This document shows positions 1 through 42,356 of a stretch of 42,356 nucleotides of DNA, in pieces. The stretch is taken from assembly GCA_020072765.1 (NCBI GenBank), contig JAIQGD010000071.1, positions 1-42,356 of the forward strand. The letters run 5' to 3'. Both the position numbers and the translations under genes were made by a program. The number at the start of each line of letters is the position of its first letter. Position 1 is the first letter of the stretch. The notes beneath the pieces were generated by a model, which searched no databases, was not told the DNA's origin, and saw only the letters and a program-made list of their open reading frames with translations. Origin of the DNA: Terriglobia bacterium. Lineage in GTDB: Bacteria; Acidobacteriota; Terriglobia; Acidiferrales; UBA7541.

Positions 1-570
1 GTGAGCTACAAGGAGAAGAATGTCCACGACGTCCTGCAGATGACCGTCCGCGAGGCTCTGGCATTCTTCGCTCCTTACACCAAGGTCACCTCGCGGCTGC
101 GCGTGCTGGAGGAAGTCGGCCTCAGCTATCTGCGGCTCGGGCAATCCGGCACCACTCTTTCCGGAGGCGAGGCGCAACGCCTGAAACTCGCCGCGCATCT
201 CACCCGGCAGCAGAATTCCGGGATTCTCTATATCTTCGACGAGCCGACCACCGGCCTGCACTTCGACGATATTCAGAAGCTGCTGACGGCGTTCCGGAAA
301 CTGATCGAAGGCGGCGCTTCGGTGCTGATCATCGAGCATAATCTCGACGTGATCAAATCGGCCGACTGGGTGATCGACCTCGGCCCCGAAGGCGGCGACG
401 CCGGCGGGAAGATCATCGCCGCGGGGACGCCTGAACAGCTGGCGCGCAATTCCCAGTCGCACACGGGCAAATTCCTCTCGCGCGCGCTCAAGGCCCGCAA
501 TGGCGGGGACAACGGCGGTGCTGTTTCCACAAAGCAAAAGGCGCGCGGCGAGAGCGCGCCTACCCCCTGA
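1..570 (+). CDS. uvrA: UvrA excinuclease ATPase subunit, C-terminal fragment (5' end outside window)
   Basis: This is the C-terminal ~189 residues of UvrA, the damage-sensing ABC-type ATPase of nucleotide excision repair that loads UvrB. The frame is open from the first base, so the gene starts upstream of the window; the GTG at position 1 is not a real start. Visible ABC elements are the signature [12 protein letters not shown] (residues ~53-64), the Walker B region [13 protein letters not shown] (~75-87) and the H-loop IIEHNLDVI (~110-118). These belong to the second nucleotide-binding domain. The last ~25 residues ([10 protein letters not shown] end) are low complexity and overlap a perfect GC-rich palindrome, so the tail was probably extended by a repeat. 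The TPR gene begins 23 bp downstream. uvrC lies ~4 kb away on the same strand. Confidence 0.96.
540..560. repeat. GC-rich REP-like palindrome inside the uvrA 3' end
   Basis: GGCGCGC (540-546) and GCGCGCC (554-560) form a perfect 7-bp stem with a 7-nt loop. The uvrA stop codon follows 8 bp later. The encoded residues (ARGESAPTP) are not part of the normal UvrA fold, so this looks like an intergenic palindrome captured into the reading frame. Confidence 0.6.
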
Positions 571-593
571 CGCGCCCGCGTCGCAGGAGAGGC

Positions 594-1928
594 ATGAAAT
601 TTGTTTCGAGACTGCTGCTCTTCGGCGCGCTGGGCGTTCTGCTCGGCCCGGCTCACTCCGCCTGCGCCCAGACAGCCCAGGCCCCGAAAAACCGCGCCAC
701 CGCCGATCCCGCCGCCGATGCCCTCAACCGGCTCCTCGCCGCCGCGCAAGATGCAGTCACCCAGAACGATTACGCCACCGCCGCGCTGGATTACCGGCAG
801 TACCTCGAACAGAAGCCGGACGATGCCGCCGTGCATTTCAATCTCGGCTACGCCTACACCGCGTTGCAGCGTCCCGCCGACGCGCAGGCCGAATATCGGA
901 AAGCCATTTTGCTCGATCCGAAAATGGCTCCGGCCTACCTGAATCTCGGACTCACGCTGCTGGCGAGCGATCCCGGCGCGGCGGTTGACCCACTGCAAAA
1001 AGCCGCCACGCTCCTCCCCGATCAGGCCCGCCCGAAGCTGTTCCTGGGCACGGCGCTCGAGCGCGGCGGAAATCTCCCGGCGGCCATCGAGCAGTACGAA
1101 GCGGCGGAAAAGCTCGACGCCAAGAATGTCGAGATTCGGCTCGCACTCGGCCGCGCCTTGCTGGCTGCAGGCCGCGCGGCAGATGCCGAACAGCAATTCC
1201 ACGATCTACTGGCGAGGGCTCCCGGTCCCGCCGACGCCGCCCCGGCGCATCTCGGACTGGCGCGCGCGCTGCTGGCCCAAAAGAAGACCGCCGACGCCGC
1301 GTCGGAATTCGGCCTCTACCTGGCCGCCCGGCCGGACGACGCGGCGGCGCAGGTGGAGCGCGCTTCCCTGCTGGTCGACCTGGGTAAATACGATGACGCG
1401 CTCGCCGGACTGGATCGCGCCGCCACGGCCGGGCCCGAGGGTCTGCGCGCCCTGAAGTTGCGCGCTCGCATCTTCTTCGAGCAAAAGCGTTACGCCGATG
1501 CCGTGGCTCCGCTGCAAAAGGCCGCGGCCATTGCGCCGCGCGACCCCGACGTGGCCGCGCTTCTGGGCCACATGTATCTTCTGCAGAGGGATTACGCCGC
1601 GGCCATCGAGTCGCTGCTCGCGGCGCGCGCGCTGGACCCGAACGCGGTCGACGTGATCGACGACCTCGTCACCGCCGAATACCGCGCCAAGAACTACGCC
1701 GCCGCGCTGGCGGCTCTCGATGCGCTCGCCACTCATGGCGATCTTCCCGCGGGGCGCTGGTTCATCCGCGCCGCCTGTTACGATAGACTGGAACAGCCGG
1801 TCCAGGCGCTCGAGGCCTACCGGAAATTTCTCCAGATGAACACGGACGAGAACAACGACATGTATTTTGAAGCCAGCGCGCGTGTGCGGGTCCTCACCGT
1901 TGAACTGCAGAACCGGAAGAAGAGGTAG
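594..1928 (+). CDS. Exported TPR-repeat protein
   Basis: A 444-residue protein with an N-terminal signal peptide (hydrophobic LLLFGALGVLLGPAHSACAQ, cleavage expected near AQT) followed almost entirely by tetratricopeptide repeats. Clear repeats include AALDYRQYLEQKPDDAAVHF and NLGYAYTALQRPADAQAEYR (residues ~62-105), with further repeats to residue ~430. TPR arrays are protein-binding scaffolds, so a periplasmic or outer-membrane-side assembly role is likely; the partner cannot be told from sequence. AGGAG at 585-589 sets the ATG at 594. It heads a tight same-strand group with two small secreted proteins and a SprT-like protease, with gaps of 4 and 8 bp and a 4-bp overlap, consistent with one transcript. 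Confidence 0.88.
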   Translation: MKFVSRLLLFGALGVLLGPAHSACAQTAQAPKNRATADPAADALNRLLAAAQDAVTQNDYATAALDYRQYLEQKPDDAAVHFNLGYAYTALQRPADAQAEYRKAILLDPKMAPAYLNLGLTLLASDPGAAVDPLQKAATLLPDQARPKLFLGTALERGGNLPAAIEQYEAAEKLDAKNVEIRLALGRALLAAGRAADAEQQFHDLLARAPGPADAAPAHLGLARALLAQKKTADAASEFGLYLAARPDDAAAQVERASLLVDLGKYDDALAGLDRAATAGPEGLRALKLRARIFFEQKRYADAVAPLQKAAAIAPRDPDVAALLGHMYLLQRDYAAAIESLLAARALDPNAVDVIDDLVTAEYRAKNYAAALAALDALATHGDLPAGRWFIRAACYDRLEQPVQALEAYRKFLQMNTDENNDMYFEASARVRVLTVELQNRKKR

Positions 1929-1932
1929 CGCC

Positions 1933-2427
1933 TTGCGTTGCGCGCGTGGCCTTTGCCTGGCGGCGCTCGCCGCGTCACTTCTGTCCGGCTCCGCCCGGGC
2001 GCAAGACCGCACCGCGCAGCTCCGCTCTCTTTTCGACCAGCAAACCAGCGCGGTCGAAAAGGCGAAACTCATGCCCCGCCTGGGCGAAGCGCAATTCCGC
2101 GACGCGCGTAAGGAGATTGCCGCGGGACACCTGCCGGAAGCGGCCGCCATTCTTGCGCAGTACCGCGCCGAAGCGCAGCTGTGCGCCAAGGGCCTGGAAA
2201 CCGCCGGCGTCGACGCCGAAAAGCATCCGGCGGGCTTCAAACAGTTGCAGATTTCGCTGCGGGAGTCGCTCCGGCGCCTCAACGAAATCCTCGTGGGTCT
2301 CCCCGCGGACGACCAGCCCCCTTTTCTCGCCGTGCGCAAGGACCTCGACGAGTTGAACCGGCGCCTGATTAGCAAACTCTTCCCGCGCCAGCCCGTCGAC
2401 GACTCGCCGGGAAGAACGAAGGATTAA
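1933..2427 (+). CDS. Small secreted helical protein of unknown function (TTG start)
   Basis: I do not recognise a family. The frame is open further upstream (to 1867), but that would overlap the TPR gene by 62 bp. The TTG at 1933 follows an AGAGG Shine-Dalgarno formed by the end of the upstream gene and gives a proper signal peptide (RCARGLCLAALAASLLSGSARAQ). The mature ~140 residues are charged and predicted helical (LRSLFDQQTSAVEKAKLM; AAAILAQYRAEAQLCAKGLE), with no catalytic motif. It lies 4 bp after the TPR gene and 8 bp before another small secreted helical protein, suggesting they act together outside the cytoplasm. Confidence 0.7.
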   Translation: MRCARGLCLAALAASLLSGSARAQDRTAQLRSLFDQQTSAVEKAKLMPRLGEAQFRDARKEIAAGHLPEAAAILAQYRAEAQLCAKGLETAGVDAEKHPAGFKQLQISLRESLRRLNEILVGLPADDQPPFLAVRKDLDELNRRLISKLFPRQPVDDSPGRTKD

Positions 2428-2435
2428 CGATCCAG

Positions 2436-2966
2436 ATGCGCCGCCTCGTTCAAGCCACCGTGTTTGCCGCCTGCGTGCTCGCGGGCCTCGCCGCCGCTCG
2501 GGCCTCCGCCGCCGTTACGCCGCACAAGGACTATCTCAGCGAGGAAGAGGCGGACAAAATCCGCGACGCAGATACGCCGGCGGCGCGCATCCAGCTGTAC
2601 GTCTCGTTCGCCGACGACCGGCTGAAGAAGTTCGACTATGAAATCCATCGCCCGACGCCGCAGCGCCGCCGCGCGGAAATCCTCAACGGCCTGCTCAACG
2701 CCTACATCGGCTGCCTGGACGACGGCGCCGACCAGATCACCACGGCCCGCGAGAAACAGGCGGACATCCGCGAGGCCCTCAAGCTCCTGCGCACCAAGGG
2801 TCAGGAGTTCCTCGACCTGCTCGAAAAATATCATCAGAGCGGCCCGGAACTCGACAGCTACCGCGACACGCTGGAGGACGCCATCGAAGGCACCAAGGAC
2901 GCGCTCGCCGATGCCGCCGAGGCCGAGAAGGAAATGCCGCCCCCGCCGGTCCGGAGGAAGCCGTGA
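2436..2966 (+). CDS. Small secreted helical protein of unknown function
   Basis: A 176-residue protein with a signal peptide (VFAACVLAGLAAARASAAV) and a long helical, strongly charged body containing YLSEEEADKIRDADTPAARI (residues ~33-52) and a coiled-coil-like C-terminal half rich in E, K and D, ending in a proline-rich tail (PPPPVRRKP). No enzyme motif is visible. The start ATG at 2436 lies 8 bp after the previous stop. The stop overlaps the start of the SprT-like gene in a GTGA arrangement, a sign of translational coupling. Homologues appear to be common hypotheticals in Acidobacteria, as far as I can recall; the function is unknown. Confidence 0.75.
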   Translation: MRRLVQATVFAACVLAGLAAARASAAVTPHKDYLSEEEADKIRDADTPAARIQLYVSFADDRLKKFDYEIHRPTPQRRRAEILNGLLNAYIGCLDDGADQITTAREKQADIREALKLLRTKGQEFLDLLEKYHQSGPELDSYRDTLEDAIEGTKDALADAAEAEKEMPPPPVRRKP

Positions 2967-3685
2967 AACGCGCGGCGTCTCGCACCAGGCTCGTCCCCGG
3001 CGGCGAGCGGATTTTTCAGCGCATCTACACGCGCCTGGGATGCGAGGGGCGCCCGCCGCACTTCGTCGTCGAATATCATCCCTACGCCGGCCTGACGCAC
3101 ACCATCCGCCTCCGCCAGGATACGGCGCACGTGCGGCTTTCCGACGTTCTCCGCCGCGCGCCCCGCGACGTGGTGGAAGCGGCGGCCGCGCTGCTGCTCG
3201 CGCGGCTGTACCGGAAGCGCCCGCCCCGCGGCCTGGTGGAGACCTACCGGCAGTTTTCCTTCGCGCGCGCGACGCGCCGGCAACTTCTGCTGCTCCGCCA
3301 GACGAGGGCGCGGCGCATGGCCCATGCCCCCGCCGGAGCGCATCACGATCTGGCGCCTCTGTTCGAGCTGCTGAACCAGCGCTACTTTGAGGGCGCGCTG
3401 GCCCGGCCGCGCCTGGGATGGAGCGCGCGCGCGTGGCGCTCGCAGCTCGGATGCTTCGACCCGGCGCTGTGCCAAATCGTCCTCAACCGGCAACTCGACC
3501 GCCCGTCGGTTCCCGAATACGTCGTCGCCTACGTGCTCTACCACGAGATGCTCCACCAGAAGCACCCCATCCGCTTCGCCCGCTGCCGCCGCGAATCCCA
3601 CTCCCCCGAATTTCGCCGCGAGGAAAAACATTTCGTGGATTACCACCGCGCCATGAAGTTCCTCAAACGCTTCCCCCTGCTGTAA
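2963..3685 (+). CDS. SprT-like zinc metalloprotease-domain protein
   Basis: A 240-residue protein with a SprT/YgjP-type zinc site: HEMLH (residues 194-198) supplies two histidines and the catalytic glutamate, and H213 in HSPEF is the expected third ligand. The preceding segment LAPLFELLNQRYFEGALARP (131-150), then SQLGCFDPALCQIVLN, matches the strand-and-helix layout of SprT-like domains. There is no signal peptide, so it is probably cytoplasmic. The N-terminal ~120 residues are basic and not assigned. The start is a GTG overlapping the previous stop by 4 bp. SprT-like enzymes include DNA-protein crosslink proteases, but bacterial members are poorly characterised, and here the operon partners are secreted. 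The substrate cannot be inferred. Confidence 0.82.
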   Translation: MKRAASRTRLVPGGERIFQRIYTRLGCEGRPPHFVVEYHPYAGLTHTIRLRQDTAHVRLSDVLRRAPRDVVEAAAALLLARLYRKRPPRGLVETYRQFSFARATRRQLLLLRQTRARRMAHAPAGAHHDLAPLFELLNQRYFEGALARPRLGWSARAWRSQLGCFDPALCQIVLNRQLDRPSVPEYVVAYVLYHEMLHQKHPIRFARCRRESHSPEFRREEKHFVDYHRAMKFLKRFPLL

Positions 3686-3699
3686 AGCCTGTGGGGAAT

Positions 3700-3752
3700 G
3701 CGGGCACGGCCCCGACTGCTGTCCGGGGCGCGGCGTGCCGTGCCCCTACGGG
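3700..3752. repeat. REP-like palindrome (GGGCACGGC family), copy 1
   Basis: Outer arms GGGCACGGC and GCCGTGCCC are perfectly complementary and enclose a second hairpin (CCCCGAC / GTCCGGGG with a bulge). It sits between convergent genes and could also end transcription. The outer arms and the trailing CCCTACGGG recur at 40885-40914. Confidence 0.65.
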
Positions 3753-3829
3753 ATGAGAGCAAGGAACAGCATCCGCAATCGGTCAGCGGCTGCTCGTGAT
3801 TCTGTGGGGTTCGTCGTGAAGAACGAGGG

Positions 3830-4348
3830 TTAGCGGGCCGTCAGCTTGTCGATTTTCTTTTCGATCTTCTTTGCGTCCGGGGCATCGGGAGACACGCGCA
3901 GGTATTCCTGAAAATACTTCGCGGCGGCGGCTTTGTCTTTCTTGCGCTCGCAGGCATGGGCGAGAAGAAGGTACGGCCGGGGCAGCTTGGGTTGCAGCTG
4001 AATAGCGTCCTGGAGGCGGCCGATGGCCGCATCCACGTCGCCCTTGCGCAGGTAGTATTCCGCGACTTCAATATCATGCGCGGCGCCGGCGGCCTCCGGA
4101 GAGGGCGCATCCTTCGCGGGCAACGTGGCCGGCTCAGCGGGTTGCGGATGATCCGGGTTCGCGCGCGAGGACGATTCGCCCGCGTCCTGCTTCTGATCTT
4201 GGTTGGCAGGTTGCGGGCGATCCGAGTTGGCACGGGAGGAAGACTCTCCGGAATCCTGCTTCTGGTCTTGCTTCGGCGCCTGTGCGGCCCACGCCGGCCG
4301 CGCCAGAAGCAAACCCAGCGCCAGGGCGAGAGAAAGCGTTCGCGTCAT
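3830..4348 (-). CDS. Exported TPR protein with duplicated linker
   Basis: A 172-residue protein: signal peptide (LSLALALGLLLARPAWAA, residues 5-22), a hydrophilic linker, then one to two TPR units (AEYYLRKGDVDAAIGRLQDA and LLLAHACERKKDKAAAAKYF, residues ~98-155). The linker contains two near-identical 23-residue blocks at residues 27-49 and 50-72 (QDQKQD[S/A]GESSSRAN), a 69-bp tandem duplication at DNA level. The C-terminal TPR plus a Lys-rich end (KKIEKKIDKLTAR) resembles outer-membrane assembly lipoproteins of the BamD/YfiO kind in general layout, but there is no lipobox Cys. The start ATG at 4348 has AGGTAG upstream. It is divergent from uvrC. Confidence 0.8.
   Translation of the reverse strand: MTRTLSLALALGLLLARPAWAAQAPKQDQKQDSGESSSRANSDRPQPANQDQKQDAGESSSRANPDHPQPAEPATLPAKDAPSPEAAGAAHDIEVAEYYLRKGDVDAAIGRLQDAIQLQPKLPRPYLLLAHACERKKDKAAAAKYFQEYLRVSPDAPDAKKIEKKIDKLTAR
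4133..4270 (-). repeat. 69-bp imperfect tandem duplication inside the TPR gene
   Basis: Units 4202-4270 and 4133-4201 encode residues 27-49 and 50-72. They differ at several third-codon positions and at four or so amino acids, so the duplication is in frame and not brand-new. Confidence 0.85.
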
Positions 4349-4404
4349 CGTGTTTCTACCTGCCTTCAGACGGCCTTTGCTATCATGAAAGTAGCCTCGG
4401 TGAG

Positions 4405-4432
4405 AGAGATTGCCTCCCCGAAGGCGATGTCT
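4405..4432 (+). promoter_or_regulatory. Stem-loop in the uvrC 5' region
   Basis: AGAGATTGCCT (4405-4415) and AGGCGATGTCT (4422-4432) pair over 11 positions with one mismatch and one G-U, leaving a 6-nt C-rich loop. It ends 22 bp before the uvrC start. It could be a leader hairpin or a terminator remnant; no U-run follows. Confidence 0.4.
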
Positions 4433-4454
4433 CCCCTATTGTAACGCGCCGGAA

Positions 4455-6308
4455 ATGGAACTCCGCGAAAAAGTCGCCCAGCTGCCCGCGCAGCCCGGTG
4501 TGTACCTGTTCCAGGACGCCGGGGGAACAATCCTCTACGTCGGCAAGGCGCGGTCGTTGCGCGGGCGCGTCAGATCGTACTTCCTCGAATCGCACTGGCA
4601 GGACGCCAAGACCGGCTCGCTGGTCCGCGAGATCGCCGATCTCGAATTTATCGTCGTGGACAACGAGAAAGAGGCGCTGGCGCTTGAAAACAATCTGATC
4701 AAGCAGCACCACCCCAAGTTCAACGTCCTGCTCCGCGACGACAAAACCTATCCCTACATCCGCTACACCGCCTTCGAGAAGCATCCGCGGATTTACGTCA
4801 CGCGCCGATTGAAGAAGGACGGCTCCATTTATTTCGGCCCGTACTTTCCCGCCAGCCTCGCCTACCGGCTCGTCCACCTGATCCACAAGCATTTTCTGGT
4901 GCCCTCCTGCACGGTGGACCTCGCGCGGCGCCACCCGCGGCCGTGCCTGCAGTATTACATTCACCGCTGCCTGGGGCCGTGCGCGGGACTGGTGGCGGAC
5001 GTCCGCTACGCCGAAGCGGCCCGCGATGTCCGGCTGTTTCTCGAAGGCCGGCGCAGCGACCTTGCGCGCAGCTTGAAGGAGCGCATGGACCGCGCCTCCC
5101 AAGATGAGCGTTACGAGGAGGCCGCCGGGTATCGCGACCTGCTCCGCACGCTCGGCGAAATGGAGGAGCGCCAGAAAATCGCCGCCGCCGAGGGAGACGA
5201 TACCGACGTGCTGGCGTGGTACGCCGAGCCGCCCCAGGTGGCCGTGAACCTGTTCCACCTGCGCGGCGGGCGTGTGGTGGACCGGCGCGATTTCTACTGG
5301 GAAGAACTTGAAGAATTCGCGCCCGCGGAATTTCTGCCCTCGTTGCTCAAGCAGCTCTACCTCGACGCGGCCTATCTGCCCCGTTACATCCACACGCCCA
5401 TGGATTTCGACGACCGCGAGTTGATCGAAGAGGTCCTCACGGAAAAGGCCGGCCACCGGGTGGAGATCTTCAACCCGCAGCGCGGGCAAAAGCACGACTT
5501 CCTCGAACTGGTCGAGAGGAATGCCAAGCATTCCTTCCTGCAGCGCTTCCGCGTGCTGCGCCCAGGATCGAAGGCCATCGCCGAAGCGCTGGAATCCGCG
5601 CTGGGGCTCCCGGAGCCTCCCAAACGAATCGAGTGCTTCGACATTTCGCACCTGCAGGGATCGGATACCGTGGCGTCGATGGTGGTGTGGGAAGACGGCA
5701 AGATGAAGAAATCGGACTACCGGAAATTCATCATTCGCGGCGCGGCCATGCCCGACGGGCCCGAGAAATCGCAAGGGCTGCTGCGCGACGATTTCGCCAG
5801 CATGCGCGAGGCCGTCGAGCGCCGCTATCGCCGCCTGCAGGAAGAAGAGAAGCCGCTGCCGAGCCTCATCCTCATCGACGGCGGCGTCGGACAATTGCAC
5901 GCCGCGGCGCAGGCGCTCGATAAGCTCGAGATCATCAACCAGCCGGTGGCCAGCATCGCCAAGAAAGAAGAAATTCTCTGCGTGCTGGGGCGCGAGCGGG
6001 AGCCCATCGCGCTCGACCATCACTCGCCCGTGCTGCACCTGATCCAGCAGATACGCGACGAGACGCATCGCTTCGCCGTCACGTTCGACCGCCAGCGGCG
6101 CTCCCGAGGCCGCCTGCGCAGCGAGCTCACGGAGATTGTCGGCGTCGGCGAGCGCACGGCGCGAAAGCTGTTGCGGAAATTCGGCAGCGTCGCGCGGCTG
6201 CGGCAACTCAGCGTCGAGGAACTGGCGGCGGAACTGCCGCGCGCGCAAGCCCAGCGCGTCTTCGACGGCCTGCGGCAAGCGAAGACGCCCGAGGCGAGCG
6301 CCGTCTAG
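4455..6308 (+). CDS. uvrC: UvrC excinuclease, incision subunit
   Basis: UvrC makes the dual incisions around lesions bound by UvrB. The 617-residue protein has normal length and domain order: GIY-YIG nuclease (PGVYLFQD, residues 14-21; ILYVGKA, 26-32; R40), a cysteine cluster C152/C164/C172/C176 of the kind now linked to an iron-sulfur cluster, a UVR motif (~203-235), the RNase H-like 5' nuclease with D396 in FDISH, D475 in LIDGG and H538, and tandem helix-hairpin-helix at the C-terminus (559-595, IVGVGERTARKLL). An upstream in-frame ATG (4410) would add MPPRRRCLPYCNAPE, unlike other UvrCs and inside a hairpin, so ATG 4455 (MELREK) is preferred. Confidence 0.97.
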   Translation: MELREKVAQLPAQPGVYLFQDAGGTILYVGKARSLRGRVRSYFLESHWQDAKTGSLVREIADLEFIVVDNEKEALALENNLIKQHHPKFNVLLRDDKTYPYIRYTAFEKHPRIYVTRRLKKDGSIYFGPYFPASLAYRLVHLIHKHFLVPSCTVDLARRHPRPCLQYYIHRCLGPCAGLVADVRYAEAARDVRLFLEGRRSDLARSLKERMDRASQDERYEEAAGYRDLLRTLGEMEERQKIAAAEGDDTDVLAWYAEPPQVAVNLFHLRGGRVVDRRDFYWEELEEFAPAEFLPSLLKQLYLDAAYLPRYIHTPMDFDDRELIEEVLTEKAGHRVEIFNPQRGQKHDFLELVERNAKHSFLQRFRVLRPGSKAIAEALESALGLPEPPKRIECFDISHLQGSDTVASMVVWEDGKMKKSDYRKFIIRGAAMPDGPEKSQGLLRDDFASMREAVERRYRRLQEEEKPLPSLILIDGGVGQLHAAAQALDKLEIINQPVASIAKKEEILCVLGREREPIALDHHSPVLHLIQQIRDETHRFAVTFDRQRRSRGRLRSELTEIVGVGERTARKLLRKFGSVARLRQLSVEELAAELPRAQAQRVFDGLRQAKTPEASAV

Positions 6309-6414
6309 CGGGTGTGCGCACCGCGTCCGCGAGTTCCGGTAGCGTTTCCTTCCCTGCCGGGTGTATCCTGTGGCTGTCCGGGGCGCGAGGCGCCCGTGAG
6401 CACGGAGGTGCGAG

Positions 6415-6705
6415 ATGAGCGACAACGCAGGCTCGAAAGTCAGCATTTTCCTGGTGGGGTTGGGCATCGGTGCACTGGTCGGCATTCTGTTCGCGCCGAA
6501 GTCCGGCGAAGAGACGCGCGAGTATCTGGCCAACAAGGCCGACGAAGGCCGCGAATTCGCGCAGAAGAAGGCGCGGGAACTTCGCGAGCGCGCCGAGGAC
6601 CTGCTCGAACGCAGCAAGGAAGTGATGTCGCGGCAGAAGGAAGCCGTTTCCTCGGCCGTGGAAGCAGGCAAGGAAGCTTACAAGCGCGAAACCAAGGCGT
6701 CGTAA
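6415..6705 (+). CDS. YtxH-like small membrane-associated protein
   Basis: A 96-residue protein with one N-terminal membrane segment (VSIFLVGLGIGALVGILFAP, residues 9-28) followed by the characteristic KSGEETRE turn and a long amphipathic helix (ANKADEGREFAQKKARELRE). This is the YtxH/gas-vesicle-like layout (Pfam YtxH family). Members are often stress-associated envelope proteins, but the biochemical role is not known. GGAGGTG at 6404-6410 sets the ATG. The next gene starts 18 bp downstream, and the pair is probably co-transcribed. Confidence 0.85.
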   Translation: MSDNAGSKVSIFLVGLGIGALVGILFAPKSGEETREYLANKADEGREFAQKKARELRERAEDLLERSKEVMSRQKEAVSSAVEAGKEAYKRETKAS

Positions 6706-6723
6706 GCTCTGATAGGAGTCGCG

Positions 6724-7227
6724 ATGTCCGGCTGGATCGAAGCATTCATCGTGGTTGCCACCATCGCCATCGTGGTGCAGATGGCGATTCTGCTGGCGAT
6801 GTTTATCCAAATGCGGGCGGCCATGCGCCAGTTCATGGGCATCGCCTCCGATCTGCAGGCGCGGATCGACCCGATCCTGCTCCGCATCAACAATATTCTG
6901 GCCGATTCCGAGGACCGCATCGCCAGCATCATGGGCGACGCCGCGGAACTCACACGCGTGGCGCGCACGCAAGCGCAGAAGGTGGACCGTCTGTTCACCG
7001 AGGCGGTCGAACGCCTGCGCATCCAGGTGATTCGCGCCGACCAGATTCTCACCGGCACGCTCGAGGTCATCGAAGAGGCCGGCTCGACCTTCCGCCGCAA
7101 ACTCTGGGAGCCGATCCAGCAGGCTTCGGCGATGCTGAAGGGCTTGAAGGCCGGACTCGACTTCATCCGCGGCCAGAAGCGCCCGAAGTCCGAGGAAACC
7201 ACGCAGGACGAAGAACTGTTCATCTGA
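6724..7227 (+). CDS. Membrane-anchored coiled-coil protein (DUF948-like layout)
   Basis: A 167-residue protein: an N-terminal transmembrane helix (FIVVATIAIVVQMAILLAMF, residues 8-27) followed by helices with heptad character (ARIDPILLRINNILADSEDR and ELTRVARTQAQKVDRLFTEA). The C-terminus is hydrophilic and acidic (EETTQDEELFI). The layout resembles DUF948/YtxG-type proteins, which often accompany YtxH proteins; that pairing is seen here. TAGGAG before the ATG at 6724 supports the start. No enzyme motif was seen. Confidence 0.8.
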   Translation: MSGWIEAFIVVATIAIVVQMAILLAMFIQMRAAMRQFMGIASDLQARIDPILLRINNILADSEDRIASIMGDAAELTRVARTQAQKVDRLFTEAVERLRIQVIRADQILTGTLEVIEEAGSTFRRKLWEPIQQASAMLKGLKAGLDFIRGQKRPKSEETTQDEELFI

Positions 7228-7233
7228 AACCGG

Positions 7234-7254
7234 CGCCGGAATCGGCGTTTGTTT
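7234..7254 (+). terminator. Probable weak intrinsic terminator after the YtxH pair
   Basis: CGCCG (7234-7238), GAAT loop and CGGCG (7243-7247) are followed by TTTGTTT (7248-7254), starting 7 bp after the stop codon of the upstream gene. The stem is short, so efficiency may be modest. Confidence 0.5.
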
Positions 7255-7359
7255 CACATCCCGGAAATCCCCGCTCGATTTTTCACTCTGAAGCACTTGG
7301 TGTGGCTGCGGTGCGCTCTATGTGCGCGAGACCGCGCCGGCCATAGCGGCTCGAACTAT

Positions 7360-8559
7360 TTACAAAATCCAGCCGCCGCCCAGGACGTGGTCGCCGGAAT
7401 AGAAGACGGCGGCCTGGCCGGGGGTGACGGCGCGCTGGGGCTCGCGAAATGTGACGCGGGCGGTGGTGGCGTCGAGCGCGGTGATTTCCGCGTCGGCGGG
7501 CTCGTGGCGATTGCGGATGCGCACGCTGGCGCGCACGGGCGCATCGGGCATGGCAAACGGAATCCAGTTAACGCCGCGCACGTCGCACGTGGCGCGCCGC
7601 AGTTCGGCATCTTCCCCGACGATCACGCGATTGGCGGCGCGGTCCAGCGCGACGACGTACACCGGCCGCCCGGCGGCGAAGCCCAGGCCGCGGCGCTGGC
7701 CCACCGTGTAGTTGTGCAGGCCGTTGTGGCGGCCGATGAGTTCGCCGGAAGTCGAAACAATGTCGCCGGGATCGTCCGGCAGGGCGCTTCCCTGCTCCCG
7801 CAGGTAGTTTTCGATGAACCGGACGTAGCTCCCCTGCGGCACGAAGCAGATCTCCTGGCTTTCGGGCTTTTCAGCGACGGGCACGGCCAGGCGGCGCGCT
7901 ATCTCGCGCACTTCGCTCTTGGTGAGTTCGCCGAGAGGAAATTCGGTGTGCGCGAGCTGCTCCTGGGTCAGCCCGAACAGGAAGTAGGACTGATCCTTGC
8001 TTTCGTCGACTGCGCGGAGGAGTTCGTAGCGGCCGGTTGCGGAATTGTGGCGGACGCGGGCGTAGTGGCCGGTGGCGATTTTGTCCGCGCCGATTTGCCG
8101 CGCGGTCAGATGCAGCTGATCGAACTTCACGTGGTTGTTGCACAGCGTGCAAGGAATCGGCGTGCGCCCGGCGAGGTAATCATCCAGGAACGGGCGGACC
8201 ACCGTCTGCTCGAACGCTCCCGCGAAATTCACCACGTAGAACGGGATGCCCAGATGCTCGGCCACGCGCCGCGCGTCGTAGACGTCGTCGAGCGAGCAGC
8301 AGCGGCGCGGCGCAGGTCCCGCGCCGTGCAGCTCGGGCAGGCGGCGCTGATTCCACAGCTGCATCGTGAGGCCGATGGCCGGCCGGCCGCGCTCGCGCAA
8401 CAGGGCCGCGACCGTGGAGCTGTCCACGCCGCCACTCATGGCGATCACCACGGCGTTCTCAGTGGGCGCGATGGCGACTGCATTGGCGGCCGGGGCGATG
8501 GCGTCGCGCGCGATTTCACATGGGGCGGTCGGTGTCATTGCAAAGTCTCGGGTGCTCAT
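7360..8559 (-). CDS. mnmA: tRNA-specific 2-thiouridylase MnmA
   Basis: MnmA places sulfur on C2 of U34 in the tRNAs for Lys, Glu and Gln. The 399-residue protein has the PP-loop SGGVDSS (residues 42-48), the catalytic cysteine C140 in CTLCNNHVKF, and the second cysteine C238 in ESQEICFVPQG. C137 makes a CxxC motif with C140, at the place where E. coli MnmA has Asp99. Three cysteines (C137, C140, C238) could then ligate an iron-sulfur cluster; this is inference. A ~35-residue N-terminal extension rich in Ala and Pro precedes the PP-loop domain and may be mostly dispensable, or the true start may be internal. The start ATG overlaps the stop of the cysteine desulfurase gene (ATGA), indicating coupled translation of sulfur donor and acceptor. 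Confidence 0.96.
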   Translation of the reverse strand: MSTRDFAMTPTAPCEIARDAIAPAANAVAIAPTENAVVIAMSGGVDSSTVAALLRERGRPAIGLTMQLWNQRRLPELHGAGPAPRRCCSLDDVYDARRVAEHLGIPFYVVNFAGAFEQTVVRPFLDDYLAGRTPIPCTLCNNHVKFDQLHLTARQIGADKIATGHYARVRHNSATGRYELLRAVDESKDQSYFLFGLTQEQLAHTEFPLGELTKSEVREIARRLAVPVAEKPESQEICFVPQGSYVRFIENYLREQGSALPDDPGDIVSTSGELIGRHNGLHNYTVGQRRGLGFAAGRPVYVVALDRAANRVIVGEDAELRRATCDVRGVNWIPFAMPDAPVRASVRIRNRHEPADAEITALDATTARVTFREPQRAVTPGQAAVFYSGDHVLGGGWIL

Positions 8560-9737
8560 GCGGTGTGCACGGCGGCCGAGCGCGGCGAAAGGGCGCGCAG
8601 GCGCTGGACGACTTCCGGGACGACTTCGATGGCGCGGTCGATTTCCTGGGCGGTGGTGGGGCGGCCCAGGCTGAAGCGCAGGCTGGAGCGGCCGTCGTCG
8701 CGCGAAAGGCCGATGGCGGTGAGCACGTGCGACGGCTCCGTGGAACCGGAAGAGCAGGCCGCGCCGGTCGAGCAGGCGATTCCCTCGAGATCGAGGGCGA
8801 TGAGCAGCGCCTCGCCGCCCGCTCCGGGGAACACGAGGTTCGAGGTGTTGGGGACGCGGCAGACGCGGTCGCCATTGACGCGTGCGGCGGGAATCCGCTC
8901 GAGCAGCGCCGTTTCCAGGCGGTCGCGCAGCGCGCCGATGCGGGCCGCATCCGACGCCAGCAAGCGGTGGGCGACCTCAGCGGCCTTGCCGAGGCCGACG
9001 ATGCCGGGAATATTTTCCGTGCCGGGGCGGCGATCGCGTTCGGCGTGCCCGCCGTAAAAGCGCGGCGCCAGGGGCGTGCCGGAGCGGACGTAGAGCGCGC
9101 CGACGCCCTTGGGCCCGCAGAATTTGTGCGCGGAGATGGAGAGAAGATCCACGCCCAGGCGGTTGACGTCGAGGGGCAATTTTCCGGCCGACTGCACGGC
9201 GTCGCAATGGAAGCGCACGCCCGCTTCGGCGGCGATGCGCCCGATTTCCTCGATGGGCTGGATCGTGCCGAGTTCGTTGTTGGCGTGCATCACGCTGATG
9301 AGGATGGTTTCCGGGCGCAGCGCACGGCGAATTTCTTCCGGGTCAACGATGCCTTCATGCCGCGGGCCGCGGCCGACGGGAACGTACGTAACTTCCACGC
9401 CCTGGCGTTCGAGTTCGTGGCAGCTATCGAGGACGGCGTGGTGGTCGATGGTGGTGGTGATGACGTGCTTGCGCGGTTTTTCGGAAACCGCGACACTGCC
9501 GAAAATCGCGAGGTTGTCGGCCTCCGTGCCGCCGCTGGTGAAAACGATCTCGCTGGGCTTGGCGCCTACCAGCGCGGCGACCGCGTCGCGCGCGGCGTCG
9601 AGTCCGGCTCGCGCGCGCTGCCCCGGAGAATGGACCGAGCCGGCGTTGCCGAAATGCTCGGTGAAATACGGGAGCATGGCTTCGAGGACGGTGGGGTCCA
9701 CGGGAGTCGTCGCGTTGTAATCAAGATAGACGCGCAT
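8556..9737 (-). CDS. Cysteine desulfurase, NifS/IscS family
   Basis: A pyridoxal-phosphate enzyme that takes sulfur from cysteine as an enzyme-bound persulfide. The 393-residue protein begins with VYLDYNATTPVDP and shows the cofactor-site histidine pair DHH (98-100), the PLP lysine K205 in SAHKFCGPKG, and the persulfide cysteine C328 in STGAACSSGS. All key residues are present and the length is normal. The downstream mnmA overlaps by 4 bp, so the most likely job here is to feed tRNA thiolation; a wider iron-sulfur role is possible because no isc or suf genes are nearby. It could be named nifS or iscS; the sequence alone does not settle which. Confidence 0.95.
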   Translation of the reverse strand: MRVYLDYNATTPVDPTVLEAMLPYFTEHFGNAGSVHSPGQRARAGLDAARDAVAALVGAKPSEIVFTSGGTEADNLAIFGSVAVSEKPRKHVITTTIDHHAVLDSCHELERQGVEVTYVPVGRGPRHEGIVDPEEIRRALRPETILISVMHANNELGTIQPIEEIGRIAAEAGVRFHCDAVQSAGKLPLDVNRLGVDLLSISAHKFCGPKGVGALYVRSGTPLAPRFYGGHAERDRRPGTENIPGIVGLGKAAEVAHRLLASDAARIGALRDRLETALLERIPAARVNGDRVCRVPNTSNLVFPGAGGEALLIALDLEGIACSTGAACSSGSTEPSHVLTAIGLSRDDGRSSLRFSLGRPTTAQEIDRAIEVVPEVVQRLRALSPRSAAVHTA

Positions 9738-10400
9738 CAGGCGGCCTCGAAAAAGCCAGCATAGCGGGTGGTGCCAGGGGAATCAAGCGCGCGCGGGAGC
9801 GATCGGGCGCGGTTTTTGGCTACCGGGACGGGCAGGAAAGTGTTGCGATTAGAACGGGCGCCGATCCTTTGTTTTGAACGAGTTAGCTCGATTTCTGTTT
9901 CCAGGTGTGTAGCGATTAGAGAAGGCAGGGACAAGTAGGTAGTGGCTAGTGGCGAGTGGCTAGTGACTATCGTTCCAGTTCGCGGCCCGCAATTGGGCGG
10001 CATGAGCAGCGGGCCGGTGCGCGGGGGCAGCGGGGCCGGTGTGTTATCGGCGGAGCAGCCGAGCGAAGGCGCCCGCTCTGGCTGGGAGCGCGCCGGGTTG
10101 TGTGTTCTCGCCATTTTGCCGGGAGCCGTGGCTCCAGGATCAGGCTAGCAGGATGCGGGGCAATTGCAAGCGTACGCAGCTGTGGACATCGGCGCGTGCG
10201 GCTCGGGCGATGTTCTCTGGCCGGTGAGGAGTGGATTTCGCGGCTGAGACATAATCGGGTACGGGCTCAACTTCCCGGTAGCGCGTTTGTACAGACAAGT
10301 GCATCACTTCCCCGTGCGCCGTGAGTCGGGAACAAACCGGCCAGCTGTCAGGAATAGCACATCCTTGGTTGGCCGGCCTGGATAGCGATAGTCCCAACCC
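9738..10400. other. 663-bp intergenic region with repeat remnants
   Basis: No convincing gene. It holds an imperfect short repeat of GTGGCTAGTG near 9940-9968, copy 1 of the ~70-bp dispersed repeat (10145-10215), and an inverted repeat CCGGCCA (10337-10343) / TGGCCGG (10370-10376) just beyond the 3' end of the regulator gene. Some short open frames exist but lack start signals or codon bias. Confidence 0.6.
10145..10215 (+). repeat. Dispersed ~70-bp repeat, copy 1
   Basis: Begins CTAGCAGGATGCGGGGCAAT and ends GGGCGATGTTC. It matches copy 2 (13588-13657) at about 66 of 71 aligned positions with one single-base gap, and copy 3 (14488-14557) more distantly. It contains the 8-bp palindrome GCAATTGC. 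Confidence 0.85.
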
Positions 10401-12386
10401 TCATCCGGTGAGTCCTATTCGGCGGAGCAGGACTTGGAACCTCGGGTCGGAGCGAAGTGGGTCTAGTCGGGGGTCCCACTTGCTATACACAAGAAATGTG
10501 GAACGCTCTGCCACAGCCTTGTTCAACCAGGCAAAAGCCGCGTCCTTGTCTCCCAGCGCGACGTAAATCACGGCGATGTCAAAGGGAGAAACGTAGGAGT
10601 GCTTGGCTCCGTCGAGAAGGCCTTTCAGGACCTGCTCGGCATCGACGCGCCTGCCGGCCATTGCGTAAGCGTGCGCCAGTCCCGCAAGATAGAAGGGGCT
10701 GAAGATGGGGCTGTTCTTGTTAGTCAGCTCAACTGCTTTCTTGAATTCCGCGACAGCCTGCTCATGCAAGCCTTTTTGCTCGTAGTCCCAACCAAGAATG
10801 GCCAATTCCCAGGTATCGTCCGGCGCCCTTGTCAGGACGTTTCGTGCGAGCTGGATGGAGTCGTCGTATTGCCGGGCGGCGAAACTATGCCAGCAGAGGC
10901 AGTCGGCAAGCACGTCGCCGATCGGGTCCAGATCAACGGCCAGCTTGCTTTCGCTGGCGGATTCAGCCATGCGGCCCATGGCCATAAGATAGTGAGCATA
11001 TTCGTGGCGAATGTCGGCGTCGCTAGGATTCAACTCCAGAGCCCGTTTGAATTCCCGCTCCGCTCCCGCAAAATCCCAATCGTAATGCATTTTCGCCAAT
11101 GCCAAGGCTCCGTGACCTTCCGGAAGCCGATCATCCTTCTCGACCGCCAGCATTCCCAGTTGCTTCACTTTCCCCCAGGCCTGATTTGGCGGAATAGCAC
11201 TAAAGAAGCCGAGAAAGAAGTAAGGGCTGGCCATGTGGGCATAGGCAGGGGCGTAGTTCGGGTCGAGCTTGATGGCCTGGTTGTAATAGTCAATGCTCTT
11301 CTGCAGGTCGAACTGATCCATATAGGAATTCGCTTTCAAATAAATCTCGTAAGCTTCCGGGCTTACCGCCTGCGTCTTGGCCGTCAGCCGCGGTTGCGGG
11401 CCGCCCAGCCTGTTTTCAATTTGCTTCGCGATGGCGGAGGCGACGTCATCCTCCAGAGCAAGAATGTCATCGAAGTCGCGCTCGTAAGTTTCGGCCCAGA
11501 GGTGCCGGTCCGTCGGCCCGTACAGGAGGTTGGCGGTCACGCGTACGTGGTTGCCCGAGCGCTGGACCGTGCCTTCAACAATTGCGTCTGCGTTCAGCTC
11601 ACGGGCAAGCTCCGGTATCGGCTTCTTGGTTTGTTTGTAGCGCATCACCGAAGTCCGCGAGATCACTCGTAGCGCGCTGATCTTGCCCAAGTTGGTGACC
11701 AGTTCTTCGGTCATCCCGTCGGAAAAGTATTCCTGCGCTGGGTCGCCCGAGAGGTTTTCAAATGGCAAAACGGCGATGGATTCGATCTTCGCTGCGGGCA
11801 CGGCGCGGCGTGCCCTTACCGCCTCCAGGAGTAGCTCGCGCAAGCCACCGACGTTGAGGGCGAAGAGGGCCGCAAGGGGCCCTCCGATGGCCGCGACCAC
11901 AATCCATTGCCAGCGGCGCGTCGGTTTGCGAACCACGCCGACAGCAGCCGGTGGCAAGGACGATTCGTTGAGGGTGCCCTCATCCGGGTGTGCGCTCTCA
12001 CCCGTCCCGTTGGTCCACCCTCTCCCCGAGAGAGAGGTGCCGGAGGTGATGGTTTCCACTGATGCGACGAACCGGTAGCCCCGCCTCGCCAGGGTCTCAA
12101 CAAACCGCGGGCTGTCCGCTGAATCACCCAGGGCATCGCGCAGCCTCCCAATCGCCGTGTTCAAACTGTGGTCAAAGTCCCCGAACGTCCCGTTGGGCCA
12201 AAGGGCCAGGCGCAATTGTTCCCGCGTCACCACCTCGCCGGGTCGGCTTGCAAGCATGGTCAAGATTTGAAATGACTGGTCCGGAAGCCTGATCCTCAGG
12301 CCGTTCTTGCGCAGTTCTCCCGACTGGAGATTCGCATCGAAAGCCCCGAAGTGAAGGACGCGCGATGGGTGGGCTGCTTCTTCCAT
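10401..12386 (-). CDS. Membrane-bound winged-helix regulator with TolB-like and TPR domains
   Basis: A 661-residue CadC-type protein. Residues ~10-112 are an OmpR/PhoB-type winged helix (LPDQSFQILTMLASRPGEVV; TREQLRLALWP; VETLARRGYRF). A basic linker leads to one transmembrane helix (WIVVAAIGGPLAALFALNVG, ~163-182). Then comes a TolB/FlgO-like domain (IAVLPFENLSGDPAQEYFSD, ~208-227; ADAIVEGTVQRSGNHVRVTA) and TPR repeats to the C-terminus (e.g. DYYNQAIKLDPNYAPAYAHM). Such proteins bind DNA at the inner face of the membrane and sense through the outer domains; Acidobacteria encode many. The likely target is its own divergent promoter region shared with the secreted protein gene at 12633; this is inference. 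Base composition is less GC-rich than neighbours. Confidence 0.9.
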   Translation of the reverse strand: MEEAAHPSRVLHFGAFDANLQSGELRKNGLRIRLPDQSFQILTMLASRPGEVVTREQLRLALWPNGTFGDFDHSLNTAIGRLRDALGDSADSPRFVETLARRGYRFVASVETITSGTSLSGRGWTNGTGESAHPDEGTLNESSLPPAAVGVVRKPTRRWQWIVVAAIGGPLAALFALNVGGLRELLLEAVRARRAVPAAKIESIAVLPFENLSGDPAQEYFSDGMTEELVTNLGKISALRVISRTSVMRYKQTKKPIPELARELNADAIVEGTVQRSGNHVRVTANLLYGPTDRHLWAETYERDFDDILALEDDVASAIAKQIENRLGGPQPRLTAKTQAVSPEAYEIYLKANSYMDQFDLQKSIDYYNQAIKLDPNYAPAYAHMASPYFFLGFFSAIPPNQAWGKVKQLGMLAVEKDDRLPEGHGALALAKMHYDWDFAGAEREFKRALELNPSDADIRHEYAHYLMAMGRMAESASESKLAVDLDPIGDVLADCLCWHSFAARQYDDSIQLARNVLTRAPDDTWELAILGWDYEQKGLHEQAVAEFKKAVELTNKNSPIFSPFYLAGLAHAYAMAGRRVDAEQVLKGLLDGAKHSYVSPFDIAVIYVALGDKDAAFAWLNKAVAERSTFLVYSKWDPRLDPLRSDPRFQVLLRRIGLTG

Positions 12387-12632
12387 TGGGGCACCGCCTT
12401 GGCGGTAACATTACCACTTTGCTGATGGCGATTCAAAGCTATCAGGAGGAATGTGACTTTTTGTCGTAGCCCTCCGCGATTCAATGGCTTGCGATGTTAT
12501 CTAGAATCTCCCTCGATGTGACACCTGGTGCATTGACCGGCCAATGGAACGGGTGGAAAGTCACCCTCGCAACACAGCCGGGACCACCGGCATCGCCCAA
12601 GGCGCTCCCGCGCAAGCCGAAGGAGAATGACC
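12387..12632. other. Divergent intergenic region, candidate operator zone
   Basis: 246 bp between the regulator (minus) and the secreted protein (plus). It has lower GC than surrounding DNA (for example around 12420-12470) and no clear gene. I could not identify a convincing operator repeat. AGGAG at 12621-12625 is the ribosome-binding site for the plus-strand gene. Confidence 0.4.
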
Positions 12633-13442
12633 ATGAGAACTAGAACAAGACCCACAATTGTCACCGCCGTTTTTGCCAGCATGGCTCTGCTGTTGTTGCT
12701 TCCGCTCGTGTTCACCCCGGCGAGATCGGCCGAACGACCAAGCCTTCTCTACGCCACCCTCCCGTTCAGCCCGCTCAGCCAGCTAGCAGCGTTTAGCTTG
12801 GAAGCCAAAAGGGGGAGAGTTATCGGCAAGATCGGATACCCTCTTTCGGCTGCACTGGCGTTCTGCCCGCCGGGAGGAAAGGCATACACAGTAACCAACA
12901 TTTTCAGCTCGAGCCCGCAGTTGGCCACGCTCAATCTGGGCACAGGGACAGCTACCCCAGTTGGCTCACCGCTCCCGCTGGGCCAAGATTTCATGGGCAT
13001 GGTGTGCTCCCGCGACGGAACTCTCTATGGCGTTGGCCAATCGGACTACACAAATCCGGATTACAACAGCCTGTACATCATCAACCGGGCAAATGGCGTC
13101 CTTGGGCGCATTGGTTCCACCGGTGTCAATGATGGCACGGGTGATGATATGTTCATGGCCTTATCCTTCGCGCCCGACGGGACGTTGTACGGTGCCACCC
13201 CCCTTGCGCTGTATACCATTGACCTGAAGAGCGGACTTGCGACCAAGGTAATCGATTTCTCCGCGAATGTGGCGTCGAACGTAATGGGCATGGCCATTGA
13301 CGCCGACGGGAATTTTTACCTCGCCGATTTTACGTCCGACTCGCTTATATACGCTCTCGATCCCCGTACCGGAGTGGCCGCCCCTATCCTGAATACCGGC
13401 TTGTCGTACGTTCACAGCATTGCCTTCAAAACCCCGGGCTAG
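12633..13442 (+). CDS. Secreted propeller-like protein of unknown function
   Basis: A 269-residue protein with a strong signal peptide (FASMALLLLLPLVFTPARSA). The body carries repeating blade-like units of the kind DGTLYGV...LYIINRANG, DGTLYGATPLALYTIDLKSG and DGNFYLADFTSDSLIYALDP, typical of beta-propeller (NHL/SMP-30-like) folds, though short for a full propeller. No catalytic residues can be assigned. Two in-frame ATGs exist: 12627 is only 1 nt from AGGAG, while 12633 is 7 nt away, so 12633 is chosen. It is divergent from the winged-helix regulator, which may control it. Cysteines are few and there is no anchor, so it is probably released to the periplasm or outside. Confidence 0.8.
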   Translation: MRTRTRPTIVTAVFASMALLLLLPLVFTPARSAERPSLLYATLPFSPLSQLAAFSLEAKRGRVIGKIGYPLSAALAFCPPGGKAYTVTNIFSSSPQLATLNLGTGTATPVGSPLPLGQDFMGMVCSRDGTLYGVGQSDYTNPDYNSLYIINRANGVLGRIGSTGVNDGTGDDMFMALSFAPDGTLYGATPLALYTIDLKSGLATKVIDFSANVASNVMGMAIDADGNFYLADFTSDSLIYALDPRTGVAAPILNTGLSYVHSIAFKTPG

Positions 13443-13587
13443 AACGGCTGTGGGTGACCCGCGCGGGTGGAAGCACTGCGATCAGCAGGAGGCGGGACAA
13501 GAGAAGCGAAGCGCGGCTTGGTCCGCCTCCTGGAATCCTGTCCCAAGCGGCATCATATCGGCCTCGGCCATTGGGCCGGGCTGACGA

Positions 13588-13657
13588 CTAGCAGGATGCG
13601 GGGCAATTGCAAGGGTGCGGAGCTGTGGACTTCGGCGCGTGCGGCCGGGCGATGTTC
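13588..13657 (+). repeat. Dispersed ~70-bp repeat, copy 2
   Basis: Closest relative of copy 1 (about 66 of 71 positions). It lies between two convergent genes, 14 bp beyond the stop of the methyltransferase gene. A GGCGA-TGT-TCGCC hairpin is formed at its right end (13650-13660). Confidence 0.85.
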
Positions 13658-13671
13658 GCCGACTGGGCGCG

Positions 13672-14346
13672 CTACGGGTCCGCGGTGACGATAGCCATGG
13701 CGAAGCCGTCGTACCCTTTGCGTCCGACGGTCTGGACGGCGATGGCGCTGACGCGCGGCTCGGCGGCGAGCAACGCGTTGAAGCGGCGAATGCCCCGGAC
13801 GATGGGGTCGCTGCTGGCGGCGTCGATGACCGCTCCCTCCATCACGACATTGTCGGCGAGGATGAGGGTGCCGCGACGGGAGAGTTTGAGGGCCCAAGCC
13901 AGGTAATCCGGATAGCTGGGCTTATCCGCGTCGATGAAGATCAGGTCGAATGGACCGCGCCCCTCGGCGGCGAGTTGCGGCAGCGTAGCGAGCGCCGGCC
14001 CGAGGCGCAGATCCACGACGCCGGACAGGCCGGCGCGCGCGATGTTGGCGCGGGCGACTTCCGCGTGTTTGGGGTCCGCCTCCAGGGTGATCAGGCGGCC
14101 GTCGGGGGGCAGGGCCCGTGCCAGCCAGATGGTGCTGTATCCGCCCAGCGTGCCAATCTCCAGGATGCTGCGCGCCCCTCGAAGCCGCGCCAGCAGGTGC
14201 AGCAGTTTGCCCTCGTTGGGCGAAACGTTGTGCGGCGGCAGGCCCGCCGCGGCCATGGCCTCGATGGCCGCGTCGAGCGCGGGATCGGGCGGTACAAACA
14301 GACCGGTGATGTAGCGGTCGACAGAGCTCCAATCCTCATAAGTCAT
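13672..14346 (-). CDS. SAM-dependent O-methyltransferase (class I, caffeoyl-CoA OMT-like)
   Basis: A 224-residue enzyme of the PF01596 type. Motif I is ILEIGTLGGYSTIWLA (residues ~61-76), followed by the acidic residue in LITLEADPKHAEVA (~85-98), the metal-site aspartates in FDLIFIDADKPSYPDYL, and NVVMEGAV (ILADNVVMEG) further on. Family members transfer a methyl group from S-adenosylmethionine to catechol-type hydroxyls with a divalent metal. The small-molecule substrate here is not predictable. GAGG before the ATG at 14346 supports the start. It appears to be a single-gene unit, divergent from the metallo-beta-lactamase gene. Confidence 0.92.
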   Translation of the reverse strand: MTYEDWSSVDRYITGLFVPPDPALDAAIEAMAAAGLPPHNVSPNEGKLLHLLARLRGARSILEIGTLGGYSTIWLARALPPDGRLITLEADPKHAEVARANIARAGLSGVVDLRLGPALATLPQLAAEGRGPFDLIFIDADKPSYPDYLAWALKLSRRGTLILADNVVMEGAVIDAASSDPIVRGIRRFNALLAAEPRVSAIAVQTVGRKGYDGFAMAIVTADP

Positions 14347-14735
14347 AGACCATCCTCGCTTGGCAACGGCCGCGGTCGAATTTGTCCCTCACCGAGTGTA
14401 ACGCGATCTTGGCGGAAACTGGCGATGGCTGGCATGGCGAGACCCGATCGTGCGGCAGAATGCCGAATACTTCGTTGCTTCAGCAGGCTGGCAGGATGAA
14501 AGGCAATAACACGGGCATGATGCTATGGACCTCCGCGGATGCGGCCCTGGCGACAGCGGAAGGGACGCTTTAGGCATACAATGCTGGCCGTTGTCGAAGT
14601 GAAAGCGGGATTCTCGGATAAGGAGCGATCCGTGGGTGAGGGTAACGAAGATGCAGGTCGTTACACATCCGGGCACCAAACGCGGACCATTTTACAGCAA
14701 GCGGTCCGCCCAAAGAAAAAGGAGAACACACATTG
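14347..14735. other. Divergent 389-bp intergenic region
   Basis: Contains copy 3 of the dispersed repeat (14488-14557), an inverted repeat GCGGACC / GGTCCGC around 14683-14710, and the AAAGGAG ribosome-binding site (14718-14724) for the downstream gene. No gene is supported. Confidence 0.5.
14488..14557 (+). repeat. Dispersed ~70-bp repeat, copy 3 (diverged)
   Basis: About two thirds identical to copies 1 and 2, with the same landmarks: GCAGGATG, GGCAAT, GCTATGGAC, TGCGGC and GGCGA in the same order and spacing. Differences in the middle block fall often on every third base. Confidence 0.7.
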
Positions 14736-15476
14736 ATGGCAATTAAGCAGAGCGGCACGCAAGTGGACGAGGTGGCAGCGAAAATCTATCGTATCTCGAC
14801 GCCGCTGGATGTGATTCCCGGGGGGCTGACGTTTAATTCCTACCTGATCGCGGACGACCAGCCCATGTTGTTCCACACGGGCTACCGGAAGATTTTTCCG
14901 AACACGGTGGAGGCGATCCGGAAAGTGGTGCCGGCCGAAAAGCTGCGCTGGATCGGCGGATCGCACTTTGAAGGCGACGAGTATGGAGCGCTGAACGAGT
15001 TCCTGATCGCCGCGCCGGAAGCGACGCCGTTTGGCAGCCAAGTCGGCGTGATGACCTCGCTGAACGATTATGCCTCCCGGCCGGCGCGGGGGTTCGCCGA
15101 CGGCGAGGAGTTTTCCATCGGCAGCCGAAAGATGAAGTGGCTATCCACGCCGCACGTTCCGCACGGGTGGGATTGCGGCATTCTGTTCGACGCGTCCACC
15201 AAGACGCTGCTGTGCGGGGATCTATTCACCCAGCCGGGCACGAACATGCCGGCGGTGACGGAATCCGAAGTGCTGACCGCCAGCGAGGGCATGCGCGGGA
15301 TGATGGACTACTACGCGCACGCCACGAGCACGTCGGCGCTGCTGGAGCGGCTGGCGAGCCTGCAGCCTGCGATGCTCGCCTGCCAACACGGGAGCGCGTA
15401 CCGGGGGGACGGAGCCGCGTTGCTGCGCCAACTATCCGCCACCATCGAGCAGGGGGCGGCCAAGCAGGCCGGATGA
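14736..15476 (+). CDS. Metallo-beta-lactamase-fold protein, flavodiiron (ODP) type
   Basis: A 246-residue stand-alone domain resembling the di-iron lactamase half of flavodiiron proteins. Candidate ligands occur in order: H77-x-E79-x-D81 in SHFEGDEYG, H140/H143 in TPHVPHGWD, D162 in LLCGDLF, and H218 in CQHGSAY. The HxExDH pattern of flavodiiron proteins is kept except that the final His is Glu (E82). There is no flavodoxin or rubredoxin partner domain, and no such gene is adjacent. A redox or hydrolase role is therefore open. GGAG at 14721-14724 lies 8 nt from a TTG (14733) and 11 nt from the ATG (14736); ATG is reported but TTG is possible. Confidence 0.82.
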   Translation: MAIKQSGTQVDEVAAKIYRISTPLDVIPGGLTFNSYLIADDQPMLFHTGYRKIFPNTVEAIRKVVPAEKLRWIGGSHFEGDEYGALNEFLIAAPEATPFGSQVGVMTSLNDYASRPARGFADGEEFSIGSRKMKWLSTPHVPHGWDCGILFDASTKTLLCGDLFTQPGTNMPAVTESEVLTASEGMRGMMDYYAHATSTSALLERLASLQPAMLACQHGSAYRGDGAALLRQLSATIEQGAAKQAG

Positions 15477-15612
15477 TCTCCGGCCACGACCGGTTACAAA
15501 GGGCTGTTTACTAGGAGTCGGCCTCGGGGTGGAATTGCGGTTTCGCGCCGCCGGGAATCCCGCACAATAAATGGCGGAAACCTCAAGCGGCGAAAAATCC
15601 ACGGGAGACCCC

Positions 15613-16251
15613 ATGAGCCGGACCACCCAGGAAACAGACGCGATCGTAGCTCGCATTGCACGGTTGGAAGAGCAGAACCGCAGGCTGAAGCGGGGCGCAA
15701 TGGTTTGTATGCTCGCGCTGGCCTCGGTGGGACTGATGGGACAGGCGCAGCACAAGAGCAAGCGCACGCCAAAGCCTGCCCCCAGCCCCGCGCCCGCACC
15801 GGTCGTGCCCAAAAAGATTGAAGCCGAGAGTTTCATCCTGAAGGATGCCTCCGGCCGCGAGCGCGCGGAGTTGTCCATGGGCGGGACGGGGCCGAGCTTC
15901 AAGTTGCTGGGCCAAGGCGGGTCGGCCCTAGTGACGATTTCGTTGAACGATGCAGGGCCGAGCGGGCCGTACGTGCTGCTCTCCGACCCGGCGCACCACG
16001 CCGGTGTGTCCATGAGCGTTTTGGAAGGCGCGGGCTCGCAACTCTCGATGACGGGCGAGCGCCCGAACGCCCAGATGCATGTGGGCGTAACGAAGGACGG
16101 AACGACTCTGGAACTGTTCGACCAGGACGGTTTCTCGACCAGCCTGGGCAATGGGCTGAAACCATCGAAGGGCGGGCAAGTCAAGCAAACCTCGGCCGCC
16201 TCCGTCGCGCTGTTCAATAAGGATCGCAAAGTGCTGTGGTCGGCGCCTTAG
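15613..16251 (+). CDS. Single-pass membrane protein with beta-repeat ectodomain
   Basis: A 212-residue protein. An N-terminal coiled coil (IVARIARLEEQNRRLKRG, residues ~11-28) leads into one transmembrane segment (AMVCMLALASVGLMGQA), a Pro/Ala/Lys linker, and a body with repeats of the pattern F.LKDASGRERAELS, ...LLSDPAHHAGVSMS, ...ELFDQDGFSTSL. This short beta-unit (x-L-x-D-x-x-G-x-x-R-A-x-L) recurs in bacterial surface or periplasmic hypotheticals. The start ATG 15613 has GGGAG 5 nt upstream; the upstream ATG 15571 has no ribosome-binding site. The exported protease follows 85 bp downstream. Function unknown. Confidence 0.75.
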   Translation: MSRTTQETDAIVARIARLEEQNRRLKRGAMVCMLALASVGLMGQAQHKSKRTPKPAPSPAPAPVVPKKIEAESFILKDASGRERAELSMGGTGPSFKLLGQGGSALVTISLNDAGPSGPYVLLSDPAHHAGVSMSVLEGAGSQLSMTGERPNAQMHVGVTKDGTTLELFDQDGFSTSLGNGLKPSKGGQVKQTSAASVALFNKDRKVLWSAP

Positions 16252-16336
16252 CCCTAGCCGCCGAGGCGCCCGGCACAAAGCAGGGAGGCCGTCGCCCCGG
16301 CCCCACGAACACCTCTCCTTGGTCGAAAGGCAAACC

Positions 16337-17998
16337 ATGAAACGCTATCTGGCCGTTTTCTTGTTGGGACTCGCATGGGCTTCGGCAGCGCAGGCGCAGG
16401 GCCATGTGGTCAAAGTTCGGGTCCGGGTGATTCTGGTGGACCAGGACCTGAATCAGAAGCCGGTGCCGTTCTTCGCGATAGCGCTCAAGTGCGGGGCCAA
16501 GACCGCAGAGGTGAAGACCAGCCTGGAGGGGAGCGCGGAAGCGCAGTTGCCATCGGGACACTGCACGGTGTCGTCGCTCAAGCCGGCCGAACTGGGAGGG
16601 CGGCGCTTCTCCTGGAATGTTCAGCTTGCGCTCGTGGGGGCCGAGCAAACCGTCGATTTGACCAACGATAACGCCAAGGTGGAGGAGACGTCGGTCGCGG
16701 CGTCCCCGGGAAAGAGCGGCAGCAACGACCTCACGGAACAGTTCAAGCGACTGAAGAACGCGGTGGTGACGGTGAGGAGTGAGTCGGGGCACGGCACGGG
16801 ATTCTTCGTGGACGGCAAGGGGCTGATCCTGACCAACGAGCACGTGGTGGGCAATTCGGAGTATCTGGCGGTGCAGTTCGACCGGACGCACAAAATCGCG
16901 GCCAAACTGATTGCCTCGGACCCGCAGAAGGATGTCGCCTTGCTGTTGGTGAACATGGCCGCACTTCCGAACGCTTCGCCCGCGCCGCTGTACCGGGCCG
17001 GGGCGGGCCGGACGCCGGTACAGGAAGGCGAGCGGGTATTCACCATCGGCAGCCCGCTGAGCCTGGATAAGATCCTCACCACCGGGATCGTCAGCAAGGT
17101 CGAGGCGCACACCCTCATGTCAGACATCAACATCAATCCGGGAAATTCGGGCGGGCCGCTGTTCAACGGGGCGGGCCAAGTGATCGGGCTGACGACGTTC
17201 GGCACGCGCGGAGACGGCGGGCCGGGTGTTTCCGGAATCGTGCGGATCGAGGAGGCCTTCGCGCTGCTGGATCAGAACCGCGCGAAAGCGGCGGACGCTC
17301 CGCCGGGCGCGCTGCTTCCGGTCGAGCCCCTGACGCCGTATCCGATCGAAGGGCTCAAGGAAGCGCTGGTGGCGGAGAAATACGATCCGCGGCCGTACTA
17401 TCTCACGGCCGGAGATTTCAATATCGCGCTGTCGACGCCTCCGCTGGATTACCGGGAGCAGGAGGAGGCCCGCTTGCAGGCCGAGCGCGCCCACAAGAAA
17501 CGCAACAAGAACCAATCCAGCGGCGACGCGAGCGCCGATAATTCCGACGCGCCGCGGCAATGGGAAGAAGATTCCGGCGCCCATCCCGCCGTGTTTGGAA
17601 TCTACGCGCTGCCGAAGGTCAAGGAAGGATTCGGATCGGCCTTCGGACGTTCGTTCAACCCCGCAGCGGCCGCCAGACTCAAGTTCAAGACCGATTTTCA
17701 GAGGATGCGGCTGTTTTGCGGAGACAAGGAAGTGGCGCCGATCCATCCGGGGAGAGTGCCCGTGACGGTGGCGGTCCAGAACCGGTCGGTCAAGATGGAC
17801 GACTCGACCTACAAAGGCGTGTACATGTATCCGCCGGACGCCGTGAATCCGGAGTGCGGCCAGGTGAGGCTGGAAATCTACTCCTCGAAGAACGGAGATC
17901 CCACGGTGCTGAAGTTCGATCAGAAAAGCGTGGAGCATGTGTGGGCGGATTTCGAGGCCTTCCGCAAGGCGCAGGCGGCCGCCGTGGCAAAACGCTGA
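16337..17998 (+). CDS. Exported trypsin-like serine protease with novel flanking domains
   Basis: A 553-residue protein with a signal peptide (AVFLLGLAWASAAQAQG) and an S1C/DegP-type protease domain (~135-310). The catalytic triad is visible: H169 in LTNEHVVG, D199 in DPQKDVALL and S271 in NPGNSGGPL. No PDZ domain follows, unlike DegP/HtrA. The N-terminal ~110 residues look like a beta-rich domain (KVRVRVILVDQDLNQKPVPF), and the C-terminal ~220 residues contain a charged helical stretch (EQEEARLQAERAHKKRNKNQ) and an unassigned globular end with two cysteines (C461, C507). The ATG at 16337 has AAAGG 6 nt upstream, and the alternative start at 16319 would put residues before the signal peptide. 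Probable periplasmic regulatory or quality-control protease; the target is unknown. Confidence 0.87.
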   Translation: MKRYLAVFLLGLAWASAAQAQGHVVKVRVRVILVDQDLNQKPVPFFAIALKCGAKTAEVKTSLEGSAEAQLPSGHCTVSSLKPAELGGRRFSWNVQLALVGAEQTVDLTNDNAKVEETSVAASPGKSGSNDLTEQFKRLKNAVVTVRSESGHGTGFFVDGKGLILTNEHVVGNSEYLAVQFDRTHKIAAKLIASDPQKDVALLLVNMAALPNASPAPLYRAGAGRTPVQEGERVFTIGSPLSLDKILTTGIVSKVEAHTLMSDININPGNSGGPLFNGAGQVIGLTTFGTRGDGGPGVSGIVRIEEAFALLDQNRAKAADAPPGALLPVEPLTPYPIEGLKEALVAEKYDPRPYYLTAGDFNIALSTPPLDYREQEEARLQAERAHKKRNKNQSSGDASADNSDAPRQWEEDSGAHPAVFGIYALPKVKEGFGSAFGRSFNPAAAARLKFKTDFQRMRLFCGDKEVAPIHPGRVPVTVAVQNRSVKMDDSTYKGVYMYPPDAVNPECGQVRLEIYSSKNGDPTVLKFDQKSVEHVWADFEAFRKAQAAAVAKR

Positions 17999-18485
17999 GC
18001 GAAGGTCCAGACCGATTGGGATTGCCATGACGCTCGACTCGGCAGGCGTGCCGGCGTGGAACGACCACAGCAGTCCCTCACGGAATCCGAATCGACCTCC
18101 CGCGAAAAAGCAGAACCATCATCACATGGAGATTTCCTCGGCGTGTGGCCGGATCGCGGTATAATAAGCGCAGAGCTTCTCTAACCGGCTGCGACGGAGA
18201 TTTCGTCCAGGTGCAGCCAGCTTTAGGGCTAATGGGCGTGCGACCATTCCGATGGCCCCCTCCACCCACCAAGCTTGGGTGATCGAGTACGACCCTGATT
18301 GCTGGCGGCAAGGGCTGCTGCCTGACTCGCCTTCAATCGCCTGATTCACCGTTGGAAGAATAGAGAACGTGGCGTATTCGGAGCCACTAGGCTGCTTTCC
18401 TCCGCGCTCCCCGGGGCGAGGGCCTGGCGAGCAAGGCTTGCCCTGCGCAGCAACGAAGAAGCGGCTTCCCCATGGAGGGGAATCA
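17999..18485. other. 487-bp leader region before the radical SAM gene
   Basis: No gene is supported. It contains a consensus -10 box TATAAT at 18160-18165 without a good -35, a stem GGCTGC (18187-18192) / GCAGCC (18213-18218) with inner GACG/CGTC, and a REP-like hairpin GGCGAGC-AAG-GCTTGCC near 18425-18441. If transcription starts near 18172 the leader would be ~310 nt, long enough for a structured RNA. Confidence 0.45.
18160..18165 (+). promoter_or_regulatory. Candidate -10 box (TATAAT)
   Basis: Exact TATAAT in an otherwise GC-rich stretch upstream of the radical SAM gene. No good -35 hexamer at 16-18 bp was seen, so the call is tentative. Confidence 0.35.
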
Positions 18486-20054
18486 ATGCGGATTCTGCTG
18501 TACAACCCCGATAACGGGGTCACGCGCAATTTCATGCCTCATCTGTGGATGTTTCTCCTGCAGTCGTTGACTCCCTCCGGCCACGAAGTGCTGCTGATTG
18601 ACGGCAACGCGCAGCCCATGGATGAACAGGGCGTGGCGCGCTTCGTGCGGGAAAACAAAATCGAGCTGGTGGGCATCGGGGCCATGACCCGAATGGTCGC
18701 CAAGGCCTACCGCGTCGCCGACGCGGTGCGGGCCACGGGCGTGCCGGTGGTGATGGGCGGCCCGCACGTGACGGAAATGGCGGACGAGGCCCTGGGGAGA
18801 GACGGCGGCCCGCGTCATGCGGACGCGGTGGCGCTGGGCGAAGCCGATGAAACCTGGCCGCAGATCGTCGCGGACGCCGCGCGCGGCGCGCTGCGGGAGA
18901 TTTACGCACCGCTGGACGAGTCGGGCAAGGAACGCAAACCCTCGCTGCAGGCGTATCCCGAAATTCCGTGGGACACCATTGACCTGACGCAGTTCAATCT
19001 GGTTCCCAAGATGGCGCGCGGCCTGCTGCAACGCCTGGGAGACGGCTGGGGAACGTTTCGGATTGTGCCCGTCGAATCGGGGCGCGGATGCCCGTACGGG
19101 TGCGAGTTCTGCACCGTCACCGGTTTTTTCGGCGACTCGATCCGGTTTCGCACCAACCAGAGCGTGGTGGACGAGTTGCTGCGCTTGAAGGCGCGCGCGC
19201 GGAGCGAGGGCGGGCAGATTGCCGTCTTCTTCATCGACGACAACTTCGCCATCAACGTCAAGCGGACAAAATCGCTGCTGCGCGACATTATCGCCGCCGG
19301 CGCGCAGGTGCACTGGGTGGCGCAGATCAGCGCCAACCTGCTGCGCGACGAAGAACTCGTGGACCTGATCGCCGCCTCGGGCGGCAAATGGGTTTTCATC
19401 GGCATGGAGTCGATCGATCCCGCCAATCTGGCCCTGGCCAACAAGGGATTCAACAAGCCGGGGGAATATGCGGGCGTGCTGGAGCGGCTGGCGCAGCGCA
19501 ACGTCTTTGCGATCACGTCATTTATTTTCGGCATGGACAACGACACGACCGGAGTCGCGGAACGGACGCTCCAACAGATTCGCAGCTGGCCGCCCGGATT
19601 GCCCATCTTCGGCTTGCTCACGCCGTTGCCGGCAACACCGCTGTACAAAAGGCTGGAGGCCGCCGGGCGTCTGACGCGGCCGAAACACTGGCAGGAATTC
19701 ATCCCCTTCGCCATGGCCCACACGCCGCTGAAGATGACCATCGCGGAAGCGCACGCGGAGGTGAAGTACGGATGGGCGAGGTCGTATAGCGCCCATGCCA
19801 TCGGCCAGGCGGTCGAGGCGCTGCGACATAAGCCGCTGGGCTATCGCATCAACATTTTCGTCGCGCGGATGTGTTTCCGGGGAATCTACTTTCCGCAGAT
19901 GGGGCTGTTCGCGTGGCTAAAGCTGATTTCCGAGAACCGGCGGACGATCTTCCAGTTCGCCCGCGAGGGCTTTGCGGCGTGGCGCCGCCGGCCGATGCCC
20001 GCGGTCTTGCCGGCGCCGGATCTCTCCCCCGATCCCGAACAGCCTGCGGCGTAG
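18486..20054 (+). CDS. Radical SAM protein with B12-binding-type N-terminal domain
   Basis: A 522-residue protein. The N-terminal ~135 residues have a Rossmann-like B12-binding-domain layout (ILLYNPDNGVTRNF; LVGIGAMTRMVAKAYRVADA; VVMGGPHVTEMADEAL; ADAVALGEADETWPQIV) but lack the DxHxxG histidine motif, so cobalamin would bind base-off without His ligation or not at all. The radical SAM cluster motif is C202/C206/C209 in GCPYGCEFCTV, followed by IDDNFAIN and a TIM-barrel core (VFIGMESIDPANLALANKGF; PLPATPLYKRLEAAGRL). The C-terminal ~130 residues form a family-specific tail ending in a proline-rich stretch. GGAGGGG 5 nt before ATG 18486 fixes the start. Related proteins modify lipids, hopanoids or peptides; the substrate here is unknown. 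Confidence 0.9.
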   Translation: MRILLYNPDNGVTRNFMPHLWMFLLQSLTPSGHEVLLIDGNAQPMDEQGVARFVRENKIELVGIGAMTRMVAKAYRVADAVRATGVPVVMGGPHVTEMADEALGRDGGPRHADAVALGEADETWPQIVADAARGALREIYAPLDESGKERKPSLQAYPEIPWDTIDLTQFNLVPKMARGLLQRLGDGWGTFRIVPVESGRGCPYGCEFCTVTGFFGDSIRFRTNQSVVDELLRLKARARSEGGQIAVFFIDDNFAINVKRTKSLLRDIIAAGAQVHWVAQISANLLRDEELVDLIAASGGKWVFIGMESIDPANLALANKGFNKPGEYAGVLERLAQRNVFAITSFIFGMDNDTTGVAERTLQQIRSWPPGLPIFGLLTPLPATPLYKRLEAAGRLTRPKHWQEFIPFAMAHTPLKMTIAEAHAEVKYGWARSYSAHAIGQAVEALRHKPLGYRINIFVARMCFRGIYFPQMGLFAWLKLISENRRTIFQFAREGFAAWRRRPMPAVLPAPDLSPDPEQPAA

Positions 20055-20092
20055 TAAAAGCAGGAGCAAGAATCGCACCACGCTGTACTTGA

Positions 20093-20235
20093 GAGCGACG
20101 CTGAGATTCTTCGCCGATCCTGGTCGGATCGTCTCAGAATGACGGCGCAGCGCGGCCACGGCGCTGCCCTGCCCCTACTGACCGGCGGGACACCCCCATA
20201 GTGTGGTGGCTGTCATTTCGAAAGTGAACCCCGCC
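20093..20235. repeat. Degenerate TGTCATTC-type repeat remnants
   Basis: CTGAGATTCTTCGCC and CTCAGAATGACGG (about 20101-20145) and TGTCATTTCGAAAG (from 20211) resemble the ends of the better preserved 100-bp element at 39841-39940. The interior is not conserved, so this is probably one or two decayed copies in the 275-bp gap 20055-20329. Confidence 0.4.
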
Positions 20236-20329
20236 CTTCCGCTCCGAAGCATTCCTCGCCAACCTGCTGCGGGAGACCGTGGAACTTTTGACCGCCAACA
20301 GGCGTATCTTTAGGCGAGTGAGGTGAGCG

Positions 20330-21277
20330 ATGTCTGAAACGGGGAATCCACGAAGGATTTCGTTGGTTGGTCCGATCATTCTGATCGCGCTGGGCGGATT
20401 GCTGCTGCTTCTGAATTTTCATCCGGAAATCGACCCCTGGCCGATCCTGACGCGGTACTGGCCGCTGCTTCTGATCTTCATCGGGCTGGGAAAGCTGTGG
20501 GACAGCTACTGGGTGCGGCAGCATCCCGAGGCGGCGGGCGGCGGACGATGGCTGTCGGGGCCGGCGATTGCGCTGCTGGTGCTGCTGCTGTTTTTCGTGG
20601 CGGCGGTGCGGCATGGGCGCGTTACGTACCGCGCGGGGGCGGGGCCGGGTGCGGAGCACGACACGCAAGCGGTGGAGTTGGGGGGCGCGAAGACTGTGCG
20701 GGCGCGGCTGGAAATGGGCGCGGGCCTGCTGCGGCTGGGTGGCGGGTCGAGCCGCCTGCTGGACGCCGATTTTCGCTACGGCGGCGCCGAGGGCAGGCCG
20801 CGGGTCGACTACCACGTCTCCGGCGATGAGGGCCAGCTCGACGTGACGGAGGAACAGAGTCACGTGCACTTCGGGGATTCGCACGCGGAATGGGACCTGC
20901 GCTTCGGCGAGAATGTCCCGCTGGACCTGCGGCTGGATATGGGGGCTGGCGAGAATAATCTGCGGCTAGCCAAGTTGACGGTGAACCACCTGGAGGTCCA
21001 CATGGGCGCCGGACAGCTGAATCTGGACCTGACCGGCGTGCGGACCACCCACCTGGACGCCATCGTCGAGGGAGGCGCCGGGCAGGCGCGCATCCATGTG
21101 CCGAAAGATATCGGCGCGCGGATTCATGCCTCGGGGGGCATCGGCACCATCAACGTGCGCGGCCTGACGCGGGATGGCGACGCGTACGTGAACGCGGCCT
21201 ACGGAAAGACGCCGGCGACGATTGACCTGACGGTGAACGGCGGCGTCGGGGAGATTGATTTGATCGGGGAGCAGTAA
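20330..21277 (+). CDS. LiaF/DUF5668-type membrane protein with toastrack-like C-terminal domain
   Basis: A 315-residue protein. The N-terminus has helices typical of LiaI/LiaF transmembrane (DUF5668-like) domains: LVGPIILIALGGLLLLLNFH and WPLLLIFIGLGKLWDSYW, then a third segment ALLVLLLFFVAAV (~84-96). The C-terminal ~200 residues are a right-handed beta structure with repeating LEMGAGLLRLGGGSSRL, LDMGAGENNLRLAKL and VHMGAGQLNLDL units, as in cell-wall-stress response LiaF/DUF4097 proteins. In Firmicutes LiaF represses a two-component system sensing envelope stress; no LiaRS partner is adjacent here, so the role is unproven. GAGGTGAG precedes ATG 20330. Confidence 0.85.
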   Translation: MSETGNPRRISLVGPIILIALGGLLLLLNFHPEIDPWPILTRYWPLLLIFIGLGKLWDSYWVRQHPEAAGGGRWLSGPAIALLVLLLFFVAAVRHGRVTYRAGAGPGAEHDTQAVELGGAKTVRARLEMGAGLLRLGGGSSRLLDADFRYGGAEGRPRVDYHVSGDEGQLDVTEEQSHVHFGDSHAEWDLRFGENVPLDLRLDMGAGENNLRLAKLTVNHLEVHMGAGQLNLDLTGVRTTHLDAIVEGGAGQARIHVPKDIGARIHASGGIGTINVRGLTRDGDAYVNAAYGKTPATIDLTVNGGVGEIDLIGEQ

Positions 21278-21397
21278 GGGGGCGCGTTACTGACTCGCGG
21301 CAGTCGCGGCCGTAGGCTTTGACTCTGGGACCAAGCTCCGTTAGCGTCGGAGATGCGGCGCTGTGTCTCCGGGCGCCTGCACCGACAGGAGCAGACC

Positions 21398-22192
21398 TTG
21401 GCGCGGCCCATCGTTACACTGACGACTGATTACGGCACCAGCGACCACTTGGTGGGCGTCATCAAGGGCGTCATCCTGAACATCAACCCCGAAATCACGA
21501 TCGTGGATATCACCCACGGCGTGCTGCCCCATGACATTCTCGACGGAGCGCTTACGATCGGACAGGCGTTCAAGTACTTCCCCGCCCGGACGATTCACGT
21601 GGTGGTGGTGGACCCAGGCGTGGGAACGCAGCGGCGGCCGATCCTGGTGGCGGCGGACCAGCACTATTTTGTGGCGCCCGATAACGGCGTGCTCTCCTCG
21701 GTCTACGGACAGTCGGAAGCCCTGTATGCCTGGAACATCATCGCGGAGCACTATTTCCGGCAGCCGGTGAGCAATACGTTTCACGGGCGCGATGTTTTCG
21801 GGCCGGTGGCGGCGTGGCTGACCAAGTCGTGGCAGCCGGGGTCGTTCGGCGAGCCGATCACCGATTTCGTGCGGTTTGGCATGCCGAAGCCGAAAGTGGC
21901 CGGGAACACGATCAAGGGCATCGTGCTGCGCGTGGATCAGTTCGGCAACCTCATCACCAACCTGACGGCGCAGGAAGTGCCGGCGCTGGTGGAGCCGGAC
22001 GCCAAGGTCACGATTCGCGCCGGAACGGGCGTGGTGACGCGGGTGGTGCCGACCTTCGCGGCGGCGGCGGCGGGAGAACCGGTCGGCATCATCGGGTCGA
22101 GCGGATACCTGGAGATCGTGGTGAACAAGTCCAGCGCGGCGAGGGCCGTCGGCGCGGCGCGCGGCGCCGAAGTGACCGTCGAACTCGGCTAG
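21398..22192 (+). CDS. SAM hydroxide adenosyltransferase (SAM hydrolase, DUF62 family)
   Basis: A 264-residue member of the fluorinase/chlorinase-fold family that splits S-adenosylmethionine with water to adenosine and methionine. Landmarks: IVTLTTDYGTSDHLVGVIKG at the start with the DYG aspartate, IVDITHGVLPHDILDGAL, VVVVDPGVGTQRRPILVA, NTFHGRDVFGPVAAWL, and the C-terminal domain with LRVDQFGNLITNL and IIGSSGYLEIVVN. The halogenase-specific features were not assessed in detail; hydroxide transfer is the usual activity. An upstream ATG (21353) would add a poor leader, while AGGAG at 21387-21391 sits 6 nt from the TTG at 21398, giving the canonical ARPIV start. Physiological role is poorly known. 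Confidence 0.93.
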   Translation: MARPIVTLTTDYGTSDHLVGVIKGVILNINPEITIVDITHGVLPHDILDGALTIGQAFKYFPARTIHVVVVDPGVGTQRRPILVAADQHYFVAPDNGVLSSVYGQSEALYAWNIIAEHYFRQPVSNTFHGRDVFGPVAAWLTKSWQPGSFGEPITDFVRFGMPKPKVAGNTIKGIVLRVDQFGNLITNLTAQEVPALVEPDAKVTIRAGTGVVTRVVPTFAAAAAGEPVGIIGSSGYLEIVVNKSSAARAVGAARGAEVTVELG

Positions 22193-22455
22193 CTCCGGCC
22201 CACGCGCCAGCAAGCAGTCCCTCCTTCGGAAATTCACGGCAGAGCCGCAGCGACCAAGGCTCAACACAGAGGGCACGGAGTTCGCACCGAGGTCACAGAG
22301 AAGGCGTCCACACCCGCCACCATTTCTCCGAAGCCCCCTTCCTGGCAGTTGCCTGCTAACCCGCATGCTTCCCGTCTGACCGCACCACGCGCCAATGGCC
22401 CCAGCGTTAGCAGTCGGGCACGAGGGGCGCCGGGCGTCTTGAGGGGCCGCGCGGG
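22193..22455. other. 263-bp gap with direct-repeat-like low-complexity stretch
   Basis: No gene. The segment ~22262-22305 holds reiterated CACAGAGGGCACGGAG / CACCGAGGTCACAGAG motifs, a repeat type that recurs in many bacterial intergenic regions. GAGGGG at 22441-22446 may serve the prepilin peptidase start. Confidence 0.4.
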
Positions 22456-23319
22456 ATGTGGCAGAGTCGAACTGTGGATTCGTCCTTGGTGACAGGCATC
22501 CTGGCCGTCGTGTTCGGATTGATTGTGGGCAGTTTTTTGAACGTATGCATCGTCCGAATTCCGGAGGGGAAATCGATCGTTTGGCCGGCTTCGGCATGTC
22601 CGAAGTGTGGCGCGGCGATCCGCCCGTACGACAACATCCCGGTGGTGAGCTATCTGCTGCTGCGGGGCAAATGCCGCGGCTGCCAGACGGCCATCTCGAG
22701 GATCTACCCGGCCGTGGAACTGCTGACGGCGGTATTGTTCTGGGGATGCTACCGGATGTTCGGGCCGACGCCGGAGGCTGTGAAGTGGGCGGTATTCTCG
22801 GCGGTGATGGTGGTGCTGGTGTTCACGGACCTGCGCGAACGGATCCTGCCGGATATGGTGAACTATCCGGGTCTGGCCGCGGGGCTTGGGTTCAGCCTCT
22901 TTATCCCGCCCGGGGACGGCACGGCACTCTGGATGGCAAATCGTCTATTCGGCTATTTTCCTCCGCCACGTGCGGCATCGTTCGCCGAAGCACTGCTCGG
23001 CGCGGCGCTCGGGGGAGGGCTGCTGTGGCTGGTCTCGGAAGTCTATTTCCGGCTGCGCAAGCGCGAGGGCATGGGACTCGGCGACGTGAAAATGATGCTG
23101 ATGACGGGCGCGTTTTTTGGAGCCAAGCGCACGCTGCTGACCATTTTTGCGGGCTCCCTGCTCGGGAGCCTGCTGGGAATCGCATTCATTCTCGCGCGGC
23201 GCAAGGGCTCCAATTACGAACTTCCCTTCGGAACGTTTCTCGGCCTGGCGGCGCTGCTGGTGGTCTTCTTTGGAACGCCGGTGGTGAACTGGTATCAGTC
23301 GCTGTTGATGGCCCGGTGA
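22456..23319 (+). CDS. pilD: Type IV prepilin peptidase / N-methyltransferase
   Basis: PilD cleaves the leader of type IV prepilins and pseudopilins after the conserved Gly and methylates the new N-terminus, in the inner membrane. The 287-residue protein begins with FGLIVGSFLNVCIVRIPEG, has the two cysteine pairs of the methyltransferase domain (CPKC and CRGC, residues ~48-75), and the aspartyl protease motifs FTDLRERILPD (~122-132) and GLGDVKMM (~210-217). Multiple transmembrane helices are visible. Length is normal. It opens a same-strand group with the histidine kinase (19 bp gap) and a sigma-54 activator, and serves the pilus genes at 31.8-38.7 kb and the prepilins at 41-42.2 kb. Confidence 0.95.
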   Translation: MWQSRTVDSSLVTGILAVVFGLIVGSFLNVCIVRIPEGKSIVWPASACPKCGAAIRPYDNIPVVSYLLLRGKCRGCQTAISRIYPAVELLTAVLFWGCYRMFGPTPEAVKWAVFSAVMVVLVFTDLRERILPDMVNYPGLAAGLGFSLFIPPGDGTALWMANRLFGYFPPPRAASFAEALLGAALGGGLLWLVSEVYFRLRKREGMGLGDVKMMLMTGAFFGAKRTLLTIFAGSLLGSLLGIAFILARRKGSNYELPFGTFLGLAALLVVFFGTPVVNWYQSLLMAR

Positions 23320-23338
23320 TCGGGAAAGAGAATCCCCG

Positions 23339-24769
23339 ATGAATTCTCCCTTTCCTCTGCACAACTTGACCCTGTCCCCCGGCGGACTGGCGGCCGTGAC
23401 CGTGATGCTGGCCATCCTGGTGGGCGGAAGCATTGCCCTGGCGGTGATGATGCGCCGGCTTCTGCGCCGGGACGCGGCCGCTCCGGACAAAGGGTGGAGC
23501 ACCCCCGGCGTCCGAGCGCAGAATGCGCCCGCGTTTGCGACCGCTTCGATGCAAGGCGTGATCGAGAAGCTGCGGGCGCAGGAAAAGGAACTGGCGCGGC
23601 TGCACATGCTGGCGCAGGAGCGCGCGCAGGAATCGGAACGCCTCACCGAGGAAGTCACGCGAAATATGCCCACGGGGCTGCTGCTGGTGAGCGCGACCGG
23701 CGCGATCAGCTCGGCCAATCCGGCCGCCGAGGATGCACTTTCCCTCCGGCCCATCCGCTACCGCTCGTACAAGGAGCTTCTGGGGGCCGACTCGGAACTG
23801 GCCCAGATGCTGGCGACGTGCCTGCGGGACGGAACGATGTTTCGCCGCAGCGAGATCGAGCACCAGACGCGCGAGGGCGAAACGCGGCATCTGGGCGTGA
23901 CGATCTCGCCCATCTACCATTCCAAGCGCTCGACGGGAGCGGCGCTGCGCACGCGAGCCTCGGATCTTGCGGTGCCGCCCGAAAACAAGGTGAGCGGGGC
24001 GCTGTGCCTGCTGAGCGATTTGACCGAGCTGGCCGCGCTGCAAAAGCAGATTCGCTGGAAGGAAAATCTAGCGGCGCTCGGGGAGATGTCCGCCGGCATC
24101 GCGCACGAGTTCAAGAACGCGCTGGCCACGATTTCCGGCTACGCGCAGATGATGCGCAGCGAACTCCCGCCCGGCGAGACGCGCGAATCGGCGGAGCGAA
24201 TTCTGAATCAAACGCGCGCGCTTACCCAGGTGGTGACGGAATTTCTGCGCTTCGCCAAGCCCCTGGAAATCTGCTACGAGGCCGTGCCCATGCAGGCGCT
24301 GGTGGAAGACGTGGCCACCGAGCTCCGGCAATCCATTCCCTCCTCGGCCATCCGGTGCGAAGGCGCGTTCGAGGATGTTCCCGGCGATGAAGCGTTGCTG
24401 CGGCAGGCGCTGCTCAACCTGGCGCGCAACGGAATGGAGGCCGCGCAAGCGGCCAGCCAGATGCCGTCGGTGACCATCTCCGGCTCGGTGGAAGAGCTCG
24501 CCACGCGGAAATGGCAGCGCATTTCGGTGGCGGATAATGGCCCGGGCATTCCGGAAGGCGACCTGCCCAAAATTTTTCTCCCGTTCTATACCACCAAGTC
24601 CCAGGGCACGGGGCTGGGCTTGGCGGTGGTGCAGAAGGTGGCGCTGCAGCACGGGGGCAGCATCGAGGCCCGCAACCGCCCGAGCGGAGGGGCGGAGTTC
24701 CTGCTGTGGTTACCTTTGCGGCAGGAGCCGTCGCGCGCGCTATTCCCCTCGGAAGCCGCCAGCATCTAA
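23339..24769 (+). CDS. PilS/NtrB-like sensor histidine kinase
   Basis: A 476-residue kinase: one N-terminal transmembrane helix (~16-38), a coiled-coil linker (~73-107), a PAS-like domain (~108-230), HisKA with phospho-acceptor H256 in GIAHEFKN, and a HATPase domain with N box LLNLARNGMEA (358-368), G1 DNGPGI (399-404) and G2 GTGLGLAV (423-430). All catalytic residues are present. Only one membrane segment and almost no periplasmic domain are seen, unlike the six-helix PilS of Pseudomonas, so the signal may be cytoplasmic or membrane-borne. It lies 19 bp after pilD and is separated from its likely response regulator by one small secreted-protein gene. Confidence 0.92.
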   Translation: MNSPFPLHNLTLSPGGLAAVTVMLAILVGGSIALAVMMRRLLRRDAAAPDKGWSTPGVRAQNAPAFATASMQGVIEKLRAQEKELARLHMLAQERAQESERLTEEVTRNMPTGLLLVSATGAISSANPAAEDALSLRPIRYRSYKELLGADSELAQMLATCLRDGTMFRRSEIEHQTREGETRHLGVTISPIYHSKRSTGAALRTRASDLAVPPENKVSGALCLLSDLTELAALQKQIRWKENLAALGEMSAGIAHEFKNALATISGYAQMMRSELPPGETRESAERILNQTRALTQVVTEFLRFAKPLEICYEAVPMQALVEDVATELRQSIPSSAIRCEGAFEDVPGDEALLRQALLNLARNGMEAAQAASQMPSVTISGSVEELATRKWQRISVADNGPGIPEGDLPKIFLPFYTTKSQGTGLGLAVVQKVALQHGGSIEARNRPSGGAEFLLWLPLRQEPSRALFPSEAASI

Positions 24770-24812
24770 ACTGGTAGAGGGCTTATCCCCCATAGCGTCC
24801 CAGGAGGCGCTT

Positions 24813-25412
24813 ATGATGCGTAGAATTCTGTGGTTGGCCGCGGCGGCGGCGATCTGTGTCTCTCCCCCCGCCCGCTGCCAGAGCCAGGATCAGCAGCAGG
24901 GCCAGGGTACTTCTCCCGGCGCGGCGGCAGCTCCCCCCGCGGCATCCGCGCCCGAGGAGTCACTCGGCGAAGCGGCGCGCCGTTTGCGGGAAAAGAAGAA
25001 AGAGATCCCCAAGGCCACGAAGGTTTTCACCAACGACAATCTTACGGGGGAACCTGCAGGAGCCCCGGCACCAGGGGGAACCGCTCCGGGCAAGGCCGAA
25101 GGGGCGGCGGCCGCGCCTTCCGGCGGCATGGACGAAGCGGGCTGGCGCGCGAAATTCGCTTCGCTGCGGCACAAGCTCGAACAGGATCAGGCCAATCTCG
25201 CCGTCCTGCAGCGCGAGCTCAACACGCTCAGCCTGCAAAGCTACACGGATCCCGTCAAGGCCATGCAGCAGCAATTCAGCCGCGAGGACATCAACAAGAA
25301 GAAGGCCGAGATTGATGCCTGCAACAAAGCCATCGCCGCGGACAAGCAAGCCATGGATGACGCCGAAACGGAGCTGCGCAAATCAGGTGGCGACGCCGGC
25401 TGGGCCCGCTAG
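24813..25412 (+). CDS. Small secreted coiled-coil protein between kinase and response regulator genes
   Basis: A 199-residue protein with a signal peptide (ILWLAAAAAICVSPPARCQS), a Gln/Gly/Ala/Pro-rich spacer, the motif SLGEAARRLREKKKEIPKAT followed by KVFTNDNL (residues ~50-77), a second low-complexity spacer, and a C-terminal coiled coil (LRHKLEQDQANLAVLQRELN; KKKAEIDACNKAIAADKQAM). The motif before KVFTNDNL seems to recur in several acidobacterial exported proteins, from memory. The frame is open further upstream, but AGGAGG at 24802-24807 sets the start at ATG 24813 (or 24816). Its position between kinase and regulator suggests a role in pilus regulation or assembly; this is inference. 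Confidence 0.8.
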   Translation: MMRRILWLAAAAAICVSPPARCQSQDQQQGQGTSPGAAAAPPAASAPEESLGEAARRLREKKKEIPKATKVFTNDNLTGEPAGAPAPGGTAPGKAEGAAAAPSGGMDEAGWRAKFASLRHKLEQDQANLAVLQRELNTLSLQSYTDPVKAMQQQFSREDINKKKAEIDACNKAIAADKQAMDDAETELRKSGGDAGWAR

Positions 25413-25423
25413 ATAATTTCGCC

Positions 25424-26812
25424 ATGGAACCCGTCCTCCTTGTCGAAGACAAAGCCGAGCTGAGGGCCATGCTCCACAAGGCGCTGGACCGCTTCGGCTA
25501 CGCCGTCGAAGAGGCCCCGGACGGCGAGGCGGCGATCGAGAAAGTGCGCAGCCGCCGCTATCTGCTGGTTCTTTCCGACTTGAAACTTCCCGGCCATTCC
25601 GGCCTCGACGTGCTGCGCGAGGCCAAACGCGCCGAGCCCGCCCTGCCCTTTATCCTCATCACCGCTTACGGCTCGGTGGAAGACGCCGTCACCGCCATGA
25701 AAGAGGGCGCCTTCGATTTCATTCAGAAGCCGGTGGACCTGGACCACCTGAAACTGCTGCTGGACCGCGCGGCCGGCCAACAGGAACTCCTGCGCGAGAA
25801 TCTGCTGCTGCGCGAAGAGTACGCCGCGCGCTACGGTTTCCCGCGCATCGTCGGGGAACACCCGGCGATGAAAGAGGCGAGCCAGATGACCCAGCGGGCC
25901 GCCGCGACCGATTCCACGGTATTGCTGCTGGGCGAAAGCGGCACCGGCAAGGAACTGTTTGCCCGGGCGATTCATCACCTGAGCCCCCGGGCCGAGCATC
26001 CCTTCGTGGCGCTGAACTGCGCGGCGATTCCCGAGGGGCTGGTCGAGAACGAACTGTTCGGCCACGAGCGCGGAGCGTATACGGGGGCCGGCGCGCGCAA
26101 GATCGGCAAGCTCGAGCTGGCGCACCGGGGAACGCTGTTCCTGGACGAAATCGGCGAGTTGCCTCTCAGCGTGCAGGGCAAATTGTTGCGCGTGATCGAG
26201 GAGCGGAGCTTCGACCGCGTCGGCGGCACGCAGCAGATCGACGTGAGCGTGCGCATTGTGACGGCCACGAACAAGGACCTGCGCGCCGCCATCGCCGATA
26301 AAACCTTCCGCGAGGACCTCTACTTCCGCATTGCCACCGTGCCGATCACGATTCCGCCGCTGCGCGACCGCGGCGACGACGTGTTGCTGCTCGCCGAACA
26401 CTTCCTCGCGCGCTTCCGGCGGGAGTTTCGCAAACCCTCCCTGGCGTTGACCCGGGACGCGTGCGAGCGCCTGCAAACCTACCCCTGGCCGGGGAACGTC
26501 CGCGAACTGCAGAACGCCATCGAGCGCGCCGCGATCCTGGCCGCTGGCTCCGAGATCGACGCCGGCGCCCTGCAGTTGCTGGCCGCCAAACCCGCGCCCT
26601 CCGAATTGCCCCAGGGCATGCTCGCGGAGCAGTTTCTATGGGATGGGCCGCTGGAAGAAGTTTCCCAGCGCGCCGTGGCGCACGTCGAGCGCTTCAAGAT
26701 CCAGGACGCCTTGCGCGCCTCGAAATGGAACAAAACGCGCGCCGCGGAAAAGCTCGGCGTCTCCTACAAAACCCTCCTGCACAAAATCCGCACCTTCGGC
26801 CTGGAAAACTAG
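25424..26812 (+). CDS. PilR/NtrC-like sigma-54-dependent response regulator
   Basis: A 462-residue activator with the full NtrC layout: receiver domain with phospho-acceptor D52 in VLSDLKLPG and K102 in QKP; AAA+ domain with Walker A GESGTGK (170-176), sigma-54 contact loop GAYTGA (217-222, Tyr in place of the usual Phe), Walker B LFLDEIGE (238-245) and arginine-rich PPLRDRGDD; and a Fis-type helix-turn-helix at the C-terminus (~424-462, AAEKLGVSYKTLLHKIRTFG). It activates sigma-54 RNA polymerase at -24/-12 promoters. A matching promoter precedes the lead prepilin gene in this window (42231-42246). It lies 11 bp after the secreted-protein gene, so it is co-transcribed with the kinase. Confidence 0.93.
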   Translation: MEPVLLVEDKAELRAMLHKALDRFGYAVEEAPDGEAAIEKVRSRRYLLVLSDLKLPGHSGLDVLREAKRAEPALPFILITAYGSVEDAVTAMKEGAFDFIQKPVDLDHLKLLLDRAAGQQELLRENLLLREEYAARYGFPRIVGEHPAMKEASQMTQRAAATDSTVLLLGESGTGKELFARAIHHLSPRAEHPFVALNCAAIPEGLVENELFGHERGAYTGAGARKIGKLELAHRGTLFLDEIGELPLSVQGKLLRVIEERSFDRVGGTQQIDVSVRIVTATNKDLRAAIADKTFREDLYFRIATVPITIPPLRDRGDDVLLLAEHFLARFRREFRKPSLALTRDACERLQTYPWPGNVRELQNAIERAAILAAGSEIDAGALQLLAAKPAPSELPQGMLAEQFLWDGPLEEVSQRAVAHVERFKIQDALRASKWNKTRAAEKLGVSYKTLLHKIRTFGLEN

Positions 26813-26972
26813 GCTGCATTCCTCACAAGCCGGCAAAAGTGCCTGGTCCGAGACACGCGGACCGGCCGCTACAAACCCCGGCGCGCGATTCACACACGTT
26901 CACTCGGAATCGAACGGGTAGCCACGACGAACCGCCGGGGCCTGTTCGCCTTTTCGCATGGGACGGGACGTA

Positions 26973-27030
26973 AATGTAGCGCCGGGGCCTTCCGCCCGGC
27001 AGGTGCCGCGCTGAAGCGCGGCGCTACATT
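26973..27030. repeat. 58-bp REP-like element folding as a three-way junction
   Basis: Outer arms AATGTAGCGCCG (26973-26984) and CGGCGCTACATT (27019-27030) are a perfect 12-bp inverted repeat. Two inner hairpins are possible: GCCGGG...CCCGGC and GCCGCGC-TGAA-GCGCGGC, competing slightly with the outer stem base. Confidence 0.75.
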
Positions 27031-27139
27031 AAAACTTCGTTTCGCCGTGCACCGCGGGACGACGCCGATAGAGTGTTCGTTTCGTCTTGCGCAAGGCTCA
27101 CGACGAGGAAGGCCGGCGTCGCGCGGTGTTGCGGTAGGT

Positions 27140-27172
27140 GTGGCACAGCCACTCCTGGCTGTGCTCTTTTGC
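27140..27172. repeat. Palindromic repeat, CACAGCCA-family copy A
   Basis: GCACAGCCA-CTCC-TGGCTGTGC is a 9-bp-arm hairpin. The reverse complement of the whole unit recurs at 31778-31808 with a 29-bp exact match. Confidence 0.8.
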
Positions 27173-27250
27173 GGTTGTCATGCGCGGCGAAAGGCCCACT
27201 ACGAAAACAGCGCTCGTCGTGGCCACCACATCCGGCCGCGCATTGCATTC

Positions 27251-28399
27251 TTAGCCCAGCAGTTCAACCAGGGCTTCATTTGAGACAGTGAGTTTATTCG
27301 GGGCGAGGCGCAGGCAAGTGCCTTCGGTCTGCAAAAGCCCTTGCGCGCGCAGGCGCTCGATGCGCTCGTGGAGTTGCGCCAGGCGGTCGCCCAGCTCGGC
27401 GTACTGGCGCTCGATGCGGCCGAAGTCGATCCCTTCGATCTGGCGCAGGCCCAGGAACAATTCCTCCTGCAACGCCTGCAAGGGCGTGAGCGGATCGAAT
27501 TGTTCGCGCGGCGAGCTTCCCTGCTCCAGAATCCGCACGTAACGCGCCGCATCGTGCACGTTGGCCCAGCGCACCGAGCCGTCGAAGGAGTGCGCGCCCG
27601 CGCCCAATCCCAGATAGGGATCGCGGCGCCAGTATTTCAAGTTATGGCGCGAGCGGCGGCCCGGAAGCGCCCAGTTCGATATTTCGTAGTGCTCGTAGCC
27701 CGCCTCGGCCAAGCGCCGGCAGGCGGACTCGTAAAAATCGGCCATGGCGTCGTCGGAGGGAAGCGCTCCCGCGCTGTAGCGCTGGCCGCCTTCCAGCGCT
27801 TCCCTTCCCAGGCGGCTGCCCTCGTCAATCTCCATCAGGTAGATCGAGACGTGCTCGGGATAGATGCGCAGCAGTTGGCTGACCGATTCTTCCCATGACT
27901 TCGGCGTCTGGTGCGGCAGCCCGGCGATCAGATCGAGGCTGGTGTTGCGGAAGCCGGCGGTGCGCAGCAGATCCACGGCCGCGAAAATGTCCTCGCGGCG
28001 ATGCATCCGCCCGGCGGCCCGCAGTTCGGTATCGTGAAACGATTGCGCGCCCAGGCTGACGCGGTCGAAGCCCGCCGCGCGCCAGGCCGCCGCCTTGGCG
28101 GGCGTCACCGTTTCCGGATCGGCTTCCAGCGTGATTTCCTCGGCTTCGACGCGATACGCGGCGCGCAGCGCGTCGAGAATGTGCGCCAGCGCGGCCGGAT
28201 CGAGCAGGCTGGGCGTGCCTCCGCCGACGTACACCGTGTCCACCACGGGCGCGCCTCCGGAAACCGACGCGGCAATCTCCCGGCATACCGCTTCGGCATA
28301 GGGCTGGTAGCGTTCGCGCGCGACCACACCCGTATGGAAATTGCAGTAGGTGCACTTCGACTGGCAAAATGGAACTTGGATGTAAGCGCCCAGCGTCAT
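27251..28399 (-). CDS. hemW: HemW, heme chaperone / coproporphyrinogen III oxidase-like radical SAM protein
   Basis: A 382-residue radical SAM protein. The cluster motif C12/C16/C19 lies in FCQSKCTYCNF, where the final Phe in place of the HemN-type Cys marks the HemW subgroup. Other family landmarks are VYVGGGTPSLL, LEADPETVT, DRVSLGAQSFHDTELRAAGR, LDLIAGLPHQT and the C-terminal HemN_C winged-helix region (LGLRQIEGIDFGRIERQYAE). The key substrate-binding residue patterns of true HemN are not present, so heme trafficking rather than oxidative decarboxylation is the likely role. It is convergent with pilR and divergent from ygfZ, 120 bp apart. Confidence 0.94.
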   Translation of the reverse strand: MTLGAYIQVPFCQSKCTYCNFHTGVVARERYQPYAEAVCREIAASVSGGAPVVDTVYVGGGTPSLLDPAALAHILDALRAAYRVEAEEITLEADPETVTPAKAAAWRAAGFDRVSLGAQSFHDTELRAAGRMHRREDIFAAVDLLRTAGFRNTSLDLIAGLPHQTPKSWEESVSQLLRIYPEHVSIYLMEIDEGSRLGREALEGGQRYSAGALPSDDAMADFYESACRRLAEAGYEHYEISNWALPGRRSRHNLKYWRRDPYLGLGAGAHSFDGSVRWANVHDAARYVRILEQGSSPREQFDPLTPLQALQEELFLGLRQIEGIDFGRIERQYAELGDRLAQLHERIERLRAQGLLQTEGTCLRLAPNKLTVSNEALVELLG

Positions 28400-28519
28400 G
28401 AGATCACGCGCGATCTACCCCTGACCATCGAACCATCGCACCCCTCAATCATAGCAGGCGCTTCCCTGCACCGCCGTGCCCGGCTGCTGAAGTTTGGTAA
28501 ACTCTCGGGAGGCGCGGAG

Positions 28520-29620
28520 ATGGCGCGCCCACCACACCCTATGGAAACGCCCCTGATTGCAGAACATCGCGCCGCGGGAGCGGCACTGGCCGAATTCGAG
28601 AGTTGCGTCCTGCCGCAGCGGTTCTCGTCGGTTGACAAGGAATATCGTGCCGCGTCCGAATCTGTCGCGCTGCTCGACACCAACTGGCACGCCGTGCTGA
28701 CGTTGGGCGGGCGCGACCGCGTCAAATATCTCCACGCGATCAGTTCGAACGACATCAAGTCGCTGGCGGCGGGCCGCGGGACGCGGGCGCTGCTGCTGAA
28801 CCCGCAGGGCCACATTCTGGCGGAGATTGAAGTCTACGCGCTGGCAGAAAGCCTGCTGGTGCTCTCCCACGCGTCCTTGCGGGAGCAGACTCTCGCGACG
28901 CTCAAGAAATACGTGATTGGCTCGCAGGTGCAGATTGAAGACCGGACCGCCCAGACGGGGAGTTGCGCCGTGGAAGGACCGCGCGCCGCTGCGGTGGTGG
29001 CACAAGCTTGCGGCATCGCGCTCGCGGATCTCGCCGAGATGTCCGTCGTGGACACCGCCGTCGCGGGGATTCCCTGCCAATTGCTGCGGCGCTCCCATTT
29101 CGGCGCGCCGGGCGCGGAGTTCCTCGCAAGCCGCGAAGCCCTGCCCGCCCTGTGGCGGACACTTCTCGCCGGCGTGCGCGCGCAGGGAGGCGAACCGATT
29201 GGCATGGACGCTTTTCACGCGCTGCGCCTCGAAGCTTGCGTGCCCTGGTTCCCTGCTGACTTCAACGACGCCATGATCCCGCACGAAGCGGCGCTGGAAA
29301 GCACGCACATCAGCTTCAACAAGGGCTGTTACACGGGACAGGAGATTGTCGAGCGCGTTCGCTCGCGGGGACATGTGAACCGCAAGCGCGTCTCGCTGCG
29401 CTTTTCCACCGCAGTCCCGCCGGCTGCGCAAACCAAACTGCGCGCGGGAGGCGCGGACGTCGGCTTCATCACCAGCGCCGCGTTTTCACCGGCTGCGGGC
29501 GTGGCTATCGGCATGGGCTATGTGCGGCGCGAACATTTCGCGCCGGGCAGCGTGCTGGAGATCGACGGGGGAACGGCGGAAGTGGTGGAGAGAAGTTCAC
29601 AGCCGACAGTTCACGGTTGA
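28520..29620 (+). CDS. ygfZ: YgfZ/GcvT-domain tetrahydrofolate-dependent iron-sulfur repair protein
   Basis: A 366-residue protein of the YgfZ family, which uses folate to help maintain iron-sulfur enzymes such as MiaB. The hallmark K-G-C-Y-x-G-Q-E is present as KGCYTGQEIVERV near residue ~268. The N-terminal GcvT-like region (LLDTNWHAVLTLGGRDRVKY; HAISSNDIKSLAAGRGTRAL; LLNPQGHILAEIEVYAL) and the C-terminal beta-barrel (GVAIGMGYVRREHFAPGS) are complete. The frame is open far upstream, but GGAGG (28508-28512) 7 nt before ATG 28520 marks the start. It is divergent from hemW; both are linked to iron-sulfur or heme biology. Confidence 0.94.
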   Translation: MARPPHPMETPLIAEHRAAGAALAEFESCVLPQRFSSVDKEYRAASESVALLDTNWHAVLTLGGRDRVKYLHAISSNDIKSLAAGRGTRALLLNPQGHILAEIEVYALAESLLVLSHASLREQTLATLKKYVIGSQVQIEDRTAQTGSCAVEGPRAAAVVAQACGIALADLAEMSVVDTAVAGIPCQLLRRSHFGAPGAEFLASREALPALWRTLLAGVRAQGGEPIGMDAFHALRLEACVPWFPADFNDAMIPHEAALESTHISFNKGCYTGQEIVERVRSRGHVNRKRVSLRFSTAVPPAAQTKLRAGGADVGFITSAAFSPAAGVAIGMGYVRREHFAPGSVLEIDGGTAEVVERSSQPTVHG

Positions 29621-29626
29621 CAGTGC

Positions 29627-29660
29627 GGCGGGCCGGCGATTCTCGCTTCACCGGCCCGCC
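29627..29660. terminator. Strong hairpin between convergent ygfZ and DinB-like genes
   Basis: GGCGGGCCGG (29627-29636) and CCGGCCCGCC (29651-29660) form a perfect 10-bp GC stem with a 14-nt loop. No T-run follows on either strand, so it may act with Rho or be a REP-type element. Confidence 0.5.
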
Positions 29661-29705
29661 TTCGGATGAGAAACCGCAGCAGGCGCGAGGCCTGCTGTTC
29701 GGTGC

Positions 29706-30248
29706 TTAGCGCTGCGCGCTTTGCGCTCGCGCCATCTGTTCCTGGCGCTGGCGGGTGAGATGCGGCACGACGCCGATCATGCGCTCGAGCGTCATCAACT
29801 GGCCGCGGTGATGCATTTCGTGCTCCTTGGGCGAGAGCAGCATTTCAAAACGGCTCTTCGACGACGGCTCGGCTCCGGGAGGCATGGCCACGCGCTCGGC
29901 CAGGAAGGATTCGGGCAAGCCTTCGAGGTAGGAGGCGAACTTCTCGCCCTGCGACTGCAGCAGCGCGACGATTTCCGCCTTGGTGCGCGGCTTCGCTTCG
30001 TCGGCGCCCATTTTCTGCATCAGCTCGGGAAAATTCAGCTTCTTCAGATCGTCGATCTTGTTGCCGTGGATCTGGTGCGCGATTTCCGTGCCCAGGGCGA
30101 TGTGCGTCAACGTCTGCGCCACGCTCCGGGCCTCCGGGGCGGCCTTGAAGCCGTACTGGTTTTCCGGAATGTCCTGCGCGACCTGAATCGTGTTCTTGCG
30201 AACCGTGCGAAACGCCGCCGCCAATTCCTTGCCGCCGTAGTAAGTCAT
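29706..30248 (-). CDS. DinB-fold metalloenzyme-like protein
   Basis: A 180-residue four-helix protein of the DinB/YfiT type. Likely metal ligands are H49 (LTHIALG) and H143/H147 (HEMHHRGQL). The family includes thiol S-transferases (bacillithiol or mycothiol dependent) and many uncharacterised damage- or stress-associated proteins; the substrate here is unknown. GGGAG upstream of ATG 30248 is the best start; a farther upstream in-frame start (30323) lacks a ribosome-binding site and adds an unlikely tail. It is convergent with ygfZ and 126 bp downstream of nuoB on the same strand. Confidence 0.87.
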   Translation of the reverse strand: MTYYGGKELAAAFRTVRKNTIQVAQDIPENQYGFKAAPEARSVAQTLTHIALGTEIAHQIHGNKIDDLKKLNFPELMQKMGADEAKPRTKAEIVALLQSQGEKFASYLEGLPESFLAERVAMPPGAEPSSKSRFEMLLSPKEHEMHHRGQLMTLERMIGVVPHLTRQRQEQMARAQSAQR

Positions 30249-30374
30249 TGTTCTCCCTCTCGGTGAAACTGCTCTTGGTTTGTTGCTTGCATCAAGTTCC
30301 GGCGCGGGCCTCGCGCCAGTCAACGCACAGAAAATCTACAGGCTGTTCCGGCATGGACCAACCGCCGTAAAAAA

Positions 30375-30920
30375 CTAACTCTTGCTGATATTGAGCGAGC
30401 CGAGGAAGCTGCCGCGTTGCGCGTCGATTTTCTTCTGGATCTGGAAGACGGCGTAGAGAAGAGCCTCGGGCCGCGGAGGGCAGCCGGGGACGTAGACGTC
30501 GATGGGAATAACCTGGTTGACTCCCTGGACGACGGCGTAGTTATTGAAGACGCCGCCCGAGGTGGCGCAGGCGCCCATGGAGATGGCCCACTTGGGCTCG
30601 GGCATTTGCGCGTAAAGCTGTTTGATCACCGGCGCCATCTTCTGCGAGACGCGCCCGGCGATAATCATCATGTCGGACTGGCGCGGCGACCCGCGGAAGA
30701 CTTCCGCGCCGAAGCGCGAGATGTCGTAGCGGGAAGCGGCCATGGACATCATCTCGATGGCGCAGCAGGCCAGCCCAAACGACATCGGCCAGATCGAGCT
30801 GCGGCGTCCCCAGTTGACCAGCTTGTCCAGCGAGGTCAGCAGGATGCCGCCGTCCTTCAGAAAATTCTCGTGTTCGCCCGGCTTTTCCAGCGTCACGCCC
30901 CGCGCAAGTTCAACGGCCAT
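30375..30920 (-). CDS. nuoB: NADH-quinone oxidoreductase subunit B
   Basis: NuoB carries iron-sulfur cluster N2, the last electron donor to quinone in complex I. The 181-residue protein has the four ligands C52 and C53 ([10 protein letters not shown]), C118 (MGACATSGG) and C147 ([11 protein letters not shown]). The N-terminal helix [20 protein letters not shown] is also typical. Length is normal and the gene looks intact. No other nuo gene is adjacent: the neighbours are a DinB-like gene and a small membrane protein. It may be a second, orphan copy or this genome's nuo genes are dispersed. AGGAGC lies 12 nt before the ATG, a long spacing. Confidence 0.96.
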
Positions 30921-31016
30921 GGTTGCAAGCAGCTCCTGAGCGGCCTCGGCTCATCCGCCCGAACCCCACCATTTTGCATCTTCCCGCGCGATTTTGCAAA
31001 GCTTGTCGGATGTCGG

Positions 31017-31211
31017 TCATGGGTTCTTTTGGCTTGATTTTCTTCGCCGCGCTTCCAACATCCATACAACGAAGACCGTAGCGATAACGATAAAGACCAT
31101 TCCTAACCACTCCGCCCCGTTGCCGAAAGGATTAGCCGCGAGAAGTCCCGCAAGAACAAGGCCTGCCCACATCGCAATCCATTGCATCCAATTTGGAAAC
31201 CACATTTTCAT
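31017..31211 (-). CDS. Small two-helix membrane protein, unknown
   Basis: A 64-residue protein with two membrane segments (WIAMWAGLVLAGLLAANPF and WLGMVFIVIATVFVVWML) and a positively charged tail (EARRRKSSQKNP), fitting an N-in/C-in hairpin. No clear Shine-Dalgarno is seen, and base composition is less GC-rich than in most of the window. It is not NuoA, which is about twice as long with three helices and acidic loops. Could be a small transport or stress protein, or a decayed gene; support comes from the strong membrane pattern only. Confidence 0.5.
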   Translation of the reverse strand: MKMWFPNWMQWIAMWAGLVLAGLLAANPFGNGAEWLGMVFIVIATVFVVWMLEARRRKSSQKNP

Positions 31212-31254
31212 TGGTTTAGAAGTGTCTCAGTTTGAATATTCTCCGCAAATGCTC

Positions 31255-31641
31255 TTATTTTTCCCCTAATTCAGCTATTACGCTGACGAGAAGTGCACGA
31301 AACCATGGTTTTTGTTTAGCAGCTTCGACGAGAATACGCTTCCACGTTCCAATAGGCTCCGCGATCGTTGTCTGGCTCCCCCACTGTAGACGGCCCTTAG
31401 GTGCACGGTAATACCCGATTCTGATCCACTCCGGACTCCTTTCACCCTTGAACTCAATTAGGTCTACCACATCCCAATAGGGAACGCCACGCGCGCCGGG
31501 GTTGCTTCGCATGACTGCACGATCCTTGAGGATTCCGGACTTGTGTTTCTCACCGGCTGGATACCGAAAGGAAACCGGCTGCGTGATGCGCTTCAAGATT
31601 GTTTTGACGATAGAATTTTGTCGCGTTGGGAGCTTCGGCAT
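31255..31641 (-). CDS. Conserved-looking hypothetical protein, lower GC
   Basis: A 128-residue protein starting MPKLPTRQNSIVKTIL. The body holds a well-formed core, WDVVDLIEFKGERSPEWIRI then GYYRAPKGRLQWGSQTTIAE and WKRILVEAAKQKPWFRALLV, resembling hypotheticals I have seen in scattered soil bacteria; no function is known. The frame is open to 31830, but that upstream part is the translation of a palindromic repeat and is rejected. No Shine-Dalgarno is obvious, so the start is uncertain. GC is clearly lower than in flanking genes, suggesting recent acquisition together with the small membrane protein beside it. Confidence 0.6.
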   Translation of the reverse strand: MPKLPTRQNSIVKTILKRITQPVSFRYPAGEKHKSGILKDRAVMRSNPGARGVPYWDVVDLIEFKGERSPEWIRIGYYRAPKGRLQWGSQTTIAEPIGTWKRILVEAAKQKPWFRALLVSVIAELGEK

Positions 31642-31777
31642 GGGCGCAACGTACCACACCCGAAGGTTCCGGAACAAGCGCCCAACCGTCGAACTGAGAC
31701 AGTATAGGCCTCCGGATGGTGACTCATTTTGCGGTCGAGCAGCCGCGGTTGGCTGTGGCGCGGATGTTTGCCCAAAT

Positions 31778-31808
31778 GCAAGAGCACAGCCAGGAGTGGC
31801 TGTGCCAC
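31778..31808. repeat. Palindromic repeat, CACAGCCA-family copy B (inverted)
   Basis: Reverse complement of the 27140-27172 element, with 29 consecutive matching bases. A neighbouring palindrome CAGCCGCGGTTGGCTG (about 31740-31755) resembles the same family. Confidence 0.8.
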
Positions 31809-31857
31809 GAAGAGCGACCTGCGCAAGCAAACTGCGACGCTATCCGGAGGCACCGCG

Positions 31858-32244
31858 TCAACGAACTTCGACGGTCAGGCTGGCGGACTTGGTGTTGCCG
31901 GCGGCATCGGTGACGGTGAGCGTGTAGGTGGTGGTCTTCTGCGGAGAGGCCTGGACGCAGCGGCTGTAGGAGGGCCAGACGGCGTTGGGCTGCGGCACCA
32001 GCGTGACGGTTTTGGCGTTGGAGACGCCGTAGCACAGATCAACTTCCTCGCCGCGGTGCACCAAGCCGGGGCTGGCGTAGAAGGCCAGTGCGGCGCGCTC
32101 CTCGATCTCGCGGTTCTGCGCCGCGCGCGACCAGAACACCCAGCCGACATAGCCGAGCGCCAGCGCCAGCACCACCAGCGACGCAATCACGTAGTTGCGA
32201 ATCCCTTTGCCGGGGGCCGGGTCCGGGGTGGAATCGGTCAGCAT
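31858..32244 (-). CDS. Membrane-anchored Ig-like domain protein at the end of the pil cluster
   Basis: A 128-residue protein: a short cytoplasmic N-terminus, one transmembrane helix (YVIASLVVLALALGYVGWVF, ~18-37), then a single beta-sandwich (FYASPGLVHRGEEVDLCYGV; SPQKTTTYTLTVTDAAGNTK) like the Ig/PKD-type domains used in surface proteins. Two cysteines (C71 and C96 approximately) could form a disulfide. AAGGAGAG before ATG 32244 fixes the start; upstream open frame belongs to the overlapping pseudopilin gene. It is 28 bp after the pseudopilin stop and probably in the same transcript, so a pilus-associated envelope role is plausible; this is inference. Confidence 0.72.
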   Translation of the reverse strand: MLTDSTPDPAPGKGIRNYVIASLVVLALALGYVGWVFWSRAAQNREIEERAALAFYASPGLVHRGEEVDLCYGVSNAKTVTLVPQPNAVWPSYSRCVQASPQKTTTYTLTVTDAAGNTKSASLTVEVR

Positions 32245-32272
32245 GGACAAACTCTCCTTCCCGCGGGCTGCG

Positions 32273-33199
32273 TCACTGGTGCGGGGTCTGGAAAGGCACG
32301 GACTGCGGCGCGGGTGCGCCGCCCAGGCCACTCGGGCCGCCTGGGCCGCCGGGCGCAGGACTGGTGCCGATACCTCCCGGGCCGATGGGCAGTCCCGGTT
32401 GGCCCGGCTGTGCCCCCTGCGGCGCGAGGCCCTGCTGAACGGCGCGCGCCTGGTCTTTGAGCGGGTTCCAGATAAACTCCCAATCGCCGTACTTCTTGCC
32501 GCCATGGTAGACCTTGAGCGACGGCCGATCGGTCTTGCTGCCCCCTCCGACCCCGGACAGAAACGCTCCCAGGACAGGCCCGTCCACGGGTCCGGTGGGC
32601 TGTGGCTGGCTTCCTGACGCGCCAGGCTGTCCTAACGCCGTCCCTGGGCCTGCGGGAGGATTCTGGGCCATGCCAGGGGCATTTCCGGTGCCCCCTCCGG
32701 GGCCGCCCAGAGGGGCTCCCGGCCCGGGCTGGGCCCCGCCAGCGCCAGCGGGAAGCTGGCCGCCGTTCATATCCATCAGGGCCATTTGCTGCAGCGTGGC
32801 ATACCGGACGCTGCCGATGATCTGCCCCGCGGCATTCACGTAAATCATGCGCCAGGCCCCGTCCGGGCGGTTCATGGGATCCTGATAGGCCGCCAGGCGC
32901 AGGAAATGGAGTTCGGGGAGCCCCTTTTGCAGCTCCTCAACCGTCTGCGGGTAGTGTCCGGTCTTGTGGTAGTAGAGGCGAATGGCGCGGACATTCTGGC
33001 GGCCCCGCCAGATCATCTCCTCCTCGCGCTGGCGGCGGCCCTGGGTGGCCATATTCCGCAGGACCACTTGGGAAGCAATGACCATCACCAGGACCAGACC
33101 CAGCGCCATCAGAAGGGCGTAACCGGACTCGCTGGGCCGCCTTGCACGGTGAGTCACGTCCACGCTCGTAGCCTGTTTGATCGCGGCGGTTGGCGGCAA
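32273..33199 (-). CDS. Pseudopilin-like protein with Gly/Pro-rich tail (TTG start)
   Basis: A 308-residue protein. The N-terminus carries a class III-type leader: basic residues, then SGYALLMALGLVLVMVIASQ, in the style of PilX/GspK/GspG proteins, with cleavage expected after G26. The usual Glu5 is missing (YALLM), as in GspK-like minor pseudopilins. Then an Arg-rich helix and a GspG-like core (AIRLYYHKTGHYPQTVEELQ, then QDPMNRPDGAWRMIYV). The remaining ~160 residues are strongly Gly/Pro/Ala/Gln-rich and probably disordered, with a short ordered segment KTDRPSLKVYHGGKKYGDWE. The TTG at 33199 has GGGAGGA upstream. Its substrate for pilus assembly is likely PilD (22456). Confidence 0.8.
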   Translation of the reverse strand: MPPTAAIKQATSVDVTHRARRPSESGYALLMALGLVLVMVIASQVVLRNMATQGRRQREEEMIWRGRQNVRAIRLYYHKTGHYPQTVEELQKGLPELHFLRLAAYQDPMNRPDGAWRMIYVNAAGQIIGSVRYATLQQMALMDMNGGQLPAGAGGAQPGPGAPLGGPGGGTGNAPGMAQNPPAGPGTALGQPGASGSQPQPTGPVDGPVLGAFLSGVGGGSKTDRPSLKVYHGGKKYGDWEFIWNPLKDQARAVQQGLAPQGAQPGQPGLPIGPGGIGTSPAPGGPGGPSGLGGAPAPQSVPFQTPHQ

Positions 33200-33210
33200 G
33201 GCAGTCCTCC

Positions 33211-33744
33211 CTAGTTGGCGCCCTGGTCCGGCCCCTGCATCATGGGGACGATGGCGTGACGCCCGCTGGACAACTCTTCGACATCGGCTGAATCGCTGCC
33301 GATGTGCACCAGGCGGTAACCGCCCAGAAAGGTGTCGCCTTCCGGGATGATCAACACATCTTCCCCGCTGACAAAGAACGCCACGGGTTTCCCGCGGCCC
33401 CGCTGGGCGTGCCCGAAAAATTGTGCGGGAACTTGAACGGGCGGAGGCGGCGTCGGCACGACCACTACGGGCACCACTTTCCCGACGGGCCGCACCGGCT
33501 TGGGCGCCGGCGGCGGGGCGGCCACGAAAATATTTCGGCGCGAGCCCGCGTATTGGATCTTCTGAATCTGGTCGAGAAGCTGCAGGCGCAACTGGGGCTC
33601 GCGCACGTCGAGCGGCTGGAACTTCGTTTCCGAGCCGGCTATGCCCGGAAGAGCCGAACCCGGGCCCTGCATGCGGAAATACAGGATGGCGGCGAGCAGG
33701 ACGATCAGCCCTGCGAAGAGGTAGAGTTCGGTGCGCCGGGACAT
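33211..33744 (-). CDS. PilP-like inner-membrane lipoprotein-position protein
   Basis: A 177-residue protein with one N-terminal membrane helix (LYLFAGLIVLLAAILYF), a segment predicted helical (QLRLQLLDQIQKIQYAGSRR), a proline-rich linker (APPPAPKPVRPVGKVVPVVV), and a compact beta domain (PAQFFGHAQRGRGKPVAFFV; LIIPEGDTFLGGYRLVHIGS). Position right after pilM, pilN and pilO and the small beta domain fit PilP, which links the inner-membrane platform to the secretin. There is no lipobox cysteine, so the anchor is a helix rather than lipid. Sequence similarity to PilP is weak, so the name is by context. Only 3 bp separate it from pilO. Confidence 0.72.
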   Translation of the reverse strand: MSRRTELYLFAGLIVLLAAILYFRMQGPGSALPGIAGSETKFQPLDVREPQLRLQLLDQIQKIQYAGSRRNIFVAAPPPAPKPVRPVGKVVPVVVVPTPPPPVQVPAQFFGHAQRGRGKPVAFFVSGEDVLIIPEGDTFLGGYRLVHIGSDSADVEELSSGRHAIVPMMQGPDQGAN

Positions 33745-33747
33745 CGC

Positions 33748-34299
33748 TCAGGTCCTGAAATACGTGTGCAGCGTAACTTCCAGCCGGATGCCGCCCTCCG
33801 AGACGGAGGCCAGGTGCAGGCTATCCAACAGGTAGAGATTCTTCGAGCGCTGCAGGCCGTTGATGAAATCCATCACCTGCGGATAATCGGCGGTGACGCT
33901 GGTGGTGATGGAAATTTCCGCCACGCCGCGCTCCTGGAGGTCGTTCTGCTTGAAGGCGAATCCCGGCGTCTTCACGCCCGCTTTCGAGGCAATGCCGCTC
34001 AGGTCGGCCTCAATCCGGGAATAGCCCGTGGCCGCGTCCAGAAACGACCCGCGATAAAAGGCGTCGCAGTCCTTGCCCACCTGCGGGAGCGAGACACGGA
34101 TTTTATCGCCGCGCACGACATCGGCGCGCAGCAACCGGGCCTGCCGAGCCAGTTGATCCCGCTGCGCGCGCATCGCCTCGGGCGCCTGGCGGGACATTCG
34201 CACCAGGAACAGCGCCAGCCCGAGATCGGCCGCCCCCAGCAGGACGAGCGCGATCGCCGTGTATTTCTTCCAGGTTTGCCAGCTGCGGAAGCCGCTCAT
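33748..34299 (-). CDS. pilO: PilO-like pilus assembly protein
   Basis: A 183-residue protein with one N-terminal membrane helix (YTAIALVLLGAADLGLALFL, ~13-32), a coiled coil (MRAQRDQLARQARLLRADVV), and a ferredoxin-like domain (YSRIEADLSGIASKAGVKTP; EISITTSVTADYPQVMDFIN; LDSLHLASVSEGGIRLEVTL). This is the PilO/GspM layout. PilO pairs with PilN in the inner-membrane platform. It overlaps the pilN stop by 4 bp (ATGA). Confidence 0.85.
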   Translation of the reverse strand: MSGFRSWQTWKKYTAIALVLLGAADLGLALFLVRMSRQAPEAMRAQRDQLARQARLLRADVVRGDKIRVSLPQVGKDCDAFYRGSFLDAATGYSRIEADLSGIASKAGVKTPGFAFKQNDLQERGVAEISITTSVTADYPQVMDFINGLQRSKNLYLLDSLHLASVSEGGIRLEVTLHTYFRT

Positions 34300-34862
34300 A
34301 TCGTCGAATACCAGACCGTCAGATGCAGGATGACTTTGTCGGACGCGCCGGGCTGTTCCGGCCGGCGTTCGTCCTTCACCACCAGGCCCGAAAACATTTT
34401 CGCCTTCTCGATGGCCTCGAGGAACTGGATCTTGCTGGCGTCGCTCTCCGCCCCGACCTCCAGCGTGAGTTCGGCGCGGCCGTCCGCCAGGCGCGGCGCA
34501 ATACTGACCACGCGGACACCCGGCGGCAGGGTTTTTTCCAGATCCATGAAGATTCTCGTCCAGGGGAAGCTGCGGGCGTCAATCAGGGAGTTCAGAAAGG
34601 CGGCGCGGCCCAGGACACCCTGCGCCGCCGCGGAGTGGAAGTAGGCGTCGAGCTCCTGCTGTTTTCGGCTGTCGCTTCGGATTTGCGCCTGCCAGCGGCT
34701 GGTATCGGCGCGCAGTTCCCGATTGCCGCGCCACGACTGGTAGGCCGCGTGGGAGAGCAGCACGAGCGCCACCACGCCGAGCGTGCCCGCCCCACCGGTC
34801 AAGGCAAGGAACGGCCGGTGATTGGCTTGCGGCGCCGTCGCGAGATTGAGATGCAGCTTCAT
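34296..34862 (-). CDS. pilN: PilN-like pilus assembly protein
   Basis: A 188-residue protein starting MKLHLNLATAPQANHRPFLA. The short N-terminal sequence LHLNLATAP is typical of PilN, which docks it to PilM. A membrane helix follows (GTLGVVALVLLSHAAYQSWR), then a coiled coil and a ferredoxin-like domain (FMDLEKTLPPGVRVVSIAPR; AELTLEVGAESDASKIQFLE; EKAKMFSGLVV). ATG 34862 is preferred over a GTG at 34877 because it gives the canonical N-terminus. It lies 45 bp after the pilM stop and overlaps pilO by 4 bp. Confidence 0.87.
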   Translation of the reverse strand: MKLHLNLATAPQANHRPFLALTGGAGTLGVVALVLLSHAAYQSWRGNRELRADTSRWQAQIRSDSRKQQELDAYFHSAAAQGVLGRAAFLNSLIDARSFPWTRIFMDLEKTLPPGVRVVSIAPRLADGRAELTLEVGAESDASKIQFLEAIEKAKMFSGLVVKDERRPEQPGASDKVILHLTVWYSTI

Positions 34863-34907
34863 GGCGGTACCAGGCACGCCGGCCGGATTATGCGGCCAAG
34901 CGAACGC

Positions 34908-35897
34908 TCAAGATCCTCCGTTCATCATCCAGCCAGCCAGTGCATCGAGGCCGTTGGGGATCAGGTCCAGCGCGGCGCGATCGAGCGCCTGCGCCCCTTC
35001 GGCTTCGGCCAGCGAGCCGGCGCGAATCTTCAATTCGGCGCTCACGGCGCTTTGAAAAACGTCTTCCCTGCCGCCGAAACCGGCCAGCCGGGCGCGGTCA
35101 ATGGGCTGGCCCCAGGTGTCCTGGTAATAGGCGACGGCCGGAAAAATCTCATCGAGCACGGCCTGCGGGTCGAGCCGCGCGGCCTCCGCCGGCATCTCGG
35201 TGGAGCGGTAAACGCACAGGCCGGTGCCGTGGACAATGACCGTGGTCAACACCCTGCCGCAGAGACGGATCAGCAGGGTCGCTCCGCGCTCTTCCAGAAG
35301 CGGCAACGACGCCAGCGTCGAACTCAGCACCACTCCGGCATGGCCGCCCACCGACTCGATCAGCTCTTCGTATTCGCGGAGAACCCGCTGGCGCGCCACC
35401 GCGGTGACCACTTCCAGAGTTCCCTGGCGGCCACTCTGGCGCGTCCAGGAGACCACGGTTTCGTCCACATCGAACGGGACACTCTTCTTCAGGCGCCAGC
35501 GCAACAGCTGCAAGGCCTCCTCGCGCCGCCGGGGCAGCGTCTCAAACGGCAGGAGGAAGACGCGCACGACGGGGTCGGGCACGAGCAGCGCCAAGGGCGC
35601 GCCGCGCAGGGGAACGCGGCTCAGAACTCGGCGGAGAGCCGCCAGGACAGCCTCCCGTTGGGTGATGTTCACTTCCAGCGGCGACGGCGTCACGGCTCCG
35701 GCCGGCAGCGGCTCAACCGCCCCGCTCTCCAGCCGTCCGCGCGCGCTCCCGCAGCGGCCCGCCGCGACGTGGTCGGAGGCAATCTCGATCACCAGCGCCG
35801 GATGGGGCATGGCGTGCAACCACCGCCCCATGCGCCGCAGCAGGCCCGGCTGCTGCCATGAGCCCGGCGACGTTTCCAGACCCGTGTGGCTAGTCAA
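34908..35897 (-). CDS. pilM: PilM-like actin-fold pilus assembly protein (TTG start)
   Basis: A 329-residue cytoplasmic protein with an actin/FtsA-like fold that holds PilN at the membrane. Recognisable parts are ALVIEIASDHVAAGRC, LLVPDPVVRVFLLPFETLPR, RRREEALQLLRWRLKKSVPF and the phosphate-binding-like AVARQRVLREYEELIESVGG. It is less conserved than many PilMs (EIASDHVAAGRC in place of the usual LDIG) and lacks an obvious nucleotide-binding DxG signature. The TTG at 35897 overlaps the pilB stop by 8 bp and has AAGGTGA upstream. Confidence 0.82.
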   Translation of the reverse strand: MTSHTGLETSPGSWQQPGLLRRMGRWLHAMPHPALVIEIASDHVAAGRCGSARGRLESGAVEPLPAGAVTPSPLEVNITQREAVLAALRRVLSRVPLRGAPLALLVPDPVVRVFLLPFETLPRRREEALQLLRWRLKKSVPFDVDETVVSWTRQSGRQGTLEVVTAVARQRVLREYEELIESVGGHAGVVLSSTLASLPLLEERGATLLIRLCGRVLTTVIVHGTGLCVYRSTEMPAEAARLDPQAVLDEIFPAVAYYQDTWGQPIDRARLAGFGGREDVFQSAVSAELKIRAGSLAEAEGAQALDRAALDLIPNGLDALAGWMMNGGS

Positions 35898-37518
35898 GGA
35901 AGGTCACCTTATTGATCTCGCGCAGCGTGGTCAATCCCGCATGCACTTTGCGCAGGCCGGATTCGCGCAGAAAGACCATGCCCTCGGCGCGCGCCGTGCG
36001 CTTGATTTCCGACGTGGGCCGGCGGTCCACAATCATTTCGCGAATGCGGTCGGAAAGATCGAGCAGTTCGGTGATGGCCGAGCGGCCGTGGTAGCCGCTG
36101 CCGGAACACTCCAGGCAGCCCGCGCCCTCGTAAAACGGCACGCGCCCCCACTCGGCGGGATCGAGACCCGATTCCTGCAGGATCGCGGCGGAATAGTTCA
36201 CGCGCTTCTTGCAGTGCTCGCAAATCACGCGCACCAGCCGCTGCGCCATGATGCAGTTCAGCGCGGAAACGAAATTGTAGGGCTCGACGCCCATGTTGAT
36301 GAAGCGGCCGATCACGTCGGTGACGTTGTTGGCGTGGACCGTGGTGAAAACCAGATGTCCGGTGAGCGCCGAGTTGATGGCGATCTGCGCGGTTTCCTGA
36401 TCGCGGATTTCGCCGACCATGATTTTGTCCGGGTCGTGCCGCAGAATCGAGCGCAGTCCGCGCGCGAAGGTCAGGCCCTTCTTCTCGTTCACGGGAATCT
36501 GGGTGATGCCGCGGACCTGGTATTCCACCGGGTCCTCGATGGTGATGATTTTGTCCTCGTCGTTCTTGATCTCGTTGATGGCGGCGTATAGCGTGGTGGT
36601 CTTGCCGGAGCCGGTGGGCCCGGTGACCAGCACCATGCCGTAGGGCTCGTGGATGTAGCGGCGGAAGCGCGCCAGTTCGTCGGCTTCGAATCCCACGACG
36701 TCGAGCGTGAGATTGTGAAACTTTTCGCTCAACGTCTCCTTGTCGAGCACGCGGAGCACGGCGTCTTCCCCGAAGACCGACGGCATGATGGAAACGCGGA
36801 AATCGACGAAGCGGCCCTTGTACCGCACGCGGAAGCGGCCGTCCTGAGGGATGCGGCGCTCGGCGATGTCCAGCTCGCTCATCACCTTGATGCGCGACAG
36901 GATGGTGGCGTGCCAGTCCTTGGCGAGCGGCTGCATGGCGTATTGCAGGGCGCCGTCGATGCGGTACTTCACGGCCACTTCGGCGTCGCGCGTTTCGATG
37001 TGGATGTCGCTGGCGCGGCGCTCCAGGGCGGTGAAGATGACGGTGTCCACCAGACGCACCACGGGACTCACGCCGGTCTCGCGCGTGAGCCGCTCCATGG
37101 AAATATTCTCGTCGCCCTCTTCTTCGCTGACCACCTGCAGGGTGAACCCTTCGGTGGCCTGGTCGAGCACGCGCTGCGACTGCTCGGTCCTCTTGAGCAG
37201 GTCGGCGATCTGCGAGGCGGTGGCGACCTTGATCTGCAGGCGCTTGCCGAGCAGCAGCGCAAGTTCGTCGGTCTGTTGCAACTGGCTGGGATCGGCCAGG
37301 GCCACCACCAGCACGGAGTCGTGGGCTTCGATGGGGACGAAGTTGTAGCGGAACATCAGCTCGGCGGGGATGCTGCGGAATAATTCCGGATCGATGCGCT
37401 GCTCGCGCAGATCGACGAAGGCGCAGCGGTAGCGCTCGGCCAGCCGCCGGGCTTGCTCGTGCTCGGCCGCCGCGTCGGTGACGCCGGCAGGAATCGGATT
37501 ATTGCCGCTTGTGGCCAT
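35890..37518 (-). CDS. pilB: Type IV pilus / type II secretion extension ATPase (PilB/GspE family)
   Basis: A 542-residue hexameric ATPase powering pilus extension. N-terminal GspE N-domain (~20-110), then the ATPase core: Asp box SDIHIETRDAEVAVKYRID (170-188), Walker A GPTGSGKTTT (300-309), ITIEDPVEYQV (326-335), Walker B-type IMVGEIRDQETA, and His box GHLVFTTVHAN. The zinc tetracysteine motif is C433xxC436 with C468xxC471, as in PilB and GspE and unlike PilT. All catalytic residues are intact. ATG 37518 is chosen because it matches the family N-terminus; the frame is open further upstream in the pilC gene. Gaps: 5 bp from pilC, 8-bp overlap with pilM. Confidence 0.96.
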   Translation of the reverse strand: MATSGNNPIPAGVTDAAAEHEQARRLAERYRCAFVDLREQRIDPELFRSIPAELMFRYNFVPIEAHDSVLVVALADPSQLQQTDELALLLGKRLQIKVATASQIADLLKRTEQSQRVLDQATEGFTLQVVSEEEGDENISMERLTRETGVSPVVRLVDTVIFTALERRASDIHIETRDAEVAVKYRIDGALQYAMQPLAKDWHATILSRIKVMSELDIAERRIPQDGRFRVRYKGRFVDFRVSIMPSVFGEDAVLRVLDKETLSEKFHNLTLDVVGFEADELARFRRYIHEPYGMVLVTGPTGSGKTTTLYAAINEIKNDEDKIITIEDPVEYQVRGITQIPVNEKKGLTFARGLRSILRHDPDKIMVGEIRDQETAQIAINSALTGHLVFTTVHANNVTDVIGRFINMGVEPYNFVSALNCIMAQRLVRVICEHCKKRVNYSAAILQESGLDPAEWGRVPFYEGAGCLECSGSGYHGRSAITELLDLSDRIREMIVDRRPTSEIKRTARAEGMVFLRESGLRKVHAGLTTLREINKVTFLD

Positions 37519-37523
37519 CGAGT

Positions 37524-38738
37524 CTATCGCCCGCCTCCACCGGCTTGCAGGGAAAACATGGGCAGATATAGCGCGATCAAGATGAAGCCTACCACAACGG
37601 CCATGACCACCAAAATCACGATGGGAATCCAGGTCAGCGTGCGCTGCAGCCGCGTATTCACTTCTTCTTCGTAGAATTCGGCCACGCTGGTCAGCATGGC
37701 CGCCAAGGCTCCGGACGCCTCTCCCACTTCGATCATTTCCAGCGCCAGGCCCGGAATCAGGTGCGTTTCGGCCAGGCCGGCGTGCAGCGATTGCCCTTCC
37801 TTGACGCGGGCGGCCGCCTGCTCGACCGTGGTCGCCAGCAGGGGGCTGCCGATCGCGGCGGCCGAGGTGTGCAGGGCCGGGACTAGGGGCGTCCCGCCTC
37901 CCAGCAGCGTCGAAAGCGTGCGCACAAATTGTGCCAGGTGAGCCTTCACCCATACATCTCCCAGCAGCGGCACGCGCGGTTTGAATCGGTCGACGGCCAG
38001 GGCTCCGGCCCCCGAGCGCGTCCAGAACAGCACGACGACGGCGCCCAGGGCCACGGCGGCGACGAGAGCCAGAAAATAGTTTCGCAGCGGCAGGGCCACC
38101 GCCAGCAGAATGCGCGTAGGAGCCGGCAGCGCGATATCGAGTTCGTGATAGAGCGACGCGTATTGGGGCATGGCGTAGGTGACCACAAAGGTGACGATGA
38201 GCAGGGCTGCGGCCACCAGCACCGCGGGGTAAATCAACGCGGTCATCAGGCGGCTGCGGAAGCCCGTGGTGACGCGCAGGTACCCGATATATTGTTCGAG
38301 GACGCCGCTGAGGTTTCCGCTCCGCTCGCCCGCCCCCACCGCCGTGACATACACCAGCGGAAACGATCCCTGCGCCTCCAGCGCTTCCGACAGCGACGCG
38401 CCGGCGCGAACGCGCTCCCGCACCTCGCCCAGAATCGGACGAAGCCTAGGCGCTGCCGCGCGCTCGGCCAGCAGATCCAAGGCCCTAAGAATCGGCAGGC
38501 CCGCCTTGATCAGCGTGTTGAACTGCTGGTTAAAAATTAGGAAGTCATCGGGGCGGACCATGCGGCTGCGGCGTCCCGGACCGAGCCGCTCCAGCAAATC
38601 GAAATGATGGCGCACGGCAAAGACGTAGTAGCCCCGGTCGGCCAGCTTCTGCCGGGCCTCGTCCTCCGACTGCGCCGTCTCGACCTGGTCAAAGATGCGG
38701 CCGGAGGCATCGCCTACTTTGCAGACAAATTCCGCCAT
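37524..38738 (-). CDS. pilC: Type IV pilus / type II secretion inner-membrane platform protein (PilC/GspF family)
   Basis: A 404-residue membrane protein with two tandem GspF domains. The first ends in FPLVYVTAVGAGERSGNLSG and the second in IPGLALEMIEVGEASGALAA, the characteristic G-E-x-S-G repeats. Membrane helices are LIYPAVLVAAALLIVTFVVT (~167-186), a helix near 215-235, and the C-terminal WIPIVILVVMAVVVGFILIA. The start ATG 38738 gives MAEFVCKVGDASGRIFDQVE, typical of PilC/GspF. It heads the assembly operon (pilC-pilB-pilM-pilN-pilO-pilP-like-pseudopilin-Ig-like). Confidence 0.95.
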   Translation of the reverse strand: MAEFVCKVGDASGRIFDQVETAQSEDEARQKLADRGYYVFAVRHHFDLLERLGPGRRSRMVRPDDFLIFNQQFNTLIKAGLPILRALDLLAERAAAPRLRPILGEVRERVRAGASLSEALEAQGSFPLVYVTAVGAGERSGNLSGVLEQYIGYLRVTTGFRSRLMTALIYPAVLVAAALLIVTFVVTYAMPQYASLYHELDIALPAPTRILLAVALPLRNYFLALVAAVALGAVVVLFWTRSGAGALAVDRFKPRVPLLGDVWVKAHLAQFVRTLSTLLGGGTPLVPALHTSAAAIGSPLLATTVEQAAARVKEGQSLHAGLAETHLIPGLALEMIEVGEASGALAAMLTSVAEFYEEEVNTRLQRTLTWIPIVILVVMAVVVGFILIALYLPMFSLQAGGGGR

Positions 38739-38938
38739 TTATCTCTGTCTCAGCGCTGTTAAGTGGTGCAAATCGTGCCAATTCTAGCACACGACAACCG
38801 GGCCGCGACGAACCCCCGGAAAACAGCCCGTGAATGAGATGTGACAGCCGGGAGAAAGGTGTCCTCAACTTTCCGGCGGCTTCCACAGGCGCGCGGCTAT
38901 GGTACAGTCACGGCGGAGCCAAAACACACGCCCATTCC
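38739..38938. other. Divergent region between pilC and alpha/beta hydrolase genes
   Basis: 200 bp that must contain the promoters for the pil assembly operon (minus) and the hydrolase (plus). On the minus strand there is TGGCAC then TTGCA near 38767-38780, but with a 3-bp rather than the required 5-bp spacing (see rejected items). No other clear signal. Confidence 0.35.
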
Positions 38939-39796
38939 ATGGAACCCATCTCACATTTTTTCTATTCCGACCGCTTGAAGCTGCAATTCTGGGACTACGG
39001 CCAGGATGGCAAGCCTGCGCTGGTGCTGGTCCATGGAGGGCTCGACCACGCGCGGAATTGGGACTGGGTGGCGCAGTCGCTTTCCCGGCACTATCACGTC
39101 TACGCGCTCGACCTGCGCGGGCACGGCAACAGCGCCTGGGCGCCCGGGGCGATCTACAGCATGGCCGAGCATGTTCTGGATCTGTCGGCGCTGCTCGATA
39201 TCATCAACGAATTCCCGATCCGGCTGCTGGGCCATTCGATGGGCGGGATCATCGTGCTGAATTACACCGGCATTTATCCGGAGCGCGTGCGCAAGGCCGT
39301 CTGCATCGAAGGGCTGGGCGCGCCCTCCGGGCATCCCGTCTATGGCCCGGCGTCGGGGCGGCTGCGCTACTGGATCGAGTCCGTGCGCAAGCTGGAAAAG
39401 CGGCAGCTAAAGAGCTATCCGACTCTCGGCGCGGCCGTCGCGCGCATGAAGGAGGCCAATCCGCACCTTTCCGACGAAGTCGCGCGGCACTTGACACTGC
39501 ACGGCTCGAACTGGGACCCCGATGGATCGCTGGTGTGGAAGTTCGATAACTACGCGCGCGTCCTGGCCCCCTACGGCCACCACATGGACGACGCCGTGGA
39601 AATCTTCGGGCAAATTACCTGCCCGGTTCTATTGTTCTGGGCCCTGGAAAGTTTCCTGCCGCTGGACGAAACCGATCCGCGCATGAAGGCCATCCGCCAT
39701 TGCCAGTTGGTGAAAGTGCCCAACGCCGGACACTGGCTGCACCATGACCAGTTAGACCTGTTCCTGCGCGAAACCACCGCCTTCCTGCGCGACTGA
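38939..39796 (+). CDS. Alpha/beta hydrolase
   Basis: A 285-residue hydrolase: oxyanion region VLVHGGLDHARNWDW (residues ~27-41), LRGHGNSAWAPG, nucleophile elbow GHSMGG (S~102), acid in LPLDETDPR (~247), and catalytic His in NAGHWLHHD (~267). All three catalytic elements are intact. The cap region (~130-200) is helical. Substrate unknown; such enzymes include haloalkane dehalogenases, esterases and epoxide hydrolases. The start ATG 38939 (MEPISHFFYSD) is preferred over an upstream in-frame extension with no ribosome-binding site; no strong Shine-Dalgarno is seen at either place. Confidence 0.9.
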   Translation: MEPISHFFYSDRLKLQFWDYGQDGKPALVLVHGGLDHARNWDWVAQSLSRHYHVYALDLRGHGNSAWAPGAIYSMAEHVLDLSALLDIINEFPIRLLGHSMGGIIVLNYTGIYPERVRKAVCIEGLGAPSGHPVYGPASGRLRYWIESVRKLEKRQLKSYPTLGAAVARMKEANPHLSDEVARHLTLHGSNWDPDGSLVWKFDNYARVLAPYGHHMDDAVEIFGQITCPVLLFWALESFLPLDETDPRMKAIRHCQLVKVPNAGHWLHHDQLDLFLRETTAFLRD

Positions 39797-40116
39797 CGCG
39801 GAAATAGTCCCCGAAGCATGGCGCGCTGACTCGCTCCGTATGTCATTCCGAGGAGCGGAGCGACGAGGAATCCCTCTTCGTGCGCGCGCATTGGGTGAAG
39901 CTAAACCGAGGAGAGATCCCTCGCTGCGCTCGGGATGACAGCGCGGCGGAAGGTGCGGCGGAAGCAGTGGTTGCGGCGGAGGCTGGGCATTCATCCCGGC
40001 GGGCTGGCCACGCGCCACTGGAGTGTAGAGCGCAACTCAGCCAAGCGATTGCTTCCCTGCGGCCGAAAGCGGGTTGTGCAAGGGCGTCTAGACAAGCGGC
40101 CAGCGCGGCGATGCGG
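39797..40116. other. 320-bp intergenic region containing a TIR-bounded element
   Basis: Between convergent genes. It holds the 100-bp TGTCATTC-type element (39841-39940). The remainder is GC-rich without supported genes. Confidence 0.6.
39841..39940. repeat. 100-bp element with terminal inverted repeats (TGTCATTC type)
   Basis: Left end TGTCATTCCGAG (39841-39852) and right end CTCGGGATGACA (39929-39940) are inverted repeats with one mismatch in 12. Internal GGAATCCCTC and GAGATCCCTCG extend the symmetry. No target-site duplication was seen. Its translation gives the HPERSEG...RRGIP-type peptides that turn up as spurious ORFs in many genomes, so it is probably a REP/MITE-like repeat. Confidence 0.8.
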
Positions 40117-40809
40117 TCAGCGCATGGCGCCGGTGAGCGACTGCTGGTCCACGATGGCCACGCCGGCGGGGGGCTGGAAGTGAAACTTCTCCTCGGGGAC
40201 GGGAATGTTTTCCTCCCAGTTGCCGAAGCGGAACTCGGTCTCCGCGTGCCCGGCTTCCCGGATCACTACGCGAACCAGGCGGGCTTCCGGATCGGTTTCG
40301 AGCAGCACCAGGCTTGGCGCGCCGGCGGCGTCGCCGCTGTCGCGGGGGACACAACGCAGCAGCGCGTGGTCCGGCGAAGAGGGCTGGTCAGAAGTGCCGC
40401 TGGCGCCGCCGCCGGAATCCACCACTTCCACGCTGCGGCACAACGCCGACAGATCGGCCTTGCCGGCCAGCAGCGCCACCGGCGTGCGCCAGTCCGAACT
40501 TTCCTTTAATTTGGCGCGGCTGGCCGTATGGTCGGCCGGGACGTAGAACCACACGTTGGTGCCGTCCACGAGGAACAGTTTCTTCTCCGGAGATTCGTAC
40601 TCCCAGCGCATGCGGCCCGGGCGCGAGAAGTAGACCGTGCCGGATTCCGCCGCCACGCCGCCATGCCCGTCACTATAGCGCTGGAAGAAGATTGCCTTGA
40701 GAGTTCGGGCGTGCTGGTAGCGGGACTCGATCGCGCGTTGGATGGAACCGGCGTCGTGTGCCGCCACCGAAGAGCTGGCCAGGAGGATGGCGATCAGTAT
40801 GCATTTCAC
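40117..40809 (-). CDS. lolA: LolA-like periplasmic lipoprotein carrier
   Basis: A 230-residue exported protein of the LolA/LolB fold, which carries lipoproteins from the inner to the outer membrane. A signal peptide (KCILIAILLASSSVAAH) is followed by the LolA core: IESRYQHARTLKAIFFQRYS, SGTVYFSRPGRMRWEYESPE, KKLFLVDGTNVWFYVPADHT and the C-terminal sheet with IREAGHAETEFRFGNWEENI. The GTG at 40809 gives the cleanest signal peptide, but no Shine-Dalgarno is visible; the longer open frame runs into a palindromic repeat (40885-40914) and is rejected. It lies 194 bp after the minor prepilin gene. Confidence 0.82.
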   Translation of the reverse strand: MKCILIAILLASSSVAAHDAGSIQRAIESRYQHARTLKAIFFQRYSDGHGGVAAESGTVYFSRPGRMRWEYESPEKKLFLVDGTNVWFYVPADHTASRAKLKESSDWRTPVALLAGKADLSALCRSVEVVDSGGGASGTSDQPSSPDHALLRCVPRDSGDAAGAPSLVLLETDPEARLVRVVIREAGHAETEFRFGNWEENIPVPEEKFHFQPPAGVAIVDQQSLTGAMR

Positions 40810-40884
40810 GGCACGTTGCCGAGCCGTCTGCGGGAGGGTGAAGGCGGCGGCCAAGAATCCGAATAGAGTCGTCGCTACGGAGGA

Positions 40885-40914
40885 GCGGGCACGGCAATGC
40901 CGTGTCCCTACGGG
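40885..40914. repeat. REP-like palindrome (GGGCACGGC family), copy 2
   Basis: GGGCACGGCA and TGCCGTG-T-CCC form a hairpin with one bulged base. It shares GCGGGCACGGC and the trailing CCCTACGGG with the element at 3700-3752. Confidence 0.7.
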
Positions 40915-41003
40915 CCGACGACGGGTTAGGACGCGCAACACGAACTTGAGTGTAGCAAGAAGAAGAAAGTCCCACGCAAGGCAAAAAGGGTCGAGGGCGC
41001 TAG

Positions 41004-41552
41004 CTACTCGACCGGTTGCAGCGCGTCGCACGCCGCGACGGTTGCCGCAACGACGCCGCTTGGATCGAAATGGATTACGCCTGGGGTGTCGCTGCAGAAG
41101 CTGCGGTGGCCGGTAACGCCGAGCACCAGCGGAGTTCCTGTAATCAGGTAACCCCCATACCCTGGAGCGTTACAGCCAGGGGCCAGCGCTGTGTTAACGG
41201 TCTGCCCCGTGTAGGCGAAGGCGTACCCGCTCTTTTGATTCGGCGCCGTGGAGACGATCGGATCTCCCAACTCAGACAAATCGCAGGTCGCCGGGCCGGT
41301 TCCGCTCAAGGCTACCAGGCTTGGGGGGTAGCCGTTTGCATAGGTCGTGGAGTAGGCGATGGCGGCACTGGTGACGCTGCGAATACTGGCCGCCGCGGAG
41401 GCTTCGTTGGCGGCCATGCGCGCCCGCAGAAAGCTGGGAACAGCAATGGATGCGATGATCAGGATGATGGCTACAACAATGAGGAGTTCAATCAGGGAAA
41501 ATCCGGATTCGCTTTTCAGACCAGTTGCGCCGAATTTGGGAAGGGGCCTCAT
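41004..41552 (-). CDS. Type IV prepilin, second (probably minor) subunit
   Basis: A 182-residue prepilin. The leader (MRPLPKFGATGLKSESG, 17 residues) ends at G17, followed by FSLIELLIVVAIILIIASIA with Glu5 conserved, and then FLRARMAANEASAAASIRSV, typical of Acidobacteria and delta-proteobacterial pilins. The C-terminal globular part has Cys pairs (C~89, C~128, C~153, C~175) likely forming disulfides, and short hydrophobic strands. The gene sits just after a strong intrinsic terminator that follows the other prepilin, so it likely has its own weak promoter or depends on read-through. PilD (22456) should process it. Confidence 0.92.
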   Translation of the reverse strand: MRPLPKFGATGLKSESGFSLIELLIVVAIILIIASIAVPSFLRARMAANEASAAASIRSVTSAAIAYSTTYANGYPPSLVALSGTGPATCDLSELGDPIVSTAPNQKSGYAFAYTGQTVNTALAPGCNAPGYGGYLITGTPLVLGVTGHRSFCSDTPGVIHFDPSGVVAATVAACDALQPVE

Positions 41553-41579
41553 GTCGGTCTCGCTCGAATCCTTGAATTC

Positions 41580-41614
41580 AAAAAAAGAGGGGGGAGATGG
41601 TTCCTCTCCCCCCC
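41580..41614 (-). terminator. Strong Rho-independent terminator between the two prepilin genes
   Basis: Read on the minus strand, a GC stem (GGGGGGAGA arm at 41605-41613 complement to 41589-41597) with a 7-nt loop is followed by TCTTTTTTT (41588-41580). It ends 27 bp before the start codon of the second prepilin. Confidence 0.9.
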
Positions 41615-41636
41615 TTTTCCGGAAGTAACTAACCCG

Positions 41637-42167
41637 CTAGTTCCCGAGTGGTACGGCCTTGCTATCGCAACCGCCGCTGGTACCGTCAACCCCGATGGCC
41701 GCGTTGCTCTGCCGGATGACGTTCGACGCGTCATTGCAGTAGTACACGGTCCCGGTGCTCGTGGTCACCGGATTAGCGTTGAATATAAACATGTCCGAGG
41801 CGCCTGCAGCTGTGCATCCCTTGGGAATGCTCGTAACCAGATTGGTACCTGCGGTCAAAAGGAAGCTATAACCGGACTTCGAGCCAGACGCCAAGGTGGC
41901 ATCAATCAAACTCGCGGCGTCGCAATTCGGGGTCGCATTGTAAGACAACTGCGCCATCGTTGTCGGAAAACCGTCTCCGTACGTGCTGCTGTACATCACC
42001 GAGGCGCTGCCCAAGGTGCGCAGCGACGCGGCGGCGGACGACTGGTTGGCGGCAATCTTGGCGCGCAGCAGGTTCGGGATGGCGATGGCCGCGATGATCA
42101 GAATGATCGCCACGACGATCAGCAACTCAATCAACGAAAAGCCCTTCTCTCTCTTGTTCAGTTTCAT
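41637..42167 (-). CDS. pilA: Type IV prepilin, probably the major subunit
   Basis: A 176-residue prepilin with a short leader (MKLNKREKG, 9 residues) and mature N-terminus FSLIELLIVVAIILIIAAIA, Glu5 conserved. NLLRAKIAANQSSAAASLRT completes the helix. The globular domain has cysteines C~86, C~127, C~146 and C~167 (two probable disulfides), and Ser/Thr-rich loops. AGGAGATA 7 nt before ATG 42167 is a strong ribosome-binding site; an upstream in-frame extension to 42302 crosses the sigma-54 promoter and is rejected. It is transcribed from the sigma-54-type promoter at 42231-42246 and ends at the terminator 41580-41614. Confidence 0.95.
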   Translation of the reverse strand: MKLNKREKGFSLIELLIVVAIILIIAAIAIPNLLRAKIAANQSSAAASLRTLGSASVMYSSTYGDGFPTTMAQLSYNATPNCDAASLIDATLASGSKSGYSFLLTAGTNLVTSIPKGCTAAGASDMFIFNANPVTTSTGTVYYCNDASNVIRQSNAAIGVDGTSGGCDSKAVPLGN

Positions 42168-42230
42168 GCTTATCTCCTGGGAGCTGTGGCTCCGAATCTC
42201 TGTACTCCGGTGGAGTACGCCTGCTGTTAG

Positions 42231-42246
42231 TGCAAGGCCGATGCCA
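42231..42246 (-). promoter_or_regulatory. Sigma-54 (-24/-12) promoter of pilA
   Basis: On the minus strand: TGGCAT-CGGCC-TTGCA. It matches TGGCAC-N5-TTGCW at 10 of 11 defined positions, and the invariant GG and GC are exactly 10 bp apart. Expected transcription start is near 42219, giving a ~50-nt leader before the pilA ATG at 42167. The PilR-like activator at 25424-26812 is the obvious candidate activator. Confidence 0.85.
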
Positions 42247-42356
42247 GAGGCGCGTCTGGATTGATGTTCGCGACACATTTCCATTATACGGCGCACAATC
42301 AATAAGATACAGCTTATGTCCGTTGAGGTTTCCTTCCGGGCACGGCTGGTCTTCTC

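Follow-up and report, generated by a model that had tools for sequence, protein, structure and literature searches.

Gene X, at positions 24813-25412 on the forward strand of the window (the whole 42,356-nucleotide stretch analyzed here, from a Terriglobia bacterium of the Acidobacteriota), belongs to an unnamed family of secreted proteins with a two-helix hairpin. The features of its sequence and of its gene neighborhoods suggest, with a probability of roughly 0.5, that its product is exported to the periplasm and serves there as an accessory protein of the type IV pilus (or pseudopilus) machinery of acidobacteria. Linkage to genes for A24 prepilin peptidases and pilins is the most constant feature of X, which makes a periplasmic accessory role in the pilus the best guess; since its relatives often lie beside type IV pilus genes, a helper of the pilus is more probable than a private sensor of the kinase encoded upstream. 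The components of type IV pili have been catalogued mostly from proteobacteria, and the X family is tied to pilus genes across many families of Acidobacteriota, a common soil phylum. If the above reading is true, X would represent a component or regulator of the pilus that is specific to this lineage and has been overlooked by annotation.

Sequence and structural features of the X family

The frame that the first-pass annotation had placed between a kinase gene and a response regulator gene, with the motifs SLGEAARRLREKKK and KVFTNDNL, was found as quoted, and so were its flanking gaps: the kinase gene ends at 24769, 43 bp before X, and the regulator gene starts at 25424, 11 bp after it. The frame appears to be real rather than a chance one, because matches to it were recovered in 38 of the 41 genomes of a search among relatives (the window's own genome counted, and some of the matches being paralogues). 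Its features are as follows:

24813-25412, forward strand: gene X, secreted two-helix-hairpin protein of an unnamed family, 199 aa; the start may be 24816
24802-24807, forward strand: Shine-Dalgarno-like AGGAGG of X, recognized by eye
24813-24878, forward strand: signal peptide of X, with probable cleavage after Cys22 (ARC-Q), by eye and hydropathy
24960-25046, forward strand: N-terminal motif SLGEAARRLREKKKEIPKATKVFTNDNLT, residues 50-78, with Ala55 and Arg56 invariant in alignment A1
25047-25133, forward strand: Ala/Pro/Gly-rich linker, residues 79-107, mostly of low pLDDT
25134-25382, forward strand: helical hairpin, residues 108-145 and 154-190, with the turn just past a conserved YxDP
25386-25409, forward strand: C-terminal signature GGDAGWAR, residues 192-199

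The signal peptide, also noted in the first-pass annotation, is apparent by eye and in the hydropathy profile, with no dedicated predictor behind the call. Downstream of it, the basic motif SLGEAARRLREKKK...KVFTNDNL forms the N-terminal part of the protein. Alignment A1 (28 sequences) shows that the second ATG, at 24816, is the start in most homologues, and that Ala55, Arg56, Tyr144, Pro147 and Trp197 are invariant. Most of the homologues have in common the signal peptide and the motif S-L-x-x-A-A-R-x-x-R...V-F-T-N-D-N-L, followed by a linker of variable length and a C-terminal part that closes with G-G-D-P-G-W-A-R. In a phylum-wide alignment of 55 sequences (A3) no column is invariant, and both signatures persist in the consensus. 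A lipoprotein is unlikely because Cys22 is not conserved: it is missing from many homologues, and no lipobox is discernible by eye in PARC. A minor pilin defined by the N-methylation motif was likewise rejected, as the full protein has no match to PF07963.

The earlier label of a coiled-coil protein fits the AlphaFold2 model (53 sequences; mean pLDDT 71.9, pTM 0.50), in which residues 108-145 and 154-190 form two helices with a pLDDT of about 95-98 in mid-helix and 77-80 at the turn. A short helix at residues 51-63 reaches a pLDDT of about 70, and most of the remaining chain outside the hairpin is modeled with low confidence. No Pfam or NCBIfam model matches X above its curated cut-off, and the 55 members of A3 show scattered coiled-coil matches of which none recurs family-wide, any one Pfam family being found in at most 6/55 and any one NCBIfam family in at most 12/55. 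A sequence search of solved structures returned five weak matches of coiled-coil type, none convincing (best E 0.041), and Foldseek with the hairpin model gave no hits at E<=0.001. When queried with the hairpin alone, Foldseek places hairpins of the membrane fusion proteins AcrA and MacA among its top hits (E 0.34 or worse); X is too small to accommodate the remaining domains of these proteins, and we read the likeness as that of a generic coiled coil. A literature search with general pilus terms, covering few subscription papers, yielded no description of X.

A profile of the motif recovers two clear members in the window's genome, namely X and a gene on contig C67, the other six matches having E-values of 0.066 or worse. 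Elsewhere, X-like genes stand paired side by side in six loci (L044, L047, L058, L061, L064 and L071), and some of their C-terminal ends differ.

The adjacent kinase and regulator are distinct from PilS-PilR

Three genes flank X in the same orientation:

22456-23319, forward strand: A24 prepilin peptidase, the sole A24_N match in the window's genome
23339-24769, forward strand: histidine kinase, not PilS, with one membrane helix, PAS, HisKA and HATPase_c
25424-26812, forward strand: NtrC-type response regulator with receiver, sigma-54 activator and Fis-type HTH domains

Two published accounts describe PilS of Pseudomonas as having six membrane segments and PilR as acting with sigma-54 at pilA (PMC6058289), and PilS as sensing PilA in the membrane (PMC5979040). 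The window's genes share with the PilS-PilR systems found by pilA in Pseudomonas and others the combination of a kinase and a sigma-54-type activator near pilus genes. Unlike PilS with its six segments (PMC6058289), the window's kinase has the single membrane helix that had been noted earlier, a hydrophobic stretch at residues 10-28 (19-residue Kyte-Doolittle window), and practically no periplasmic part. It is thus rejected as a PilS with a six-helix membrane domain.

The first-pass annotation took the pair for PilS-PilR with a gene inserted between them, a view that was not supported: a separate pair holds the PilS-PilR place in the same genome. On contig C141 of this genome (G000), a PilC-like gene is followed by a kinase with a multi-helix, PilS-like N-terminus and by a regulator; a pilin gene lies 2.5 kb beyond the latter, and its product shares 84% identity with the window's pilin. 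When 12 genomes were queried with the regulator and kinase of the window, second pairs of this kind emerged near pilin genes in six (G000, G001, G014, G026, G027 and G030), with regulators 38-40% and kinases 27-31% identical to those of the window; G001 has the two kinds of pair on a single contig, separated by about 14 kb. The pilin gene follows the second pair within about 0.2-0.3 kb in four of the genomes, within 2.5 kb in G000 and within 3.4 kb in G027; in all five cases where the sequence extends far enough, a PilC-like gene lies upstream of the kinase. On the same simple scale the kinases near pilin genes have six (L251, L254), five (L252, L256) or four (L255) hydrophobic stretches in their N-terminal membrane domain. 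The place next to pilC and pilA is hence occupied by a different pair, and the closest gene in which Pfam recognizes a pilin motif is 14.2 kb from the end of the window's regulator gene. The window's pair is therefore not PilS-PilR; a PilS-like pair exists separately in the genome.

Gene order in the lineage of the window

A single contig scan with one C-terminal pattern provided 63 loci of named genomes, which lean to close relatives because they were found by similarity to X. The order A24-kinase-X-regulator is present in 48/63, so that X is retained between kinase and regulator in related genomes. The remainder comprise three loci, two of which lie close to a contig end, with kinase, X and regulator and no A24 detected, one with X and the regulator at a contig end, eight with A24 upstream of X and neither full kinase nor regulator, and three (L058, L071, L097) with none of the three genes. 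One locus with the same gene order, L075, is titled Betaproteobacteria, the other 62 being titled acidobacterial; it is probably a mislabelled bin. In many loci HemW and, by eye, genes resembling ubiE and aroB likewise remain in the vicinity of X or A24, suggesting that gene order here may simply change slowly.

The main rival to a pilus accessory role, possible though in our estimation improbable, is that X is an exported co-sensor that binds the kinase's short outer tail or its membrane helix and thereby sets the output to the NtrC-type regulator. The placement of X between the two genes, with gaps of just 43 and 11 bp, the full-length kinase upstream and regulator downstream in 51/63 loci, and a window kinase almost devoid of a periplasmic part are all in keeping with this; in contrast, 11/63 loci have X with neither a full kinase nor a regulator. 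Among these 11, absence is unproven in L064, whose contig stops 52 bp past X, and in L058, with only 1.6 kb upstream; six (L037, L051, L070, L084, L094 and L096) have A24 at most 1 kb upstream and no kinase match whatsoever. X is present in eight genomes (G014, G026, G027, G030, G033, G112, G123 and G160), some of them incomplete drafts (G027 and G030 included), in which no orthologue of either partner was found elsewhere. The best matches there were 41-48% identical for the regulator, as against 86% for its orthologue in G001, and 31-38% for the kinase, barring a stub in G160. A further point against a co-sensor comes from other classes, where kinase and X are 2.2-5 kb apart with pilin-like genes in between (L143, L145, L148 and L153). 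The earlier suggestion that X carries a signal to the window's kinase is therefore weakened, as X is retained in genomes that yielded no orthologue of kinase or regulator.

Five loci (L061, L064, L137, L139 and L140) retain a membrane-PAS stub of the kinase between A24 and X. In four, the stub has a membrane helix and a PAS domain that passes the Pfam cut-off, with neither HisKA nor HATPase matched; the L137 stub scores just below the cut-offs for PAS and HisKA and lacks HATPase. Other genes separate the stub from X in L061 and L064, where X is about 5 kb downstream. Retention of the stub would fit a contact between it and X, as a co-sensor might have. These lineages, with the catalytic domains of the kinase lost and X intact, offer a natural test of X apart from the phosphorelay. 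A more speculative and quite unlikely proposal is that A24, the membrane-PAS protein and X act as a separate envelope module monitoring the condition of prepilins or minor pilins in the inner membrane, with kinase and regulator as a replaceable output; several lineages would then run the module with the PAS stub only, or with X alone.

Phyletic patterns and pilin-like neighbors

X has matches in 58 of the 149 genomes of a phylum sample searched with the first profile, and a broad profile detects the family in 56 of 80 phylum genomes at E<=1e-3 (several matches being weak or partial). The pilus markers A24 and PilM_2 are found in 79/80 and 78/80, the latter being a loose marker that also matches 9/14 control genomes. 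These figures imply that X is not an obligatory part of the pilus, and with markers in 78-79 of 80 genomes, co-occurrence has no power to link X to pili.

Gene neighborhoods are more informative. We considered a distant set of 35 loci (L137-L171) from 25 other families, some cut by contig ends and three (L137, L139, L140) from the same class as the window; the 149-genome sample has matches in 57 other genomes, of which these loci represent 35, mostly the best scoring. On the same strand as X, an A24 gene lies no more than 7 kb upstream in 12/35, a regulator sharing 51-57% identity with that of the window lies up to 1 kb downstream in 11/35, and a pilin-like ORF occurs on one side or the other at up to 7 kb in 19/35; 24/35 show at least one of these neighbors and 11/35 show none. 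Pilin-like ORFs occur in 12/20 X-centred stretches (15 families) and in 0/20 control stretches, each 14.5 kb long and taken from the same contigs (Fisher p 4.5e-5, with related genomes counted as independent); the controls are also devoid of A24, and have a single regulator match (40% identity) and a single kinase match (21% identity). Pfam tests of ten neighbor genes of the distant loci identified PilX_N (L143, L145), N_methyl (L145) and GspH (L157), gave no match in L171, L156 and L146, and assigned those in L149 (two) and L155 to RelA/SpoT, phosphotransferase and dehydrogenase families. In L138 and L151 a set of pilin-like genes is visible by eye downstream of X. The alternative suggestion of the first-pass annotation, a pilus accessory factor, thus gains support from gene neighborhood, and from that source only.

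These patterns also bear on a further reading, which we consider unlikely, whereby X is a member of a general-purpose family of acidobacterial envelope proteins that are put to many uses (tethering of wall or membrane, for example) and its adjacency to pilus genes is inherited gene order. Paralogues do occur in other settings, with five such loci (L136, L172-L175) lacking A24, regulator and pilin-like neighbors; the slow change of gene order around X is in line with this reading, as is the scatter of neighbor labels on an unrooted tree of the 55 members, which has many weak branches and on which the labels are less scattered than in shuffles. The contrast of 12/20 to 0/20 for pilin-like neighbors, in 15 families and either upstream or downstream of X, argues against it. 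That X is a mere translational spacer, or a recently acquired orphan devoid of function, appears very improbable. It diverges faster than its neighbors (about 41-57% identity within the genus vs about 80-87% for the regulator), as such a gene might, but its motif and C-terminus are conserved in many families and it occurs in 58/149 phylum genomes. The link of the family to prepilin peptidase and minor pilin genes, seen in many families of the phylum, is probably old.

A possible role for X in pilus assembly

If X is a pilus accessory protein, it would be exported via Sec, its basic N-terminal motif might bind one partner at the inner membrane or close to it, the flexible linker could bridge a distance, and a second partner might be bound by the hairpin and its GWxR end. 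So bound, X may tether or steady minor pilins or the assembly platform; its encoding with an A24 peptidase, a one-helix PAS kinase and an NtrC-type regulator would allow pilus processing, X and control to be co-produced.

PilP, a periplasmic adaptor of the pilus alignment complex, would be comparable in the proposed plan only, that of a short N-terminal binding motif, a linker and a folded end; X differs in being an all-helical hairpin with no Pfam match above cut-off. Minor pilin operons contain genes such as FimU, PilV, PilW, PilX and PilY1 (some of the names being given in PMC5979040). In other acidobacterial classes X stands before or after such sets, and it differs from minor pilins in lacking the N-methylation motif and in having a helical hairpin and a signal peptide of the ordinary kind.

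Other pilus genes, sigma-54-like sites and a repeat

The window contains further pilus-related features on the reverse strand:

35890-37953, reverse strand: T2SSE/PilB-type ATPase
37524-38738, reverse strand: T2SSF/PilC-type membrane protein
41004-41552, reverse strand: second pilin
41637-42167, reverse strand: pilin with N-methylation motif
42231-42246, reverse strand: sigma-54-like site TGGCATCGGCCTTGCA, beginning 79 bp before the pilin ATG

The region 31858-38738 on this strand comprises pilus or type II secretion genes (T2SSE, T2SSF, and weak matches to PilM_2 and T2SSM_b) along with several small genes that have no assignment. Sigma-54-like sites total 19 in the window vs 19.2 expected, a chance level; the site at 42231-42246 is one of only two with a single mismatch. 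At up to two mismatches, such sites precede 16/32 pilin starts (this site counted, and several genes of one genome being included among the starts), 14 of them at 77-91 bp from the ATG, against an expectation of 0.07 sites per 250 bp. The window's regulator has a sigma-54 domain, and the pilin sites could belong to either regulator. At one mismatch or fewer, no sites were found before A24 (0/54), kinase (0/51) or X (0/62), and 1/52 before the regulator; with two mismatches there are 4, 0, 5 and 5, respectively, about 0.05 being expected per stretch. Control of these four genes by sigma-54 was rejected, the sites before A24, kinase and X not being above chance.

A palindromic repeat, GGCACAGCCACTCCTGGCTGTGC, occurs in the window at 27141-27164 (forward strand) and 31784-31807 (reverse strand). 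The genome has 40 copies at up to two mismatches, vs 0 for the reversed control, and several variants change both arms with pairing retained (by eye), as in a stem-loop REP-like element.

Follow-up and report, generated by a model that had tools for sequence, protein, structure and literature searches.

Which sigma factor and which activator drive transcription of the major prepilin gene pilA in this bacterium? The gene lies close to a contig end. The window, meaning the whole stretch of DNA that was analysed, is contig C119 in full (42,356 nt), from a fragmented source assembly (3.78 Mb in 152 contigs, 97% complete). Most of the named relatives of its pilin come from acidobacterial genomes. 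A preliminary description had suggested a PilSR-sigma54-pilA circuit with both of its ends inside the window. The circuit itself is well supported by the evidence below, but its placement was not borne out, since the PilS and PilR genes lie on another contig, C141.

A conserved sigma-54 promoter upstream of pilA

The features on which this part of the analysis bears are the following:

41637..42167, minus strand: pilA, major prepilin, 176 aa; N_methyl Pfam match, nearest named family PilA_Myxo, below cut-off
42231..42246, minus strand: −24/−12 (sigma-54) element of pilA, TGGCAT-N5-TTGCA; exact consensus match, identical 16-mer at the second pilA, conserved in relatives

The minus strand from 42246 to 42231 reads TGGCATCGGCCTTGCA, with GG at 42245–42244, GC at 42233–42232 and ten bases between them. 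This direct reading confirmed the TGGCAT-N5-TTGCA element with GG-N10-GC spacing that had been described before the lead prepilin; it is separated from the pilA ATG (42167) by 63 bp. The ~ 110 bp said to remain beyond the promoter were measured as 110 bp to the contig end. Within the window, TGGCAYN5TTGCW matches exactly at the pilA site and nowhere else. The genome has eight exact matches, two of which belong to the two pilA copies, and the promoter 16-mer of the C141 copy is the same as that of the window. Among the six other matches, one (C36) lies 45 bp before a short TonB-like ORF and one (C62) 57 bp before a 426-aa ORF, and the others are without a clear gene or fall within coding-looking DNA. 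When one mismatch was allowed, the window contained two matches against 2.27 expected. The motif by itself is thus weak evidence, and it is position and conservation that mark the promoter as more than chance.

We gathered pilA upstream regions by a whole-genome search of relatives, from named genomes and from retrieved stretches, and scored them at 11 positions with GG-N10-GC mandatory and a cut-off of at least 9/11. Such a site was present 40–95 bp before a short-leader pilA ATG in 41 of 56 related genomes, which here and in the box counts below are not independent samples, versus 0.7 for shuffled upstreams. Scores of at least 9 were reached by 26 of 50 short-leader pilA upstreams versus 3% of the 521 regions that precede other ORFs; pilA of G019 and G028 scored poorly. 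When the window was compared with G001, a genome of the same genus, the pilA site alone among the sigma-54 sites of the locus was conserved in place. The genome encodes a single complete RpoN with AID, CBD and DBD domains, and the RpoN-box text RRTVAKYRE was found in its sequence. Judged by position and conservation, pilA carries a real, evolutionarily conserved sigma-54 promoter.

A candidate activator box beyond the contig end

The pilA region is present only twice in the genome, on C119 and on C141, and both copies are at contig ends: C141:2–824 (L066:2–824) matches window positions 41536–42356 with 90% identity, and the C141 pilA is 84% identical to that of the window. The contigs of several relatives also break near pilA, and true tandem pilA units occur in several relatives. 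The two copies represent either a tandem duplication or strain variants within a fragmented assembly. The window ends within the control region:

42340..42356, minus strand: the contig breaks off within the pilA control region; from the C141 alignment, the candidate PilR box would fall ~ 19–33 bp beyond

In the preliminary description no activator site could be assigned. This holds for the window copy, where the contig ends ~ 19 bp before the box position, but not for C141: the search it had proposed for a conserved inverted repeat past 42356 was run using C141 and the relatives, and it yielded a candidate. The palindrome TGACA-N5-TGTCA was first noticed in aligned pilA upstreams, centred ~ 135 bp upstream of the −24 GG. 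On C141 it reads GGTCAAAAACTGTCA (C141:843–857) and lies 137 bp from the GG. This copy has 2/10 mismatches and is not by itself above chance, so the case depends on conservation across the family.

We scanned spacers of 2–11 bp with 10 positions scored and observed that a spacer of 5 alone was clearly enriched: 27 of 49 upstreams scored at least 8/10 versus 3.9 in shuffles, and 18 of 49 scored at least 9/10 versus 0.4. In a second genome set, retrieved afterwards, a spacer of 5 again stood out alone (20 of 32 at 8/10 or better, 10 of 32 at 9/10 or better). Where genomes had both elements, 35 of 44 box centres were located 119–146 bp upstream of the −24 GG, and box and promoter were found in register in 34 of 56 genomes versus 0.025 in shuffles. 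A combined pattern of half-site plus promoter occurs at two places in the source genome, one of which is pilA.

The PilS–PilR pair adjoining pilA

On the minus strand of C141, the order is pilB, pilT, pilC, pilS, pilR, then a divergently oriented ORF (TPR-containing and membrane-protein-like), then pilA. The pair is encoded as follows:

C141:6176–4494, minus strand: pilS, six-TM kinase; 6TM_PilS PF25323 above cut-off
C141:4487–3096, minus strand: pilR, NtrC-type regulator; receiver, AAA+ (GAFTGA) and Fis HTH; adjoins pilS, near pilA

Across the genome, the 6TM_PilS domain was found in the C141 kinase only, and the C141 PilB exceeds the curated PilB cut-off. By the domain and neighbourhood criteria tested, the C141 pair is PilS/PilR. 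In G001, a single contig carries pilB-T-C-S-R-pilA-second prepilin-LolA-hydrolase-GspF-GspE-PilM-...-hemN-[25424 orthologue, kinase, pilD], and the core of this order is common to several family members. The contiguity in G001 indicates that the window covers just the downstream half of the locus, whose PilSR end was lost at an assembly break. Within the window, 35890–38738 (minus strand) holds GspE- and GspF-like genes that score below the PilB and PilC cut-offs, together with a PilM-like gene; this second assembly set shows synteny with the canonical pilB-T-C genes of C141.

PilR is single-copy in 49 of 61 family genomes, with 69–86% identity. No full PilR was found in G025 (98% complete) or G075 (95%), yet the orthologue of the window regulator at 25424 is present in both and G025 has pilA; these absences may reflect assembly gaps or another activator. 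Its adjacency to pilA and its co-occurrence with the box across the family lead us to infer that PilR binds TGACA-N5-TGTCA. Desulfonema magnum was considered as an external source of PilR and dropped, as its 6TM kinase had no adjoining GAFTGA regulator in the stretch examined, and a search of solved structures for a PilR reference produced none.

A second NtrC-type pair behind pilD

The kinase and NtrC-type activator that had been described behind pilD are indeed there:

22456..23319, plus strand: pilD, prepilin peptidase
23339..24769, plus strand: PAS-HisKA-HATPase kinase, presumed partner of the 25424 regulator; no 6TM_PilS domain
25424..26812, plus strand: NtrC-family response regulator, not PilR; receiver, AAA+ with GAYTGA, and Fis HTH

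Between the kinase and the regulator (~ 24800–25412, plus strand) there is a small ORF that begins like a signal peptide and contains a Gln/Pro/Ala-rich stretch. The genome has ~ 18 sigma-54 activator domains, so the occurrence of one inside the window says little. Linkage to T4P is indicated by conservation: orthologues of the 25424 regulator are present in 49 of 61 family genomes, and full orthologues of both this regulator and PilR are missing in all five sampled genomes of genus g12 (G030, G067, G074, G079, and G083), which suggests that the T4P locus was lost in g12. G030 was also searched for the pilin and gave only a weak match. With identical counts and the same absence in g12, presence across the family does not separate the two regulators; the genomes that do so are G082 and G088, described below. 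As a second NtrC-type pair located inside the T4P cluster, the 23339/25424 pair is, on these genomic grounds, a second T4P-linked NtrC-type system.

What the second pair does was considered in two ways. In the first, control has two inputs: PilSR is the main one, and a further signal from the pilD-linked pair acts on pilA, pilR or pilus assembly. This extends the PilSR model and is compatible with it. It draws on the presence of two conserved NtrC-type pairs flanking one T4P locus family-wide and jointly absent in g12, and on the precedent of PilS2R2 and NmpR around PilSR in Myxococcus xanthus. However, we detected no second box and no second conserved sigma-54 promoter in the locus that could be attributed to 25424, and we regard two-input control as a tentative proposal with the balance against it.

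In the second, the 25424 regulator and the kinase at 23339 would themselves be the PilSR of this genome and drive pilA, as the preliminary description had proposed. As a sigma-54 activator, the regulator has a usable GAYTGA, a motif kept in 12 of 12 orthologues (GAYTGA-type variants still work; PMC6615313). It sits within the same syntenic T4P locus, it shares with PilR the family-wide distribution given above, and pilA has the one sigma-54 site of the locus whose place is conserved between the window and G001. Against this, a better PilSR pair adjoins pilA and has the PilS membrane domain, whereas the window kinase lacks the PilS six-TM domain and has ~ 2 hydrophobic segments versus ~ 5 in PilS. 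In the tree, the 25424 regulator formed a clade separate from PilR with full support, and its recognition helix differs from that of PilR. Moreover, G082 and G088 (genus g5; 95–98% complete) lack a 25424 orthologue (best matches 41–43%) but keep PilR, the −24/−12 element and the upstream box, an argument that the conserved control region of pilA does not require 25424. G090 (g5, 91% complete) likewise has no 25424 orthologue and keeps PilR and −24/−12, with a weaker box. It is thus very unlikely that 25424 is PilR, and that assignment was abandoned in favour of the C141 pair.

The pilA transcript and nearby elements

The elements around the predicted transcript are:

42283..42288, minus strand: TATAAT, possible second (sigma-70-type) promoter; genus-limited, no good −35
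42202..42220, minus strand: predicted transcription start, G at ~ 42220, and 5′ stem-loop; +1 placed 12 nt past the −12 C
41588..41614, minus strand: Rho-independent terminator after pilA; 10-pair stem and T run
41004..41552, minus strand: second prepilin, long leader; best sigma-54 site 6/11

Placed from the −12 element, the transcript would start near 42220 and open with a 5′-terminal stem-loop, GTACTCC-ACC-GGAGTAC, at 42202–42218 (minus strand). The stem-loop begins at +2/+3 in most members of the genus. In relatives it reads GTACCCC-GCCA-GGGNGTAC, with one C-G to T-A pair change, and in genus g5 a different hairpin, GTGC-TCTG-GCAC, occupies the same position. Many pilA leaders, among them those in L038, L041, L100, and L138, open with a stem-loop at the predicted sigma-54 start, and the sequences differ between genera. 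The pilA stem-loop is perhaps an mRNA stabiliser. A near-identical terminator sequence lies behind the C141 pilA copy, and the terminator suggests that the pilA mRNA is mostly monocistronic. For the second prepilin (41004..41552) we found no sigma-54 site comparable to that of pilA.

Five members of the genus keep the TATAAT that lies upstream of the sigma-54 site: G000, the source (both copies), G001, G004, G005, and G009. This TATAAT may provide an additional sigma-70 reading of pilA in this genus. That it mainly drives pilA, with the sigma-54 element secondary or silent, is highly improbable: it has no recognisable −35 and is not fixed outside the genus, whereas −24/−12 and the box are family-wide, and the conserved 5′ stem-loop begins at the sigma-54 +1. 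Finally, although one-mismatch matches in the window are at chance level, the idea that the −24/−12 match is a chance motif can be set aside with near certainty, being refuted statistically by the 41 of 56 genomes versus 0.7 in shuffles, the fixed position and the register with the box.

Comparison with known systems

The pilA gene of Geobacter sulfurreducens directly follows pilR and is preceded by an RpoN promoter (PMC2725144). The acidobacterial locus shares the pilR–pilA neighbourhood and the RpoN promoter at pilA but differs in the divergent TPR-containing ORF that separates pilR from pilA in the source genome. It differs further in the fixed TGACA-N5-TGTCA box and the tandem pilA units seen in the sequences of the acidobacterial family. 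In Pseudomonas aeruginosa, PilS is a kinase with six TMs, and at pilA PilR works together with sigma-54 (PMC6058289); a six-TM PilS and an NtrC-type PilR with sigma-54 at pilA are found here too. The hallmarks of the P. aeruginosa PilR site are TGTN11AGA and nearby GTCT elements (PMC6058289), whereas the candidate site here is one palindrome, its spacer exactly 5 bp long, that lies ~ 135 bp before −24.

Myxococcus xanthus has two pilRS pairs within its T4aP cluster (PMC6060248). Both pairs are needed for motility, pilA expression needs PilR, and NmpR acts indirectly and binds upstream of pilR (PMC6211767). The likeness of our locus to PilSR and PilS2R2/NmpR, two NtrC-type pairs per T4P cluster, was compared by cluster arrangement only (PMC6060248; PMC6211767). 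In a literature search confined to sources other than subscription journals, PilR-sigma54 control of pilA did not turn up for Acidobacteriota.

A model for pilA transcription

Most probably, sigma-54 transcribes pilA from 42231–42246, activated by the C141-encoded PilS–PilR through the palindrome, with a start near 42220. In this model, the element at 42231–42246 would be used by RNA polymerase with sigma-54, and the activator would be PilR, encoded together with the six-TM PilS directly upstream in this locus, on contig C141. Once phosphorylated, PilR would bind TGACA-N5-TGTCA, which is centred ~ 135 bp before the −24 GG. The bound PilR would loop to the promoter, where its GAFTGA AAA+ domain would remodel the closed complex, and the transcript would begin near 42220 with the 5′ stem-loop. 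The promoter, the box and their fixed register, the gene order, the domains and RpoN were read from DNA and predicted protein sequence; the direction of the phosphorelay, the DNA looping, the start site and PilR as the binder are the presumptive steps that connect them.

It is also conceivable, if rather doubtful, that Acidobacteriota have two conserved NtrC-type pairs at opposite ends of the T4P locus, with PilSR working on pilA via TGACA-N5-TGTCA and the pilD-linked pair sending a further signal into that pilA/pilR output, a Myxococcus-like arrangement either kept or separately evolved. The locus illustrates that a contig end can make a reader join the right promoter to the wrong regulator. 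The remaining logic would be that of the textbook PilSR-sigma54-pilA circuit, and pilin expression in Acidobacteriota would thereby gain a concrete control region, with a sigma-54 promoter, a candidate operator and a named activator.
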